Of a stretch of 64,000 bases of DNA, positions 1 through 64,000 are shown piece by piece. The stretch covers positions 440,001 to 504,000 of the forward strand of contig NZ_JAYKGJ010000002.1 in NCBI RefSeq assembly GCF_036860695.1. The letters are read 5' to 3'. Numbering within the stretch: position 1 is the first letter of the stretch; each line of letters begins with the position of its first letter. This DNA is from Rosettibacter firmus (GTDB taxonomy: Bacteria; Bacteroidota; Ignavibacteria; Ignavibacteriales; Melioribacteraceae). A program made the translations under genes and the position numbers. Under the pieces are notes generated by a model. It had not been told where the DNA came from, did no database searches, and saw only the letters and a list, made by a program, of their open reading frames with translations.

Positions 1-1017
1 ATGCAATTTATATTTAATCCTTTTCTTGGAAATCTGTCTGATTCTATTGGAAGAAAGCCAATTATTGCAATAACATTATTATTGACGTCTATTTCATATA
101 TTATTTTTAGCTTTGCAAATTCATTTGGTGTTTTAATTTTATCAAGAATGTTAGCTGGAATAGGTGGAAGTAATATTGGAGTAGCACAGGCATATATTGC
201 AGATATAACACAACCTGAAGAAAGATTAAAAGGAATGAGTATTATCGGTATTGCATTTGGACTTGGTTTTGTATTCGGTCCTTTGATTGGTGCCTTAATT
301 TCAGTATATGGATATTCAGTTGCAGGATTAATTAGTGCAACTTTTTCGTTTACTGCATTTTTATTTGCTTTAATAATATTACCTGAATCAAATATAAGAA
401 CTGGTAAAAAAAATAAATTGGAAATTAAGTTATTCGATATAAACAATATTAAAAAAGTTATAAGAACATCAAAAGTGAATTTGTTGATTTTTATTTTCTT
501 CATAATAATTTTTTCAATAGCAAATTTGTATGGTACATTTGCATTGATCGGATATAAACTTTATCATTTCACAGATCGACAGAATGGGATTTTATTTGGT
601 ACTATGGGAATTATAGGTGCAGCAGTTCAAGGTGGTTTGATGAAATTAATTAAAGATAAAATTTCTGAACGAAAGCTTTTATTAATTGGACTGGCTTTTA
701 TGATTGCAGGTTTGGCTGGTATTCCGTATGGTATAAATTTTCTGGGAGTAATTATTATTGTAATTATTTTATCGATTGGAACCGGAATATTACAACCTTT
801 GCTATTAAGTCTAATATCAAAATTTACAAATCAAAATGAACAGGGGATAGTTCTTGGAATCAATCAATCTTTTTCTGCTTTGGCAAGAGTCTTAGGTCCA
901 CTCTGGGGTGGATTTTCTTTTAATTATTTGGGTTATAAAGCTCCTTTTCTTACCGGAGCTATCTTTACTTTTTTTATATTAGTAATTGTGATTTTTTATA
1001 TGAAAGAATTTGAATAA
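1..1017 (+). CDS. MFS transporter, DHA1/TetA-like (5'-truncated by window edge)
   Basis: Secondary transporter of the major facilitator superfamily, probably a drug or metabolite efflux protein of the inner membrane. The visible 338 residues begin just before the loop 2-3 signature (GNLSDSIGRKP, residues 10-20). Helix 1 and most of helix 2 are therefore missing, and the ATG at position 1 is probably an internal methionine, not the true start. About ten hydrophobic helices remain. SRMLAGIGGSNIGVAQAYIAD (about residues 48-68) is typical of TetA-like DHA1 members. The stop lies two bases before the dusB start, so the two are probably co-transcribed. The substrate cannot be told from sequence. 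Confidence 0.85.
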   Translation: MQFIFNPFLGNLSDSIGRKPIIAITLLLTSISYIIFSFANSFGVLILSRMLAGIGGSNIGVAQAYIADITQPEERLKGMSIIGIAFGLGFVFGPLIGALISVYGYSVAGLISATFSFTAFLFALIILPESNIRTGKKNKLEIKLFDINNIKKVIRTSKVNLLIFIFFIIIFSIANLYGTFALIGYKLYHFTDRQNGILFGTMGIIGAAVQGGLMKLIKDKISERKLLLIGLAFMIAGLAGIPYGINFLGVIIIVIILSIGTGILQPLLLSLISKFTNQNEQGIVLGINQSFSALARVLGPLWGGFSFNYLGYKAPFLTGAIFTFFILVIVIFYMKEFE

Positions 1018-1019
1018 AA

Positions 1020-2015
1020 ATGTTAACCATAGGTAAACTGAAAATAGAAAATGCATTATTGCTGGCTCCAATGGAAGATGTAACTGATATTGCATTTAGA
1101 AAACTCTGTAAAGAATTTGGAGCAGATATTGTTTACACAGAATTTGTAAATTCGGATGGATTGGTTCGTTCGAATCAAAAAACATATCGTAAACTTGAAA
1201 TAACAGAATATGAAAGACCTGTAGGAATTCAAATATATGGCGGCAATATTGAACCAATGATCGAAGCAGCGAAGATAGCTGAGCAAAAAAATCCTGATAT
1301 AATAGATATAAATGCTGGTTGCTGGGTTAAAAAGATTGCTAATCGTGGTGCTGGTGCTGGATTATTAAAAGATCCTGATTATATGCAAAAAATGGTAGAA
1401 GTAATTGTGAAAGTAGTTAATGTCCCTGTAACTGTAAAGACAAGATTGGGCTGGGATGAAAATTCAATTATGATACTTGATATTGCAAAGAGATTAGAAG
1501 ATGCAGGTGCTTCAGCTTTAACAATTCATTGTAGAACAAGAAGTCAGGGACATAATGGTAAAGCAGATTGGTCCTGGATACCAAAGATAAAAGAAGTGGT
1601 TAAAATTCCTGTTATATTAAATGGTGGTGTTTATAGTGCAAATGATGTTAAAATGGCTTTTGAATTAACTGGAGCAGATGGAATTATGATTGCACGTGGA
1701 GCAATTGAACGACCATGGATTTTTCAGGAAGCAAAAGAATTATTAACTACTGGTACAATAAATTTACTCGATACACCAGAATTCAGAATTCAAACTGCTC
1801 TGAGACATCTTAAATATTCACTCGAAATAAAAGATTCTCGTGCAGCAATTATTCCTTTTAGAAAATTCTGGTCAGGATATCTTAAGGGTTTGAGAAATTC
1901 ATCTAAAGTCAAACAGGAATTAATGAAAGTTACAGAATATGCTCCCATTGAAGAAATTTTGATGAATTATCTTAATGAATTAAAAAATATAGAAAATATA
2001 AGTATTACAAACTAA
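1020..2015 (+). CDS. dusB: tRNA-dihydrouridine synthase (DusB family)
   Basis: FMN- and NADPH-dependent enzyme that reduces uridine to dihydrouridine in tRNA D-loops. The 331 residues fit the TIM-barrel plus helical domain length of the family. The N-terminal APMEDVTD motif (residues 16-23), the catalytic cysteine Cys101 in DINAGCWVKK, the FMN/phosphate-contacting KTRLGW (140-145) and the late NGGV and ARG segments are all present. The residue after the catalytic Cys is Trp, where most Dus proteins have Pro (GCP). It sits two bases after the MFS gene and 11 bases before apt, which suggests one transcript. Family assignment is secure; subfamily DusB is likely. Confidence 0.93.
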   Translation: MLTIGKLKIENALLLAPMEDVTDIAFRKLCKEFGADIVYTEFVNSDGLVRSNQKTYRKLEITEYERPVGIQIYGGNIEPMIEAAKIAEQKNPDIIDINAGCWVKKIANRGAGAGLLKDPDYMQKMVEVIVKVVNVPVTVKTRLGWDENSIMILDIAKRLEDAGASALTIHCRTRSQGHNGKADWSWIPKIKEVVKIPVILNGGVYSANDVKMAFELTGADGIMIARGAIERPWIFQEAKELLTTGTINLLDTPEFRIQTALRHLKYSLEIKDSRAAIIPFRKFWSGYLKGLRNSSKVKQELMKVTEYAPIEEILMNYLNELKNIENISITN

Positions 2016-2026
2016 ATAGGTATAAA

Positions 2027-2545
2027 ATGGACTTAAAAAACTATATACGTACAGTACCTGATTTCCCAAAAACAGGGATTATGTTTAAAGATATAACAAC
2101 ATTATTGAAAGACAAAAATGCATTTCAATATGCCGTAGAAGAATTGTATAACTTATCGAAAAACAAGGGGATAACAAAAGTAGTTGCAATAGAATCTCGT
2201 GGATTTATTTTTGGTGCTATACTTGCCAATAAATTGGGTGCTGGATTTGTTCCAGTAAGAAAACCTGGAAAGTTACCTGCTGAAAAGTTATCTGAAACTT
2301 ACACACTGGAGTATGGTACCGATTCTATTGAAATTCATAAAGATGCTATTCAACCAGGAGATATAGTTTTATTACATGATGATTTACTTGCTACAGGGGG
2401 CACTATGGAAGCAGCATGCAAACTTGTTGAAAAAATGGGAGCAAAGATAGCTCAAATATCATTTTTAATTGAATTAAGTTTTTTGAACGGAAGAGAAAAA
2501 CTAAAAGATTATGATGTGCATTCAATAATTCAGTATGATGAATAG
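2027..2545 (+). CDS. apt: Adenine phosphoribosyltransferase
   Basis: Purine salvage enzyme that converts adenine and PRPP to AMP and pyrophosphate in the cytoplasm. The 172-residue length is normal for the family. The protein starts with the characteristic I-R-T-V-P-D-F-P-K-x-G-I-M-F-K-D pattern (residues 7-22), has the dimer/hood segment ESRGFIFGA (about 55-63), and carries the PRPP-binding loop LLHDDLLATGGTM (about 114-126). It closely follows dusB (11-base gap) and is convergent with rsmI 25 bases downstream. Confidence 0.96.
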   Translation: MDLKNYIRTVPDFPKTGIMFKDITTLLKDKNAFQYAVEELYNLSKNKGITKVVAIESRGFIFGAILANKLGAGFVPVRKPGKLPAEKLSETYTLEYGTDSIEIHKDAIQPGDIVLLHDDLLATGGTMEAACKLVEKMGAKIAQISFLIELSFLNGREKLKDYDVHSIIQYDE

Positions 2546-2570
2546 CTGCAGTAATTAAAAGAAGTAATAA

Positions 2571-3266
2571 TCACTTAAAATCTTTTGGTGCTAATACAAC
2601 AACAAATTCACCTTTAACTGTTTTTGTTTTAATTGAATCGAGAATTTCATCTGCTGTTCCTCGCCACACCTCTTCAAACTTTTTAGTTAATTCTCTTGCA
2701 ACTGCAATTTTTCTTAAGGGCATATACTGCTTTATTTCTTCAAGGAGTTTTACGATTCTGTATGTTGACTCATAAAGAACTATAGTTCTTTCTTCTTCAG
2801 CAAGTTCCATTAACTTTTTTTGTCTTCCTTTTTTTTGTGGAAGAAATCCTTCGAATACAAAAGAACTTGATGGAAAACCACTTATGCTTAACGCTGCAAT
2901 TAGTGCACTTGGTCCAGGCACCGGGATTATTGATATGTTATTTTTAATTGCTTCGTTTATCAGTTTTGTACCTGGATCTGATATTAATGGAGTACCTGCA
3001 TCTGATACAAGTGCACATGATTTCCCAGATTTTATCTCTGTTATAATTTTATTGATTTGATTTGCTTCATTAAAAGCATTAGCTACAATTAATTTCTTAT
3101 GAATATTATAATGATCTAAAAGAATTTTTGTTACTCTTGTATCCTCACATATTATAAAATCAACATTTCTTAAAATATTCAAAGCTCTTAATGTAATATC
3201 TTCTAAATTACCTATAGGTGTAGCAACAATGTAAATAATGTTTCTACTGTTAATTGGTTCGTCCAT
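2571..3266 (-). CDS. rsmI: 16S rRNA (cytidine(1402)-2'-O)-methyltransferase
   Basis: SAM-dependent tetrapyrrole-methylase-fold enzyme that 2'-O-methylates C1402 in the decoding centre of 16S rRNA. The 231-residue protein has the N-terminal signature YIVATPIGNLEDITLRAL (about residues 12-29), ICEDTRVT (about 39-46), the SAM-binding VSDAGTPLISDPG (about 89-101) and the PVPGPSALIAALS segment (about 115-128). Some homologues are longer with a C-terminal extension; this one has only the catalytic domain. It is convergent with apt. Confidence 0.95.
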   Translation of the reverse strand: MDEPINSRNIIYIVATPIGNLEDITLRALNILRNVDFIICEDTRVTKILLDHYNIHKKLIVANAFNEANQINKIITEIKSGKSCALVSDAGTPLISDPGTKLINEAIKNNISIIPVPGPSALIAALSISGFPSSSFVFEGFLPQKKGRQKKLMELAEEERTIVLYESTYRIVKLLEEIKQYMPLRKIAVARELTKKFEEVWRGTADEILDSIKTKTVKGEFVVVLAPKDFK

Positions 3267-3514
3267 ATTAATAAAGATTGATTAATTCTATTGTTAGCAA
3301 AATCAGTAATAAATTTATAATCGAATGTTAATAATAAATTTTTAATAAAAAAATTTTCTTCGAGTAAAGGTATAACTATAAGTCATTGTAAAATAACCAA
3401 TTCATAAGAAAATATTTTTTCATTTAATGAAGAAAGCTAAACTCATAATTACTCATTTCGATAATAACCCAGAATCAAAAATAAAATTAGAAAATATTTT
3501 TATAAGAGGTTATC

Positions 3515-3955
3515 ATGAAAAAAGTTTTGTTTTTGGGTGCGCTCCTGATATTTTCAGTTACTTCATGTATTACAGAAAAAATAGTTGAACCAATTGTGTC
3601 TGATGAGTTGAGTGGACAATATCAATCAGTACCATATACATCTATAGAAGCTGAACCTATAGTAATTTTATTACTTTCTCATGAAGGTAATAAAGTTTAT
3701 GGAACTGGCAGCTGGAATGCGATAACATTTAATTTTGAAGGTACTGTTATTAATAAGCATGTTATTTTAACTTTTACATTGAAGGATACTAATGTTGGTA
3801 ATATCAATGGTGATATTGATGGATGGGTTGGTAATGATAATAGTATAGCTGGTGGTTATAAACTCTGGAATTCATACCAGTTATTTAATGGTCCAATTAG
3901 ACTAAAGTTGGTTCAAAAATTAGATAAAAGGCATGATCAGGGGCAGGGGTATTAA
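3515..3955 (+). CDS. Putative small lipoprotein
   Basis: Unrecognised 146-residue protein. The N-terminus is a lipoprotein signal: MKK, a hydrophobic stretch and a lipobox ending in VTSC (Cys18), so it is probably anchored in a membrane after export. The mature part is rich in beta-prone and Gly/Asn residues (GTGSWNAITFNFEGTVI, then repeated G-N-I-N-G-D-I-D-G), which suggests a small beta-sandwich or beta-barrel. A good ribosome-binding sequence (aagaggt) lies just upstream. It stands alone and is followed by a strong bidirectional hairpin terminator. Confidence 0.7.
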   Translation: MKKVLFLGALLIFSVTSCITEKIVEPIVSDELSGQYQSVPYTSIEAEPIVILLLSHEGNKVYGTGSWNAITFNFEGTVINKHVILTFTLKDTNVGNINGDIDGWVGNDNSIAGGYKLWNSYQLFNGPIRLKLVQKLDKRHDQGQGY

Positions 3956-3957
3956 TT

Positions 3958-3984
3958 AAAAGGCTCTTATTGAAGAGCCTTTTT
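3958..3984. terminator. Bidirectional rho-independent terminator
   Basis: An 11-bp perfect stem (3958-3968 with 3973-3983) and a 4-base loop lie between the convergent lipoprotein gene (3515-3955) and lat. The stem is flanked by A-runs on one side and T-runs on the other, so it can serve both strands. It overlaps the final base of the lat stop codon. Confidence 0.85.
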
Positions 3985-5323
3985 ATAAACTCGATAAAGT
4001 TTTTCTGATTATTGCTATACCTTTATCAACTTCTTCATGTGTAATTATTAATGGTGGTCTGAATCTAACTGTTGAAACTCCACAACCAAGCATTAACATT
4101 TTATTTTCAAATAACTTATTTAAGAATTTTTTTCTTGTTTCGGGATCAGGCATATCAAAAGCACACATCAATCCGAGTCCCCGGGCTTGACTGACAAATT
4201 GAGGAAAGTCATTTTGAACTTCTAATAATTTTTCGAGAAGATATTTACCAACTATTCTTGCATTTTCAATAAGATTATCTTCAACAATCACTTCAAGATA
4301 TTTTCTTGCCCTTACCATATCAGTTAAATTTCCGCCCCAGGTTGAATTTATTCTTCCAGATACTCTTAAGACATTATCTTCAATTTCATCAATTCTATTG
4401 CTAACCATAATTCCACATACTTGAATTTTTTTCCCGAACGACATTATATCTGGTTGAACAAAATATTCATGAGCCCACATTTTACCTGTTAATCCTACTC
4501 CAGTTTGAACTTCGTCGAATATTAGCATTATTTCTTCTTCGTCAGCAATTTCTCTTAATTTAAGAAAGAATTCTTTTCTGAAATGATTATCACCACCTTC
4601 ACCTTGAATTGGTTCAATTATGATTGCAGCAATATCATCTTTATTATTTTTTATAGCAGAGTAAATTTCGTTTATTGCTTGATTCTCGAGTTCAATAATT
4701 TTATCTAAATTCTTTTCAATCGGGAAAATAATTTTTGGATTGGTAATTCTTGGCCAGTTGAATTTTGTATAATGTGCAGTTTTAACTGGATCGGTGTTTG
4801 TTAATGATAATGTATATCCTGATCTTCCATGAAATGCTTCTCTAAAATGAATTACCTGTTGACCTTTTTCTTCTTTGTATCCTTTCTTAAAATTTTTCTT
4901 CACTTTCCAATCAAATGCTGCTTTAAGTCCATTTTCAACAGCTAATGTACCACCTTCAACTAAGAATAGATGTTTGAAATATTCTGGCATTGCTAAACGT
5001 CTTAATGTGTCCACAAATTTTGCCATCTCAACAGTATAAATATCAGAATTAGATGGTTTATTCATTGCTGCTAAAAGTAATTCTTCTTTAAACTCTGGTG
5101 TATTTAGTTTTGGATGATTCATTCCAAGCGGTGCAGAAGCAAAAAATGAATAAAAATCTAAATATTCATCACCTGTTCTGGCATCTATAATTGTTAATCC
5201 GTGACTGTTTTTTAAGTCAAGTACAATGTCAAAACCATCAATTAGCATTACTTTTCTTAAAACATCAAGAGCATTGTGCGGAGTAATAACATTAACTTTT
5301 TCATTTAATTTGGTATTAAACAT
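3983..5323 (-). CDS. lat: L-lysine 6-transaminase
   Basis: PLP-dependent class III aminotransferase that transfers the epsilon-amino group of lysine to 2-oxoglutarate, giving 2-aminoadipate-6-semialdehyde (cyclising to piperideine-6-carboxylate) and glutamate. The 446-residue length and the pattern FYSFFASAPLGMNHPKL (about 57-73), LIFDEVQTGVGLTGKMW (267-283) and the PLP-lysine region SFGKKIQVCG (295-304; Lys298 or Lys299) are characteristic of the LAT family rather than ornithine or GABA transaminases. A clear Shine-Dalgarno (agagaggtag on the minus strand) precedes the ATG. The ALDH7-type dehydrogenase at 6226-7758 supplies the next step of the pathway. Confidence 0.92.
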   Translation of the reverse strand: MFNTKLNEKVNVITPHNALDVLRKVMLIDGFDIVLDLKNSHGLTIIDARTGDEYLDFYSFFASAPLGMNHPKLNTPEFKEELLLAAMNKPSNSDIYTVEMAKFVDTLRRLAMPEYFKHLFLVEGGTLAVENGLKAAFDWKVKKNFKKGYKEEKGQQVIHFREAFHGRSGYTLSLTNTDPVKTAHYTKFNWPRITNPKIIFPIEKNLDKIIELENQAINEIYSAIKNNKDDIAAIIIEPIQGEGGDNHFRKEFFLKLREIADEEEIMLIFDEVQTGVGLTGKMWAHEYFVQPDIMSFGKKIQVCGIMVSNRIDEIEDNVLRVSGRINSTWGGNLTDMVRARKYLEVIVEDNLIENARIVGKYLLEKLLEVQNDFPQFVSQARGLGLMCAFDMPDPETRKKFLNKLFENKMLMLGCGVSTVRFRPPLIITHEEVDKGIAIIRKTLSSL

Positions 5324-5611
5324 AGCTACCTCTCTAAAATTTTTTTATTTAGAATTTTGATATGTGTAGATTTAGAGAGAGGAGAAATTTAATAGACCTG
5401 TTCCAGGCGAGAACTTAAATAGCTTTTAAGATGCTTTCTACCAGTTATTTTTTGAAAATCAATGTATTTCATAATAATATTAAATATTCGGTATTAAATT
5501 TATCATTCATTATTCATTTTAACAAATCATTTATTTAATAAAAAATTTATTAACAAGTTTATTCTGGATTTATTTTTACTAAATTTGAAAAAGAAATAAA
5601 TTACTGAGACG
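5324..5611. promoter_or_regulatory. Divergent intergenic region between lat and a lipoprotein gene
   Basis: This 288-bp spacer separates two outward-facing genes. On the lat side there are two small hairpins, one of the form cctg-ttc-cagg near 5398-5408 and one cttaaa...tttaag near 5415-5431, which could lie in the lat leader. I saw no lysine-riboswitch core. On the plus side a TAAATTTG at 5580-5587 matches the Bacteroidota -7 element TAnnTTTG, 25 bases before the next ATG. I found no clear -33 TTG for it. Confidence 0.4.
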
Positions 5612-6211
5612 ATGAAAATTAAATTAATAGTTATTTCTTTATTATTAATTCTAATTCTACAATGTGGAGATGATAAGAAAAACAATATTGATGATCTTTC
5701 AAATCTTGAAGTTGACAACACAAAGCTTGCATCAAGTATTGTTGATAGTAAATTAGGAATTAAATTCAAACCACCTATCAAATGGAAAGCAAAAGAAGTA
5801 GAATTCTCTAAAAAGGTAGAAAACTTTTCAAAGAATCAAAATTCTTCCGAAACATTCTTCTATAATCCAGTTTATCTCTTCTTTGATGATTCTACAAAAA
5901 GTCTTTTAAGTGTTGGTTATATTGAATCATCTGATAGTACATTATCAATAACAAAAAAAATGGATTCTTATAAAAAGTTAATAAATGATAAATATCATTC
6001 ATATAATTTGAAAGTGAAAGAGTTTGATTACTTAAATATTCCTTTCACACAAATCACTTATGAAAGAGGAAATTTTATAAGTAATAAAATTCTATTTATA
6101 GCTAATAAGATGATTATTTCATTCGACTTTACAGTTCTGAAAGATTATTATAACAGTGAAATAAAATTTATTAAAACAACAATTGGATCAATTGAATTAT
6201 TAAAAAATTAA
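5612..6211 (+). CDS. Putative lipoprotein upstream of ALDH7
   Basis: Unrecognised 199-residue lipoprotein. The N-terminal hydrophobic stretch ends in the lipobox LQCG (Cys18), followed by a polar Asp/Lys/Asn-rich tether (residues 19-40). The remainder contains LGIKFKPPIKWKAKEVEF (about 49-66) and alternating beta-prone segments. This resembles PsbP/DUF1795-like small lipoproteins in overall plan, but that is only an impression. It lies 14 bases upstream of the ALDH7 gene and is probably co-transcribed with it. No role in lysine catabolism can be inferred from the sequence alone. Confidence 0.7.
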   Translation: MKIKLIVISLLLILILQCGDDKKNNIDDLSNLEVDNTKLASSIVDSKLGIKFKPPIKWKAKEVEFSKKVENFSKNQNSSETFFYNPVYLFFDDSTKSLLSVGYIESSDSTLSITKKMDSYKKLINDKYHSYNLKVKEFDYLNIPFTQITYERGNFISNKILFIANKMIISFDFTVLKDYYNSEIKFIKTTIGSIELLKN

Positions 6212-6225
6212 TTTCAGGAGGGCAT

Positions 6226-7758
6226 ATGGAATTCTTAAAATCTCTGGGAATTAAAGAAGAAAATTTTGGTGCTTCAACTGGATTAAATTGGTATGATACA
6301 AAGACAAGTGGAATAATTGAAGTTGTCTCTCCTGTTGATGGTAAATTAATTGCAAAAGTTTATCAGGCTTCTGAAGAAGATTATAATGATGTTGTAGCAA
6401 AATCTGTTGAAGCTTTCAAATACTGGAGAACAATTCCTGCTCCTAAAAGAGGTGAAATAGTTAGACAAATTGGATTGAAACTGAGACAGTATAAAGAGCA
6501 ACTTGGACGATTGGTATCCTATGAAATGGGAAAATCTTTACAGGAAGGACTTGGTGAAGTTCAGGAGATGATTGATATTTGCGACTTTGCAGTTGGTCTA
6601 TCACGACAGTTATATGGTTTTACTATAGCATCTGAAAGAGAAAAACATAGAATGTATGAACAATATCATCCGTTGGGAGTTGTAGGTATTATAACAGCAT
6701 TTAATTTCCCTGTCGCAGTATGGTCTTGGAATGCAATGATTGCAACAGTATGTGGCGATGTAAATTTATGGAAACCTTCATCAAAAACTCCTTTGTCTGC
6801 AATTGCTGTACAAAATATTTTATCAGAAGTAATAAAAGAAAATAATTTGCCTGAAGGTTTATTTTCTTTAATAATCGGAAAAGGTTCTACAATTGGAGAG
6901 AAATTATTAAATGATAAAAGAATACCACTTATTTCATTAACTGGTTCTATAGAAGTTGGTAGACATGCTGCAGAAATTATTGCAAAACGATTTGGTAAAG
7001 CAATACTTGAACTTGGTGGTAATAATGCAATTATCGTGACTCCTAATGCAGATCTACAATTAGCAATTCCAGCAATTGTTTTTGGTGCAGTTGGTACAGC
7101 AGGTCAAAGATGTACTACAACTCGTCGTTTAATCGTTCACGAAGATATTTATGAAAAGGTAAAAGAATCATTAATAAAAGCTTATCAAAGCTTAAAGATA
7201 GGTAATCCACTTGATGAAAAAAATCATGTTGGACCTTTAATTGATAAATCTGCTGTTGAAGAATTTAAGACTGCACTTAATCTTGTTCAAAAAGAAGGTG
7301 GAAAAATTTTATATGGTGGCGAAGTCCTTTCAGGAAAAGGTTATGAATCTGGTTGTTATGTTGTTCCAGCAATTGTAGAAGCAGAAAATCATTATAAAAT
7401 TGTTCAGGAAGAAACTTTTGCTCCAATTTTATATTTAATTAAATATTCAGGTGAAGTTCAAAATGGAATAAATATACAAAATGATGTTGTACAGGGATTA
7501 TCATCTGCAATTTTTACAAATAATTTAAGAGAAGCAGAAGAATTTCTTTCTGCGTGGGGGAGTGATTGTGGTATTGCAAATGTAAACATTGGAACTTCAG
7601 GGGCGGAAATAGGGGGAGCTTTTGGCGGCGAAAAACATACAGGCGGTGGTCGTGAATCTGGTTCAGATGCCTGGAAATTTTATATGCGTCGCCAAACAAA
7701 TACAATTAATTTTGGAACTAAATTACCACTTGCTCAGGGAATTAAATTTGAAATCTAA
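6226..7758 (+). CDS. amaB: 2-aminoadipate-6-semialdehyde dehydrogenase (ALDH7 family)
   Basis: NAD(P)-dependent aldehyde dehydrogenase expected to oxidise 2-aminoadipate-6-semialdehyde, the product of LAT, to 2-aminoadipate. The 510-residue length matches the ALDH7 (antiquitin/AmaB) family. Visible features are the cofactor-fold segment GIITAFNFPVAVWSWNAM (about 155-172), ELGGNNA with general-base Glu262, GQRCTT with catalytic Cys296, and the C-terminal GGGRESGSDAWKFYMRR (about 476-492), a typical ALDH7 ending. A strong aggaggg ribosome-binding site precedes the ATG. The exact substrate rests on the nearby lat gene plus family resemblance. Confidence 0.88.
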   Translation: MEFLKSLGIKEENFGASTGLNWYDTKTSGIIEVVSPVDGKLIAKVYQASEEDYNDVVAKSVEAFKYWRTIPAPKRGEIVRQIGLKLRQYKEQLGRLVSYEMGKSLQEGLGEVQEMIDICDFAVGLSRQLYGFTIASEREKHRMYEQYHPLGVVGIITAFNFPVAVWSWNAMIATVCGDVNLWKPSSKTPLSAIAVQNILSEVIKENNLPEGLFSLIIGKGSTIGEKLLNDKRIPLISLTGSIEVGRHAAEIIAKRFGKAILELGGNNAIIVTPNADLQLAIPAIVFGAVGTAGQRCTTTRRLIVHEDIYEKVKESLIKAYQSLKIGNPLDEKNHVGPLIDKSAVEEFKTALNLVQKEGGKILYGGEVLSGKGYESGCYVVPAIVEAENHYKIVQEETFAPILYLIKYSGEVQNGINIQNDVVQGLSSAIFTNNLREAEEFLSAWGSDCGIANVNIGTSGAEIGGAFGGEKHTGGGRESGSDAWKFYMRRQTNTINFGTKLPLAQGIKFEI

Positions 7759-7775
7759 TTATAGGTAGAAATTTT

Positions 7776-9632
7776 ATGACATTTAAAAATCATTTCTTAA
7801 TTCTTCTTACTTTTTGCTCTATATATTATGCTCAATCTATTTATAGAACAGATACTCTAATTACTCTTATAAATGGATTTGAAGACAAATATGGTAACTC
7901 TCATATTTACTACCAGATTAATCAGAAAAGTTTTTATCAAGAAGTTGATACAACTTTTTTGACATTGTATGTTTATGATACTAAGAATCAATTGGAACAA
8001 AAGCTTTTTAATTCTTATGAAGTTAATTACAATATTTCACAAAATTCATTTAAAAAGTCTATTGTTGATTTTTATTGTCTTGATGATGAGTTACAAAAAT
8101 ATATTGTTCTGTATAATTTATATACTTCCACTGATACATCTGTGGTTTTATTAAATTATGATGGACAGGAATATCACATTGACAATGGTTCAGCTTATTT
8201 TATGCAGTTAATAAATGATACAATCTGGATTAACCTGAACAACAAAATTTATTTTAGTAGTGATTATGGTAAAAACTGGGATACCATAAATAATGCTTCT
8301 TCTGGTTATTATTTATTATCAATATCTCCATTTAATACTAATATTACATTTTATAGTAAGGATGGAAGATTATATAAATCTTCTAATAGAGGTAATGTAG
8401 TTGAATTAGTTCACGATGATGATTACTGGTATGATGATGTGAAAATGTATTACGAAAAAGATAAAAAACATATATATGCAATTACTGCAAATTATGATCA
8501 TAAAGACCTGCTAATTTCTGATAATTATGGTGAGGCGGGAAGCTGGAAAGCTGTAAAAAAGTTTTTAACTGAAAATTCTACAATGGTTATCGATGATTCA
8601 ATTGCTGGGCAAATTTATTACTCAACATATGATGAAATTTATTTTTCCACAGATTTTGGACTAAGTTTCAAATTATTAACAAAATTATCAGAACAAATTA
8701 ATGGGCTATATAAAAAACCTGGAACAAATATTTTGTATTGTTCTACAAAAAATAAAATATATGAAATTAAGTATGACGATAATGGCGTATTATCACAAAA
8801 AGTACTGAAAGTATTCTATCCAGGAGAAGTTTTAAAACTTTATCCTTTAGCAACTGGGAATAAATGGATTTATCATGAAGTTGGATGGGCGGCAGATATT
8901 TACTTGCATCCTATAAATGATTTTAAAACTATAGAAGTAATAAGTGATACTATAATAAACAATATTCGTTTTTATAAAATTAAAGAAAGAGAGTTTATTC
9001 ATTATGAAACAATTGATAGTTCAAATGGGAAAATATATATTGCTTATTTTGATGGAGATAACATAAATTATTTTAATGAAAGAAACCTGAATGCTTTACC
9101 AGGGGATGATTTTTCAAGAGGGATGGTTAGAGAAATAGCTGATTCAGTAAAATATATATTTGGTAAAAATCGATTTGATAGAAAGTTTTATATAAATTCA
9201 TTAGATGTTATTTTTCAAGAGTATGTAGATGGAATAGGTTTATATAGAGAGGAAAGATCATTTGATTTTGGTTATACAATATCTGTTTTAAAAGGCTTTA
9301 TCATTGATGGTGTTTTATATGGTGATACTACAAAAGTTGATGTAAAAGATGAAAAAGAAAAAATTCCTAAGGATTATATCCTTTATCAAAATTATCCCAA
9401 TCCTTTTAATTCAGAAACAATTATAACATTTTCTATACCGAAACATGAACATGTGATATTAAAAATTTATGATGTGCTCGGAAGAGAAATATCAACTCTT
9501 TTTAATAAAGAATTAGAAGCAGGTTTTCATGAATTTAAATTTAATGCACAAAATTATTATAGTGGTATTTATTTCTATAAAATTAAAGCAGGAAATTTTT
9601 CTGATACAAGAAAAATGATATTATTAAAATAA
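7776..9632 (+). CDS. Secreted Asp-box protein with T9SS type A sorting domain
   Basis: Exported 618-residue protein of unknown target. It has an N-terminal signal peptide (hydrophobic to about residue 18, ending YAQ). The first half carries sialidase/sortilin-like Asp-box motifs (FSSDYGKNWDTI about 163-174, KSSNRGN, FSTDFGLSF about 290-298), suggesting a beta-propeller. The C-terminal 80 residues hold YPNPFNSETIITFSI, KIYDVLGREI and SGIYFYKI, the usual T9SS type A sorting domain that is cleaved during surface attachment or release. It follows the ALDH7 gene by 17 bases, though a shared function is unlikely. Confidence 0.88.
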   Translation: MTFKNHFLILLTFCSIYYAQSIYRTDTLITLINGFEDKYGNSHIYYQINQKSFYQEVDTTFLTLYVYDTKNQLEQKLFNSYEVNYNISQNSFKKSIVDFYCLDDELQKYIVLYNLYTSTDTSVVLLNYDGQEYHIDNGSAYFMQLINDTIWINLNNKIYFSSDYGKNWDTINNASSGYYLLSISPFNTNITFYSKDGRLYKSSNRGNVVELVHDDDYWYDDVKMYYEKDKKHIYAITANYDHKDLLISDNYGEAGSWKAVKKFLTENSTMVIDDSIAGQIYYSTYDEIYFSTDFGLSFKLLTKLSEQINGLYKKPGTNILYCSTKNKIYEIKYDDNGVLSQKVLKVFYPGEVLKLYPLATGNKWIYHEVGWAADIYLHPINDFKTIEVISDTIINNIRFYKIKEREFIHYETIDSSNGKIYIAYFDGDNINYFNERNLNALPGDDFSRGMVREIADSVKYIFGKNRFDRKFYINSLDVIFQEYVDGIGLYREERSFDFGYTISVLKGFIIDGVLYGDTTKVDVKDEKEKIPKDYILYQNYPNPFNSETIITFSIPKHEHVILKIYDVLGREISTLFNKELEAGFHEFKFNAQNYYSGIYFYKIKAGNFSDTRKMILLK

Positions 9633-9723
9633 AATATAACTCTTGTTTAGTATTAAAACAAAGATTAATTGAAATAGAGGGAATTTATCTTTATTTTAAT
9701 AATAGAACTACCTGAGGGGAACA

Positions 9724-11892
9724 ATGATAAGAAAAATATTATCAACAATTTTTTTTATTCTTTTAGCAATTAATCTTACATTTTCACAAAATCCTGAGTG
9801 GATTTATTTCACTGCATGGAAAAATGAAGTGTACGTAATTGCTATTGAGGGAGATAACATTTGGATTGGGACAAATTTGGGTTTAATTAAAGCAAATATG
9901 TTTACAGCACTTAGGGGAGAAAATATTAACTATAACAGGTCAAATTCAGTTTTGCCAGGTTATTATGTTTTTGCAATAGCCATAGATTCACAGGGGAACA
10001 AATGGATTGGGACAGATGGAGGCTTAGTAAAGTTTGATGGAGTAAGCTGGACTGTTTATAACACATCAAATCTATATCTGCCATCTAGTAGTGTTTATGC
10101 AATAGTCATAGATTCACAGGGGAACAAATGGATTGGGACAGATGGTGGCTTAGTAAAGTTTGATGGAGTTAACTGGACTGTTTATAACAGATTAAATTCA
10201 GGTCTGCCAGATAATAGAGTTAGGGCAATAGCCATAGATTCACAGGGGAACAAATGGATTGGGACAGATGGTGGAGGCTTAGCAAAGTTTAATGGAGTTA
10301 ACTGGACTGTTTATAACCCATCAAATTCAGGTCTGCCAGATGATGATGTTAATGCAATAGCCATAGATTCACAGGGGAATAAATGGATTGGGACAGATGG
10401 TGGAGGCTTGGCAAAGTTTGATGGAATAAACTGGACTGTTTATAAAACATCAAATTCAGGTCTGCTAGGTAATTGGGTTATTGCAATAACCATAGATTCA
10501 CAGGGGAACAAATGGATTGGGACTTTGGGTGGAGGCTTAGCAAAGTTTGATGGAATAAACTGGACTGTTTATAACACTTCAAATTCAGGCCTCCCAGGTA
10601 ATAGAGTTAGTGCAATAACCATAGATTCACAGGGGAACAAATGGATTGGGACAGATGGTGGAGGCTTAGCAAAGTTTGATGGAGTAAACTGGACTGTTTA
10701 TAATTCATCAAATTCAGGTCTCCCAAATGATGATGTAATTGAAATAGCCATAGATACCCAGGGAAACGAATGGATTGGAACATATAGAGGAGGCTTAGCA
10801 AAATTTGATGGAGTTAGCTGGGTTGTTTATAACACATCAAATTCAGGTCTCCCAAATGATGATGTAACTGAAATAGCCATAGATACCCAGGGCAACAAAT
10901 GGATAGGGACAAATGGAGGCTTGGCAAAGTTTGATGGAGTAAGCTGGACTGTTTATAACAAATCAAATTCAAGTTTGCTAAGTAATTGGGTTAAGGCAAT
11001 ATCTATAGATTCAGAGGGGAACAAATGGATTGGGGTAGATGTTGGAGGTATAGCAAAGTTTGATGGAGTAAGCTGGACTGTTTATAACAAATCAAATTCA
11101 GGTCTACCAAGTGATTTGGTTAATGCAATAGCCATAGATTCACAGGGGAACAAATGGATTGGGACATGGGAAGGCTTAGCAAAGTTTGATGGAGTAAACT
11201 GGACTGTTTATAACACATTAAATTCAGGTCTGCCAGATAATTATGTTAATGAAATAGCCATAGATTCGCAGGGGGACAAATGGATTGGGACTTGGGGTGG
11301 AGGCTTAGCAAAGTTTGATGGAGTAAACTGGACTGTTTATTACACATTAAATTCAGGTCTGCCAGATAATGATGTTAATGCAATAGTCATAGATTCGCAG
11401 GGGGACAAATGGATTGGGACAGATGGTGGAGGCTTAGCAAAGTTTGATGGAGTAAACTGGACTGTTTATAACACATCAAATTCAAGTTTGCTAGGTAATT
11501 GGGTTAAGGCAATATCCATAGATTCAGAGGGGAACAAATGGATTGGGACTTTTGATGGAGGTCTTACGGTGTATCGCGAGGGTGGAGTAATTCTTAATGT
11601 TGATGCGAAGGAAGAAAATACTGTACCAAAGAAATTTTCACTATATCAAAATTATCCTAATCCATTTAATTCAAGTACAATAATTGAGTTTGAACTCGCA
11701 GATATTTCTAATGTTAAACTTGAGTTATATGATGTATTGGGGAGAAAGTTAAGAACAATTATTTCAAATGAACTTCAAGCTGGAAGACACCAGTTTAGAT
11801 TTGATGCTGCTGATTTACCAAGTGGAATTTACTTTTATGTTTTATCAACTAATAAATTTATTGAATCAAAAAAGATGATGTTGATTAAATAA
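9724..11892 (+). CDS. Secreted Reg_prop-type double beta-propeller with T9SS sorting domain
   Basis: Exported 722-residue protein. The signal peptide ends near residue 22 (TFSQ). Residues about 40-620 consist of tandem copies of a roughly 42-residue repeat (core D-S-Q-G-N-K-W-I-G-T-D-G-G-G-L-A-K-F-D-G plus W-T-V-Y-N). I count 13 close copies plus one divergent first copy, i.e. 14, enough for two seven-bladed propellers as in ligand-binding domains of hybrid two-component sensors. Here there is no kinase. The C-terminus is a T9SS type A domain (YPNPFNSSTIIEFEL, YDVLGRKL, SGIYFYVL). A gagggga ribosome-binding site precedes the ATG. Confidence 0.9.
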   Translation: MIRKILSTIFFILLAINLTFSQNPEWIYFTAWKNEVYVIAIEGDNIWIGTNLGLIKANMFTALRGENINYNRSNSVLPGYYVFAIAIDSQGNKWIGTDGGLVKFDGVSWTVYNTSNLYLPSSSVYAIVIDSQGNKWIGTDGGLVKFDGVNWTVYNRLNSGLPDNRVRAIAIDSQGNKWIGTDGGGLAKFNGVNWTVYNPSNSGLPDDDVNAIAIDSQGNKWIGTDGGGLAKFDGINWTVYKTSNSGLLGNWVIAITIDSQGNKWIGTLGGGLAKFDGINWTVYNTSNSGLPGNRVSAITIDSQGNKWIGTDGGGLAKFDGVNWTVYNSSNSGLPNDDVIEIAIDTQGNEWIGTYRGGLAKFDGVSWVVYNTSNSGLPNDDVTEIAIDTQGNKWIGTNGGLAKFDGVSWTVYNKSNSSLLSNWVKAISIDSEGNKWIGVDVGGIAKFDGVSWTVYNKSNSGLPSDLVNAIAIDSQGNKWIGTWEGLAKFDGVNWTVYNTLNSGLPDNYVNEIAIDSQGDKWIGTWGGGLAKFDGVNWTVYYTLNSGLPDNDVNAIVIDSQGDKWIGTDGGGLAKFDGVNWTVYNTSNSSLLGNWVKAISIDSEGNKWIGTFDGGLTVYREGGVILNVDAKEENTVPKKFSLYQNYPNPFNSSTIIEFELADISNVKLELYDVLGRKLRTIISNELQAGRHQFRFDAADLPSGIYFYVLSTNKFIESKKMMLIK
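9960..11560 (+). repeat. In-frame tandem repeat, about 126-129 bp per unit
   Basis: About 13 tandem DNA units encode the propeller blades of the 9724-11892 gene. Blocks such as atagattcacaggggaacaa recur almost unchanged, while the positions encoding the loop after SGLP vary. This is consistent with recent expansion or recombination between units. Confidence 0.9.
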
Positions 11893-11910
11893 TTTTTGGG
11901 AGATAAAATT

Positions 11911-13881
11911 TTAAAACATTAAATCGAGTTGTAGAGATATTCCATTATCTAGATTTTTATTAATTAAATTGTATCCACTGCCTAAATTCTTTTCATTTGG
12001 TTTAAACAGTTCGGAATATTTTACTGAAATGTTTAATCCAAAATTAGTCTTATATTTTAATAATACATACCACCGCATCCCTTCGCCATAAAGTGCAGGT
12101 ATTGTTACAAGACCAGTTAAGTCATTTTCATATTCATAAATTCTTGAATCATATGAATCTGTTTTGAAAAAGACAATTCTTCCATTAAGATAAAAATTAT
12201 TTTTTAGTTTATACTGAATATCTTCAAAAAGTAATAAACCTTTTTCATTTGCAAAGTTGTATCTTTTAAGCATAATTGATTCGATTCTGGTTCTTAATTT
12301 CAATTTGTTTGATTGATTAAATAAAACTTCTATTCGGATATTTTCATTTTTAAATGGTTGAAGAGAAGTAAAATTATCAATTATAACTTCTTCTTCTTTT
12401 TTCTTGATTTTATATTTAAATCTTATTTCAATTTGTTTGAATGGTTTGTAATCATAAAATAGAAGAAACTCATATCCTTTAAGAGGATAGGCAAATGAAT
12501 TGCTTGATCTGAAATATCTAAATTGATCATAATATATATTAAAGTTTCCAAGTGCAGTCGAAAAGTTTATTCCAGAATAAAATCCTGCTTCGTTTTGTAC
12601 ATATGATTTTTCTCCAAATGAATATCCATGCATGCTAAAAAATTTTTCTGGATAATTTCTAAATGAAAATATCAGAGATAGATTTTTGCCAATGCTGATT
12701 AATATGTTATTAATTGTTGCAATTAAAGAATTATGATAAGTTAATTCACCACTTATATTCAATTGCTTTATGAATGTAGAATAGCTAAATGAATAGTAAT
12801 CATTTGATCTGGACGAAATAAAAAATTTATGTTCATCAAATTCATGGTTTAATTTTGAGTTGTAATATAAAATCCCAAATTTATTATTATTGATAGAATA
12901 TTCAGAAGAAATTCCAACAATATTTTCTTCTACATTATTTTTTCTTGTTTCTTCTGTTTTAGTTCTATGATATCCATCTGTAATTAATGAATTAATTTTA
13001 TTGGTTGTGCTATCGAGAGAAGCATCTAAATAATTTTTAGAGAAGAAAGGAGTAAGTCTCAAAGATTTTAGATTAATATTAAATGCAATACCACGTAAAA
13101 ATTTATTTTCATTTGTTCCTGTATTAAGTTTAATATCATGTGGATTTTTGTTAACGAAATTTACAGCATCAATTCCTTTTGAATATGAGTATGGACTCCA
13201 TAATGCTAAACCTTGACCGAATTCAATATTATAATCTCCAAAAGTTAAATTAGATATAAACGATACTTTTTTAAATTGTAAGTGGAAAGAATAATAATCC
13301 AGATATGATTTTTCTCCTGCATCTTTTTCAGATATAAATCCTGCACGAAAGTAATTATCCGAAATGAATAGGAGTCTACTATATAATTTTTGTTTACTAC
13401 CAGAGTATTTATTTTCCAGAAATCCTTCTGGAGTTTGAAAGTTGTTAATAATTCTTGTGCGAAAATTTAATTTCCCATTTATTAAAACATTTTTAATCGA
13501 AGATAATATTTCCTTGTTTTTATTCTCAATTTTTAAGAAAGGAATAATTTTTTCAATTATTTGATCGTTTAGTTTATTTATGCGATAAAGTTCGTTAAGA
13601 GAATTAAAATTTCCATTTGTATTTTTATAATCAATTATTGCTCTGGCTGTATTAAAATCTAAAAAGGGAATTTGTATTAGTTGATCAATAGTTGCTGTAT
13701 TAATATCAATTGGATTATTGATTAAATCTTCTATTGATTCAAATATTTGAGATTCTACTTCTTCATTTGATGATTCTTCTATTAACGATTGTAAATTGAT
13801 ATTATTCTCGATAGTATCATTTTGCGAGTATAAAGGTGAGAATGGTAAGAGTAACATTAAAGTAAATTTTATAAATCTCAT
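11911..13881 (-). CDS. Helix-hairpin-helix outer-membrane protein
   Basis: The 656-residue protein has a signal peptide (hydrophobic, ending LYSQ, residue 20). A ComEA-like tandem helix-hairpin-helix region follows at about residues 57-117 (PIDINTATIDQLIQIPFLD and FNSLNELYRINKLN). The long C-terminal part (about 130-656) is rich in alternating aromatic and polar residues and ends in a hydrophobic residue (LQLDLMF), as expected of an outer-membrane beta-barrel. Proteins with this plan are common in Bacteroidota and Ignavibacteria, but their function is not established. It is 8 bases downstream of the PorV/PorQ-like gene, probably the same operon. Confidence 0.75.
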   Translation of the reverse strand: MRFIKFTLMLLLPFSPLYSQNDTIENNINLQSLIEESSNEEVESQIFESIEDLINNPIDINTATIDQLIQIPFLDFNTARAIIDYKNTNGNFNSLNELYRINKLNDQIIEKIIPFLKIENKNKEILSSIKNVLINGKLNFRTRIINNFQTPEGFLENKYSGSKQKLYSRLLFISDNYFRAGFISEKDAGEKSYLDYYSFHLQFKKVSFISNLTFGDYNIEFGQGLALWSPYSYSKGIDAVNFVNKNPHDIKLNTGTNENKFLRGIAFNINLKSLRLTPFFSKNYLDASLDSTTNKINSLITDGYHRTKTEETRKNNVEENIVGISSEYSINNNKFGILYYNSKLNHEFDEHKFFISSRSNDYYSFSYSTFIKQLNISGELTYHNSLIATINNILISIGKNLSLIFSFRNYPEKFFSMHGYSFGEKSYVQNEAGFYSGINFSTALGNFNIYYDQFRYFRSSNSFAYPLKGYEFLLFYDYKPFKQIEIRFKYKIKKKEEEVIIDNFTSLQPFKNENIRIEVLFNQSNKLKLRTRIESIMLKRYNFANEKGLLLFEDIQYKLKNNFYLNGRIVFFKTDSYDSRIYEYENDLTGLVTIPALYGEGMRWYVLLKYKTNFGLNISVKYSELFKPNEKNLGSGYNLINKNLDNGISLQLDLMF

Positions 13882-13889
13882 TTGAATCT

Positions 13890-14696
13890 TTAAAATTGAA
13901 TTGCAAGACCAAATGTATGTGTAATTCCTAAATCAGGATGCGATAACGCAGCATAATCAAGTGAAATAAATTTATACACAAATCCAAAACCACCTGAAAA
14001 TTCTTCTGGTTGGTTCATTGTTCCAATTCTTAGTGTTAGAAAATTTAATAGTTCATATTCAATTCCAGAGCGGAAAGAAAAATTATAATTGAGTTCTTTT
14101 ATAATAGATGCAAAAATATTTAATGCTTCTACTGGCTTATAATAAATTCCTGAACTTAAAATAACAGGGAATTGATTATCTTCTTTTCTAATGGAAGTTC
14201 TAAGAAAATTTTCAATTGAAAAACCTAAATTAAAGTTATCAGTTAATCTAACAGTGCTACCAGCATTAAAAATAAAGTATCCTTTTGTTCCATAATTTTT
14301 TATTGATAAATTTTTATATATAGATGTAATTCCAATAGAAAAATTATTCGATAAAGATTTACTATAGCAAAAAGCAAATTGAGTTTCTTTGTAAAGTTCG
14401 AATCCATAAATCATAACACCTGCACCAAATGTTCCTGATTTAAAAGGATAGACCAGAGATAAATAAGCTGTTGAGAGTTCTTTCAAACCGAAAGGAGAAG
14501 GAATGTAAGAAAATCCAGCATAATTATTTGAAAAATATGAAAGTCCTGCTGGATTATAAAAGATAGCAAAAATATTATTTGATGAAGCATAATCAGAAAA
14601 AGACAAAGCAGCTTGACGCGCACCAGGTTTAAGTTGTGCGAAGTTAATGTTTATGAAAATCAAAAATGAAAATAAAATTTGAAAACCCTTCGACAT
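13890..14696 (-). CDS. PorV/PorQ-like outer-membrane beta-barrel protein
   Basis: FadL-fold barrel related to the T9SS proteins PorV and PorQ. The pattern PGARQAALSFSDYASSNN followed by FYNPAGLSYF, just after the signal sequence, is the family hallmark (G-A-R-x-x-A-x-G followed by N-P-A-G-L). I start it at 14696, where MSKGFQILFSFLIFININFAQ forms a signal peptide. The longer frame from 14771 would add 25 residues with no export signal and would overlap the divergent gene. The product is about 268 residues. It could act as a shuttle or anchor protein of T9SS or as a general transport barrel. Confidence 0.75.
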   Translation of the reverse strand: MSKGFQILFSFLIFININFAQLKPGARQAALSFSDYASSNNIFAIFYNPAGLSYFSNNYAGFSYIPSPFGLKELSTAYLSLVYPFKSGTFGAGVMIYGFELYKETQFAFCYSKSLSNNFSIGITSIYKNLSIKNYGTKGYFIFNAGSTVRLTDNFNLGFSIENFLRTSIRKEDNQFPVILSSGIYYKPVEALNIFASIIKELNYNFSFRSGIEYELLNFLTLRIGTMNQPEEFSGGFGFVYKFISLDYAALSHPDLGITHTFGLAIQF

Positions 14697-14769
14697 ACTA
14701 TGTACAACATAATAGATTGTAAAATTATTTTCAATTACATATTTTGATAAAAAGAATTTAGAGAAAAAC

Positions 14770-15654
14770 ATGAAGAAGGTACTCTTTATATTAAGTTTTA
14801 TAATTGCTGTTTATAATTTAAAAGCACAGGAGCTCGATGCTACTGTAACAGTAAATTTTGAACAACTTCCTGTGGCTGCTAAAGAAAGACTCGAAAACTT
14901 TGCCAATCAAGTAAGTAACTATTTAAATAATACAAAATTTACAAAAGGGAACTGGGAAGGTGATAAGATAAAATGTAACTTTAACATTTTTTTCTTAACT
15001 GCGAGTGACGAAACAACCTACATGGCTCAACTTGTTGTTACAAGTCAACGACCAATAGAAGGAACAGAAAAAAATTCTCTTATGCTTAATATTTTAGATA
15101 ATGCATGGAATTTTAAGTACGAGAAAAATCAAGCAATGTATTTTAATCAAACTGATTTTGATCCACTTGTAAGTTTATTGGATTTTTATGCATATATTAT
15201 TATTGGCTTTGATCTGGATTCATATTACAAATTGGGAGGTTCGGAATATTTTTCTAAAGCATTGGAGATAACAATTAGAGGTGCAAATAGTCCTTTTGGT
15301 GAAGGATGGCAATCTAAAGGAACATTATATAATAGAAGAGGATTAGCAGAAAATTTAGTTAATGCAAAATATCAGCAGTTTAGGATGGATTTTTTTGATT
15401 ATCACTATAATGGTTTAGATCTTTTTGAAAGTGAACCAGAAACTGCCATGAAAAATATTGTAAAGCTCATAAAAAATCTTGAGAAGGTTAGAGATCAAAT
15501 AGATACACGTAGTGTACTCTTAAAAGTTTTTTTTGATGCTAAAGCAGGTGAGATTGTAGAGTATTTAAAAAATTATCCTGATAAATCAATTTTTGAAACA
15601 CTTAAAAAAATTGACCCACCTCATATAGCAAAATATGAAGAAGCATTAAAATAA
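14770..15654 (+). CDS. DUF4835 family protein (PorD-like)
   Basis: Exported 294-residue protein with a signal peptide ending NLKAQ (about residue 18). It matches the DUF4835 pattern known across Bacteroidota: an early ATVTVNFEQL, a central DPLVSLLDFYAYIIIGFDLD (about 134-153), then a Tyr/Asn-rich NRRGLAENLVNAKYQQFR block and a C-terminal SLLKVFFDAKAGE-like segment. Members are annotated as the T9SS protein PorD by some databases; I am recalling that link, not proving it. It is divergent from the PorV/PorQ-like gene, which supports a T9SS connection. Confidence 0.7.
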   Translation: MKKVLFILSFIIAVYNLKAQELDATVTVNFEQLPVAAKERLENFANQVSNYLNNTKFTKGNWEGDKIKCNFNIFFLTASDETTYMAQLVVTSQRPIEGTEKNSLMLNILDNAWNFKYEKNQAMYFNQTDFDPLVSLLDFYAYIIIGFDLDSYYKLGGSEYFSKALEITIRGANSPFGEGWQSKGTLYNRRGLAENLVNAKYQQFRMDFFDYHYNGLDLFESEPETAMKNIVKLIKNLEKVRDQIDTRSVLLKVFFDAKAGEIVEYLKNYPDKSIFETLKKIDPPHIAKYEEALK

Positions 15655-15686
15655 TTTTATTTTTATTGTATTTTTGTAAGACAATA

Positions 15687-16808
15687 TTAAATAGGGATTT
15701 CATAAATTCTATACTTTTTGTATAGTTCAGCATTCATTACCTGTGCACCACGATTCATCATATCATTATCTTCTAAGATCCAGCTTGCTTCGCCTAAATG
15801 AATACCAAGTTTAGAAGCACGTTCTACAATTTCCCAGTAGAATACAGCATCAAGTCCTCGTTTCTGATATTCAGGAATAATTCCCAGAGTAAGTATTCTT
15901 GCCCATGTAATTTTTTTGCGTTGAGTAAACAGTTTTATAAAACCAAAAGGAAAGAGCTTACCATTCATTGATTTAAATATTTGATTATAATCAAGCATAA
16001 CTAATGAAAAACCAACCAGTTTATTATCAATTTCACCAAATAGAACAAGAGAAGGTTCAACAAGAGGTTTTAAATCTTTTGCAAGTGCATCAATTTCTTT
16101 TTCGGTCATTGGAACAAATCCCCAATTTGGTGCCCATGCTTTATTATAAACATATTTAACTTTTTCCAGTTCATTTTTGAAGTTTTTCATATCTAACTGA
16201 GTTATTTTGATTTTAGAACGTTCACGAGCTAATTCAGCAACTCTTTTAAGTTTTTCAGAAGTAATAATTTTATTGTATTCAATTTTGTAAGCATAGAGAT
16301 CTTTTGCTTTTTTAAAACCATAATTTTCACATAAGTCAAGATAATATCTGGGATTATATGGCATTAGCAGTCTTGGTTCGTCATCAAAACCTTCGATTAG
16401 CATTCCATATTCATCATTAGAAGATGGATTAGCTGGTCCACGCATAGCATTTAAGCCTTTCGATTTAAGCCATTCTTTTGCAGTGTCAAATAATTTATTT
16501 GCAACTTGCTGATCATTTATACATTCGAAGAAACCAAAGAAACCAACTTTATCGTTATGATATTGATTATGAAGATCATTTTTAATTGCTGCAATTCTTC
16601 CAACTAACTCTCCATTTTTTTCAGCAAGAAACATATCCATATCAGCATGTTCGAAGAATGGATTCTTTTTTTTATCTAAAATTTTTTTCTTGTCATAAAT
16701 TAATGGAGGGACCCAGTAAGGATCGTTCTTATAAATTTTCCATGGAAGTTTTATGAATTCCATTAAGTCTTTTTTGCTTTCAACTTTTTTGATTTTAATT
16801 TCTGACAT
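15687..16808 (-). CDS. GNAT-fold acyltransferase, candidate bacterial ceramide synthase
   Basis: A 373-residue protein with a C-terminal acetyltransferase fold (acyl-CoA loop region LGIIPEYQKRGLDAVFYWEI, about 308-327) and a family-specific N-terminal half: LPWKIYKNDPYWVPPL (21-36), FFEHADMDMFLAE (51-63), MRGPANPSSNDEYGML (122-137). Large GNAT proteins of this type next to serine palmitoyltransferase were identified as bacterial ceramide synthase (bCerS), which N-acylates sphinganine or 3-ketosphinganine. It lies directly downstream of the SPT gene here, separated by a terminator. A clear ggagg ribosome-binding site precedes the ATG. Function is by family plus context, not by residue-level proof. 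Confidence 0.72.
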   Translation of the reverse strand: MSEIKIKKVESKKDLMEFIKLPWKIYKNDPYWVPPLIYDKKKILDKKKNPFFEHADMDMFLAEKNGELVGRIAAIKNDLHNQYHNDKVGFFGFFECINDQQVANKLFDTAKEWLKSKGLNAMRGPANPSSNDEYGMLIEGFDDEPRLLMPYNPRYYLDLCENYGFKKAKDLYAYKIEYNKIITSEKLKRVAELARERSKIKITQLDMKNFKNELEKVKYVYNKAWAPNWGFVPMTEKEIDALAKDLKPLVEPSLVLFGEIDNKLVGFSLVMLDYNQIFKSMNGKLFPFGFIKLFTQRKKITWARILTLGIIPEYQKRGLDAVFYWEIVERASKLGIHLGEASWILEDNDMMNRGAQVMNAELYKKYRIYEIPI

Positions 16809-16823
16809 GTTTCCTCCAAAGTT

Positions 16824-16860
16824 GAAAAAAAAGAGCCAGACTAAAATTTTGACTGGCTCT
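16824..16860 (-). terminator. Rho-independent terminator after serine palmitoyltransferase
   Basis: An 8-bp stem (16832-16839 with 16853-16860) enclosing an A4T4-containing loop is followed, in minus-strand sense, by a run of eight T. It lies between the SPT stop and the start of the GNAT gene. It should either end the SPT transcript or attenuate read-through into the GNAT gene. Confidence 0.85.
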
Positions 16861-16881
16861 GAAATTGTTTGTATACTCTTA

Positions 16882-18075
16882 TTAAATTAAACCTAATTCT
16901 TTTCCTACTTTTTTAAATGTATCGATAATAAATTCAAGATGTTCATCTTCGTGAGTAGACATATAACTTGTTCTCATCATTTGTCTACCTGGTGGGACAC
17001 CAGGAGAGATAAACACATTAACGAATACACCAGCATCAAACAATTTACGCCACATTTGAAAAGCTAAATTATCATCTCCAACAATAACAGGTACTATTGC
17101 TGTTCTTCCATCAACTATATTAAAACCAGCTTCTTTAAGTCCCTGACGAACTTTATTAGCATTATTAATTAATTTTTGAACACGCCAGGGTTCTTGTTCA
17201 AGAATATCTAAAGCTGCCAGTGCAGCGGCTACTGCTGCAGGAGTAGGGGATGCACTAAAGATTAATGCAGATGAATGATGTTTTAAGTAATTAATTACTC
17301 TTTCTGGACCTGCAACAAAACCTCCTAAAGAGGCAAAAGTTTTACTGAAAGTTCCCATTGTTAAATCAACTTCTTTTTCTAAATTGAATTCACTTGCCGT
17401 TCCTCTACCACCTTTTCCAATTACGCCTACCGCATGAGCATCATCAATTAATACTCGAGCATTATATTTTTTTGCTAAACTTACAAGAGTTGGTAAATCT
17501 ACAATTTCACCTCCAGTACTGAATACACCATCGCTAACGATTAATTTTCCTGCTTCATAAGGAATTTTTTGAAGTACCCTCTCAAGATCATTCATATCAT
17601 TGTGTTTATATCTTACAAGTTCTGCAGTTGCACCGCGTGCCATTATTTGACCGGCTACAATACAAGCATGATTGTCTTTGTCGGATACAACATATTCACC
17701 TTTTTGAACCAATGCTGTTATTATGCCTTGTGCTGTTTGGTAACCAGTACTGTAAAGAAGTACTGCTTCTACCCCAAAAAATTTAGCAAGGCGATTTTCT
17801 AATTCAATATGAAGATCTAAAGTACCTGTAAGATAACGAGAACCCGAACAACCAGTTCCATATTTTTCTACTGCTTTTATAGCAGCTTCTTTTACTTTGG
17901 GATGCGCAGTTAATCCTAAATAATTGTTGGAACCTGCCATGACAATTTTTTTACCTTCAATTTGTACTACAGGTCCCTCATTTTCTTCAATGGGTCTAAA
18001 GTAAGGATATACACCCATTGCTTTAATTTCGTCTGCGCGCCTGAATTCGTAACATTTTTCGAATAAATCTCCCAA
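16882..18075 (-). CDS. spt: Serine palmitoyltransferase (alpha-oxoamine synthase)
   Basis: PLP enzyme of the alpha-oxoamine synthase family, which condenses serine with an acyl-CoA or acyl-ACP to 3-ketosphinganine, the first step of sphingolipid synthesis. The 397 residues begin with the Bacteroidota SPT pattern [17 protein letters not shown] (14-30). They contain [14 protein letters not shown] with the cofactor-stacking His136, DDAHAVGV (211-218) and PLP-lysine Lys245 in [11 protein letters not shown] and BioF are close paralogues, but the N-terminus and the neighbours favour SPT. The start codon is TTG, supported by a perfect aggagg five bases upstream; no ATG fits as well. Confidence 0.87.
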
Positions 18076-18189
18076 AAATACCTCCTATTTGTTAAACAAA
18101 TTTTTAATTTTTTATTTTGAATATGTTTTTTATATAAAATTCTTAAATAACTTAAACAATATAAAGAAAATTAATAATTATTTAATACT

Positions 18190-19182
18190 ATGGAATCGAA
18201 AATTATTTCAGTCGTTACAGGTGCTTCTGGTTTTGTAGGAAGCCATATGGTTGATTATTTATTATCAAAAGGTCATACTGTTAAATGTATTTTAAGAAAA
18301 ACAAGTTCCACAAGATGGCTTAAAGATAAACCTGTTGAAATATTTTATACTGGACTATTTGAGAAAGAAAAACTAAAAGAGATATTGAAAGATGCAGATT
18401 ATTTATTTCATATTGCTGGAATTGTTAAAGCAAAAGAACCAGAAGAATATTTCAAAGGAAATGTTGAAACAACAAGAACCTTGCTAGAAGCATTAAGTGA
18501 AATTGAAAATAAAATTAAAAAGGTAGTTATTGTTAGTAGCCAAACAGCCTGTGGTCCATCTTTAGATGGAAAACCATGCACTGAAGAAACACCTGAACAT
18601 CCAATTACTACTTATGGTAGAAGCAAACTTGCCGAAGAACAACTGGCTAAAAGTTTTATGAATAAACTGCCAATAACAATTGTTAGATTGCCGGCTGTTT
18701 ATGGTGAAAGAGATACAGAAATTTATCAGGTCTTTAAAGTTTACAAAATGGGAATAATGACACTTGTAGGCTTTGATGAAAAAAAACTTAACCTCAGTCA
18801 TGTTGATGATGTAGTAAATGGAATTTATCTGGCTGCTATTTCAGAAAATTCGAAAGGACAAACATATTTTATAGCTTCAGAAAAAATTTATAGCTGGCTG
18901 GAAATTAGTGATGCAATTGAGAAAGCTTTTGGGAAAAAAGCAATAATTATACGTATCCCGCATTTGATAGTTTATACAGTAGCTGCCTTTGCAGAATTTT
19001 TTGCTATGTTTAGTTCTAAAGCTGCAACTTTTAATCTGGAAAAAGCAAAAGACTTTGTTCAAAAAGAATGGACCTGTGATGTTTCAAAGGCTAAGAAAGA
19101 ATTGGGTTATAAACAAAATGTTTCGCTCGAAGAAGGAATTCGTAGAACTGTTGAATGGTATAAAAAAATGAACTGGTTATAA
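18190..19182 (+). CDS. NAD(P)-dependent extended SDR, candidate ceramide reductase (CerR-like)
   Basis: Extended short-chain dehydrogenase of 330 residues. It has the dinucleotide-binding GASGFVGSH (11-19), HIAG (74-77), and the catalytic pair Tyr142 and Lys146 in TYGRSK. A hydrophobic segment (IPHLIVYTVAAFAEFFAMF, about 256-274) may associate with the membrane, as in 3-beta-HSD-type enzymes. It is divergent from spt across a 114-bp spacer. In Caulobacter an SDR of this type, CerR, works with SPT and bCerS to reduce the 3-keto group during ceramide formation. That role here is inferred from context; other steroid- or sugar-like substrates cannot be excluded. Confidence 0.7.
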   Translation: MESKIISVVTGASGFVGSHMVDYLLSKGHTVKCILRKTSSTRWLKDKPVEIFYTGLFEKEKLKEILKDADYLFHIAGIVKAKEPEEYFKGNVETTRTLLEALSEIENKIKKVVIVSSQTACGPSLDGKPCTEETPEHPITTYGRSKLAEEQLAKSFMNKLPITIVRLPAVYGERDTEIYQVFKVYKMGIMTLVGFDEKKLNLSHVDDVVNGIYLAAISENSKGQTYFIASEKIYSWLEISDAIEKAFGKKAIIIRIPHLIVYTVAAFAEFFAMFSSKAATFNLEKAKDFVQKEWTCDVSKAKKELGYKQNVSLEEGIRRTVEWYKKMNWL

Positions 19183-19220
19183 AATTTTAATAAAGAAAAT
19201 TTGAAAGCAGTATAAAAAGT

Positions 19221-19628
19221 TTAATTATTCTTTGCTCCTTCTTTAATCCAGGTTCTAATACCATTAATTTGATTTTTTGTTAATGGCCATCTTCCTACAG
19301 GTGGCATTGGATTGGTTCCTCTTCCTTCTATTGCCCAGACTAACTTACTATTATCCGGTAAACCAGGTGCTACAATTAAATAATCTGAAGTAGTATTATA
19401 ATAATTTGTTAGACTTAAACCTCCGGCTAAATCTCTATCATTGTGACATCCTGCATAGTTGCATTTAGCATCAAAGACTGGTTGTATATGTTGCGAATAA
19501 CTTACATTTGAAGAAGGAATAATTTTATTATCAAGATCTTCCTGTGTGATTGTATCGTCACAGCTGTAAATTAATAATAAACTAAATGTAATTATTAATA
19601 AAAAATTATAAACTGTTTTTTTGTTCAT
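19221..19628 (-). CDS. Lipoprotein c-type cytochrome with CX4CH heme motif
   Basis: A 135-residue exported protein. The signal ends in a lipobox LIYSC (Cys23). The single heme-binding candidate is CNYAGCH (Cys56, Cys61, His62), i.e. CX4CH instead of CXXCH, in the setting HIQPVFDAKC typical of small Bacteroidota/planctomycete-type cytochrome domains. Met108 in NPMPP is the likely distal ligand. The C-terminal LTKNQINGIRTWIKEGA is the usual last helix. It is probably a monoheme electron carrier or redox sensor tethered in the periplasm. It stands alone; the neighbours do not indicate a partner. Confidence 0.8.
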   Translation of the reverse strand: MNKKTVYNFLLIITFSLLLIYSCDDTITQEDLDNKIIPSSNVSYSQHIQPVFDAKCNYAGCHNDRDLAGGLSLTNYYNTTSDYLIVAPGLPDNSKLVWAIEGRGTNPMPPVGRWPLTKNQINGIRTWIKEGAKNN

Positions 19629-19730
19629 AATTAATCTAAAAATATTCTGAACAAAATATATCTTTATTTGAAATTGATTTCAATTATTTGAAATGAATAA
19701 TGATTATGCAAAAGTGACCAGTTCTAAAAG

Positions 19731-19762
19731 TTGACTTAGTTTATATCATTTTTCTATTTTTG
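19731..19762 (+). promoter_or_regulatory. Bacteroidota-type promoter of tRNA-Ala
   Basis: A TTG at 19731-19733 and TATTTTTG at 19755-19762 match the -33 TTG and -7 TAnnTTTG elements of the Bacteroidota primary sigma factor, 21 bases apart. The -7 box ends 12 bases before the mature tRNA, so transcription would begin a few bases upstream of it. Confidence 0.7.
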
Positions 19763-19774
19763 TGATTGATAATT

Positions 19775-19847
19775 GGGGCTGTAGCTCAGCTGGGAGAGCA
19801 CTACAATGGCATTGTAGGGGTCGAGAGTTCGAATCTCTCCAGCTCCA
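19775..19847 (+). tRNA. tRNA-Ala (anticodon GGC)
   Basis: A complete 73-nt cloverleaf. The acceptor stem ggggctg/cagctcc contains the G3-U70 pair that identifies alanine tRNAs. D arm gctc/gagc, anticodon stem ctaca/tgtag with loop atggcat (anticodon GGC, reading GCC/GCU), T arm gagag/ctctc with ttcgaat, discriminator A. The 3' CCA is not encoded. It is a single tRNA gene with its own promoter. Confidence 0.97.
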
Positions 19848-19993
19848 CAACTAAAATTCTTCTGAATGTCCCATCTAATTAAAATATTATTTAATAAAGA
19901 CATTTCAGTTGTATTAGATGATATTTACTTGTTGAGTATTGATAATTAATTAATTAGTTTTCTAAAAATTAAGTTAAAAAAGTAGAGGGTATA

Positions 19994-22375
19994 ATGCCTT
20001 TCGATTCAAATATACAGGAAACTTTCAATTTTCTATTCAAGCATCACCCATTACCCATGTGGATTTATGATTTGAATACTTATGAATTTTTAGAAGTGAA
20101 TAATGCTGCTATTAAAAAATATGGATATTCCAGAAAACAATTTTTGTCGATGACTATTAAGGATATTAGACCTGAAGAAGATATTCCTAAGTTACTTAAT
20201 GATTTAAAACAAAAAAGACCGGTTAAGCAATATTCAGGTATCTGGAGACACAGATTAAAAAGTGGTAGAATTATTTATGTTGAGATTAATTCTCATATCA
20301 TTAGTTATAAAGGTAAAAAAGCAGCTCTTGTGATTGCAAGAGATGTAACTAACGAAGTTTCACTTACAGAAAAATTAGAGAAGTTAAATAAGTTATATTC
20401 TTTTTTAAGTGATGTAAACCAGGCGATAGTTAGAATAAAAGATCGGCAAAAGTTATTTAATAAGATTTGTAAAATTTCATTTGAGAATGCTAATCTATTA
20501 AGCTGGATTGGTTTATTAGAGGATGATAAAATTAAAATTGTAGCTTACGGTGGTTTTACAAAAAGTGTGATTAAAAATATCATCGATTTATTTCAGGAAG
20601 ATTGTTATAAAAAAATATTGAAAAAACTTTTACGAACTAAAAACATAGTTGTAATTAATGATATAGATTATAAATCAAACAAACAACATATTTACAATAA
20701 ATTAAATATAAAATCTATTGCATTTATACCAATATTTGTTTCAGAAAAACTTGAAGGCATAGTAGCTCTTCATTCAACAATTATTAATTATTTTGATTCT
20801 GATGAAAGAAAATTGATAAAAGAAATGTCGCTCGATATTTCATTTGCTTTGAATTATCAAAGAAAAGAATTAGAGAAACAAAAAGCTGAAGAATTATTCC
20901 ATTTAAACGCTGAACTTTATATGAACTTATTCGAAACTTCTCCGGTGGGAATTTTACTCGAAGATACAAACGGAAATATTATTGATTGTAATAAAACATT
21001 TAGCCAGATAATGGGTTACTCAAAAGATGAATTGTTGAAGATGAATGTAAGAGAATTTCAACCAAAAAATAATGTAGCTCAGGTTGAAGAAAACATTAAG
21101 AAATTATTGGCTGGTGAAATCATTGATAACGAAATTGTTTCTTTAAGAAAAGATAAAAAACCAATTTGGGTTCATCTTGTAGAAAGGAAAGTAAAATTAC
21201 CTGATGGTCGAACCGCAATTTTATCGATAGCAGAAGATATAACAGAAAGAAAAAAAACATATGAATTATTACAGGAGAGTGAAGAAAGATTTCGTTCATT
21301 ATATGAAAATTCAACTATTGGACTTTATAGAACTACACCAGATGGTCAAATTTTATTAGCAAACAAAACTCTGATAAATATGCTCGGTTATGATTCATTT
21401 GAAGAATTGGCAAAAAGAAATTTGCAAAAAGAAGGATTTGAAAGTCACAGTGATAGAAAAAAATTTGTTGATTTAATAGAAAAAGAAGGAATCATCAGAG
21501 GTTTGGAATCTGCATGGTTAAGAAAAGATGGAACTATAATTTATGTTAGAGAAAGTGCACGTGCAATAAAAGATTCAACCGGTAAAACTTTATACTACGA
21601 TGGTACAGTAGAAGATATAACTGAAATAAAAAAGATTCATGATGAACTTGTGGAAGCCAAAGAAAAAGCTGAATCTGCTAATCGTTTGAAAGATGCTTTT
21701 ATTGCCAATATTTCACACGAAATTAGAACACCACTAAATGGTATTCTGGGCATGGTAAGTTTAATTAGAGAATCATTTGAAAATCATGTTGGTAAAGAAG
21801 AAGAACAATACTTTGAAAGTATTGATAACTCAAGCCGAAGAATTATTAGAACAGTTGATATGATATTAAATTATTCAAGACTTCATATTGGTGAATTTCC
21901 CATTGATAAAAAAGTAATTAATATTACATCAATTATTAAGAATTTGATTATGGAATTTCATTCAGCAGCTAAGATAAGAAATATTGCACTATATTTTGAA
22001 AATAGAGCAGGCGAAGTATTTTTATATGTTGACGAGTATTCTTTTACTCAAACAATCTCGAATCTTATAGATAATGCAATAAAATACACAAAGCAAGGAT
22101 ATGTAAAAGTTACTCTCGATAAAAATGAAAATGATGAAGTAATAATAAGTGTAAAAGATACTGGCATTGGAATAAGCAAAGAGTATCAGAAACATATTTT
22201 TGAACCATATATTCAGGAAGAAATGGGTTATGGAAGAGCTTATGATGGAGTTGGACTTGGTCTTGCACTCGTTAAAAAATTTGTAGAATTAAATAATGCA
22301 AAGATTAATTTAGAAACAAAGAAAGGAGCAGGAACACAGTTCATTCTTAATTATGGTAAAGCAGTAACTAATTAA
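19994..22375 (+). CDS. Cytosolic PAS-GAF-PAS-PAS hybrid-less sensor histidine kinase
   Basis: A 793-residue sensor kinase with no transmembrane segments, so it reads internal signals. Domain order: PAS (about 8-125), GAF (about 140-285), PAS (about 308-420), PAS (about 430-550), HisKA with phospho-acceptor His575 in SHEIRTPLNG, and HATPase (about 675-790) with N-box NLIDNAIKYT, DTGIGI and VGLGLALVKKF. There is no receiver domain and no response regulator next door, so it is an orphan kinase. Its stop codon overlaps that of the convergent HTH gene. Confidence 0.93.
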   Translation: MPFDSNIQETFNFLFKHHPLPMWIYDLNTYEFLEVNNAAIKKYGYSRKQFLSMTIKDIRPEEDIPKLLNDLKQKRPVKQYSGIWRHRLKSGRIIYVEINSHIISYKGKKAALVIARDVTNEVSLTEKLEKLNKLYSFLSDVNQAIVRIKDRQKLFNKICKISFENANLLSWIGLLEDDKIKIVAYGGFTKSVIKNIIDLFQEDCYKKILKKLLRTKNIVVINDIDYKSNKQHIYNKLNIKSIAFIPIFVSEKLEGIVALHSTIINYFDSDERKLIKEMSLDISFALNYQRKELEKQKAEELFHLNAELYMNLFETSPVGILLEDTNGNIIDCNKTFSQIMGYSKDELLKMNVREFQPKNNVAQVEENIKKLLAGEIIDNEIVSLRKDKKPIWVHLVERKVKLPDGRTAILSIAEDITERKKTYELLQESEERFRSLYENSTIGLYRTTPDGQILLANKTLINMLGYDSFEELAKRNLQKEGFESHSDRKKFVDLIEKEGIIRGLESAWLRKDGTIIYVRESARAIKDSTGKTLYYDGTVEDITEIKKIHDELVEAKEKAESANRLKDAFIANISHEIRTPLNGILGMVSLIRESFENHVGKEEEQYFESIDNSSRRIIRTVDMILNYSRLHIGEFPIDKKVINITSIIKNLIMEFHSAAKIRNIALYFENRAGEVFLYVDEYSFTQTISNLIDNAIKYTKQGYVKVTLDKNENDEVIISVKDTGIGISKEYQKHIFEPYIQEEMGYGRAYDGVGLGLALVKKFVELNNAKINLETKKGAGTQFILNYGKAVTN

Positions 22376-22905
22376 TCTAATTTTTTAATTATCTGAGATA
22401 TTTGTTCTGTTGCTTCTTGAAGCTGGCGTAATTTAGTTTCTAATTTATAAATTCGATAAGATTCAATTGATTCTTTCCCACCAAGTAACCAGTTAATATC
22501 GCAACCTAATTTCAAAAGCTTAATTAATATTTTAGCTCCTGGTTCTCTTTTTCCACTTACATATTGTTGTAATTGTTGAGGAGAAATATTCATTGCTTCT
22601 GCAAGTTTTTTAAGTTTTCCAAATTTCTTTTTTGCAAAGATTCTCAGTCGTTCGCCAATGTTGTATTGATCTTCTTTATTAAATAAATCTAAATCTTCTT
22701 CGTAGCTATTATCAAATAAGTTTAGTTCGAATTGATAATCGTCAATTATTTCTTTTATTTTTTTATAAAGCTCATCATCAAATGGTGAATGCTCGTTTAA
22801 TAAATAATTTAATGTTTGTGTCTTTATACCAATTTTCTCTGCAATGTAACTTAACTTTATTCCATAAGTGTGAATTAAATATTTTATTTCCTCTTGCTTG
22901 GTCAT
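22372..22905 (-). CDS. XRE-type helix-turn-helix regulator
   Basis: A 177-residue putative DNA-binding protein. Two helix-turn-helix-like regions are visible: an N-terminal one (KLSYIAEKIGIKTQTLNYLL, about 18-37) and a canonical XRE/Cro one (KKLAEAMNISPQQLQQYVSG, about 99-118, followed by KREPGAKILIKLLKLGCDINWLL). The C-terminus (about 150-177) is a short coiled-coil with Leu/Ile heptads. The tandem HTH plus coiled-coil plan suggests a dimeric repressor. Targets are unknown; it is convergent with the orphan histidine kinase. Confidence 0.8.
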   Translation of the reverse strand: MTKQEEIKYLIHTYGIKLSYIAEKIGIKTQTLNYLLNEHSPFDDELYKKIKEIIDDYQFELNLFDNSYEEDLDLFNKEDQYNIGERLRIFAKKKFGKLKKLAEAMNISPQQLQQYVSGKREPGAKILIKLLKLGCDINWLLGGKESIESYRIYKLETKLRQLQEATEQISQIIKKLD

Positions 22906-23050
22906 ATTAATATGTCACACTCTTTTAATGCAAAATAGTAAAATTCAGATTAAATGTTAATCTTTCAATTAATCTTTTTTGAAAATTAATTAATAATATT
23001 TGAAGAATAAAAAAGTTTTATAGTAGAATTTATTTCAATATTTTAGTTTT

Positions 23051-24403
23051 ATGAAATTATTTTATCTAAACGACGATCATAAATACATATTAAAACTCGC
23101 ATTACCAGCTATTGCCGGGTTATCAACTCAAATGATGGTATCATTGGTTGATACTGCTATGATTGGACGCCTGCCAGATGCTAAATATTATCTTGCAGCA
23201 ATGGGAATTGGAGTTCTTGCTACCTGGGCTATTGTTAGTTTTTTTTCAAGTTTAGCAACCGGAACTCATGTATTAATTGCAAGAAGATTTGGTGCAAAAA
23301 AATATGAAGACTGTGGAAAAGTATTAAATACCTCAATATTACTCTCTTTATTAATCGGGATATTTATAAGTTTACTTGTTGTTCTGTTCTCAGATTATAT
23401 TGCAGATTTTTTTGCTGTAGATAATAAAGTTGGAGTTTATGCTGGTGAATATTTACACTATAGATTCATGGGTATACCATTTTTTCTTATAACAGTCTCT
23501 TACAGGGGATTTTACTTTGGAATTGGTAGGACAAGAGTTTTTATGTATTCAGGAGTATTGGCAAATTTTTTAAATATCATTTTCAATTACATATTTATAT
23601 ATGGTGCTTTTGGAATTAAAGGAATGGGATTGGCAGGTGCTGGATTAGGTTCTACTTTAGCTACGGTTTGCGATGCTTTATTTTATTTTAGTGTATCTCT
23701 TCTTCCTTCTTATAGACTCAGGTATAAGTATTTCAAAAATATTGGCTTTTTTAAAGATATTGCTTCATCAATACTAAAAATTTCTCTTCCTGTTTCATTT
23801 CAAAATATTTTTATCTTGGTAGGATTTCTTAGTTTTATAGCAATAACGGGTTACATTGGTACACTTGAGCAAGCTGCAAGTAATATTGTTTTTTCTTCTT
23901 TATTAATTACTTTATTACCATGCTTTGGTTTTGGAATTGCAGTCCATACTCTGGTGGGTAATAGTCTTGGAACTGGAGATATTAAACTTGCCAAACATTA
24001 TGGTTTTGAAACAAGTAGATTAGCTACCTTCTATACATTGTTTATTGGTTTAATTTTTATTTTGGCTCCTAAAGCAATATTAATTCTTACTACAAATGAT
24101 TATAAAGTTATTAATGCAGCTGTTCCTGCACTAAGAATTGCAGGATTTGGACAGATATTCTATTCATTTGGAGTTGTACTTGCAAATGGTTTACAGGCTG
24201 CCGGGAAGACATTTTTTGTTATGGTTGCAGAAGTAATTTCAAACTGGTTTGTATTTGTTCCTATTGCATTTTTATTAGGAGTAGTTTTTAAATTAGGCTT
24301 AATTGGTGCCTGGCTTGCATTACCATTTTATGTTATCCTTTATGCACTGATTATTTTTATTAAATTTCAGTTTGGAAATTGGGATGGATATAAAAGAGTT
24401 TAA
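23051..24403 (+). CDS. MATE family efflux transporter
   Basis: A 450-residue inner-membrane cation-coupled multidrug/toxin exporter of the MatE type with about 12 hydrophobic helices in two homologous halves. The start (ILKLALPAIAGLSTQMMVSLVDTAMIGRL, split between helix 1 and its loop, about 13-41) and the central LPVSFQNIF (about 245-253) are the usual MATE landmarks of each half. It is transcribed alone, 145 bases after the divergent XRE gene. The substrate is unknown. Confidence 0.92.
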   Translation: MKLFYLNDDHKYILKLALPAIAGLSTQMMVSLVDTAMIGRLPDAKYYLAAMGIGVLATWAIVSFFSSLATGTHVLIARRFGAKKYEDCGKVLNTSILLSLLIGIFISLLVVLFSDYIADFFAVDNKVGVYAGEYLHYRFMGIPFFLITVSYRGFYFGIGRTRVFMYSGVLANFLNIIFNYIFIYGAFGIKGMGLAGAGLGSTLATVCDALFYFSVSLLPSYRLRYKYFKNIGFFKDIASSILKISLPVSFQNIFILVGFLSFIAITGYIGTLEQAASNIVFSSLLITLLPCFGFGIAVHTLVGNSLGTGDIKLAKHYGFETSRLATFYTLFIGLIFILAPKAILILTTNDYKVINAAVPALRIAGFGQIFYSFGVVLANGLQAAGKTFFVMVAEVISNWFVFVPIAFLLGVVFKLGLIGAWLALPFYVILYALIIFIKFQFGNWDGYKRV

Positions 24404-24453
24404 AATTACTTGACAAAATTATTAATGTAAGATATATTTCAATTACAAAAATT

Positions 24454-24855
24454 ATGATGAAGTATAAATCAAAAATATTGTTAATAATTTTATTAATTTC
24501 TTCTTTTGCTGCTTTTGGTGGGGCACAACTTATCTACTTTACAGCAACAAGCAAAGATGGTAATGTAATTTTAGAATGGAAAGCTCTATCCGAAACAAAT
24601 CTTGATTATTATTTAGTTGAAAGAGCAAATTCATCTGGTAATTTTATACCATTGGCAAGAGTTGAACCTCGTGCAGATAAAACATATGAATTTATTGATC
24701 AAACAGCATTTAAATCTGCAGATGCAGTTTATACTTATCAATTGAAGATTGTTGATAAAGATGGTTCTGTTTCTTACTCTTCTAAAGTTTCTGTTGCTCA
24801 TAGTGTTTCGAGTGTGAAAAGGACATGGGGAAGTATAAAAGCTTTATTCCGCTAA
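24454..24855 (+). CDS. Small secreted fibronectin-III-like protein
   Basis: A 133-residue protein with a signal peptide (hydrophobic to about residue 24, SFAAFGGAQ). The mature part resembles the beta-sandwich module seen near the C-terminus of many Bacteroidota surface proteins: LIYFTATSKDGNVILEWKA, then SETNLDYYLVERA and a closing YSSKVSV strand. There is no T9SS sorting tail. TTGACA at about 24411 and a TAtaTTTc-like box upstream could form its promoter. No specific function is recognisable. Confidence 0.7.
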   Translation: MMKYKSKILLIILLISSFAAFGGAQLIYFTATSKDGNVILEWKALSETNLDYYLVERANSSGNFIPLARVEPRADKTYEFIDQTAFKSADAVYTYQLKIVDKDGSVSYSSKVSVAHSVSSVKRTWGSIKALFR

Positions 24856-24897
24856 TAAAATTTAATACATTCCATAACCATCCCAAGCATCTAAATC

Positions 24898-25476
24898 ATG
24901 ATTAAAACTGAATTACCTATTTATTTAGCTTCGAAATCTCCTCGAAGAAAAAAATTACTACAACAACTTGGTTTAGATTTCCAGACAATTACTATTGACC
25001 TGGAAGAAGAATTATTAGATGGCGAACATCCAGTTGCAACTGTAAAACGACTTGCATCTCATAAATTTGAAGAAGCTTCAAAAAGAGTTAACAAAGGAAT
25101 TATTATTACTGCCGATACAATTGTAGTTCTAAATAAAAAAATTATTGGTAAACCAGTAGATGAAAAAGATGCATTCAAAATTCTTAAAATGCTAAGCGGC
25201 AAAACACATTTAGTTTATACAGGTTTTGTTGTAGGAAATATTTCTAATAATAAAAAAATAATCGATTATGAAAAAACTGAAGTAACGTTTAGAAAAATTT
25301 CTGATGATGAAATACTTGAATACATATCAGGTGGAAGTCCGATGGATAAAGCTGGTGCTTATGGGATACAGGATGATTATGGTGCAGTATTCGTAAAAAA
25401 AATTAATGGCTGTTATTATAATGTAGTTGGATTACCTGTTGCTAAAATTTATAAAGCATTGAAAGATGTTTTATAA
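24898..25476 (+). CDS. maf: Maf-like nucleotide pyrophosphatase
   Basis: A 192-residue member of the Maf/HAM1-fold house-cleaning pyrophosphatases that hydrolyse non-canonical or modified nucleoside triphosphates (dTTP/UTP or m7GTP types). The N-terminal substrate loop ASKSPRRKKLLQQLG (11-25), the ITADTIVVLNKKIIGKP segment (about 69-85) and SGGSPMDKAGAYGIQDD (about 148-164) are all in place. The last segment resembles the YhdE-like (dTTP/UTP) subgroup. The gene starts 42 bases after the FN3-like gene. Confidence 0.93.
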   Translation: MIKTELPIYLASKSPRRKKLLQQLGLDFQTITIDLEEELLDGEHPVATVKRLASHKFEEASKRVNKGIIITADTIVVLNKKIIGKPVDEKDAFKILKMLSGKTHLVYTGFVVGNISNNKKIIDYEKTEVTFRKISDDEILEYISGGSPMDKAGAYGIQDDYGAVFVKKINGCYYNVVGLPVAKIYKALKDVL

Positions 25477-25572
25477 TCCCCATTTAATTATTAAGTTTTC
25501 ATTTGAATTTATTCTGGTTAATTTTGATAAACATATTTATTATAGAACATTAGCAAAAAATCAGGAGCATTC

Positions 25573-26826
25573 ATGGCTAAATACAAAAAAATAATTGTTC
25601 CTTCTGAAGGAGAAAAAATTACAATTAAAGATGGAAAACTTTCGGTGCCAGATAATCCAATCATACCTTTTATTGAAGGTGATGGAACAGGCCCAGATAT
25701 ATGGTTTGCATCAAAAATGGTTTTTGATGCAGCAGTTGAAAAAGCTTATGAAGGTAAAAAGAAAATTGTCTGGATGGAAATTTATGCAGGCGAAAAGGCT
25801 GTAAAAACTTATGGTAAAAATCAATGGCTACCAAAAGAAACACTCGAAGCAATTAAAGAATTTATTGTGGCTATTAAAGGTCCATTAACAACTCCAGTAG
25901 GCGGTGGTATAAGAAGTCTTAATGTTACACTTAGACAGGAACTTGATTTATTTGCTTGCGTTAGACCTGTGAAATATTATTCTGGTACACCAAGTCCAGT
26001 TAAAAGACCAAAAGATTTAGATGTTGTAATCTTCCGTGAAAATACAGAAGATGTTTATGCTGGCATTGAATTTAAAGCAAAATCAAAAGAAGCAGTTGCA
26101 CTTATTAATTACATCAATAAAAAATTTGATAAAAATATTCGACCTGAATCTGGAATTGGAATTAAACCTATGAGTCAATTTGGCACAGAAAGATTGGTGA
26201 AAAAAGCTATTGAATATGCAATTGAAAACAAAAGAAAAAGTGTAACGCTTGTTCATAAAGGAAATATAATGAAATATACTGAAGGTTCATTCAAAGAATG
26301 GGGATATGAAACAGCAAAAAAATATTTTGGAGATATTATAATAACAGAAGAAGAATTAATGAAATCATATAATGGTCAACTTCCAGCTGGAAAAGTTTTA
26401 ATAAAAGATAGAATTGCTGATAGTATGTTTCAACAAGTATTGTTGAGACCGAATGAATATGATGTAATTGCTACTCCAAATCTTAATGGCGATTATTTGT
26501 CTGATGCATGTGCAGCTCAGGTTGGTGGATTAGGAATTGCTCCAGGTGCAAATATGAGTTACTACCATGCAGTTTTCGAAGCAACACATGGTACTGCTCC
26601 TAAATATGCTGGACTCGATAAAGTTAATCCAGGTTCTGTTATTCTCTCTGGTGTAATGATGTTAAATTATTTAGGCTGGAAAAAAGCAGCTCGTTTAATA
26701 GAAAAAGCTTTGAGTAAAACTATTAAAGCAAAAACTGTAACATACGATTTTGCTCGTTTAATGAAAGGAGCAAAAGAGCTTAGTTGTTCTGATTTTGCAA
26801 GAGAAATTGTAAAAAATATGGAATAA
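25573..26826 (+). CDS. icd: Isocitrate dehydrogenase, NADP-dependent
   Basis: TCA-cycle enzyme that oxidatively decarboxylates isocitrate to 2-oxoglutarate. The 417-residue protein is of the homodimeric E. coli type. It shows GDGTGPDIW (35-43), the isocitrate-binding [19 protein letters not shown] region (about 115-133), [14 protein letters not shown] (about 153-166), and HGTAPKYAG, whose Lys-Tyr pair specifies NADP over NAD. A caggagc ribosome-binding site precedes the ATG. It is followed by a long hairpin and appears monocistronic. Confidence 0.96.
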
Positions 26827-26832
26827 AATTTA

Positions 26833-26879
26833 AGAGCAAGAGCAAATAATTTAGTTTAATAAAATTTTGCTCTTGCTCT
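26833..26879. terminator. Long hairpin after icd
   Basis: A perfect 14-bp stem (26833-26846 with 26866-26879) encloses a 19-base AT-rich loop just after the icd stop. No T-tract follows on the plus strand, so it may act as an mRNA-stabilising stem or a weak terminator. Confidence 0.6.
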
Positions 26880-27094
26880 AAATTATAAAAAATACTTTTC
26901 CTGCTTTTTTCTATTCTTCGTTACATTTCTTGTTACTTTAATTCTCATAAATGATTATTTGTTATTAGTTTTAATAAAATCATATAAAATCATTATTAAT
27001 TTAGTTTAATTTTCTATTCAAATAATGGTATAGATTTTGTTTATGAAACTGGCTTTTTTCTAATTTTGTTATCAATAAAAAGGATTTTTTTCAT

Positions 27095-28030
27095 ATGGCA
27101 GAAGAAAAATTAAAATTAGAAGACCTTCTTGGAAGCGTTCAAAGAACTGAAGATTACGATAGAATTGATTTTGTAGCCATTGTAGGTGGCGGAATAATGG
27201 GCCAGGGAATTGCACAAACAATTTCTGCAGCCGGGATTGATGTTGTGATAATCGAAAAAGATGAAGATAGAATTGAAAAGTCAAAAGAAAATTTGAAAGC
27301 TTCTATGGAAAGAGAAATAGCCAGATGGGCTATGACTCAAAGTGAAATGAAATCTATTCTATCAAGAATTAAGTGGACTCTGGATAGAAACGATATCCCT
27401 GAATGTGATTTAGTAATCGAAGCTGTTGATGAAAATTATGAATTGAAAAGAAAGATTTTCAAAGAACTGGATGAAATAGCCAAGCCTCAAACAATTTTTA
27501 TATCGAATACTTCTACACTCAGCTTAACAAAAATTGCAGAAGTTACAAACCGAAGAGATAAAATAATTGGAATGCACTTCTTAAACCCTGTTCCTAAAGT
27601 TCCACTTGTTGAATTAGTTCGTGCTCTTGAAACTTCTGACAAGACTGTAGAAATTATTAAAAAATTTGCTGCTCGAATTGGTAAAACTCCAGTTGAAGTT
27701 TATGAATATCCTGGATTTGTTACTACAAGAGCAATAGTTCCTCTTTTAAACGAAGCAATGCATATTTTGCTTGAAGGAATTGCATCTGCTAAAGATATCG
27801 ATACAGCAATGAAATTAGGTTATAATTTCCCGATGGGACCACTTGAAATGGCTGATACTATGGGTCTGGATGAAGTACTTGCATGGATGGAAACTCTCTG
27901 GCATAGTCTCGGTGAACCTCGCTATAGACCGTGTCCGATTCTTCGTAAATTAGTTCGTGAAAGAAAATTGGGCAAAAAAACAGGCGAAGGATTTTTTAAA
28001 TATGATTCAGAAGGTAAAATAATTTCTTAA
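27095..28030 (+). CDS. hbd: 3-hydroxyacyl-CoA (3-hydroxybutyryl-CoA) dehydrogenase
   Basis: NAD(P)-dependent enzyme that interconverts 3-hydroxyacyl-CoA and 3-oxoacyl-CoA. The 311-residue protein has a Rossmann motif VGGGIMGQGIAQ (30-41), FISNTSTLSLT, the catalytic-His block GMHFLNPVPKVPLVELV (about 154-170) and the C-terminal dimerisation domain with NFPMGPLEMADTMGLD (about 248-263). An N-terminal extension of about 25 residues precedes the usual start, making it longer than the typical 280 residues. It lies 14 bases before ackA, which suggests a role in a fermentative acyl-CoA pathway. Confidence 0.92.
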   Translation: MAEEKLKLEDLLGSVQRTEDYDRIDFVAIVGGGIMGQGIAQTISAAGIDVVIIEKDEDRIEKSKENLKASMEREIARWAMTQSEMKSILSRIKWTLDRNDIPECDLVIEAVDENYELKRKIFKELDEIAKPQTIFISNTSTLSLTKIAEVTNRRDKIIGMHFLNPVPKVPLVELVRALETSDKTVEIIKKFAARIGKTPVEVYEYPGFVTTRAIVPLLNEAMHILLEGIASAKDIDTAMKLGYNFPMGPLEMADTMGLDEVLAWMETLWHSLGEPRYRPCPILRKLVRERKLGKKTGEGFFKYDSEGKIIS

Positions 28031-28044
28031 ACTATGAGGATATT

Positions 28045-29262
28045 ATGAAAGTTTTAGTTCTTAATTGTGGTAGCTCATCTATAAAATATCAATTCATAGA
28101 TACTACTACACAAATTGCACTTGCAAAAGGAATGGTCGAAAGAATTGGTATGTCGAGTGCAGTCTTAACTCACACACCATATGGTAAAGAAAAAATTAGA
28201 ATTGTTGGTGAAATATTAGACCACTCTATTGCTATTGAATATGTTATTGCAGTTTTACTGAGTCCAAATCATGGCGTAATTAAAGATAAAAAGGAAATTG
28301 ATGCTGTAGGACATCGTGTTGTTCATGGAGGAGAAACTTTCTCTGGTTCTGTACTGATAACCGACGAAGTTATGAATGCAATTAAAGAAAATATTGAACT
28401 GGCACCACTTCATAATCCACCAAATATTAAAGGAATTTTAGCAGCAAAAGAACATTTACCAAATACACCACAGGTAGGAGTCTTTGATACTGCTTTCCAT
28501 ATTAAAATGCCTCCACGTGCTTATTTATATGGTATCCCATATGAACTTTATAGAAAATATAAAATTCGTAAATATGGATTTCATGGTACATCTCATCGCT
28601 ATGTATCTGAACGTGCTGCAAAATTAGTTGGTAAACCAATTGAAGAATTAAAAATTATAACTGCTCATCTTGGAAATGGTTGTTCAATGGCTGCTGTTGA
28701 GGGTGGAAAATCAATTGATACTACAATGGGTTTTACTCCACTCGAAGGTTTAATTATGGGGACAAGAAGTGGAGATATGGATCCTTCTGTTATCCTTTAT
28801 ATCATGGCTAAAGAAGGTTTATCTCTTTCAGAAGCTAATACTCTTCTAAATAAACATAGTGGTTTAATCGGAATAAGTGGTGAAAGCAGTGATATGCGAG
28901 AAATTGAGAGAGCAATTCAAGAAGGAAATAAAAAAGCTAAAAATGCTTTCGATGTTTTTACTTATAGAATTAAAAAATATATTGGTGCATATGCTGCTGC
29001 TATGAATGGTCTCGATGTTTTAGTATTTACTGGTGGAATTGGTGAAAACTCTTTTTTGGTTCGTAAAGAAGTTTGTTCAAATATGGAATATCTTGGAATT
29101 AAATTAGATGAATCAAGAAATGAAAATGTTGATGGTGAATGTTTAATCTCAACTGATGATTCAAAAGTAAAAGTATTTAGAATTCCTACTAACGAAGAAT
29201 TGGTTATTGCACTTGACACAGAAAAAATAGTAAGTGAACAATTCAATTTTTTTAAAGGATAA
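28045..29262 (+). CDS. ackA: Acetate kinase
   Basis: Converts acetyl phosphate and ADP to acetate and ATP (or the reverse) in the cytoplasm. The 405-residue ASKHA-fold protein starts with the signature VLNCGSSSIKYQFI (4-17). It has GHRVVHGG (about 92-99), FDTAFH (about 149-154), the second signature YGFHGTSHRYV (about 174-184) and FTGGIGENS (about 331-339). No pta gene is beside it; instead it is paired with the hydroxyacyl-CoA dehydrogenase. A butyrate kinase would differ in these signatures, so acetate kinase is the better call. Confidence 0.96.
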   Translation: MKVLVLNCGSSSIKYQFIDTTTQIALAKGMVERIGMSSAVLTHTPYGKEKIRIVGEILDHSIAIEYVIAVLLSPNHGVIKDKKEIDAVGHRVVHGGETFSGSVLITDEVMNAIKENIELAPLHNPPNIKGILAAKEHLPNTPQVGVFDTAFHIKMPPRAYLYGIPYELYRKYKIRKYGFHGTSHRYVSERAAKLVGKPIEELKIITAHLGNGCSMAAVEGGKSIDTTMGFTPLEGLIMGTRSGDMDPSVILYIMAKEGLSLSEANTLLNKHSGLIGISGESSDMREIERAIQEGNKKAKNAFDVFTYRIKKYIGAYAAAMNGLDVLVFTGGIGENSFLVRKEVCSNMEYLGIKLDESRNENVDGECLISTDDSKVKVFRIPTNEELVIALDTEKIVSEQFNFFKG

Positions 29263-29289
29263 TCTTGAAATTTGTTTGTGTAATTTATT

Positions 29290-29319
29290 AAGGTCACTAA
29301 AATTATGGTGACCTTTTTT
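29290..29319 (+). terminator. Rho-independent terminator after ackA
   Basis: An 8-bp stem aaggtcac/gtgacctt (29290-29297 with 29308-29315) is followed by T's. It closes the hbd-ackA unit. A TAAATTTG box at 29352-29359 lies between it and the next gene and may start the glycosyltransferase transcript. Confidence 0.88.
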
Positions 29320-29382
29320 GTTTTAAAAATTATTTATTATTAAATCTTCCTTAAATTTGTATTCAAAAATCCTGGAAATCGA

Positions 29383-30384
29383 TTGAAGATACTTGTAGTA
29401 AATATTAAATACTTCGGGGATTTAATTATTTCTACTCCTGCCATAAGATCACTTCATAAAAAATATCCTGACTCAGAAATTGTAGTTTTAGTAAGAAAAG
29501 GTTTTGAAGATGTTTTCAAAAATAATCCTTATGTGAATAGCATTCTTACTTTTGATCCAGAAATAAAAGGGAATAGAAGCTTAAGAAGTTTAGTAGAAGG
29601 TATAAAACTTATTTCAAAAATTAGAAAAGAAAATTTCGATGTATTTATTGCATTGCATCCTGGTGATAGAGTGGCACTTTTAGCCTGGTTATCAAAGGCT
29701 AAAATAAGGATAGGACCACATAAGCAAACATTCTCTTTTTTGTTTAATAAGAAAGTAGATGTTTATGAAGATACAATAAGTTACATAGAATATTACAACA
29801 AAATTGTTTCTGAATTTAATGTTGAAATAGAATCAAACGAAACAGAATTTTTTATTTCTGAAAATGAAATTAATTGGGCTAATAATTTTCTATCAGAAAA
29901 TAATTTATTGAATGATAAATTTATTTGTATTCATCCAGGAGCAAGTGAGCCTTCTAAAATCTGGAAGACTGAAAATTTCATTGAACTAATTAACTTATTA
30001 ATCAATAAAAGCAAATTAAAAATACTTGTCCTTTCTGGTCCAAATGATAAAAAGATTGTGGATAGCATCAATGCTAAATTAATTAATAATTCTGTAAAGT
30101 ATTTTTATTCGGATAGCATATTAAAAACTGCAGCATTGATAAAAAAATCATTACTCTTGGTTACACACGATACAGGCACTCGTCATTTAGCAGTAGCATT
30201 AAAAATTCCAGTACTTGCTCTTTTGCCAGAAGATAATTCTCTTTGCTGGAATTTTTATTCAGAAGATGATGGTCATTTTTCTTTATTCGGAAAAAGAATA
30301 AAAAATGAAAACGAAGCTTACCTAAATTACATCAATGTTAATGATGTTTATAAAAAAATTGGAGAAATACTTAAGCTGTGGTAA
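29383..30384 (+). CDS. Glycosyltransferase family 9 (heptosyltransferase-like), first copy
   Basis: A 333-residue GT-B enzyme of family 9, which usually adds heptose or a similar sugar to the lipopolysaccharide core at the cytoplasmic face of the inner membrane. Typical blocks are the N-terminal FGDLIISTPAIRSL (11-24), the sugar-nucleotide motif ICIHPGASEPSKIW (about 183-196) and HDTGTRHLAVALKIPVLAL (about 263-281). The start codon is TTG; no ATG is better placed. The stop overlaps the next gene by seven bases, so the two GT9 genes are translationally coupled. Confidence 0.85.
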   Translation: MKILVVNIKYFGDLIISTPAIRSLHKKYPDSEIVVLVRKGFEDVFKNNPYVNSILTFDPEIKGNRSLRSLVEGIKLISKIRKENFDVFIALHPGDRVALLAWLSKAKIRIGPHKQTFSFLFNKKVDVYEDTISYIEYYNKIVSEFNVEIESNETEFFISENEINWANNFLSENNLLNDKFICIHPGASEPSKIWKTENFIELINLLINKSKLKILVLSGPNDKKIVDSINAKLINNSVKYFYSDSILKTAALIKKSLLLVTHDTGTRHLAVALKIPVLALLPEDNSLCWNFYSEDDGHFSLFGKRIKNENEAYLNYINVNDVYKKIGEILKLW

Positions 30385-31418
30385 AGGAGAATATCAAAAA
30401 TATTTTAATAATAAAATGGGGCGCACTGGGAGATTTGATAGCAAGCACTTCTGCAATTAAAGCTGTGAGAGATAATTTTCCTGATGCACATATAATACTT
30501 CTTACAAATAAATTAATGGGTCAAATAATTCCTTCTGGATTTATAGTTGATGAACATATTGTAATTAACACAAATCGAAATAAAGTAACAGATTCTTTCT
30601 TCAAACAAATTATTACAATTTTCAAATTAAGAAAAAGAAAAATTGATTTATGTATAAACTTAAGATGGACATCGGAAAGAGCTGCATTGTTTACCTACCT
30701 TAGTGGTGCAAAAATAAGAGTGAGCAGTGGACCAGAAAAGTTGATGAATTTTTATACAATCAAACTTGAGCATCCCAGAGGAAGATATCATGAAATTCAT
30801 AGAAATCTTGATATAGTTAAAGCACTTGGTTGTAAAGTTTATGATGAAAATCCTGTAGTTTTTATTTCCGAAAACGACCAGAAATATGCGGATGATTTTT
30901 TTAATAAAAATAATCTGGAAAAATTAAAAACAATTTGTATTCATCCAGGTGCGAGTAAACCAAATAGAGCCTGGTTACCAGATCGTTTTGCAGAAATAGC
31001 AAAAAGATTAATAAAAAATTATAATGCGAAAATTTTGTTAACATGGGGAAGTGGAGAAGAAGATTTAGTTAAATATGTTTCTTCTCAAATTGGTGAAGGA
31101 GCTATAATATCTCCACGCACAAATACTATTGGTCAACTTGCTGCAATTATAAAAAATTCAGGATTATTTTTTTCAAATTGCACTGGACCAATGAATGTTG
31201 CAGTTGCTGTTAAAACTCCAACTGTAGCATTACTTGGCTCGTCACATCCAGTGGATTGGGGTGCTTATGGTGATTTACATATAAATATAAAATCACCTTT
31301 AGTATTAGAACATTACTCAGATGAAGATGAACGAAAAGCAATGGAATCTTTATCAGTAGATTATGTCTGGAACTTTGTAGAAAAAAAATATCTCGAAATT
31401 ATCAATAAAGGGAATTAA
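30378..31418 (+). CDS. Glycosyltransferase family 9 (heptosyltransferase-like), second copy
   Basis: A 346-residue paralogue of the preceding gene: IIKWGALGDLIASTSAIKAV (about 11-30), TICIHPGASKPNRAW (about 192-206), and TGPMNVAVAVKTPTVALLG (about 271-289). It starts with GTG inside the end of the upstream gene and shares one base with the following DMT transporter. The pair probably adds two successive LPS-core sugars. The acceptor cannot be predicted. Confidence 0.87.
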   Translation: MVKENIKNILIIKWGALGDLIASTSAIKAVRDNFPDAHIILLTNKLMGQIIPSGFIVDEHIVINTNRNKVTDSFFKQIITIFKLRKRKIDLCINLRWTSERAALFTYLSGAKIRVSSGPEKLMNFYTIKLEHPRGRYHEIHRNLDIVKALGCKVYDENPVVFISENDQKYADDFFNKNNLEKLKTICIHPGASKPNRAWLPDRFAEIAKRLIKNYNAKILLTWGSGEEDLVKYVSSQIGEGAIISPRTNTIGQLAAIIKNSGLFFSNCTGPMNVAVAVKTPTVALLGSSHPVDWGAYGDLHINIKSPLVLEHYSDEDERKAMESLSVDYVWNFVEKKYLEIINKGN

Positions 31419-32302
31419 TGATAGGCGAAATTGCTGCACTAATTACTGCATTACTCTGGTCTGGTACTTCAATAGTTTTTACCGAAGCATCAATTAGAGC
31501 TGGTTCTTTTTATGTTAATGTAACAAGATTGATTATTGCTAATATATGTCTTGCATTAACAATATTAATTTTTCAGGTTGAAATAAATATTTCAACTTCA
31601 CAATTATTTAATCTAATTTTAAGTGGATTTATTGGATTGGTAATTGGTGATACATTTTTATTTAAAGCATTTCAGTATATTGGTGCACGATTGAGCATGC
31701 TTATAATGTCACTTGTACCTGGTATGTCGGCTTTACTGGCTTATATTTTTTTAGGAGAAAAAATTTCTGCAATTGGTATTGTAGGTATGTTGATTACAAT
31801 TTCTGGTATTAGTATGGTTGTTTTAAATCGTAGTGAGAAACCATCATCGAGTTATAAAATTGGTTACTCAGGAATTTTTTATGCTGTTATGGGGGCTTTG
31901 GGACAGGCAATAGGATTAATATTTGCAAAAATTGCTTTTAATGAATCTGATATAAATGGATTTGTTGCTGCTTTCATTAGAATTAGTTCATCTGTTCTAT
32001 TTATATATCCATTATTTATTTTAATTACCAGAATAAAAAATCCATTTTCTGTTTTTAAGAATAATAAAAAAGCTTTTACTTATACATTAATTGGTTCAAT
32101 TATTGGACCTTTTTTTGGAATTACATTTAGTTTGATTGCAGTAGCTCATACAAAAGTAGGAATTGCATCTACATTAATGTCAACCGTACCAATTATAATG
32201 CTTCCTATGGTTAAATTTTATTATAAAGAAAATTTATCTTGGATAGCTATACTTGGGGCATTTCTTGCTGTTGGTGGCATAGTGCTTTTGTTTATGAAAT
32301 AA
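31418..32302 (+). CDS. DMT superfamily (EamA) transporter
   Basis: A 294-residue inner-membrane protein with about ten hydrophobic helices forming two EamA repeats (about 1-135 and 148-294). Landmarks: AALITALLWSGTSIVFTEAS at the start, FLFKAFQYIGARLSMLI in repeat one and AHTKVGIASTLMSTVPIIML in repeat two. It probably exports amino acids or metabolites; a glycan-intermediate role is possible because it overlaps the GT9 gene by one base. Confidence 0.88.
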   Translation: MIGEIAALITALLWSGTSIVFTEASIRAGSFYVNVTRLIIANICLALTILIFQVEINISTSQLFNLILSGFIGLVIGDTFLFKAFQYIGARLSMLIMSLVPGMSALLAYIFLGEKISAIGIVGMLITISGISMVVLNRSEKPSSSYKIGYSGIFYAVMGALGQAIGLIFAKIAFNESDINGFVAAFIRISSSVLFIYPLFILITRIKNPFSVFKNNKKAFTYTLIGSIIGPFFGITFSLIAVAHTKVGIASTLMSTVPIIMLPMVKFYYKENLSWIAILGAFLAVGGIVLLFMK

Positions 32303-32404
32303 TCCAAAATATTTTTGAATATTCTATAACTGATTTTATAATTATAAATTTTTTTCTACTATTGAGAATTTTTAATTTTGATATAACAATTAATGAGGAT
32401 TAAC

Positions 32405-33124
32405 ATGAGATTCAGTTTAAACATAGATCATATAGCAACTTTAAGAAATGCTCGTGCAGAAGTTCAACCTGATCCAGTAACTTATGCATTAATGGCAGAA
32501 CAATATGGTGTAGATGGTATTGTAGTCCATTTACGTGAAGATAGAAGACACATAAACGAACGAGATGTAAGACTATTGAGAGAATTAATAACTACAAAAC
32601 TTGATCTCGAAATGGCTGCTGTTGAAGAAATAATTCAAATAGCTTGTGATGTACAACCAGAATTAGCAACCATTGTTCCAGAAAAAAGACAGGAACTTAC
32701 AACTGAAGGTGGTATTAATGTAATTGATAATATCGATCATCTTCGAGAAACAATTGAAAGATTGCACAATGCCGATATTGCTGTTTCATTGTTCATAGAA
32801 CCAGATATAAATCAAATTGATGCTGCAGCTGAGATTAATGCTGACTTTATTGAAATACACACAGGGCACTATGCCAATGCTATAAGTGAAGAAGATATTT
32901 TTGATGAACTTGAAAAAATTAGAATAGCAGCAAAGCATGCAAAAAAATTGGGACTTGGTGTTAATGCAGGTCATGGATTAAACTACATTAATATGAAAGA
33001 ACTTATTGCTATAAAAGAAATTGATGAAGTAAGTATTGGACATGCCATCATAGCGCGTTCAGTTTTTGTAGGTGTTGAAAGAGCAGTAAAAGAAATGATT
33101 GAAATAATACGAAGTGCTAAATAA
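32405..33124 (+). CDS. pdxJ: Pyridoxine 5'-phosphate synthase
   Basis: Condenses 1-deoxyxylulose 5-phosphate with 3-amino-2-oxopropyl phosphate to pyridoxine 5'-phosphate, the last step of DXP-dependent vitamin B6 synthesis. The TIM-barrel protein is about 239 residues from the ATG at 32405. A gagg ribosome-binding sequence lies between the upstream in-frame ATG (32393) and this one, which favours 32405. Motifs: SLNIDHIATLRNAR, GIVVHLREDRRHI, PEKRQELTTEGG, IEIHTGHYA, LGVNAGHGLNY and SIGHAIIARSVFVG, all standard for PdxJ. Confidence 0.96.
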   Translation: MRFSLNIDHIATLRNARAEVQPDPVTYALMAEQYGVDGIVVHLREDRRHINERDVRLLRELITTKLDLEMAAVEEIIQIACDVQPELATIVPEKRQELTTEGGINVIDNIDHLRETIERLHNADIAVSLFIEPDINQIDAAAEINADFIEIHTGHYANAISEEDIFDELEKIRIAAKHAKKLGLGVNAGHGLNYINMKELIAIKEIDEVSIGHAIIARSVFVGVERAVKEMIEIIRSAK

Positions 33125-33141
33125 TATATTCTGGATTTAAT

Positions 33142-33915
33142 TTGAACCTGAAAAAAAAGTTAGAATATCATTATAAGTATTTTGATAGAAATAAAATCAC
33201 TCCAGATCCAGTCGAATTTCTACATCATTATAATAATTATTTTGATATTGAAATCTCTGGTTTAATCTCCTCTGTTTTTGCTTATGGAAATGTTAAGCAA
33301 ATTAATAAAACACTCACTCATTTACATTCCATAATGAATCATAAACCTTATGAATTTGTAATGAATTTTAATTATAGAACCGACAAAATATTTTTTGACA
33401 AAATAGTACATCGATTTTATAAACCTGATGATATTGCAAAATTATTTTTTGCACTTAATAAAATTTATTTATCGTATAATTCACTGAAGTACTTTTTCTT
33501 ATTATACTACTTTGATGAAGATAAAAATCTTAAAAATGCCATTTCATTTTTTTCCAGAAATATATTAGCAATAATTGAATCCGCAGGAATAAAAAACACA
33601 AGCATAAAATTTATGTTTCCAGATCCTCAAAAAGGGAGTGCCTGTAAAAGAATGAATTTATTTTTAAGATGGATGGTAAGAAAAGATGAAATCGATTTTG
33701 GTTTATGGTACGAAATTCCAGCATCTAAATTAGTTATACCTGTAGATACTCATGTTGCAAAAATTTGTAAGAACTTAGGATTAACAAAAAGGAAAAATAT
33801 TTCATGGAATATGGCAGAAGAAATTACTGAGAATTTGAAAAAGTATGATTCAAGTGATCCAGTAAAATATGATTTTGCAATCTGTCATATTGGTATGAGA
33901 AAAATGAGTTTTTAA
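33142..33915 (+). CDS. TIGR02757 family protein (DUF2400)
   Basis: A 257-residue member of a conserved bacterial/archaeal family of unknown function. Recognisable blocks are an N-terminal DPVEFLHHYNN, SSVFAYGNVKQINKTL (about 43-58), and a C-terminal IPVDTHVAKICKNLGL (about 197-212). The last block resembles the V-D-T-H-V segment of endonuclease III-type DNA glycosylases, so a helix-hairpin-helix glycosylase-like fold is plausible (inference). The start is TTG at 33142, 17 bases after pdxJ; no upstream ATG is in frame. Confidence 0.85.
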   Translation: MNLKKKLEYHYKYFDRNKITPDPVEFLHHYNNYFDIEISGLISSVFAYGNVKQINKTLTHLHSIMNHKPYEFVMNFNYRTDKIFFDKIVHRFYKPDDIAKLFFALNKIYLSYNSLKYFFLLYYFDEDKNLKNAISFFSRNILAIIESAGIKNTSIKFMFPDPQKGSACKRMNLFLRWMVRKDEIDFGLWYEIPASKLVIPVDTHVAKICKNLGLTKRKNISWNMAEEITENLKKYDSSDPVKYDFAICHIGMRKMSF

Positions 33916-33992
33916 AATAATTATTGCTCATAGAAAACTACATCATTATCTTGCTATTAAAATTTTTTTCATAATATAGTCAGGAGTATTAA

Positions 33993-36038
33993 ATGTCCGA
34001 ACAAAAAAAATTTGTTCCCTTTGTTTCATCTGAAACAAATATGGCAGAATTTACAGTCCGAGCTTTAGTAATCGGATTAATAATGTCTGTCATTCTGGGT
34101 GCAGCAAATGCATATCTGGGATTAAAAGCAGGTATGACAATAGCTGCCACTTATCCTGCTGCAGTTATAGGTATGGCTCTCCTAAAATTAATGAAAGGAA
34201 CAATACTCGAAGAAAATTTTGCTCGTACAGTTGGTTCAATAGGTGAATCAATAGCTGCTGGAGCAATTTTTACAATACCTGCATTTTATATTGCAGGAAT
34301 ATGGTTGAAATTCGATACCATAAGTAACTATCTGATTTCAACAGCAATAATGTTTGTTGGTGGTGTACTTGGTATTATGTTCGTTGCGTTATTACGTAGA
34401 GTTATGGTCGAAGATGTAGAACTGCCTTTTCCTGAATCCGTTGCTGCTTCAGAAATTCATAAAGCAGGAAGAGCTGGTGGAACAGGTGCAAAGTTTTTGT
34501 TTACTGCAATGGGAGTTGGTGCTATAATTCAAACTCTTGGACAATTAAAATTTTTTGCTACTACATGGGAAAAATTTGTTAGCTTTTCAAAATCAATTAT
34601 AAATTTGAAATCTGCTGGATCAGCTACTGCACAGGGTGGAGTTTTATTGAGCTCACCAGGTGTTAGTCCAGCTTATATTGGAGTAGGATATATTATTGGA
34701 CCAAAACTTGCATCACTAAATTTTAGTGGTGGATTATTAGCATGGGGATTATTTGTTCCAATAATACTTTATTTCTTATCACCTGAATTAATTCAACAAT
34801 ATCAAACAAATAATCAGGGCATGAATCCAACAGAACATGACTGGATTACATGGTCTCAAATGATCTGGAGATATATTGTGCGTCCAATTGCTATTGGTGG
34901 TATGCTTGTAAGTGCTGGATACACACTCTTTAGAATGAGAAAAAGTCTTGCTGCTGGACTTCAACGCTCGATAAGTGATGTTAAGAAAGCTGCTGCTGGT
35001 GAACATACAACCGAAAGAGTTGATCAGGATTTAAGTTTCAAATGGATTATGATTGGTGTTGGTTTTGCAGCAGTTATGACATTTTTAATCTATAACTATT
35101 TTGCTCAGGATTTATTTGCGGCTCTTGTAGCTACACTTGTAATGATAATCGCTGGATTTTTCTTTGCAGCAGTATCTGGTTATCTTGTCGGAATTATTGG
35201 TTCAAGTAATAATCCTATTAGCGGATTAACACTTTCAACATTAATAGTTGCTGCACTTCTAATGGTTGCATTGGGAATGACAGGTAAACAGGGCGTTGCA
35301 GCGGTTTTGGGCGTAGCTGCAGTGGTTTGTGTTTCGGCTGCCGTAGCAGGTGAAATGTTACAGGATTTAAAAGTTGGACATATATTAGGTGGTACTCCAT
35401 GGAAAATGCAAGTTGGCGATATTATCGGTGTTGCACTTGCATCTGCAGTTATGTTTATACCTTTAATGATTTTACACCAGGGTGATGTTAATGCTGGTAA
35501 AATGGCTGTTCCTCCTTACGAAGGTGGATTTGGTAGTGCTAAACTTGCTGCACCTCAAGCTGGTCTTATGGCTCTTCTCTCTCAAGGTATTGTTAAAGGT
35601 GATATGGCTTGGCCATTAATTATTGTTGGTATGGTTATGGGATTTGGTTTTATTTTAATGCAAGTACGTAGCCCTATGCTCGTATCAGTAGGAATGTATC
35701 TACCACTCGAAACTACTTTCGCTATTTTTATTGGTGGAATTATTAAAGGTATCGTAGAAAGAATAAGCTTAAAGAAGAAATTTAATGATGCTCAAAAATC
35801 AAGAGTTGAAAATACAGGTGTCCTTGTTGCTGTTGGTTTAATTGCAGGCGAAGCATTGATAGGACTGGTATTTGCTGCCTTTGCATTTTTTGAAGTACAA
35901 TTAATCTCCATTTTTACTTATCCTTCTTTCCTGATTAGCTTGTTAGTATTTGTATTTATTGCATGGTATCTAATTCAAGTACCTGTTAAAAATGCTGGCA
36001 AAGCAGACGAACCAGCTCCTCCTCCAGTTTCTATGTAA
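33993..36038 (+). CDS. OPT family oligopeptide transporter
   Basis: A 681-residue multi-spanning inner-membrane symporter of the OPT family (peptide or metal-chelate uptake). The N-terminal FTVRALVIGLIMSVILGAAN (about 20-39) and NAYLGLKAGMTIAATYPAAV (about 39-58) are the standard opening. GSIGESIAAGAIFTIPAFY (about 82-100), ELPFPESVAASEIHKAG, and GSSNNPISGLTLSTLIV (about 406-422) are the family hallmarks. The C-terminus ends in a Pro-rich tail. A caggagt ribosome-binding site precedes the ATG. A hairpin follows. Confidence 0.93.
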   Translation: MSEQKKFVPFVSSETNMAEFTVRALVIGLIMSVILGAANAYLGLKAGMTIAATYPAAVIGMALLKLMKGTILEENFARTVGSIGESIAAGAIFTIPAFYIAGIWLKFDTISNYLISTAIMFVGGVLGIMFVALLRRVMVEDVELPFPESVAASEIHKAGRAGGTGAKFLFTAMGVGAIIQTLGQLKFFATTWEKFVSFSKSIINLKSAGSATAQGGVLLSSPGVSPAYIGVGYIIGPKLASLNFSGGLLAWGLFVPIILYFLSPELIQQYQTNNQGMNPTEHDWITWSQMIWRYIVRPIAIGGMLVSAGYTLFRMRKSLAAGLQRSISDVKKAAAGEHTTERVDQDLSFKWIMIGVGFAAVMTFLIYNYFAQDLFAALVATLVMIIAGFFFAAVSGYLVGIIGSSNNPISGLTLSTLIVAALLMVALGMTGKQGVAAVLGVAAVVCVSAAVAGEMLQDLKVGHILGGTPWKMQVGDIIGVALASAVMFIPLMILHQGDVNAGKMAVPPYEGGFGSAKLAAPQAGLMALLSQGIVKGDMAWPLIIVGMVMGFGFILMQVRSPMLVSVGMYLPLETTFAIFIGGIIKGIVERISLKKKFNDAQKSRVENTGVLVAVGLIAGEALIGLVFAAFAFFEVQLISIFTYPSFLISLLVFVFIAWYLIQVPVKNAGKADEPAPPPVSM

Positions 36039-36045
36039 TTTTATA

Positions 36046-36079
36046 AGGCTGACTGAAAGTATTTACTTTTAGTCAGCCT
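36046..36079. terminator. Hairpin after the OPT transporter gene
   Basis: The 9-bp stem aggctgact/agtcagcct (36046-36054 with 36071-36079), with a few extra inner pairs, lies eight bases after the OPT stop. There is no clean T-tract on the plus strand, so termination is likely but not certain. Confidence 0.65.
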
Positions 36080-36110
36080 GTATTAAAACTTTTTGAGGGT
36101 AAAAGTTTTA

Positions 36111-37196
36111 ATGAAAAAAATTATACTTCTGGGGCGTTATAATGAATCTGAAATATTATCAGGTCCAGAAAAAATTGCTAAAAGAATTTTTCATTATCTA
36201 TTACTAAGAAATTTCAATGTAATCTTTTGCGATTTTTATTTTAAAGATAGAAAGAACACAACATTATTAAATCGACTTTTTGGCTTCGAGAAATTAAATG
36301 AAAATGTTTTTCGTACAGGCATATTCAAATTATTACTGTTAACTATTTCGAAAGATGTTAAGATAATTCATGTTCTAACTTTAGAACGACATCAGATTAT
36401 TCTTTTCTTACTTAAGAAATTATTAAGAATACATATTATTACAACTCTACATGCTTGTGTAAAATATGAACTCGCAAATTCTGTTAATAAATTTAATTGG
36501 TTACAAAAACTAAAACTAAACTCTCTCGAAAAACTTGCCATATCAAAGTCTGATGAATTGGTTCTTGTTTCCAATTTACTTAAAAAGATTTTAATGAAAT
36601 ATTATGATTTATCGAAGAAAAACTTATCTATTATTTATCATGCAGTAGATAAAGATTTTTACCAAAATAAAATTGAAATGAATTTTACTAATCCACTGAA
36701 AATTATTTTTTATAATTCATCCCAGTATATCAATCGTGATTTATATATGGTTTATCGTACTCTACTTGAAGTGAATGATATCAATATTCAACTTTTTGTT
36801 ATAGGAGATAATGATGAAAATGTTATTTCAAAGAATAATGTGGATGTAATTTATAAAAATTATATGTCTAAGAGTGACTTGATTAATTTTCTAAAAGATA
36901 AACAGATTTTAATAAAAGGATTTACTTTTGATTCATTTCCATTATTTGCTGCAGAATGTATGGCAATGGGCAAAATTGTAATACTAAATTATAATATAGG
37001 TGTAAGCGAATTAATTGAAAATTGTGTTAATGGTTTTATCTGCAACAATTATGATGAAATAATTATGACTATAAAAAATTTATATAATAATAAATTTTTA
37101 GTTAATAAAGTTTCCGAGAATGCTACAAAAATATATTCTATATTAAACTGGGATAATGTTATTAAACATTATACTGATTTATATGAAAGAGCATAA
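36111..37196 (+). CDS. GT4-type glycosyltransferase
   Basis: A GT-B glycosyltransferase of about 361 residues. The N-terminus ILLGRYNESEILSGPEKIAKRI has the donor/acceptor-domain opening. The C-terminal half carries FDSFPLFAAECMAMGKIVIL (E-x7-type nucleotide-sugar region). I prefer the ATG at 36111 because a gaggg ribosome-binding site ends 10 bases upstream; a TTG at 36093 would place the start upstream of that site. It is the first gene of an overlapping operon with three more transferases and the PorU-like sortase. The sugar is unknown. Confidence 0.82.
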   Translation: MKKIILLGRYNESEILSGPEKIAKRIFHYLLLRNFNVIFCDFYFKDRKNTTLLNRLFGFEKLNENVFRTGIFKLLLLTISKDVKIIHVLTLERHQIILFLLKKLLRIHIITTLHACVKYELANSVNKFNWLQKLKLNSLEKLAISKSDELVLVSNLLKKILMKYYDLSKKNLSIIYHAVDKDFYQNKIEMNFTNPLKIIFYNSSQYINRDLYMVYRTLLEVNDINIQLFVIGDNDENVISKNNVDVIYKNYMSKSDLINFLKDKQILIKGFTFDSFPLFAAECMAMGKIVILNYNIGVSELIENCVNGFICNNYDEIIMTIKNLYNNKFLVNKVSENATKIYSILNWDNVIKHYTDLYERA

Positions 37197-38358
37197 ACAC
37201 GATAAAATAAAGATATGTCATTTTGTAAATAAAATAACAGGCAGGGAAGATGGCGTTTTAAATCACATACTTGCTCAGATTAAATTATTGAGTGAATTTG
37301 AACAAATTATTATTTATCAGGGGGAAAAAGATGTTGAAAGAATAGTTAATAAGTTTAATGTTAAGTATTGTTCCCTTGAATGCTTGAATAAAAAATATTC
37401 ATTAAAAGTATTTATTCAATTCTACAAAATAATTACTTCTGAAGATGTAGATATAATTATTGCTCATAAAATAAAACCTTATGTAATAGCTGGTTTATTA
37501 AATATTTTCTTAAGAAGAAAATTAATTTATAATTATCATGGAAGTTTTATTAAGAATGATTATAATACAAAAACTGAACAGCTGATTTATAAAATATTAC
37601 ACTGGCTGATTAGTTTATTTAATAATGTTTATGTTGTCACGCCATCAAAAACAAGCTCAATATTATTAGTGAATGAAACAAAATTATTTAAAAAAATTAC
37701 AGCCTATTATAATGGATACTGCAAATTATCTGAAGATGATAAAAGTGATGTTTCAATCATAAATGAATTAACAAAATTAAAAACGAAGTATTTTTTAATA
37801 GGTTATGTCGGGAGATTAAATAGAGAAAAAAATGTTTTTAGAGCTCTGGAAATTATTGATATACTTAACAAAAATAAGATGAATGTATTTCTGGTAATCT
37901 TTGGTAGTGGAGAAGATGAAGATAAATTGAAAAAGTATATAAGCTTAAAAACAATTCAGAATATCAAATTATATGGTTATCTCTATAATGCATCTTCTTA
38001 TATGAAATATTTTGATTTATTATTAATCACTTCAAATAGAGAAGGTCTCCCTCTGATTGTGTGGGAAGCCATGTACAATCAAATTCCAGTTATATCAAGT
38101 GATGTAGGTGGAATTAAAGAAATACTTGAACAGGAAAATTGTGGATTGGTCTTTAAAAATGATATTAATGATGCAGTTCAAAAAATAATCTTATTAATGA
38201 ATGATAAACAATTGCACAGAAAATTTGGTGAAAATGGTTTTAATGCAATTATGAATAAATATAACGAGAATAATTTTAGAATATTCTTTGAAGATTATTA
38301 TCATGATATAATAAATGAAAAAAGAATTAAACATACTTCACATTTCGCCATATTTTAA
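37183..38358 (+). CDS. GT4-type glycosyltransferase
   Basis: A GT-B enzyme of about 391 residues, with GYVGRLNREKNVFRALEI (GT4 donor-domain opening, about 206-223) and SNREGLPLIVWEAMYNQIPV (catalytic E-x7-E region, about 280-299), followed by SSDVGGIKEIL. The frame is open from an ATG at 37156, but the ATG at 37183 leaves a smaller overlap (14 bases) with the upstream gene and starts at a more natural MKEHKHDKIKICHFVN. Its end overlaps the next gene by 44 bases, so the genes are translationally coupled. Confidence 0.83.
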   Translation: MKEHKHDKIKICHFVNKITGREDGVLNHILAQIKLLSEFEQIIIYQGEKDVERIVNKFNVKYCSLECLNKKYSLKVFIQFYKIITSEDVDIIIAHKIKPYVIAGLLNIFLRRKLIYNYHGSFIKNDYNTKTEQLIYKILHWLISLFNNVYVVTPSKTSSILLVNETKLFKKITAYYNGYCKLSEDDKSDVSIINELTKLKTKYFLIGYVGRLNREKNVFRALEIIDILNKNKMNVFLVIFGSGEDEDKLKKYISLKTIQNIKLYGYLYNASSYMKYFDLLLITSNREGLPLIVWEAMYNQIPVISSDVGGIKEILEQENCGLVFKNDINDAVQKIILLMNDKQLHRKFGENGFNAIMNKYNENNFRIFFEDYYHDIINEKRIKHTSHFAIF

Positions 38359-39424
38359 TTATGTGTGTGGAGTAAGTAAGTATGTTTATTTAGTCTTGAA
38401 GGAACTTAAAAAATTATCTGACAGCGATTTAAAATTGAATTTGCATTTTATTACTAATGGTGGCGATGGTTTGAATAGATTACTTGCTGCAGGAATTAAA
38501 CCAACATTATTTACTTTCAAGAAAGGATTAATAAATTTAGTTTATCTTAAAAATAACATCATTCAACTCGAAGATTTTTGCTTAAATAATGATATAGATG
38601 TTATTCATACTCATCATAGATATCCTGAATTGCTCTCATCTATAATTCAAAAAAGAATTTTTAGTAAAACTGGTAAGAAGATAAAAACAATTACTACTGC
38701 ACATAGTATTGTTAAAGGGTATAGAAGTATAAGTTTTCAATCAGATAAAATAATTGCTGTAAGTAATACAATAAAAAAATATTTAATAGATAACTACAGG
38801 ATTGCAGAGGAAAAAATTATCCAACAATTTAATCCAGTAGATAGATTAAATAATAAAGTCAAAGAAAAGATTGGAAGAAATAAATATGGTATTCCAGATG
38901 AAAGTAAAATAATTCTTTATGTAGGTAGATTTAGTAATGAAAAAGGGATTAAGGTTTTATTAAAAGCTTTTAGTGAGATTGTAAAACATAAAAATGTGTT
39001 TTTAATGATGATTTCAGATGCTAATGAGAAAGAACAAAAGAAAATTATATCTCGAAATTCTAAAATTATATTTATAAAACCATGTGATGATATAACAGAA
39101 TATTATCAGTTAACAGATATAGTTGTAGTTCCTTCTTTAATTGAATCATCACTTCCATATGCTGCCATCGAATCAGCATCAAACAAAAAATTGTTAATCA
39201 CATCAAACATTGAAGTAATGAAAGAATTTATAGAACATAATAAACATGCTATAATGTTTGAGACAGATAATCATAGAGCATTGATAAATGCAATTTATCA
39301 AGCAATAAATATGTCAGAAGAAAAGAAGCATGTGATGACTGAAAACTTATATTCCTTAATTAACATGTTCGATAATCCGAAAAATTATGCAAATAAGCTT
39401 TTGAGTATTTACATAAATTTATAA
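38315..39424 (+). CDS. GT4-type glycosyltransferase
   Basis: A 369-residue GT-B transferase: NILHISPYFNYVCGVSKYV (6-24), IHTHHRYPELLSSI (about 94-107), ILYVGRFSNEKGIKVLLKAF (about 205-224) and the donor-site region PSLIESSLPYAAIESASNKK (about 273-292). It starts within the last 44 bases of the upstream gene and ends four bases before the WecG/TagA-type gene. It is probably part of a single glycan assembly set. No specificity can be assigned. Confidence 0.83.
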   Translation: MKKELNILHISPYFNYVCGVSKYVYLVLKELKKLSDSDLKLNLHFITNGGDGLNRLLAAGIKPTLFTFKKGLINLVYLKNNIIQLEDFCLNNDIDVIHTHHRYPELLSSIIQKRIFSKTGKKIKTITTAHSIVKGYRSISFQSDKIIAVSNTIKKYLIDNYRIAEEKIIQQFNPVDRLNNKVKEKIGRNKYGIPDESKIILYVGRFSNEKGIKVLLKAFSEIVKHKNVFLMMISDANEKEQKKIISRNSKIIFIKPCDDITEYYQLTDIVVVPSLIESSLPYAAIESASNKKLLITSNIEVMKEFIEHNKHAIMFETDNHRALINAIYQAINMSEEKKHVMTENLYSLINMFDNPKNYANKLLSIYINL

Positions 39425-39428
39425 AACT

Positions 39429-40214
39429 ATGGATGTAATTCAATTTCCTGAAAAATTAATATTGACAAAAAAAGAATTAGTCGATTTTACAATTAATAAT
39501 TTATTCTCTCAAAGAGGTCTATTAATTACATATTATGATTTCAACGCATTTAATTATTCAGTAAAAAGCAATGAATACTTTTCTTTGATTAAAGATAGTT
39601 TTTATGCATTTCAAGATGGGATTGGAATGTATTTAGCATTAAAATTAATATTTAAAAATATTGATAGAATAGTTAGTACTAATTACTTCAGTTATCTAAT
39701 TGAAAAATTAAAAGAAAAGAAAGTTAAAATATTTGTAGTAGGGTATAATTATAAAAAAAGATTTATTGAGCAAAAGTTCAGAGAAAAGAATATTTATCTG
39801 GCAGGATATTATCATGGATTTTTTAATAAGCATGAAATGATTCATCTTATTAATAAAATAAAAAATTCTAAAGCAGAGTTTGTTTTTATTGGAATGGGAA
39901 AGCCAAGACAAGAATTTGTAGCTTATAATTTGAGAAAATATTTACCACATCTAAATTATCTGTGTGTGGGTGATTTTTTTAATTACTATCTGGGATTAAA
40001 AAAGAGGGCACCATTGTGGATACGAAATTTAGAGCTGGAATGGTTTTATAGAATAATTAATGAACCAGTAAGATTATCCGAGCGATACATTTCTGGAATC
40101 CCATTTTTTATTTATAATGTTTTATCATTCACTATAAAAATGAATTTATCCAGAGGGCAAGTTAATTATGAACAAACAAGTTCTGATAACATTTTTATTA
40201 ATAGTTCATTTTAA
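39429..40214 (+). CDS. WecG/TagA/CpsF family glycosyltransferase (GT26)
   Basis: A 261-residue GT26 enzyme, the family that adds a ManNAc-type sugar to undecaprenyl-PP-GlcNAc early in enterobacterial common antigen, teichoic acid and related glycans. It shows the family motif QDGIGMYLALKL (about 59-70) and VFIGMGKPRQEFVAYNLRKY (about 153-172), and a C-terminal LELEWFYRIINEPVRLSERY (about 199-218) typical of membrane-recruiting GT26 tails. Its 3' end overlaps the PorU-like gene by 47 bases. Confidence 0.88.
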   Translation: MDVIQFPEKLILTKKELVDFTINNLFSQRGLLITYYDFNAFNYSVKSNEYFSLIKDSFYAFQDGIGMYLALKLIFKNIDRIVSTNYFSYLIEKLKEKKVKIFVVGYNYKKRFIEQKFREKNIYLAGYYHGFFNKHEMIHLINKIKNSKAEFVFIGMGKPRQEFVAYNLRKYLPHLNYLCVGDFFNYYLGLKKRAPLWIRNLELEWFYRIINEPVRLSERYISGIPFFIYNVLSFTIKMNLSRGQVNYEQTSSDNIFINSSF

Positions 40215-43200
40215 TTGTTATTCAAAAGATATTAGAATAAAGAAAATTGAAAATGGCTTCGAGGCAAATATAAAATTCAAACAGCATGATTATATAATTA
40301 ATGAAAAAAATGAAATTGATTTTATTTTTGATGAAGATGAATCAAATTATGGAAGTCCCAAATTACCTTCTAAAACATTAATATTTGCAATCCCACCTGA
40401 ATCAAAAGTAAATATTGAAATTACTGATAAAAATATAATACAACTCAAAGATGTTAATGTATCGTATAATCGAAAGGCAGAACATTTAAATGATGATGTG
40501 ATTGATGTTCAAATTGATAACAAATTACTTAAAAAAAATATCTCTGACATTTATCCCGAAGAAGAATTTAAAATAATTGGCTATACATGGATTCGTGAAT
40601 ATTATTGTGTAATTATTCAAGTTAACACTCATCGTTATTCATTTCGAGATAATAATTTATTTATAATTAAATCATGTAATATTAGAGTAATTTATGATAA
40701 TCAAAAGAATTACTTCAGAAATAATGAACCAGTTTCAAAGTTTGATGAATTATTAAAAAACATAATTGTGAATTATGAAGAAGCAAAAGAATTTCGTTCA
40801 TTTAATAAATATGTGATAGATAAAAGTGACTGGATTGATTATTCTAAAAATTATATAAAGATTGCAATTGCAGAAGATAATTTATATCGAATAACTTATG
40901 ACTATCTAATAACTCACAACATCGATCCTAATTTAATTAATCCTGCTACAATTAAAGCTTATCTGCGTGGTAAAGAAATTCCTGTTTATATAAAAGGAGA
41001 AGAAGATTATCAGTTCGATGAAAATGATTACATCGAATTTTATTGTGAAAAAAATTATTCCTATCAGGATTACAAGAAAATAGTTAAAGTTGGCGAAGAT
41101 TACATTCATTATATGGATCGATATTGTGATACAAGTTTTGTTTGGCTTACTTGGGATGGTAATTATGGAAAAAGGATTCAACTGGATAAGACCAATTACA
41201 CGTTTATTGAAGATACAATTAATTATCATTTAGTAAAATTACATCTCGAAGAAGATACTCGCTTATGGTATTATGATCCAACAGAACCAAGAGTACAATT
41301 ACCATTCTGGCAGGAGAATAAATTATATACCTGGCAAGTTGTGGGGAACTCAGGTTCGGTAAATTTTAATTTTAATGCGAACGATGTTCTGGAAAATTCT
41401 AATTTAAATGTAACTGCAAGATTAATTAGTTATGCAGCAGATATTGTTAATAATGCATCGTTGAAGTACAATGCACATAAATATGGAATGAGTCTCAACT
41501 CACTTAATATACAGGATACAATAACATTTAATTATAAAGAAACAGTAAATTTTTCTTCAACCTTTAATGCATCTCAATTAAAAGATGGAACAAATACTAT
41601 TAAAATTACTGGCTTGCCAACCAGTGTTTCATTTCATCAATCATTAATTGATTGGGTTGATGTTGAATACTTAAGAAAAAATAGAGCAGTTAATGATTCA
41701 TTATTAATTACTATTCCAGATAATTTAGATAAAAAATTAAGAGTTATAAAAGTAGAAAATATTAATAGTGAAAAAGATGAAATTCTTGTTTATAAAATTC
41801 ATCCTGTAACAAAAAAATTTGATAATTATATTTTAAGTGGACAAACTAATAAAACACTATTAATTATAGATACAGTAACTGGCGGCGATAAATATTTTAT
41901 TACTAAACTTGATAATGTTGACGAACCAGTTTTTAAATACAGAAAACAGTTTATAAATCTAAGAAGTAATTCGAGAGCTGCAGATTATATTATTATCACT
42001 AATAAATCACTAACAAATTCCACTAATGAGTATAAAAATTTTATTACGAATTCATACAATGTAAAAGTAGAATTAATTTATGATGAAGATATTTATGATG
42101 AATTTTCATATGGACAGATTAATGCAGAAGCAATTAGAAATTTTTTAATTGCAGCATATTATAACTGGCAATCACCTAAACCTTCTTATTTGAATATAAT
42201 TGGTGATGCAAATTATGATTATAAAAATGTTACTTTTCCTGCTCCAGATATTCGTAAGAAAAATCTTGTTATATCTTTTGGTTTTCCTGTAAGTGATATC
42301 TGGTATGTGATATGGGATAGTATTAGTAATGCAATTCCACAGATGTATGTTGGAAGAATACCTGCAAACAATGATGATGAAGTTCTCAATTATCTACAAA
42401 AGCATAAAAACTATTTGATAAGAAAAAAAGATAAGTTCAATAAAACATTTTTATTCTTTAGTGGTGGTAATACAACACGACAATCAGAACTCGATGAAAT
42501 TAAAAATGTAAATGATTTGCTTTATCACAAATTTGTTCTTTCACCACCAGTTTATGGAACTGGAAAACATTTTTATAAAACACTAAATCCAAATACAAAT
42601 TTTGGACCTTATACAAATGAAGAATTTCAAAATGCAATTGATGAAGGCGGATTATTTATATCATATATTGGTCATAGCGGTACAAGAACCTGGGATAATG
42701 GAATAACAGAAGTAGAACACATTAAAAATAAATATTCAGATAGATTTTCACTTATAACAGATTTTGGTTGTTCTACTGGAAAGTTTGCTGAACCTGATGT
42801 TGATGCTTTTGGTGAATTATTTGTCTGTCAATCTGTAAATGCACAGGCAATTGCTTATCTGGGAAATTCGAGCTGGGGTTATCTTTCTACTTCATTAAGA
42901 TTTCCAAAGTATTTTTATGATATGTTTTTAAGTGATTCATTAAAAAATATTGGTTATGTACATCTTTCTACAAAAATTCTACAACTATTAGAAAATGGAT
43001 TTAATGATGTCAATCGTGTGTTTACTTATTGTAACTTGTTATTAGGTGATCCAATAGTTAATCTTGCTCTACCAGAAAAGACAAATTTAGTTATTGATAA
43101 TTCAAAAATTATTATTCCAAAAAATATTACAGACAACTATGATTCTGTGACAGTAAAGATAATTATTAACAACTATGGCTTATTTAATAATGATTCAATA

Positions 43201-45567
43201 AAAATTATTGTTACAGATTATTTTAATAACAAAATCTCTTTTGAAAAATTATTTAAAATATCTCTTCCTGAATTTGAAGATTCCATTAATATCAACATTC
43301 CAGTAAAAAATTATGCAGGTGAACATAAATTAAAAGTAGAATTAGATATTGATAATAAAATAAATGAAATTTATGAAGATGATAATATTGCAGAACTAAC
43401 ATTTTTAGTCTCTTCGAGTTCGTTGATGCCACTTGTACCGAGTAAATATTTTAGTGTTATTCAGGATACTTTGAAAATTCTTAATCCATTAGAAAAATCA
43501 ACCAATGACGGTGAAATATTATTACAAATTGATGATGATTATGATTTTATTGCCCCAATCGAAATTTATAAATCTTTAGATACATTAATTACAAAGATCC
43601 CACTGAATAATCTAAATGATAACAACAGATATTATTATAGGCTTAAATTGAACAGCTCATCAAATTCATTTTCTGATATATATTCATTTTTTAAAATGAA
43701 GAATGAATCTAAAATTTATATTGATAATCCGAAATTTAATAGCGAAGAGTTTAAATACATCAATACGATTTATGATGAAAAAGATAAATGCTGGAAATTA
43801 AATAAAAGAACTATTTCTTTGATTATTAAATCAGCAGGCTGGTTAGATGGTTCGTATGGCTCTATACTTTATGATAATCAGGAACAACTTCCTACAACTT
43901 TTTACTGGGGTTTAGCTGCAGCAATTATTGATTCTTCTACATTAAAGCCAGTATCAGTAAAATATTTTCTTGTGCCAGATGCAGGAGTTATGGATTCAGT
44001 TGTTAATTTTATTAATTCTTTGAATGATGGAACTCTGATTGCAATGACAATTAGTGCTGATGCTCAGCAAAGTATTCTTGGTAGTAAAAATTCAAAATCA
44101 AGAAATGCTATTAAGAAATTGGGGAGTAAGTATATTGATAGTGTACAATATCGTGATTCCTGGTGTATGCTTGGAAAAAAAGGAGCTCCAGCTGGTAGTG
44201 TGCCAGAATCATATAAAAAACAATTAAGTGGTGCAACTCAATTAGAAGTTTCAAAAGAGATAAATTACGATTCGGGTTTTGTGATCTTTCCAGAAATTAG
44301 TAATTCAGGTAAATGGGAAAAAATTATACTCTCAACTGAACAACCAGAAAATTCTAATTTGATTTACTCAATTACAGGAATCAGGTCTGATGGTAAAATA
44401 GATACTTTAAATAATTTTACAACTAAAAAAGATACAATTGATATAAGTAGCATAGATGCAAAAGTCTATCCAGAATTACAATTAATTTCTAAATTTATTT
44501 CGAATACTCAAAATGAAAGTCCAGTTATTAAATCATTAACTGCATATTTTTCTTATTTGCCTGAACTGGCTTTGAATTATCAAACTGTATTTATAAGTCT
44601 GGATACAATCAAACAGGGAGAACAAATAAATTTTAAATCGAAAATTTATAATGTGGGTGAAACTCAAACTGATTCTTTCAGAATAACTTTGCAACTGAAT
44701 AGAAATAATAATTCCAGTATTACTCTTCTTGATACAATTAATAATTTAAAACCTTTCAGTTATATACCAGTATCTTATATCTACACACATAAGAATGAAG
44801 ATGGTTATGGCAACTTTAATTTTACTCTTACAGTTGATAAAAATAATGATGTATTAGAATTGTATGAAAATAATAACACATTTATAAAATCTTTTTATGT
44901 ATTTAAAGATACACTTACTTCAGTGAATCTTGCTGAAATAAGTGTAAGGTTTAATGGTGTGGAAATTCAAGATCGGGATTACATTGATCCAGATGCATAT
45001 ATTCAAATTGAATTGAATCAACAACTTGAATTATCAGGAAAAGATTCTACACTTATAAAAATATTTTTAGATAATAAATTGATTTCATTCAATCAGTTAC
45101 GAAATAGAAGCAAAATTGAATATGATGCGATAAATAAAAAAACTATTATCTCATTTTATCAAAAGTTTGATGAAGGAGAGCATAGCTTAAAAATATTTAT
45201 AAAAAATAATTTTGAAGATTTTTCTTCATTGCCTGTATATGAAAAATATTTTCTTGTAACTTCAGAATTAGAAATGAAGAATGTTTATAACATCCCGAAT
45301 CCATTTAATAACGAAACCTGCTTTATATTTGTCTTAACACAAATTCCAGATGAATTAAAAATAAGAATTTATACTGTTGCAGGTAGATTAGTTAAGGAAA
45401 TCAGAATTTACAATTCAGAATTATCAACAAATCTTAATACAATCTTCTGGGATGGAAGAGATGAAGATGGAAATTTATTAGCCAATGGAGTTTATTTTTA
45501 TAAAGTAATAGCTAAAAGGGGAGACAAATATTCTTCAATGATTCAAAAACTGGCTATTGTAAGATGA
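40168..45567 (+). CDS. porU: Giant C25 peptidase, PorU-like T9SS sortase
   Basis: A 1,799-residue exported cysteine peptidase of the gingipain clan. The signal peptide covers about residues 1-18. The C25 domain (about 600-985) has catalytic His836 in YIGHSGTRTW and Cys868 in TDFGCSTGKF. Two CARDB-like beta-sandwiches follow (about 1000-1075 and 1490-1600), and the C-terminus is a FlgD/T9SS-type domain (IPNPFNNETCFIFVL, FWDGRDEDGN, ANGVYFYKV). PorU cleaves T9SS sorting domains and links cargo to A-LPS. Standard PorU is about 1,100-1,300 residues; this larger form resembles sortases annotated PorU2. It could alternatively be a cargo protease. It is the last gene of the glycosyltransferase operon. 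Confidence 0.82.
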   Translation: MNKQVLITFLLIVHFNCYSKDIRIKKIENGFEANIKFKQHDYIINEKNEIDFIFDEDESNYGSPKLPSKTLIFAIPPESKVNIEITDKNIIQLKDVNVSYNRKAEHLNDDVIDVQIDNKLLKKNISDIYPEEEFKIIGYTWIREYYCVIIQVNTHRYSFRDNNLFIIKSCNIRVIYDNQKNYFRNNEPVSKFDELLKNIIVNYEEAKEFRSFNKYVIDKSDWIDYSKNYIKIAIAEDNLYRITYDYLITHNIDPNLINPATIKAYLRGKEIPVYIKGEEDYQFDENDYIEFYCEKNYSYQDYKKIVKVGEDYIHYMDRYCDTSFVWLTWDGNYGKRIQLDKTNYTFIEDTINYHLVKLHLEEDTRLWYYDPTEPRVQLPFWQENKLYTWQVVGNSGSVNFNFNANDVLENSNLNVTARLISYAADIVNNASLKYNAHKYGMSLNSLNIQDTITFNYKETVNFSSTFNASQLKDGTNTIKITGLPTSVSFHQSLIDWVDVEYLRKNRAVNDSLLITIPDNLDKKLRVIKVENINSEKDEILVYKIHPVTKKFDNYILSGQTNKTLLIIDTVTGGDKYFITKLDNVDEPVFKYRKQFINLRSNSRAADYIIITNKSLTNSTNEYKNFITNSYNVKVELIYDEDIYDEFSYGQINAEAIRNFLIAAYYNWQSPKPSYLNIIGDANYDYKNVTFPAPDIRKKNLVISFGFPVSDIWYVIWDSISNAIPQMYVGRIPANNDDEVLNYLQKHKNYLIRKKDKFNKTFLFFSGGNTTRQSELDEIKNVNDLLYHKFVLSPPVYGTGKHFYKTLNPNTNFGPYTNEEFQNAIDEGGLFISYIGHSGTRTWDNGITEVEHIKNKYSDRFSLITDFGCSTGKFAEPDVDAFGELFVCQSVNAQAIAYLGNSSWGYLSTSLRFPKYFYDMFLSDSLKNIGYVHLSTKILQLLENGFNDVNRVFTYCNLLLGDPIVNLALPEKTNLVIDNSKIIIPKNITDNYDSVTVKIIINNYGLFNNDSIKIIVTDYFNNKISFEKLFKISLPEFEDSININIPVKNYAGEHKLKVELDIDNKINEIYEDDNIAELTFLVSSSSLMPLVPSKYFSVIQDTLKILNPLEKSTNDGEILLQIDDDYDFIAPIEIYKSLDTLITKIPLNNLNDNNRYYYRLKLNSSSNSFSDIYSFFKMKNESKIYIDNPKFNSEEFKYINTIYDEKDKCWKLNKRTISLIIKSAGWLDGSYGSILYDNQEQLPTTFYWGLAAAIIDSSTLKPVSVKYFLVPDAGVMDSVVNFINSLNDGTLIAMTISADAQQSILGSKNSKSRNAIKKLGSKYIDSVQYRDSWCMLGKKGAPAGSVPESYKKQLSGATQLEVSKEINYDSGFVIFPEISNSGKWEKIILSTEQPENSNLIYSITGIRSDGKIDTLNNFTTKKDTIDISSIDAKVYPELQLISKFISNTQNESPVIKSLTAYFSYLPELALNYQTVFISLDTIKQGEQINFKSKIYNVGETQTDSFRITLQLNRNNNSSITLLDTINNLKPFSYIPVSYIYTHKNEDGYGNFNFTLTVDKNNDVLELYENNNTFIKSFYVFKDTLTSVNLAEISVRFNGVEIQDRDYIDPDAYIQIELNQQLELSGKDSTLIKIFLDNKLISFNQLRNRSKIEYDAINKKTIISFYQKFDEGEHSLKIFIKNNFEDFSSLPVYEKYFLVTSELEMKNVYNIPNPFNNETCFIFVLTQIPDELKIRIYTVAGRLVKEIRIYNSELSTNLNTIFWDGRDEDGNLLANGVYFYKVIAKRGDKYSSMIQKLAIVR

Positions 45568-45750
45568 TTTTAAATAATTGTTAGAATGATGATTATAATT
45601 CACTATTAATGATTAATGAGCAATTAATTAAAATTACTAAATCCTTACTTTAAAGATTCCTTCCATAACCACAATTTTCTACAATAAATGAGTTTAATTT
45701 ACTTTTATCAATTAAATAAGATAAAGATTTTTTAAGAAGATATATTTTTA

Positions 45751-45758
45751 TAATTTTG
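45751..45758 (+). promoter_or_regulatory. Candidate -7 box upstream of pqqD-like gene
   Basis: TAATTTTG matches TAnnTTTG and lies 46 bases before the ATG at 45805, in a 237-bp gap after the PorU-like gene. I did not find a convincing -33 TTG at the right spacing. Confidence 0.35.
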
Positions 45759-45804
45759 GTGAGCAATAAGAATTTAATTAATATAAAATATTAATAGAAA
45801 AATT

Positions 45805-46176
45805 ATGAATTTTTTCCGTTCTAAAAAGAATTTGAAATATGTTAACTACCTTGATTTAATACCATATCACATAGCCAGCTACGAAACAAATGAGATTAAT
45901 CTGGTTACAGTTCTTATTCCAAAATTTAGTAGTGAATTTGCAAAGAAGTATATTATGCCAAGATTAAAAACTCCTTTCATTAAATTAAAATTAGATGAAC
46001 TTGGTTCTGCTGCCTGGCTTGAGATTGATGGTAATAAAAAAGTAATTGACATTGCAAATAATTTAAGTGAAAAATTTGGGAATAAAATTCAACCTGTAGA
46101 AGAAAGATTAACAAAATTTTTAAATCAATTGTATGAACAAAAATTAATAACCTTTAAAGAAATAAAAGGAGAATAA
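45805..46176 (+). CDS. PqqD-like (RRE-fold) protein
   Basis: A 123-residue protein. Its C-terminal two thirds match the PqqD winged-helix peptide-chaperone fold: KLDELGSAAWLEIDGNKKVIDIANNLSEKF (split over about 62-91) and VEERLTKFLNQLYEQKLITF (about 98-117). PqqD domains bind precursor peptides for radical-SAM or other RiPP enzymes. No such enzyme or precursor peptide is nearby. The gene is two bases upstream of pepD and is probably translated with it. The unusually long N-terminal segment (1-55) is unassigned. Confidence 0.8.
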   Translation: MNFFRSKKNLKYVNYLDLIPYHIASYETNEINLVTVLIPKFSSEFAKKYIMPRLKTPFIKLKLDELGSAAWLEIDGNKKVIDIANNLSEKFGNKIQPVEERLTKFLNQLYEQKLITFKEIKGE

Positions 46177-46178
46177 TC

Positions 46179-47642
46179 ATGGGTGAAATTTTAGGACACT
46201 TAAAACCATCCCTTCTGTGGAATCACTTTGAAGAAATTTGTAAAAGACCACATCCTTCGAGAAAAGAAGAGAAAGTTGCAGAATATGTAATTTCTGTTGC
46301 TAAGAAAAATGGATTGGAATATAAACGAGATGAATTTGGGAATATAGTTATACGTAAAAAAGCTACACCAGGTAAAGAAAATTTAAAATCAGTTGTATTG
46401 CAGGGACATCTTGATATGGTAGCAGAAAAAAATGCAGATGTTCAGCATGATTTTGAAAAAGATCCAATTCAACCTTACATTGATGGTGATTGGGTAAAAG
46501 CAAAAGGAACAACACTTGGTTCTGATAATGGAATTGGAGTAGCTGCTGCTCTTGCAGTTCTTGAATCAACAGATATTGAACACGGTCCAATCGAAGCTTT
46601 ATTTACACTTGATGAAGAGACTGGTTTAAATGGTGCACAATCACTTAAACCTGGATTCTTAAATTCAAAAATACTGATTAATCTCGATTCCGAAGAAGAT
46701 GGAGATTTATATATTGGTTGTGCAGGTGGACAATCAACAACTGCAAAATTTACTTTCAAACCTTCTGAAATTCCTAAAAATACATCTGCACTTGAAATAA
46801 AAATTACAGGTTTGAATGGTGGACATTCTGGTTTGGATATTCATAAAGGAAGGGGGAATGCAATTAAATTGATGGTACGTTTACTTCATGAATTGAATTA
46901 TAAATTCGGGATAAGATTGGTTAGTATCAATGGTGGTAGTAAACACAATGCAATTCCACGTGAATGTTTTTCAGTAATTAGAGTTCCATTAAAAAATTTG
47001 AACGAAGTAAAAAGTTATGTAGAAAATTATAATCAAATTGTAAAAGCAGAATTATCAACAGTTGAACCAAATTTAAGTGTAGAAGTATCAGAATTTAAAA
47101 ATCGTTCTAAGGTAATGGATAAGGTAAGTGCAACTAATTTAATTAATGCATTATATGGAATTCCAAATGGTGTTATTAAAATGAGTGCTGATATTGAAGG
47201 ACTGGTTGAAACATCGTCTAATCTGGCTGTTGTTACAACTAAAGGGAAAACAGTAGAAGTAGTAACAAGTCAAAGAAGTTCAGTTGAATCAGAGAAACGT
47301 GATATTTCCAATGCAATTGCATCTGTATTTAATTTAGCAAAAGCAGAAGTTCAGCAAAAAGATAGTTATCCTGGATGGAAACCTGATGTCAATTCACCAA
47401 TTTTGCATTTGATGAAGGATGTATATAAAAATTTATATGGAAGTGAACCACATGTAAAAGCAATTCATGCTGGTCTGGAATGTGGAATTATAAAAGAGAA
47501 ATTTCCAGAGATGGATATGATTTCATTTGGTCCAACGATTATTGGTGCACATTCACCTGATGAAAGAGTACAAATAAGCACCGTAGAAAAATTCTGGAAT
47601 ACATTAGTAAATGTATTAAAAAATATACCCGAAGAAGTATAA
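46179..47642 (+). CDS. pepD: Aminoacyl-histidine dipeptidase (M20C)
   Basis: A 487-residue cytosolic zinc dipeptidase that cleaves Xaa-His and other dipeptides. Metal and catalytic motifs are QGHLDMVAEKN (about 68-78), TTLGSDNGIGVAAALAVLE (about 109-127; bridging Asp), DEETGLNGA (about 142-150; catalytic Glu) and NLDSEEDGDLYIGCAGG (about 170-186). A lid/dimerisation domain lies between about 200 and 390, and GAHSPDER (about 464-471) supplies the late metal-binding His. A gaga ribosome-binding site overlaps the end of the PqqD-like gene. Confidence 0.94.
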   Translation: MGEILGHLKPSLLWNHFEEICKRPHPSRKEEKVAEYVISVAKKNGLEYKRDEFGNIVIRKKATPGKENLKSVVLQGHLDMVAEKNADVQHDFEKDPIQPYIDGDWVKAKGTTLGSDNGIGVAAALAVLESTDIEHGPIEALFTLDEETGLNGAQSLKPGFLNSKILINLDSEEDGDLYIGCAGGQSTTAKFTFKPSEIPKNTSALEIKITGLNGGHSGLDIHKGRGNAIKLMVRLLHELNYKFGIRLVSINGGSKHNAIPRECFSVIRVPLKNLNEVKSYVENYNQIVKAELSTVEPNLSVEVSEFKNRSKVMDKVSATNLINALYGIPNGVIKMSADIEGLVETSSNLAVVTTKGKTVEVVTSQRSSVESEKRDISNAIASVFNLAKAEVQQKDSYPGWKPDVNSPILHLMKDVYKNLYGSEPHVKAIHAGLECGIIKEKFPEMDMISFGPTIIGAHSPDERVQISTVEKFWNTLVNVLKNIPEEV

Positions 47643-47671
47643 AAATGAACTTTGTCTGCTGGTAGTTAAAA

Positions 47672-47739
47672 CTTAGTGAACTTAGTGCTCTTAGTGGTTA
47701 AAAACTAACCACAAAGTTCACGAAGTACCTTCACTAAGG
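47672..47739. repeat. TTAGTG-type inverted repeat, copy 1
   Basis: Imperfect palindrome in the pepD-MFS spacer. An outer stem 47672-47683 pairs with 47714-47725 (11 of 12), an inner stem gtggtta/taaccac (47694-47700 with 47706-47712) closes a 5-base loop, and a further cttcactaagg follows. The left arm consists of three tandem cttagtg-like words. A related element lies at 51367-51416. Confidence 0.75.
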
Positions 47740-47810
47740 AACACAAAGGGAAATTATGATTAATTACAACGAAGCAATATAGTCATAAAAAATATCATAA
47801 AGAGAAAAAT

Positions 47811-49136
47811 ATGACCCAATCAATATCTAAACCACAACCAACATTTTTATATCGCTGGACGATTCTTCTTTTTATTAGTCTTGCAATGTTTGGCAATTAT
47901 TACATTTATGATAGTATAAGTCCACTTGCTGATTTATTAGTAAAACAACTAAAGTTTACAGATGCAGACATTGGTTTACTACAGGGAATTTATAGCTTCC
48001 CGAATATAATAATGGTTCTTATTGGTGGAATTATAATTGATAAAATTGGAACACGTCTTTCCGTTTTAATATTTACTTGTTTGATAATGATTGGATCAAT
48101 TATTACTGCACTTACAGGTAATTTGATTGTAATGGCTACTGGACGACTAATATTTGGCCTGGGTGCAGAATCGATGATAGTTGCAATTACTACAATAATT
48201 GCGAGATGGTTTAAAGGAAAAGAATTATCATTAGCATTTGGATTGAATTTAACAGTTGCACGACTCGGCTCTTTTCTTGCACTTAACTCTCCAACCTGGG
48301 GAAAAAGTTTATATAATTACTGGCAATCACCTTTACTTATTACAGTTGGTGCTGGAGTATTTGCATTAATAACAATTCTAATTTATTATTTTCTTGATAC
48401 TCTCGGAACAAAAAAATTCACTTTACCGGAAGAAGGTTCACAGGAAAAAGTTGTTTTAAAAGAAGTATTTACTTTTCCAAAATCTTTCTGGTATATAACT
48501 GCACTTTGTGTTACATTTTACTCTGCGATGTTTCCGTTTCAAACTTTTGCTATAAAATTTTTTCAGGATGCACATAACACATCTCGAGAAGTTGGTGGAA
48601 ATTTATCAAGCATGTTAACATTAGCTGCTATGATATTTACACCTTTATTTGGATTACTTGTTGATAAAATTGGAAAACGCTCTTTATTGATGATGATTGG
48701 ATCATTAATGATAATTCCAGTTTATTTAATGATGGCGTATAAAGTTGGTAAACCTGATATAATGACAGAAAGTGATTTTATAAACATTAACATTAATTTC
48801 TTTGATATACATGCATCAATACCGATTTATTTAATGATACCAATGTCTATAATGGGAATTGCATTTTCACTTGTACCTGCTGTAATGTGGCCATCTGTTG
48901 CATTGATTGTTGATAATGCTAAACTTGGTACTGCATATGGATTAATGACTATGATACAGAATATTGGTTTATTTTCTTTCAATTTAATAATTGGCTTTGC
49001 GAATGATATCTCGAATGCAAGTGCGCAAAATCCAGCTGGTTATAACTTAGGTATGTGGATTTTTTCAACACTTGGATTTTTTGGTTTGCTCTTTGCTTAT
49101 TTACTTGGTAAAAGTGATAAGAAACTTGATAAATAA
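47811..49136 (+). CDS. MFS transporter (MFSD1/oxalate-nitrate-like)
   Basis: A 441-residue inner-membrane transporter with 12 hydrophobic helices. The start (WTILLFISLAMFGNYYIYDSI, split across about 16-36) and the loop 2-3 signature GGIIIDKIGTRLSVLIF (about 76-92) are MFS. GRLIFGLGAESMIVAITTII (about 112-131) and a periplasmic insert near residues 325-345 (ININFFDIHASI) resemble MFSD1-like members. It follows pepD by 168 bases across a palindromic repeat. It may import a peptide or organic anion (inference). Confidence 0.85.
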   Translation: MTQSISKPQPTFLYRWTILLFISLAMFGNYYIYDSISPLADLLVKQLKFTDADIGLLQGIYSFPNIIMVLIGGIIIDKIGTRLSVLIFTCLIMIGSIITALTGNLIVMATGRLIFGLGAESMIVAITTIIARWFKGKELSLAFGLNLTVARLGSFLALNSPTWGKSLYNYWQSPLLITVGAGVFALITILIYYFLDTLGTKKFTLPEEGSQEKVVLKEVFTFPKSFWYITALCVTFYSAMFPFQTFAIKFFQDAHNTSREVGGNLSSMLTLAAMIFTPLFGLLVDKIGKRSLLMMIGSLMIIPVYLMMAYKVGKPDIMTESDFINININFFDIHASIPIYLMIPMSIMGIAFSLVPAVMWPSVALIVDNAKLGTAYGLMTMIQNIGLFSFNLIIGFANDISNASAQNPAGYNLGMWIFSTLGFFGLLFAYLLGKSDKKLDK

Positions 49137-49254
49137 TATATTCATATTTTCTATTCTTTAATTCTTTTTTGTAATTTGATTATAGAATAATTTTTTAAGA
49201 TAATATTTTAATAAAAGAATATGCAAAATTAAGTTCTTTGAGATAATAATACTT

Positions 49255-50075
49255 TTATTCTTCATCCGCTTTATGCAGTATTCAGAATGACATAATAAAA
49301 CAAAGAAGTCATGATGAGTCATATAAAAAGCAAAATGAAGAATCAATGTTTTGTTCAACCTAAATTGTCATTCTGAGTCTGACAGAGTCGGACGAAGAAT
49401 CTAACGAAGTCATCATGGAACGAAGTTACCGAAGACTCCAATATTATGATTCTGAGGTAATCTCGACGAAGTCGGATGACTGAAGAATCTGAGATCCTTC
49501 ACTCCGTTCAGGATGACAGACGAGTACTTGCGAAGTCATTCTGAGGGAGTGAAACGACCGAAGAATCTGAGATTCTTTTCGCTTGAAGCGGAATCAGAAT
49601 GACATAGTAAAACAAAGAAGTCATGATGAGTCATATAAAAAGCAAAATGAAGAATCAATGTTTTGTTCAACTTAAACTGTCATTCTGAGTCTGACAGAGT
49701 CGGACGAAGAATCTAACGAAGTCATTATAAGAATTAACGAAGTTATAATGAAATAATATAGTAAGAGATTCTTCATCCCGCTAAAGCGGGATTCAGAATG
49801 ACAATGTAAAACCAACACTGTCATTCTGAGGGAGTGAAACGACCGAAGAATCTGAGATTCTTCACTCCGTTCAGAATGACATGGTAATGCTGATAAAATG
49901 ATGTGATAAGTTGACGAAGTCATCCTGAGTCCGACAGAGTCGAGACGAAGGAATTAATAAAAAAATAAAATGAAAACTGAGATTTTTCATCCTACTAGAA
50001 GTGGGATTCAGAATGACAGTAAAAATAATGAAGACATTTAATTTAAGCGAAGTAACCGAAGAATCTCATGTACTT
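49255..50075. repeat. Cluster of dispersed palindromic repeats with a 132-bp duplication
   Basis: The 1,045-bp gap 49137-50181 holds no gene but is filled with variations on the words cattctgag, cgaagaatctgag, gattcttcactccg and tcagaatgac, which pair with each other to form hairpins of about 60 bases (clear copies near 49537-49603 and 49820-49880; another with cccgctaaagcggg near 49778-49801). Fragments 49282-49413 and 49594-49725 are a 132-bp direct repeat with three mismatches, 312 bp apart. In one frame the repeat reads C-H-S-E-R-S-E-E-S, a translation often met as spurious ORFs. These are non-autonomous interspersed repeats, not protein genes. Confidence 0.85.
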
Positions 50076-50181
50076 CGATGATTCAAAAATCTTAAATTCT
50101 TAACTTGAATTAGAATAAAAAGAAATAAATAATTACTTTTAAAAGAACTATTAAATTAACTTCGAAAAAAATAAAAAATCT

Positions 50182-50928
50182 ATGCGAAAAATATTGTTAA
50201 TAATATTAACATTAATTTTATTCAAAATAAATCTATACCCACAAACATTTGGATTTGGATGCCTTGGATTAAGTGGTTTCTATGCAGGTATTACACAACA
50301 GGAATATGAATCAAAAGGAATTACAGAATATCTTTTCCCTGAAAGTATTAATAATCCTGATTTACACACAGATTTTAATTTTAAAAAAGCTACTGGCTAT
50401 CGAGTTGGTGCAAATATATTTAGAGCAAAATTTTCTAAAGTATTTATTACAGCCAAAGGATATTATCAATTCCTTAAAGAATCACATAATCGACAAATTT
50501 ATACTGATATTAATGGAGAAAGAAATTATAAATATGAATTATCAATGAATCACTGGGGAGTGGGATTGGACTTAGGATTCCCGATTTTTTCACTTCTTGA
50601 TTTTAAATTATTAGAAGGACATGTTACATTTATGAATCCAGAATTCAGTACAGAAGAACTTGATGTTAATAATAATATTCTGAATGAAAATAAATTAACA
50701 ACAGATAAAGTCAGGATTGGTTACTTTGTAGGTTCTGGAATAATAGTTCACTTAATACCGGATTATGTTAGTATCGAAGCAACAGCTGGCTATTCATTTT
50801 ATTTAATTGAAAAATTTTATGATGATAATAAAAACATTGTGATACCTGTACAGGATTCAAAAAATTATCCAGTTAATAAAAGTAAATTCTCTGCAACTCT
50901 ACAGTTGAATGTTGGATTCCCGCTTTAA
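50182..50928 (+). CDS. Exported protein of unknown function, possible outer-membrane barrel
   Basis: A 248-residue protein I do not recognise. The N-terminus is a signal peptide (MRKILLIILTLILFKINLYPQ). The mature part begins with a glycine-rich strand (TFGFGCLGLSGFYAGI) and alternates aromatic and polar residues, ending in ATLQLNVGFPL. The pattern suits a small outer-membrane beta-barrel with eight to ten strands. It is isolated between the repeat cluster and the non-coding zone. Confidence 0.7.
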   Translation: MRKILLIILTLILFKINLYPQTFGFGCLGLSGFYAGITQQEYESKGITEYLFPESINNPDLHTDFNFKKATGYRVGANIFRAKFSKVFITAKGYYQFLKESHNRQIYTDINGERNYKYELSMNHWGVGLDLGFPIFSLLDFKLLEGHVTFMNPEFSTEELDVNNNILNENKLTTDKVRIGYFVGSGIIVHLIPDYVSIEATAGYSFYLIEKFYDDNKNIVIPVQDSKNYPVNKSKFSATLQLNVGFPL

Positions 50929-51056
50929 ATATTTTCTGAAATAATATTACAAATAAACAGATGGTATAAAAATTTATTTCTTGTAACAAATTATATTTTA
51001 GTAAAAATTTTCAAGTAGATTGATTTTTTATAAAAAAAATTAGATATTTGTATATA

Positions 51057-51313
51057 TAAAGGGCAGATAGAAAGGGCTTACTACCAGATAGATTCCAGAT
51101 TCTGAAATTTTCGAATGATGTGGATTATGCGTTACGGTAAAATTTTTAGCTAATCCACAGAGTTTTTGGATATGCTAAAGTATTTTACCTCATTAGATTT
51201 TATTTTCATAAAATAGTCAGATGTAACTGACTAAGCGGAGCACTATTCAAAATTAATTTTACACTAATCAAAACTTATTAGGAGGGTTAAGATACTCGGG
51301 AACGAGGGCATTT
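51057..51313 (+). ncRNA. Candidate structured RNA with pseudoknot potential
   Basis: In the 572-bp gap 50929-51500 several perfect helices can form. S1: tgtggatta 51119-51127 with taatccaca 51151-51159. S2: ggtaaaat 51136-51143 with attttacc 51182-51189, extended by tttagc/gctaaa (51145-51150 with 51174-51179). Because S2's 5' arm lies in the S1 loop and its 3' arm lies outside, S1 and S2 form an H-type pseudoknot or alternative folds. Hairpins 51197-51214 and tagtcag/ctgacta 51214-51233 follow, and ctcg-ggaa-cgag near 51295-51306 precedes six T. GATATTTG at 51043-51050 is one base off a -7 box. No known RNA family was recognised. Confidence 0.5.
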
Positions 51314-51366
51314 TTTATATTCCTAACACTTGTCTGTTTTTGTTAACCATGTATTTCTTTAATAAA

Positions 51367-51416
51367 CTTAGCGTCCTTAGCGGTTTTAATATAGTTTAAC
51401 CGCAGAGGACGCTAAG
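51367..51416. repeat. TTAGCG-type inverted repeat, copy 2
   Basis: Outer stem 51367-51377 with 51406-51416 (11 perfect pairs) and inner stem gcggtt/aaccgc (51380-51385 with 51398-51403). The word order cttagcg-tc-cttagcggtt matches copy 1 at 47672 with G/A changes. A half copy with the same words lies at about 52859-52880. Confidence 0.75.
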
Positions 51417-51462
51417 CTTACTAAGCTTTTATCCTTTGCGAGCTCTGCGGTTTCAATATAGA

Positions 51463-51488
51463 GGTTGCCTTTTGTGCAACCCCTTTTA
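51463..51488 (+). terminator. Weak hairpin near the end of the DUF6266-like gene
   Basis: A 6-bp stem ggttgc/gcaacc (51463-51468 with 51476-51481) followed by cctttt on the plus strand. It could end a plus-strand transcript from the candidate RNA region. Confidence 0.4.
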
Positions 51489-51500
51489 AAGTAAGAGGAA

Positions 51501-52193
51501 TTAGCTGAGTTGACTATAAAAAGTACTGGAATAATTAATCAGAGAATTATTCTCATCGTAAGTAAGTAATGTTGAGAATAATTTCTTATCCTGATAATTA
51601 CTCAACTTTTGTTGGATAGTTGTAGGAATAAGAGTTTCAAAGTTGAGTGGATTATCAAGATTAATTATAACTGAATTAGAACTCATTAAAGAAACATCAA
51701 ATTGGGGAATAGTTTCTGTAGTACTATTTGTTAATAATAATAGAGAAATAATTTTCCCAAATTTTTCAACATCTGGATTTATCAATGATGTTTCTGTTAA
51801 TGGTAGAAGTTTAATATTCAGCTTATCATTAGCAATAGTAACAGAATCAAGTCTCACTCCAATATTCGAATCAGGAACAATAATGAGTTCATTTATAACT
51901 GAATTATTATCAGTATAATTACAAAATGTAGACATTAAATAGTTAAAAGTACTTAAGTTATTAGGTTTATGGCTTGTCCAGATTTCCTTCAGTTCAAGAT
52001 TTGAGTTTATTAAAGAACTGATTTTAGCAGAACAGGAAAATTTATAAATGCGTTTTTTGTAGTCTTCAGAATTAGGTGGAGTATACGATTCAGGTTTCTG
52101 AGTAATGAAATTTTTACCATTACGCTGTTTGAAAACAGCTTTTCCGAATGTTCCTTGGATAAAACCAAAGAATTGTTTATTTAGTTTTGCCAT
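51501..52193 (-). CDS. DUF6266-like protein
   Basis: A 230-residue protein without signal peptide. The N-terminus (MAKLNKQFFGFIQGTFGKAVFK, residues 1-22, with a G-x-x-G-x-x-G-K-like spacing), followed by QKPESYTPPNSEDYKKRI and STFNYLMSTFCNY, resembles the Bacteroidota family DUF6266, whose function is unknown. The rest is beta-rich with many Asn/Ser/Thr, ending SLINYSSTFYSQLS. A clear aggag ribosome-binding site (minus strand) precedes the ATG. It sits alone in the gene-poor zone, preceded by a hairpin and phased 11-bp repeats. The family call is tentative. Confidence 0.6.
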   Translation of the reverse strand: MAKLNKQFFGFIQGTFGKAVFKQRNGKNFITQKPESYTPPNSEDYKKRIYKFSCSAKISSLINSNLELKEIWTSHKPNNLSTFNYLMSTFCNYTDNNSVINELIIVPDSNIGVRLDSVTIANDKLNIKLLPLTETSLINPDVEKFGKIISLLLLTNSTTETIPQFDVSLMSSNSVIINLDNPLNFETLIPTTIQQKLSNYQDKKLFSTLLTYDENNSLINYSSTFYSQLS

Positions 52194-52340
52194 TTATACC
52201 TCCGCTATTTTTTTTAATTAATTCTATTATTTTAATTAATTGTATTATTTTAAATAATTATAGATATTAAGTATTTTTTATATACATTAATGGGGGGAGC
52301 ACGAATTTTAATCTCGTTAAAGTTTGCAAAAATTAACCTA

Positions 52341-52362
52341 TCTCTCGCTATTGAGCGAGAGA
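52341..52362. promoter_or_regulatory. Perfect hairpin upstream of the DUF6266-like gene
   Basis: A 9-bp perfect inverted repeat tctctcgct/agcgagaga with a 4-base loop. Its right arm is also the first unit of the phased repeat below, so it could be an operator or a leader hairpin. Confidence 0.5.
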
Positions 52363-52416
52363 CAATCGAATTTAAAACGAGAGATAAACGAAAGATAAAC
52401 GAGAATATATCGAGAA
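52351..52416. repeat. Six helically phased 11-bp repeats
   Basis: Six consecutive 11-mers, each with CGA at positions 6-8: ttgagCGAgag, acaatCGAatt, taaaaCGAgag, ataaaCGAaag, ataaaCGAgaa, tatatCGAgaa. A period of 11 bp places every CGA on nearly the same face of the helix, as expected of an iterated protein-binding site. It lies about 160-220 bp upstream of the DUF6266-like start. Confidence 0.6.
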
Positions 52417-52539
52417 TTAAATAATATATAGCCGGGAGCCATAAAATATTTGACATTATTTTTACTAAATATTCAATCATTTACAAAACCAAGTATTTTT
52501 ATATATAATATAATACAACGGTTTATATATGTTGCTTTT

Positions 52540-52690
52540 AATATTTAGTGATTTAAATCAAAAAAAACTTGAGATAATTGAAATTTTTTTAATAATATAT
52601 AGTGCTCTAAATGAAAAAAACTGGAAGCGAAGAAATTTTTTTTGGTAATATTTAGTGAATTAAATGAAAAAAAATTTCATTTAGTTTTAG
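52540..52690. repeat. Degenerate 53-54-bp tandem repeat
   Basis: Three copies begin with aatatttagtg-like words at 52540, 52594 and 52647. Each is followed by a taaatgaaaaaaa block and a T-run. The units are AT-rich and non-coding. The rest of the 52194-53115 gap shows nothing I can interpret beyond the phased repeats and a TTAGTG half copy. Confidence 0.55.
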
Positions 52691-52858
52691 ATTTATAAAT
52701 TGAGAGGGAATAAGGAAATTCTAATAATAACCATAGTGAATAAGATAATAGGTCGGTTATAGAATTTTAGAAGTTCTGATAAAAAAGTAGAATATAATTG
52801 AGAAAGGATTTATAAGATTTTTATAATTTTAGAGACTCTTTGAATTCTTAATATTATC

Positions 52859-52880
52859 CTTGGTGGTACTTAGTGGTTGA
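52859..52880 (+). repeat. TTAGTG-type repeat, half copy
   Basis: Contains the tandem words cttggtg and cttagtggtt, the left arm of the elements at 47672 and 51367, but no right arm, so it is probably a decayed or truncated copy. Confidence 0.5.
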
Positions 52881-53011
52881 ATAAAATAAAAGAATCTACT
52901 GTTTACAATTATTTTGAGGGTAAAGAAACACAAACTTGTCCCGATTTAATCCCAGCCCACACCTGGTTTAGTGAGGATTACAGGTGCAAAAGAGATTTTT
53001 ATTTACAGAAA

Positions 53012-53054
53012 CAGAATGTTGTTATGCAAAGATATAATTCTGTACTAACTTTAC
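53012..53054 (+). repeat. 43-bp diverged direct repeat, copy A
   Basis: Ungapped match to 53601-53643 with 32 of 43 identical bases, including the 12-mer aatgttgttatg. In one frame both copies read Q-N-V-V-M-x-x-Y-N-x-V-L-T-L before diverging, suggesting remnants of a once-coding segment. They flank the four-helix-bundle gene. Confidence 0.5.
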
Positions 53055-53064
53055 TTTGGCTTTA

Positions 53065-53115
53065 ATAGAAATTAAAAATTATAAATTATAAATTATAAAT
53101 TAGCAATTATAAATT
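53065..53115. repeat. AT-rich repeat left of the four-helix-bundle gene
   Basis: Tandem copies of aaattat (three clean and several decayed) run up to the ATG. The complementary words (atttataatt, tttacaatt) recur in opposite orientation at 53489-53572, so the gene lies in an inverted AT-rich frame. Confidence 0.6.
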
Positions 53116-53457
53116 ATGGACAAAGGATTAGGCCAAAGATTATTTGATTTTGCTGTGAGGATAATCAAGTACAGCCGCAAATTACCAAGAGGTAAAGAAT
53201 ATGACATCATTAAAAATCAATTAATAAAATCTTCTACTTCAGAGGATGCTAATTATGAAGAAGCTCAAAGTTCCATTTCAAAACCTGATTTCTTTAATAA
53301 GATAAATATTACATTGAAAGAAATAAGAGAAGCTAATTATTGGTTACGAATTTTAATGGAAATTACCGCTATTGATAATGAATTAAAATTTTTAATTAAT
53401 GAATCGATTGAACTAAAAAATATTCTCGGTGCAATTAACTCGAAAAACAAGAAATAA
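53116..53457 (+). CDS. Four-helix-bundle protein (23S rRNA intervening-sequence/Avd-like family)
   Basis: A 113-residue all-helical protein of the family found in intervening sequences of 23S rRNA and related to the Avd accessory protein of diversity-generating retroelements. The order GLGQRLFDFAVRIIKYSRKL (4-23), IIKNQLIKSSTSEDANYEEA (about 35-54), FNKINITLKEIREANYWLRI (about 64-83) and a last amphipathic helix is characteristic. Here it is free-standing, not in an rRNA gene, and lies between AT-rich inverted repeats and a pair of diverged 43-bp direct repeats. The cellular role of stand-alone members is not known. Confidence 0.85.
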   Translation: MDKGLGQRLFDFAVRIIKYSRKLPRGKEYDIIKNQLIKSSTSEDANYEEAQSSISKPDFFNKINITLKEIREANYWLRILMEITAIDNELKFLINESIELKNILGAINSKNKK

Positions 53458-53488
53458 ATATATAGTTATTAGTAATTGATTAAAATTC

Positions 53489-53572
53489 TTAACATTTACA
53501 ATTTATCCTTTACAATTTACCACTTATCATTTATCATTTATAATTTATAATTATCACTTATAATTCTTAACA
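53489..53572. repeat. AT-rich repeat right of the four-helix-bundle gene
   Basis: At least seven tandem tttacaatt/atttatcat-like words in the opposite orientation to those at 53065-53115. Together the two blocks could pair and enclose the gene. Confidence 0.6.
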
Positions 53573-53600
53573 TGTATTTAATTATTGAGTACCTATATGT

Positions 53601-53643
53601 GCAAAATGTTGTTATGTATAATTATAACTGTGTGCTTACATTA
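53601..53643 (+). repeat. 43-bp diverged direct repeat, copy B
   Basis: Partner of 53012-53054, 589 bp away. The 53458-54063 gap also holds the epimerase fragment at 53796. I see nothing else in it that I can support. Confidence 0.5.
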
Positions 53644-53795
53644 TCGCGGGAGTGGGAAAATAATAGGGGTATTATTAGATGAATTAAAGGAAGTTTAGAA
53701 ATTATTAACTACAAATACAAGCAAATTACCAGCATAAATTTGATAACACAATATTCGTGCAATTTCGAGGATCTCATAATTAAAAAACTTATTAT

Positions 53796-53870
53796 ATGAA
53801 AATACTTGTAACAGGCGGGGCAGGATTTATAGGAAGTAATTTAATAGACCATTTACTGGATTTAGGATGA
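53796..53870 (+). pseudogene. N-terminal fragment of a nucleotide-sugar epimerase/dehydratase
   Basis: A 24-codon open frame reads KILVTGGAGFIGSNLIDHLL then DLG and a TGA stop. This is the canonical Rossmann start of GalE/RmlB/UDP-glucuronate epimerase-type SDR enzymes, but nothing downstream continues it in any frame. It marks the border of the polysaccharide cluster and is probably left from recombination that replaced genes here. Confidence 0.8.
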
Positions 53871-54063
53871 AAGATTGGCATACCTGGGTAAATTAAATTA
53901 ACAAAAATAATAATATAAATTATAAAAGTGCATTTTAATAATAACAAGTCAATTTTTTTAAGTAAATAGGCTAACAAAAAATAATTTAATATAACAAAAG
54001 ATAAAGTAAATTTCTTCAAGTGAATTATTCACGTAAATAATTTAAAATTGTTGGAGTCAAAAA

Positions 54064-55107
54064 ATGTTTTCCAATAAAATTTTACTGATAACTGGTGGAA
54101 CGGGATCATTCGGGAATGCAGTCTTAAGAAGATTTTTAAATACAGATATAAAAGAAATAAGAATTTTTAGCCGCGATGAAAAAAAGCAAGATGATATGAG
54201 ACAGTTTTATAAAAATAACAAGATTAAATATTTCGTTGGTGATGTAAGAGATAAAAGAGCAGTTGATGAAGCAATGAGAGGAGCGGATTATGTTTTTCAT
54301 GCAGCGGCTCTTAAACAGGTTCCCTCCTGTGAGTTTTTTCCTGTGCAAGCAGTTTATACAAATGTTATAGGTACGCAAAATGTATTAGATTCAGCAATAG
54401 AACATTTGGTAAAGAAAGTTGTTGTACTAAGCACAGACAAAGCTGTTTATCCAATAAATGCAATGGGAATGACTAAAGCACTTGCAGAAAAAGTTTTGGT
54501 TGCGAAGTCGAGGGAATTTGATAAAAATGGAAATAAGACATTAATAGTTGGAACTCGCTATGGAAACGTAATGGCTTCGAGAGGTTCTGTGATACCATTA
54601 TTCGTTGAACAGATAAAAGCAGGGAAACCAATAACAATTACTGAACCCCAAATGACTAGATTTATGATGACACTTGAAGAGGCTGTTGATTTAGTTTTAT
54701 TTGCTTTTGAAAATGGTAAACCAGGGGATATTTTTATACAAAAAGCACCTGCAGCTACAATTGAAACTATAGCTAAAGCTTTACTGGAACTATATAACGC
54801 TAAAAATGAGATTAAGATAATAGGTGTAAGACATGGTGAAAAGATTCATGAAACTCTCGTCAATAGAGAAGAGATGGCAAAGGCAGAGGATTTAGGTAAA
54901 TTTTTCAGAATACCTGCTGATGTACGCGATCTAAATTATAATAAATTTTTTACAGAAGGAGAAAATAAATTTAGATTTTCTGAAGATTATACTTCAAACA
55001 ATACATACAGACTAAATATTGAGGAAACTAAAGAACTATTAATGAAATTAAGATTTATTAAAGAAGATGTATTAGGTGAGAAATTAGAACCCATTTATGA
55101 GCCATAA
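54064..55107 (+). CDS. capE: UDP-N-acetylglucosamine 4,6-dehydratase/5-epimerase (CapE/WbjB/FnlA type)
   Basis: A 347-residue SDR that starts UDP-L-FucNAc synthesis by 4,6-dehydration and 5-epimerisation of UDP-GlcNAc. The Rossmann motif GGTGSFGNAVLRRF (10-23), SRDEKKQDDMR (about 36-46) and AALKQVPSCEFFP (about 81-93) define the CapE/FlaA1-like group. In the catalytic Tyr-x-x-x-Lys position the sequence is MGMTK, with Met in place of Tyr, a substitution typical of CapE/WbjB. CapF- and CapG-like genes follow in order, which supports this pathway rather than pseudaminic acid synthesis. Confidence 0.87.
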   Translation: MFSNKILLITGGTGSFGNAVLRRFLNTDIKEIRIFSRDEKKQDDMRQFYKNNKIKYFVGDVRDKRAVDEAMRGADYVFHAAALKQVPSCEFFPVQAVYTNVIGTQNVLDSAIEHLVKKVVVLSTDKAVYPINAMGMTKALAEKVLVAKSREFDKNGNKTLIVGTRYGNVMASRGSVIPLFVEQIKAGKPITITEPQMTRFMMTLEEAVDLVLFAFENGKPGDIFIQKAPAATIETIAKALLELYNAKNEIKIIGVRHGEKIHETLVNREEMAKAEDLGKFFRIPADVRDLNYNKFFTEGENKFRFSEDYTSNNTYRLNIEETKELLMKLRFIKEDVLGEKLEPIYEP

Positions 55108-55152
55108 TAGCTATTATTAGTTTTAGATGAAAAATAAAAACTTCTTACTTTT

Positions 55153-56277
55153 ATGATAAAAATTGGAATTACTGGCCAAAATGGATTTATAGGTAGTCAC
55201 CTGTATAATTACTTATCATTATTCAGAAATGAATATAAATTAATTCCTTTTGAAAATATCATTTTTAATGATGAGAATAAATTAATTGAATTTGTTTCAA
55301 ATTGCGATGTTATTATACACTTAGCTGCTCTCAATAGGCATCATAATGAAAATGAGATAATTAAAGTTAATATAGAACTGGTTGAAAAACTTATATCAGC
55401 AATTAGTAAAAGTAGTAGTAGGCCACATATTATTTTTTCATCATCAACGCAGGAAAAATTAGATAATCCTTATGGATTATCAAAAAAAATGGGGCGGAAA
55501 ATATTTATAGAATGGGCGAAAAAATTAGGGTATGGTTTTACTGGATTGGTTATTCCAAATGTATTTGGACCATTTGGGAAGCCATATTATAACTCTGTTG
55601 TGTCCACATTTTCGCATCAATTAATAGTTGGAGAAGAACCAAATATTATAAATGATAAAGAATTAAATTTAATTTATGTTCAGGAATTGTGTGATGAAAT
55701 CCATAAAGTCGTAATTAATTATAGAGATCAACTCATTGAAGAATATTACGTACCTTCTACTTATTCTTCAAAAGTGTCAAAAATATTGAAATTATTGGAA
55801 ATATATTATTATGACTATATAGAAAATAAAATTATACCAGAATTAATAAATCATTTTGATATTAATTTATTTAACACATTTAGAAGTTATATCAATTATT
55901 TAAATTTTTTCCCGGTATTTTATAAAACACATAGTGATGAAAGAGGAATCTTCAGTGAACTTGTTAAATCCAAAATAAAAGGGCAAATATCTTTTTCAAC
56001 AACCAAACCTGGTGTTACGAGAGGTAATCATTTTCATACAAGAAAAATAGAGAGGTTTTCCGTAATAAAGGGAAAAGCAAAAATCCAGATAAGAAAATAT
56101 AACACAAATGATATAATTGAATTTACTATTGAGAATGGTAATCCTGGTTTTGTTGATATGCCTATATGGTATACTCATAATTTGATTAATATTGGTGAAG
56201 AAGAATTATATACAGTATTTTGGATTAATGAATTTTATAATGTAACAGATCCTGATACTTATTTTGAACCAGTTTAA
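55153..56277 (+). CDS. capF: Bifunctional SDR-cupin reductase (CapF/WbjC/FnlB type)
   Basis: A 374-residue two-domain enzyme for the second step of UDP-L-FucNAc synthesis (C3 epimerisation and C4 reduction giving UDP-2-acetamido-2,6-dideoxy-L-talose). The N-terminal SDR domain has GITGQNGFIGSHLYNYL (4-20), HLAALNRH, and Tyr/Lys in NPYGLSKKMG. The C-terminal cupin (about 255-374) has GNHFHTRKIERFSVIKGK, supplying metal-binding His/His/Glu residues, and MPIWYTHNLINIG. The domain order is that of CapF. It follows capE by 45 bases. Confidence 0.9.
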   Translation: MIKIGITGQNGFIGSHLYNYLSLFRNEYKLIPFENIIFNDENKLIEFVSNCDVIIHLAALNRHHNENEIIKVNIELVEKLISAISKSSSRPHIIFSSSTQEKLDNPYGLSKKMGRKIFIEWAKKLGYGFTGLVIPNVFGPFGKPYYNSVVSTFSHQLIVGEEPNIINDKELNLIYVQELCDEIHKVVINYRDQLIEEYYVPSTYSSKVSKILKLLEIYYYDYIENKIIPELINHFDINLFNTFRSYINYLNFFPVFYKTHSDERGIFSELVKSKIKGQISFSTTKPGVTRGNHFHTRKIERFSVIKGKAKIQIRKYNTNDIIEFTIENGNPGFVDMPIWYTHNLINIGEEELYTVFWINEFYNVTDPDTYFEPV

Positions 56278-56306
56278 AAAATTAATTTAAAAAAATTGGT
56301 TATTTA

Positions 56307-57449
56307 ATGTTAATAAAAGAGAAAAGTAAATTAAAAGTAATGACAGTCGTCGGTACTAGACCTGAGGTTATAAGACTTTCACGAGTTATAGCACTTTTAG
56401 ATGAAACTGTAAATCACATTCTTGTTCATACTGGGCAAAATTATGATTATGAATTGAATGAAATATTCTTTCGTGAACTTGAAATAAGAAAACCAGATTA
56501 TTTTATGAACGCTGATGTGAGCTCTTTAGGTGCTACAATAGGTGATATTTTTAAAAAAAGTGAAGAAATCCTGAAAAAAGAGAAGCCGGATGCATTACTT
56601 GTCCTTGGGGATACAAATTCTTGTCTATCTGCATATATGGCAAAAAGGATGCATATACCAATTTATCACATGGAAGCTGGTAATAGATGTTTTGATTTTA
56701 ATGTTCCAGAGGAGATTAATAGAAGAATCATTGACCACATTGCAGATTTTAATTTAGTCTATACCGAGCATGCACGTAGACACCTTTTAAGTGAGGGTTT
56801 ACCTCATAGGAGAATTTATTTAACTGGATCTCCGTTAAATGAAGTATTAAAATATTATTTACCAAAAATTGAAATGTCCGATGTATTAGATAGGCTAAAT
56901 TTAAAAGAAAAGGAATATTTTCTTGTGAGTATTCATAGGGAAGAAAATGTTGATAATAAAGATAATCTTATTATATTACTCAACACATTAAATAAAATTA
57001 CCTATTTGTTCGAAAGAAAAGTGATTGTATCAACCCATCCAAGAACAAGAAAAAGAATAGAAGCTTTGAATAATATAAAAATTGATTCGAAAATTGAATT
57101 CCTTAAACCCTTTGGATTTTTTGATTATGTTAAACTTCAAAAAAATGCTTTATGTGTTATATCGGATAGCGGTACAATAAATGAAGAATCTTCAATACTA
57201 GATTTTCCTGCAATAACTGTTAGAAATTCTATGGAAAGACCGGAAGGATTAGATACAGGTTCAATTATACTTACAGGATTAAATGAAGATAATATAATAG
57301 ATTCAATTAAGCTTGTTTTATATGAAAAAAATAGAGGCTTTAAAAAAGAATTTACAAATGATTATAAAGTTGAAAATACTTCATTAAGAGTGGCTAAACT
57401 TATTATAGGAACGGCAAAATTAAGTAATAAGTGGAATTCGATTAATTAA
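56307..57449 (+). CDS. capG: UDP-N-acetylglucosamine 2-epimerase family (CapG/WbjD/FnlC type)
   Basis: A 380-residue non-hydrolysing sugar 2-epimerase of the WecB fold, expected to form UDP-L-FucNAc from the CapF product. Motifs: KVMTVVGTRPEVIRLSRVI (about 10-28), VHTGQNYD, LVLGDTNSCLSAY (about 97-109), HMEAGNRCFDFNVPEEINR (about 119-137), VSIHREENVD and ISDSGTINEESS (about 288-299). WecB would be an alternative by fold alone, but CapE-CapF-CapG order and the altered GNRCFD block favour CapG. Confidence 0.88.
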   Translation: MLIKEKSKLKVMTVVGTRPEVIRLSRVIALLDETVNHILVHTGQNYDYELNEIFFRELEIRKPDYFMNADVSSLGATIGDIFKKSEEILKKEKPDALLVLGDTNSCLSAYMAKRMHIPIYHMEAGNRCFDFNVPEEINRRIIDHIADFNLVYTEHARRHLLSEGLPHRRIYLTGSPLNEVLKYYLPKIEMSDVLDRLNLKEKEYFLVSIHREENVDNKDNLIILLNTLNKITYLFERKVIVSTHPRTRKRIEALNNIKIDSKIEFLKPFGFFDYVKLQKNALCVISDSGTINEESSILDFPAITVRNSMERPEGLDTGSIILTGLNEDNIIDSIKLVLYEKNRGFKKEFTNDYKVENTSLRVAKLIIGTAKLSNKWNSIN

Positions 57450-57531
57450 GAGTATAAAGCGAGCATAAATATGTTAAAGTATATTAAATTTCTTTGTATA
57501 TAAGAAGCGTATGTATGTGGGAATTTTTTTA

Positions 57532-57549
57532 CCTTAAATCCGAAATAGG
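57532..57549 (+). repeat. Left terminal inverted repeat of the IS1380 element
   Basis: The 18-bp end pairs with 59140-59157 with one mismatch. Confidence 0.8.
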
Positions 57550-57599
57550 GGGACAAAAACCAAATAATAATGACGTCTATTATAGAATTTTTTTTCTAT

Positions 57600-57628
57600 A
57601 AATTTTTCACCTAATAGGTGAAAAATTT
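57600..57628. other. Perfect palindrome inside the IS left end
   Basis: A 14-bp perfect inverted repeat with a one-base centre, just upstream of the transposase remnant. It could form a hairpin that shields the transposase start from incoming transcription, or be a terminator for capG (A- and T-rich ends on both sides). Confidence 0.6.
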
Positions 57629-57646
57629 TAAATTGCCAAAAAAAGG

Positions 57647-58896
57647 ATGTCAATGAAGCCAATAGAACCTATAAAAATACAACGTAGTGAAGAACGACTG
57701 AGTAACAGAATTGGTTTACCAATAATAGAAGAGTTAGTAAGAAGAGTTAAGATACGAGAAGAGATCGATAAAAGATTTCCCAAACCTGGTAGCAATCGAG
57801 GGATAAGGAGTAGTAATTATGTGATGACACTTGTATATATATTTTATAGATGGAGCAATTCACTTGGAAGATGTAAATCATCTTCATAGCGTAGAAGCAT
57901 TTCAAGAGTTTTTAAGGGATATGAAATTACCTACCAGTGATGCCATAGAGGATTAGTTAATGAGAGTTAGAAGTAAATACACAGAGGGGGCATTGTGGGA
58001 AATGAATAAATTGCTTTTTAGATTGATTGAAAATCCTGGCAAGATATTGGATATAGACACAAACATAATTGAAGCAGACAAAGGAGATGCAGAGTGGAGT
58101 TATAAAAAGGTTTGAGGTTATCAGCCATTGATTGGGATAATGAGTGAGAGTGGAATGGTAGTAAATAGTGATTTTCGTCAAGGAAATATTTAACCACAAT
58201 CAGGACTGGTTGAGTTTATAGAGAAGTGCAGAAGGGTAAATACAAAGATAAAGTATTTTAGAATAGATTTGGCACGATGGAATAAAAAACTTGTAGATTA
58301 CGCAATTGAGGAAGGACTTTATTTTACAATTACATCAGATCAGACAATGTCGGTTTTGGAAGCTGTAAGATCAATTCCTGAAATAAGTTGGGAGAAAGCC
58401 TTAGATGAATATGGAATAAGAGAAGGATACGAAGTAGGGGAGACAGAATATTATTTTGGTAATAAAAAAAGGAAGTTGAGACTTGTAGTAAAGCGAAAGT
58501 TTCGTGGAGCGCAAATGAATTTGTTTGATAATTATCATTATTGGGTAATAGGGACAAAACTTACCAAAAGATAAATATACATCGTATGAAGTAATAAAAT
58601 TTCATCAGAAGCGTGGAGGTATGGAGAAAAGGATAGGTGAACTTAAGCATCAAATTAATTTAGACCATTTGCCCTGCGGACAATTTAATACCAATATTTT
58701 GTATTTCACAATTGGTCTTATGGCATATAACATAATCGAGTTATTGAAGATATTTGCATTGCCGCCTGAATTTAGAAGTAAGACAATAAGATCCATAAGA
58801 TATCAACTAATAAAATTGACTGGGAAATTAGTTTTACAAGCAAGATACATTATACTCAGAATATCAGCACCTTTAAGAAACATCAAAATATTCTAA
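57647..58896 (+). pseudogene. IS1380-family transposase, disrupted
   Basis: The reading frame starts SMKPIEPIKIQRSEERLSNR and continues over two frameshifts (near 57848 and 58565) and three in-frame stops: TAG at 57954, TGA at 58113 (expected Arg) and TAA at 58191. Conserved IS1380 blocks survive in pieces: DGAIHLEDVNHLHSVEAF after the first shift, IDTNIIEADKGDAEWSY (catalytic Asp region), ITSDQTMSVLEAVRSIPE, and RIGELKHQINLDHLPCGQFN near the end. The protein cannot be made at full length. Confidence 0.9.
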
Positions 58897-59318
58897 AATG
58901 CATATCTAAGAGTTTGATTATCACCTCTGTTATTTTATTAGCCTGAGAACAAATAAACAATAATATTTTTCCTATTAAAAGAACAAATAATGGATAATTA
59001 TAAATATTTCACAAAAAATCATTTTAGTTATAACAGAAAAATCTAAAAATACAAGGAATAAAAACTCACATAGTCGATAGAAAATTAATTTTATAACATC
59101 TCATCTATATTTTTGGACACAAATCCCCTTTCTTGTGTTCCTATATCGGATTTAAGGGATTAATAAAAAGTTTTAGTCCTATTTACAATACTTAGTTTTA
59201 TGATTAAAATTGTTAGTATAATTTTTAATTGAATTAAAATAATATAAAAAAATAAGAAGGTAATAATTCATACATTAAAATATAAAAAAAAATTCAAAAT
59301 TATGGTAATATAGCAATT
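58897..59318. other. Gene-free stretch around the IS right end
   Basis: The segment contains the IS 3' end (to 59157) and about 160 bp of AT-rich DNA before the flippase. I see no gene or clear promoter in it. Confidence 0.6.
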
Positions 59319-60740
59319 GTGAAAATAAACTTATTAACATATCTAGTAAAAAGTCATCTGTTAAAGGTTATTACTAAATTTATACATAGTAATTCTAAAT
59401 TTAAAAATTTTTTTTATTTGTATTTACATAAATACAATACATCCCATCCAAGAACTAAACTACTCGTAAAAAATATACTTGCAGGTTTGTTTATAAAAGG
59501 AGGTGTAGTTATATGTACACTTTTATTAGTACCATTAACTATAGATTTTGTGGACGTAAAACAATATGGAATATGGTTAACATTGAGTTCAATAATTGGT
59601 TGGGCGAGTTTATTTGATGTAGGTTTAGGTCACGGTTTACGCAACAAATTCGCCGAAGCAATCGCATTAAATGAGTTAGAAAGAGCTAAACACTACGTTA
59701 GTAGTGCTTATTTTACTCTAGCAATTATAATTATATTATTGTCTTTAATATATAAAATTTTAGAACCCTTCATAAATTGGGCCGTAATTTTAGCCGCTCC
59801 ACAAGATACAGCATATAATCTTTCTATTGTAGCCTCTATTGTCGTATATACTTTTTTATTTCAACTATTATTAAAACTAATTAATAGCCTTTTGATGGCT
59901 AGCCAGTTAAATGCTATTGCTTCATTTATTTCTTTGATTAGCAACTTATTCAGTTTAGTCTTTATATTTATTGCAAAAAAGACTTTAACTGGGAATCTTG
60001 TTATTTTGTCTTTTATTTATAGCATTGTACCAACAATCGTATTACTCTTTTATAACATATATTTTTTTAATACAATTTATAAAAAATTTAAACCTAAATT
60101 TAGTTATGTTAGAATTTCTGATATTAAATCACTTTTTGGATTAGGTTCACTTTTTTTTATTATTCAAATTGCTGTTATAATTCAATTCCAAACAGCAAAT
60201 ATTTTAATAGCGCATTGGTTTAGTGCAGAAGATGTTGCTGTTTATAATATTTGTTATAAATATTTTTCCATTATTTCGATGTCGTTTTCTTTAATAATAG
60301 CACCTTACTGGTCTGCATTTACTGAAGCATATTCAAAAAATGAAATAACTTGGATAAAAAAAGTTATAAATAAAACAATAAAACTTTGGTTATTGTTCTC
60401 TTTTGTAGGTTTTATTTTATTAATATTATCACCAATTGGATTTAGAATATGGATTGGATCTAGAATTGAAATACCCTATTGTCTTTCATTTTTAATGCTT
60501 ATTTATGTCCTTTTATTATGTTTTGGTAGTATTTTTGTTATGTTTATAAATGGTATAGGAAAAATTAATGTACAAACAATATCATCATTAATTAGCCCTT
60601 TAATTTTTATAATTTTAGCATATTTATTTATAAAAATATTATCATTTGGGTTATCTGGTATTGTGTTAGCAATTATTATTTCAAATTTTTATGGGCCGAT
60701 TATTGCACCTATTCAATATCTTAAATTTATAAAAAGATGA
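59319..60740 (+). CDS. Wzx-type polysaccharide flippase (MOP superfamily)
   Basis: A 473-residue inner-membrane protein with about 12-14 hydrophobic helices, expected to flip lipid-linked glycan repeat units across the inner membrane. The opening LLVKNILAGLFIKGGVVICTLLLVPLTID (split over about 48-76) and YGIWLTLSSIIGWASLFDVG (about 83-102) are typical of the polysaccharide biosynthesis/MATE-like group. The start codon is GTG, giving a long hydrophilic N-terminus of about 45 residues. The stop overlaps the next start by four bases (ATGA), showing coupling to the glycosyltransferase. Confidence 0.87.
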   Translation: MKINLLTYLVKSHLLKVITKFIHSNSKFKNFFYLYLHKYNTSHPRTKLLVKNILAGLFIKGGVVICTLLLVPLTIDFVDVKQYGIWLTLSSIIGWASLFDVGLGHGLRNKFAEAIALNELERAKHYVSSAYFTLAIIIILLSLIYKILEPFINWAVILAAPQDTAYNLSIVASIVVYTFLFQLLLKLINSLLMASQLNAIASFISLISNLFSLVFIFIAKKTLTGNLVILSFIYSIVPTIVLLFYNIYFFNTIYKKFKPKFSYVRISDIKSLFGLGSLFFIIQIAVIIQFQTANILIAHWFSAEDVAVYNICYKYFSIISMSFSLIIAPYWSAFTEAYSKNEITWIKKVINKTIKLWLLFSFVGFILLILSPIGFRIWIGSRIEIPYCLSFLMLIYVLLLCFGSIFVMFINGIGKINVQTISSLISPLIFIILAYLFIKILSFGLSGIVLAIIISNFYGPIIAPIQYLKFIKR

Positions 60741-61966
60741 GAGTTCTTTGGTTTACAAACACACCATGTAATGCTGATGAATATTTCAAAAACGAATTAA
60801 AAGGAAGTGGAGGGTGGCTAAAAGCTCTTGACCAAGAAATTCAAAAGTCTTTAGAACTTTATATTGCTTTTTATTATAAGACTAAACATTTACCATTTAA
60901 ATATCAGAATACTAATTATATTCCAATACACATAAACGAGAGCTTAATTAAAAGATTTATTAGAAAATATTTTAATAAAATAATATTGAATGAACATTTA
61001 AATATTTACATAAACATTATTAACACAATAAAACCAGATATTATTCATATTCATGGAACCGAAAATCCATTTGCATGTATAGTTCCATATGTACAAATAC
61101 CAGTTGTTATATCAATTCAAGGGAATGTAACAATATATTATCACAAATATTTCTCTGGTATAGAAAGACATTATTTAAATATTAATATTTTAAATGAACA
61201 TAAAATGAATTATTATAAATTTAAAAAAATGGCAAAAAGAGAAATAAATAATTTACAGCATTGTAAGTATATCATTGGTAGGACAGATTGGGATAGAAGA
61301 ATATCTAGAATTTTCGCGCCCAAAAGTAAATATTACCATTGTGATGAGATATTAAGGGATGTATTTTATAATACAAAATGGAACCCACCATATAATAAGA
61401 GATTTAGAATTATTACTACTACCACCCCTGTATTTTATAAAGGTTTAGAGACGATATTTGAAACTATGTATGAGCTTGGGAAATTAGGATTAGATATTGA
61501 GTGGTTAATTGCTGGTATAGAATTAAATAATAGTATTTTAAAAGTTATAAAAAGGAAACTGAGAGATAAGTACACATTAAAAAATATAATATTTTTGGGA
61601 AAACTTAATGATAAAGAATTGGTTAAGAATTTACTTGAAGCTGATTTATACGTCATGCCTTCACATATTGAAAATAGCCCTAACAATTTATGTGAGGCAA
61701 TGATACTTGGGTTACCCTGCATCTCCACATTTGTAGGAGGAACTGGTTCAATTGTGAACAATAATGAGGATGGAATTTTAGTACAAGATGGGGATCCTTG
61801 GGCTTTAGCAGGTGCAATTTTAGAGATTATAAAAAATAGAGGTAGAGCTATTGATTTGGGGTCCAATGCTAGACAAAGAGCACTGATTAGACATGATAAA
61901 ACTAAAATTGTAAATGAATTAATAAATATATATAATGATATTATAATATCCGAAAAATTGACATGA
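60737..61966 (+). CDS. GT4-type glycosyltransferase
   Basis: A 409-residue GT-B transferase. The N-terminal VLWFTNTPCNADEYFKNELKG region and GGWLKALDQEI mark the acceptor domain. TDWDRRISRIFAPKSKYYHC (about 179-198) is characteristic of a group of capsule transferases. MPSHIENSPNNLCEAMILGLP (about 307-327) gives the E-x7-E donor site, followed by STFVGGTGSI. It is translationally coupled to the flippase and probably assembles the repeat unit containing FucNAc (inference). Confidence 0.87.
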   Translation: MRVLWFTNTPCNADEYFKNELKGSGGWLKALDQEIQKSLELYIAFYYKTKHLPFKYQNTNYIPIHINESLIKRFIRKYFNKIILNEHLNIYINIINTIKPDIIHIHGTENPFACIVPYVQIPVVISIQGNVTIYYHKYFSGIERHYLNINILNEHKMNYYKFKKMAKREINNLQHCKYIIGRTDWDRRISRIFAPKSKYYHCDEILRDVFYNTKWNPPYNKRFRIITTTTPVFYKGLETIFETMYELGKLGLDIEWLIAGIELNNSILKVIKRKLRDKYTLKNIIFLGKLNDKELVKNLLEADLYVMPSHIENSPNNLCEAMILGLPCISTFVGGTGSIVNNNEDGILVQDGDPWALAGAILEIIKNRGRAIDLGSNARQRALIRHDKTKIVNELINIYNDIIISEKLT

Positions 61967-62384
61967 CCTAATAAAATTTTATAATTGTTTTTTTCAAACA
62001 AAATAGCATTATAAAAATATTTATGTGTTTACTCATTGGATAAATAAAAATAATTACGCGCTAATAAAATATTAGTTAACTAAATAATAAGCATTCAATA
62101 AATAAAGAACTATTGTATAAACAAATTAATTGAGAAAGATTTATAATATTTATTATATCAATAAAATTTAAACATCATCTTATTTAATTAAAGTATTATT
62201 TGAATATAACTAAATCTGATGCCGTTTAGATTATAGCTTATAAAATAGATTTTGTTGAATTTTATGTGATATTATAATTTATGTCTCAATATTTTAGGTA
62301 GCATATTGTTTTAATCTATTTTAATTATCGTTTTTTATATCTTTTTAATCATATTTTATTATAATATTTACTAAAAAAATATAA
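61967..62384. other. Gene-free AT-rich spacer
   Basis: About 420 bp of very AT-rich DNA between the glycosyltransferase and the polymerase gene. I see no open frame of note, strong hairpin or repeat; the boundary with the polymerase may carry its promoter. Confidence 0.5.
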
Positions 62385-63623
62385 ATGAAAAAAAATAATT
62401 ACACTTATGAAAATAAAATGTCTTATAAATTTTATAATTATACTTTAGTTTTATATATGCTTTTATTATCAGGTAATCCATTTTTTAATCAAAATATTGA
62501 TTTATTTGGTTCATTTACACTTATATTTTTCATTCCTATATTTTTAAGAAATCCAAAAATTTATTTTAATAAAACTTTTTTACTTTCTCTATTATTCTTT
62601 GTTGGCTTTGAAGTGTTTCATTCTATAATTTTTAGCCTTGATTATTCTAAAACAATTATAAAAATTGCATTATTATATATTTATGGGTACTCTATAATTA
62701 TTTATATAGGAAAAAGTTATATTAATATATATGTAAAATCAATGACAATAATAGCATTGGTTAGTTTTATTTTTTATGCCATAAATTTTATTCATACAAT
62801 AATTCATCCACTTTACAATTTAGCCGATAATTTATTCCCTTTAAAAGGTGATTATCAAAATTATAAAACCCCTACATTATTAATTTATACTTTTGATCCT
62901 AATTATATAATGGGACAAACACAATTTCCTAGGAATGCTGGAATATTTTGGGAAGCTGGAGCTTTTGGTTCTTTTTTAGTTATTGCTTACTTTTTATATT
63001 TATTAGAGATTAAACCCGGTAGTATAAGAGGTTTATTTGATAGAACATCTAAAATTCTAATACTGGCAATAATAACCACTTTTTCAACAACTTGTTTTGT
63101 TGCATTATTTTTCGTATTAATATTATTTTCTTTCAAAATGAAAGGTTTTTATAAGGTCTTTGTTTCTATCTTTTTTATTTTATTAGGATATTATTTATTT
63201 ATTAATCTTCAATTTCTAAAACCCAAAATAGAACAACAATTTACAGAAGCATATATTTCGGCAAATAGATTTGGGGCTCTGTTATTAGATTTGAAAGATA
63301 TTAAAGAGAGACCATTAACTGGTTGGAGTCGAAGAACAGAGGTCTTATTCGGAAATGATTTAATTTCTTCACACAGACCTAATGGAATAACGAATTTATT
63401 AAGGTCATATGGTTTTATTTATACATTTTTATATTGGTTTTTGATATATAAATCATTTGAAAAAATTACAACAAAATATAATTTATCACGAATTTATGCT
63501 ATTGCTGGTTTAACTACTATTCTAATTCTTGCATTTTCTCAATTACTATTTGAAAAAGTATTTTTTAGATCGATTATTTATCTTGGCCTAAATTATACTT
63601 CTTATTATATGAATCGAAAATAA
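62385..63623 (+). CDS. O-antigen polymerase/ligase family protein (Wzy/WaaL-like)
   Basis: A 412-residue inner-membrane protein with roughly 10-12 helices and one long periplasmic loop (about 140-195) containing QTQFPRNAGIFWEAGAFGSF. That F-R/Q-R-x-x-G-x-F-x-E-x-x-x-x-G pattern is the Wzy_C/O-antigen ligase loop signature. DIKERPLTGWSRRTEVLFGN (about 304-323) is a second, later periplasmic loop seen in polymerases. In a cluster with a flippase it most likely polymerises repeat units; a ligase role cannot be excluded. Confidence 0.82.
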   Translation: MKKNNYTYENKMSYKFYNYTLVLYMLLLSGNPFFNQNIDLFGSFTLIFFIPIFLRNPKIYFNKTFLLSLLFFVGFEVFHSIIFSLDYSKTIIKIALLYIYGYSIIIYIGKSYINIYVKSMTIIALVSFIFYAINFIHTIIHPLYNLADNLFPLKGDYQNYKTPTLLIYTFDPNYIMGQTQFPRNAGIFWEAGAFGSFLVIAYFLYLLEIKPGSIRGLFDRTSKILILAIITTFSTTCFVALFFVLILFSFKMKGFYKVFVSIFFILLGYYLFINLQFLKPKIEQQFTEAYISANRFGALLLDLKDIKERPLTGWSRRTEVLFGNDLISSHRPNGITNLLRSYGFIYTFLYWFLIYKSFEKITTKYNLSRIYAIAGLTTILILAFSQLLFEKVFFRSIIYLGLNYTSYYMNRK

Positions 63624-63631
63624 AAATAGAT

Positions 63632-64000
63632 ATGTTTTTTCCACGAGTTTTAATTATTGGAGAAACTTTTCATAAAAGAAGTGGAGGTGGTATAACTTTA
63701 CTTAATCTTTTTTCAAATTGGCCAAAAGAAAATATAGCGGTAGTATCTACACACAAAACAATCGTTAAAACAGATAGTAACTATCATTATATACCAATTT
63801 ATCAATTGGGAACGGATGAGATTAGGCCAAAATTCCCGCTTAATTTATTACAACAAAAATATTATTCTGGAAGATATATTTTTAATGTTGATTATAATAA
63901 AAAAGGAATGAGTAAAACACCCATACATTTTAATGGTAATATTAAAAAATTAATTGATAAATTATTTTCGTCTTTTGGTTTATACTTTTTACTATCAAGA
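63632..64000 (+). CDS. Glycosyltransferase, N-terminal part (3'-truncated by window edge)
   Basis: An open frame of 123 codons starts eight bases after the polymerase gene and runs off the window. The N-terminus MFFPRVLIIGETFHKRSGGG followed by ITLLNLFSNWP is the usual GT-B acceptor-domain start, with a glycine-rich loop after the first strand. The donor site lies beyond the window, so the family cannot be fixed. Overlapping context says it belongs to the same polysaccharide cluster. Confidence 0.75.
   Translation, partial: MFFPRVLIIGETFHKRSGGGITLLNLFSNWPKENIAVVSTHKTIVKTDSNYHYIPIYQLGTDEIRPKFPLNLLQQKYYSGRYIFNVDYNKKGMSKTPIHFNGNIKKLIDKLFSSFGLYFLLSR

Follow-up and report, generated by a model that had tools for sequence, protein, structure and literature searches.

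The stretch described here (51040-51313, in the coordinates of the window, i.e., the whole piece of 64 kb of DNA that was analysed) is a spacer between two convergent genes, one on the plus strand (50182-50928, 248 aa, ending at 50928) and one on the minus strand (51501-52193, 230 aa, ending at 51501); neither of them has a match in Pfam. Since both neighbours converge on the spacer, neither strand can act as a leader or a riboswitch, elements that are found in the 5' UTR of the gene they regulate, a position that this stretch does not occupy. The upstream gene (50182-50928) is conserved across the family, and at most of the inspected family loci an aminopeptidase-like gene comes next after its orthologue, with a UvrD-like helicase gene behind it; in the organism's own genome and in G002 this order is broken, and in G002 an orthologue with 77% identity is followed by a different convergent gene, without a comparable spacer. 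The elements of the spacer, together with the conserved small RNA (sRNA) to which a part of it is related, are collected in Table 1.

Table 1. Elements of the spacer and the related sRNA gene (positions are those of the window, except in the last line).
Element	Position	Strand	Sequence or composition	Basis
Relaxed Bacteroidota-type promoter match	51019..51050	+	ATTG-N20-GATATTTG	sequence
S1 (9 bp, perfect)	51119-51127/51151-51159	+	TGTGGATTA / TAATCCACA	sequence, helix energy
S2 quasi-palindrome	51136-51150/51174-51189	+	GGTAAAATTTTTAGC / GCTAAAGTATTTTACC	sequence, folding
Nested inner stem, continuing S2 inward	51153-51157/51167-51171	+	competes with S1	
7-bp hairpin, A+T only	51197-51203/51208-51214	+	ATTTTAT/ATAAAAT	sequence, folding
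7-bp hairpin	51214-51220/51227-51233	either	TAGTCAG/CTGACTA	folding, terminator scan
Mini-stem, then T6	51295-51306, 51311-51316	+	CTCG-GGAA-CGAG	complement of sRNA block
Partial sRNA copy	51275..51313	- (sense; antisense on +)	TGCCCTCGTTCCcGAGTaTC..TAACCCTCCTAATAA	sequence identity
Own sRNA, unannotated	L002:1476-1592 = G000:C1 ~618466-618582	+		covariance models

The two stems S1 and S2, which an earlier note on this DNA had described as an H-type pseudoknot, are indeed found at the positions given there and their perfect pairing can be read directly from the sequence; the 5' arm of S2 abuts the 3' arm of S1, with 0 nt between them, and the two stems interlock in the sequence as an H-type pseudoknot demands. 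The other elements listed in that note are likewise present: both 7-bp hairpins (which have base 51214 in common), the GGAA-capped mini-stem, the T-run and, preceding the stems, a near-consensus -7 box. S2 can be read as 8+6 bp or, in the register of the minimum free energy structure, as 15 bp with one bulge; moreover, the 3' arm of S1 pairs also inside the nested continuation of S2, yielding a nested hairpin of 15+5 bp. It is this nested hairpin that is picked by an ordinary folding program, at -18.5 kcal/mol for the segment 51119-51189; when the helix energies are roughly summed and corrected by a pseudoknot penalty of 9.6 kcal/mol, the pseudoknot obtains about -24 kcal/mol, provided that its loop of 8 nt is able to bridge 15 bp, and on this rough estimate, with the same proviso, the pseudoknot is ahead by about 5 kcal/mol.

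The frequency at which such structures arise by chance was evaluated over the 64-kb window. Interlocked stems with S1 of at least 9 bp and S2 of at least 8 bp that fit into 85 nt were counted at 5 places of the real window, compared to 1.15 on average in shuffled windows, and the addition of the 6-bp extension of S2 leaves one place in the real window and none in the 150 shuffled ones; when the 274-nt stretch itself was shuffled (n = 3000), one sequence contained a pseudoknot and none the S2 extension, although the significance of these figures is somewhat overstated because the criteria were set after the structure had been seen. The interlocked stems at 51119-51189 are non-random. The entire stretch stands out less by its fold energy (z -1.6), which 11 of 200 shuffled sequences matched. 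One more of the five interlocked places coincides with the neighbouring inverted-repeat cluster at 51366-51461; this adjoining segment, in which CTTAGCGTCCT(TA/CT)GCGGTT recurs in three related, inverted copies, has the appearance of a dispersed repeat and forms interlocked stems as well.

As to transcription signals, the -7 box GATATTTG (51043-51050) carries one mismatch to the consensus TAnnTTTG and has a TTG 20 nt upstream; this promoter match is weak evidence, because equally relaxed matches recur across the window (17 on the plus strand and 7 on the minus strand). No match to a promoter of the TTG/TAnnTTTG type was found on the spacer's minus strand. Concerning termination, the TAGTCAG/CTGACTA hairpin, when read on the minus strand (51233-51214), has TTTTAT behind it and was scored as resembling a terminator; the mini-stem followed by T6 on the plus strand, whose stem has only 4 bp, was not reported by the terminator scan.

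The density of pairing had led to the proposal, in the earlier note, of a functional RNA or of a two-state switch. The pairing is non-random, but the tests of RNA function that could be run gave nothing in favour of this proposal; a switch acting in cis is unlikely, both flanking genes pointing inward, and on balance a functional role of the spacer structures is unlikely. What would be left is an orphan structured RNA of the plus strand, with a pseudoknot core, acting in trans and independently of the sRNA described below; the interlocked stems, the rough energies that place the pseudoknot above the nested hairpin and the promoter-like box are in its favour, and yet we consider it distinctly unlikely, since no homologue could be found in the organism's own genome, in relatives, in Rfam, or among phages and plasmids, nor an exact match to the S2 arm in viral contigs, and a leader or riboswitch role is precluded by the convergent setting. 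The covariance search called for in the earlier note did not bring any family to light: at the gathering threshold Rfam 15 recognises in the window only a tRNA, and a permissive scan returned only chance-level matches, far under the gathering scores. No orthologue of the spacer was detected in about 78 genomes of the family or in 196 relatives, no phage or plasmid matches it, and an exact search of viral contigs with the S2 arm gave no match; within the own genome the only part present in a second copy is the 39-bp sRNA block, and the other weak matches consist of AT-rich noise or correspond to the end of a cas6-like gene. The matches in relatives (L005, L007, L008, L009 and L010) were discarded as due to chance, being mutually unrelated and apparently located within coding sequence. 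A lack of homologues with compensatory changes had been named beforehand as an argument against function; as zero homologues were found, it tells against function only weakly.

A comparison with known H-type pseudoknots, such as those of the preQ1-II and SAM-II riboswitches, highlights a similar topology, with interlocked stems and no spacer between the 5' arm of S2 and the 3' arm of S1; unlike these riboswitches, the structure found here is upstream of no gene, has neither an Rfam match nor homologues, and is built of longer (9 and 15 bp), A+T-rich stems.

The few resemblances detected outside the sRNA block raise the idea that the spacer is what is left of a cas6-like gene or a mobile element: segment 51161-51217 is 78% identical over 57 bp to the 3' end of a cas6-like gene of the organism's own genome (E 0.004), and segment 51170-51241 is similar to intergenic sequence that precedes an apparent cas6 gene in G030. 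Such an origin is nonetheless highly improbable, since these scores are at the level reached by chance coding matches in the same search, none of the seven six-frame fragments tested has a match in Pfam and no further copies exist in the genome. The pattern GTCAGN{1,2}TGTAACTGACTNAGCG is present, among 391 genomes of the class, only in G030 and in the own genome (G000); it does not represent independent evidence, because it was derived from the same 51170-51241 match.

The 3' end of the stretch led to a conserved sRNA family of the Ignavibacteria, which is newly described here and which is a more valuable result than the pseudoknot. The sRNA (about 110 nt in the own genome, on C1, and about 80-115 nt across the family) has orthologues at loci L003, L004, L053-L082 and L116-L135; the genus copies form two strong hairpins (folding z from -4.6 to -6.1), and both a promoter box and a T-run-bearing terminator belong to the RNA gene. 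When the three genus copies were used to build a covariance model (R1), it detected the sRNA in 40 of 196 relatives, and a second one (R2), built from 15 of the sequences matched by R1, in 75 of 391 genomes of the class, mostly in one copy each; its distribution comprises three families of the order and, elsewhere in the class, family f13. In the 11-bp terminator helix every cell of the alignment (100%) is paired and the covariation is strong, 7 of the 11 pairs having changed on both sides where shuffling of the columns gives 3.3 and slid controls give 0-2; the GCCCUC loop of the terminator is invariant in the alignment, and most members carry CCCUCC upstream of it. The sRNA family is therefore real. 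No credible Rfam match was obtained at the three genus loci, and a literature search for sRNAs of Ignavibacteria or Melioribacter retrieved no paper. At many loci in the family to which the window belongs, genes for a histidine kinase and for a dCMP deaminase flank the sRNA, and the deaminase gene is in turn followed by a polyphosphate-kinase-like gene (products read from the sequence).

Close upstream of the sRNA, 25 of 30 loci display a sigma54-type -24/-12 box, TGG(C/T)A(C/T)-N5-TTG, of which there are only 28 occurrences in the 186 kb of those loci; the same type of box precedes the sRNA copy in 16 of 20 further loci, while the genus loci and L065 and L071 have a TAnnTTTG box in its place. 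Judging from these boxes, the sRNA is apparently controlled by sigma54 in most members, and its C-rich unpaired motifs suggest a pairing with ribosome-binding sites of the GGAGGG type. These features recall the Qrr RNAs of Vibrio, which are also short and combine a sigma54-type promoter, a terminator hairpin and a C-rich unpaired motif; the two belong to different phyla, and the likeness noted here is one of features rather than of sequence. Two minor observations concern RNAs: a 16-base piece of the sRNA has matches in six viral contigs, a number near the chance expectation, and a sub-threshold match to 6S RNA (29.2 bits versus a cut-off of 46.4, E 5.8e-4) at G000:C1:335160-335366 on the minus strand (L011) may correspond to the 6S RNA of this organism.

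The segment 51275-51313 is 87-90% identical, over 39-40 nt, to the own sRNA on C1 and to those of G001 and G002, and the matched part is the 5' half of the ~110-nt RNA gene. The 13-mer TATTAGGAGGGTT, searched with at most one mismatch across the whole genome, is present only in this segment and on the strand opposite the sRNA gene. The GNRA-capped mini-stem and the T-run, which the earlier note lists after the stems, are real; they are, however, explained by descent from the conserved sRNA on the opposite strand. The block running from the loop through the 3' arm to the seed is kept, including GCCCUCG and CCCUCC, while the 5' arm of hairpin 1 is lacking; on the minus strand downstream no terminator helix with a GCCCUC loop was found, and inspection by eye of the aligned sequence upstream revealed no sigma54-type box. 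Model R1 assigns to the segment 12.3 bits (E 0.62) and R2 does not report it. Because promoter, 5' arm of hairpin 1 and the defining terminator are missing, and in view of these scores, the segment is to be regarded as a fragment and not as a member of the family.

That the minus strand nevertheless encodes a diverged paralogue of the sRNA, extending from about 51330 to 51210 and ending at the TAGTCAG/CTGACTA terminator, would be in keeping with the sense orientation of the homologous block, with the conservation of GCCCUCG and CCCUCC and with the terminator-like hairpin and T-run downstream (mean in shuffles 0.3, both strands together). The family does duplicate, as indicated by tandem sRNA copies about 110-200 nt apart in G019, G042 and G120 (L132, L133 and L134), and such second copies are a precedent for a paralogue. 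The proposal is unlikely, given a minus strand with no promoter match, the loss of the 5' arm of the first hairpin and the lack of the invariant GCCCUC-loop terminator; nor is the segment recognised by the family models.

The opposite strand of the fragment offers a different reading, that is, a plus-strand RNA of about 260 nt, stabilised by the pseudoknot, acting as a sponge that titrates the conserved sRNA; its 3' end (51275-51313) would pair with about 36 nt of the sRNA, covering the CCCUCC seed and a GCCCUC loop. The extended complementarity to an sRNA that is typical of sponges is there: the predicted duplex between the plus strand of the fragment and the own sRNA reaches -75 kcal/mol, compared to a mean of -37 (sd 8) for 974 pieces of the window, the best of which, beside the fragment site, reaches -64; yet a strong duplex follows automatically from common descent. 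Apart from the strand opposite the sRNA gene, the core complement is found nowhere else in the genome, and a promoter-like box is found upstream. The fragment differs from the own sRNA by two substitutions, both of which leave G-U wobble pairs and one of which completes the plus-strand mini-stem; this is suggestive, but two changes are far too few to show selection and prove nothing, both being wobble-compatible by chance about one time in four. Furthermore, the perfected mini-stem makes a weak terminator, folding predictions place most of the block in internal pairs and there is no second site in G001 or G002, so that a sponge appears improbable. With respect to known sponges and anti-sRNAs, the plus strand would carry a near-perfect complement of the sRNA seed; the segment arose as an inverted partial copy, and what it shares with sponges is complementarity. 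The fuller version of this idea, a species-specific plus-strand RNA whose pseudoknot could switch to the nested hairpin and whose 3' inverted sRNA copy would sponge the sRNA, is quite doubtful. If true, a sponge of this kind would illustrate how a stretch of an sRNA gene, once inverted, can turn into an antagonist of that sRNA, part of the target having given rise to its regulator.

The best explanation, in which about as much trust as doubt is to be placed, is that the stretch is a lineage-specific spacer containing quasi-palindromes and, on the minus strand, a fossil or fragment of the sRNA. It sits between the convergent genes, at a point where the gene order of this genus was rearranged; the arms of the quasi-palindromes would produce the apparent pseudoknot and the hairpins, the inverted repeats having probably arisen by their ordinary generation and the sRNA fragment by a short duplication, and these structures would have no selected RNA role. 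A lineage-specific spacer is supported by the convergent neighbours, the lack of orthologues, the single copy, the fragment without terminator and the adjoining repeat-like segment 51366-51461; counting against it are the interlocked stems, rarer in shuffled sequences than observed, and the promoter-like element at the right distance upstream, as well as the good preservation of a block of about 38 nt between dissimilar flanks, which suggests constraint if the duplication is old. The pseudoknot taken alone is probably an unconserved oddity of the spacer, and calls for caution, dense perfect pairing in AT-rich intergenic DNA being no proof of an RNA.

Two further observations were made nearby in the window. 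At 49672-49923, on the minus strand, there is a spurious reading frame of 83 aa (CHSERSEE...LRMTV), which we take to be what a dispersed, palindromic repeat of intergenic DNA (TTCTGAGCGAAGCGAAGAAT-like) typically yields on translation. At 53796-53870, the start of an apparently truncated nucleotide-sugar epimerase frame (MKILVTGGAGFIGSNLIDHLLDLG, then a stop) stands upstream of an intact Polysacc_synt_2 gene at 54064, and is a sign of decay in a gene-poor stretch.
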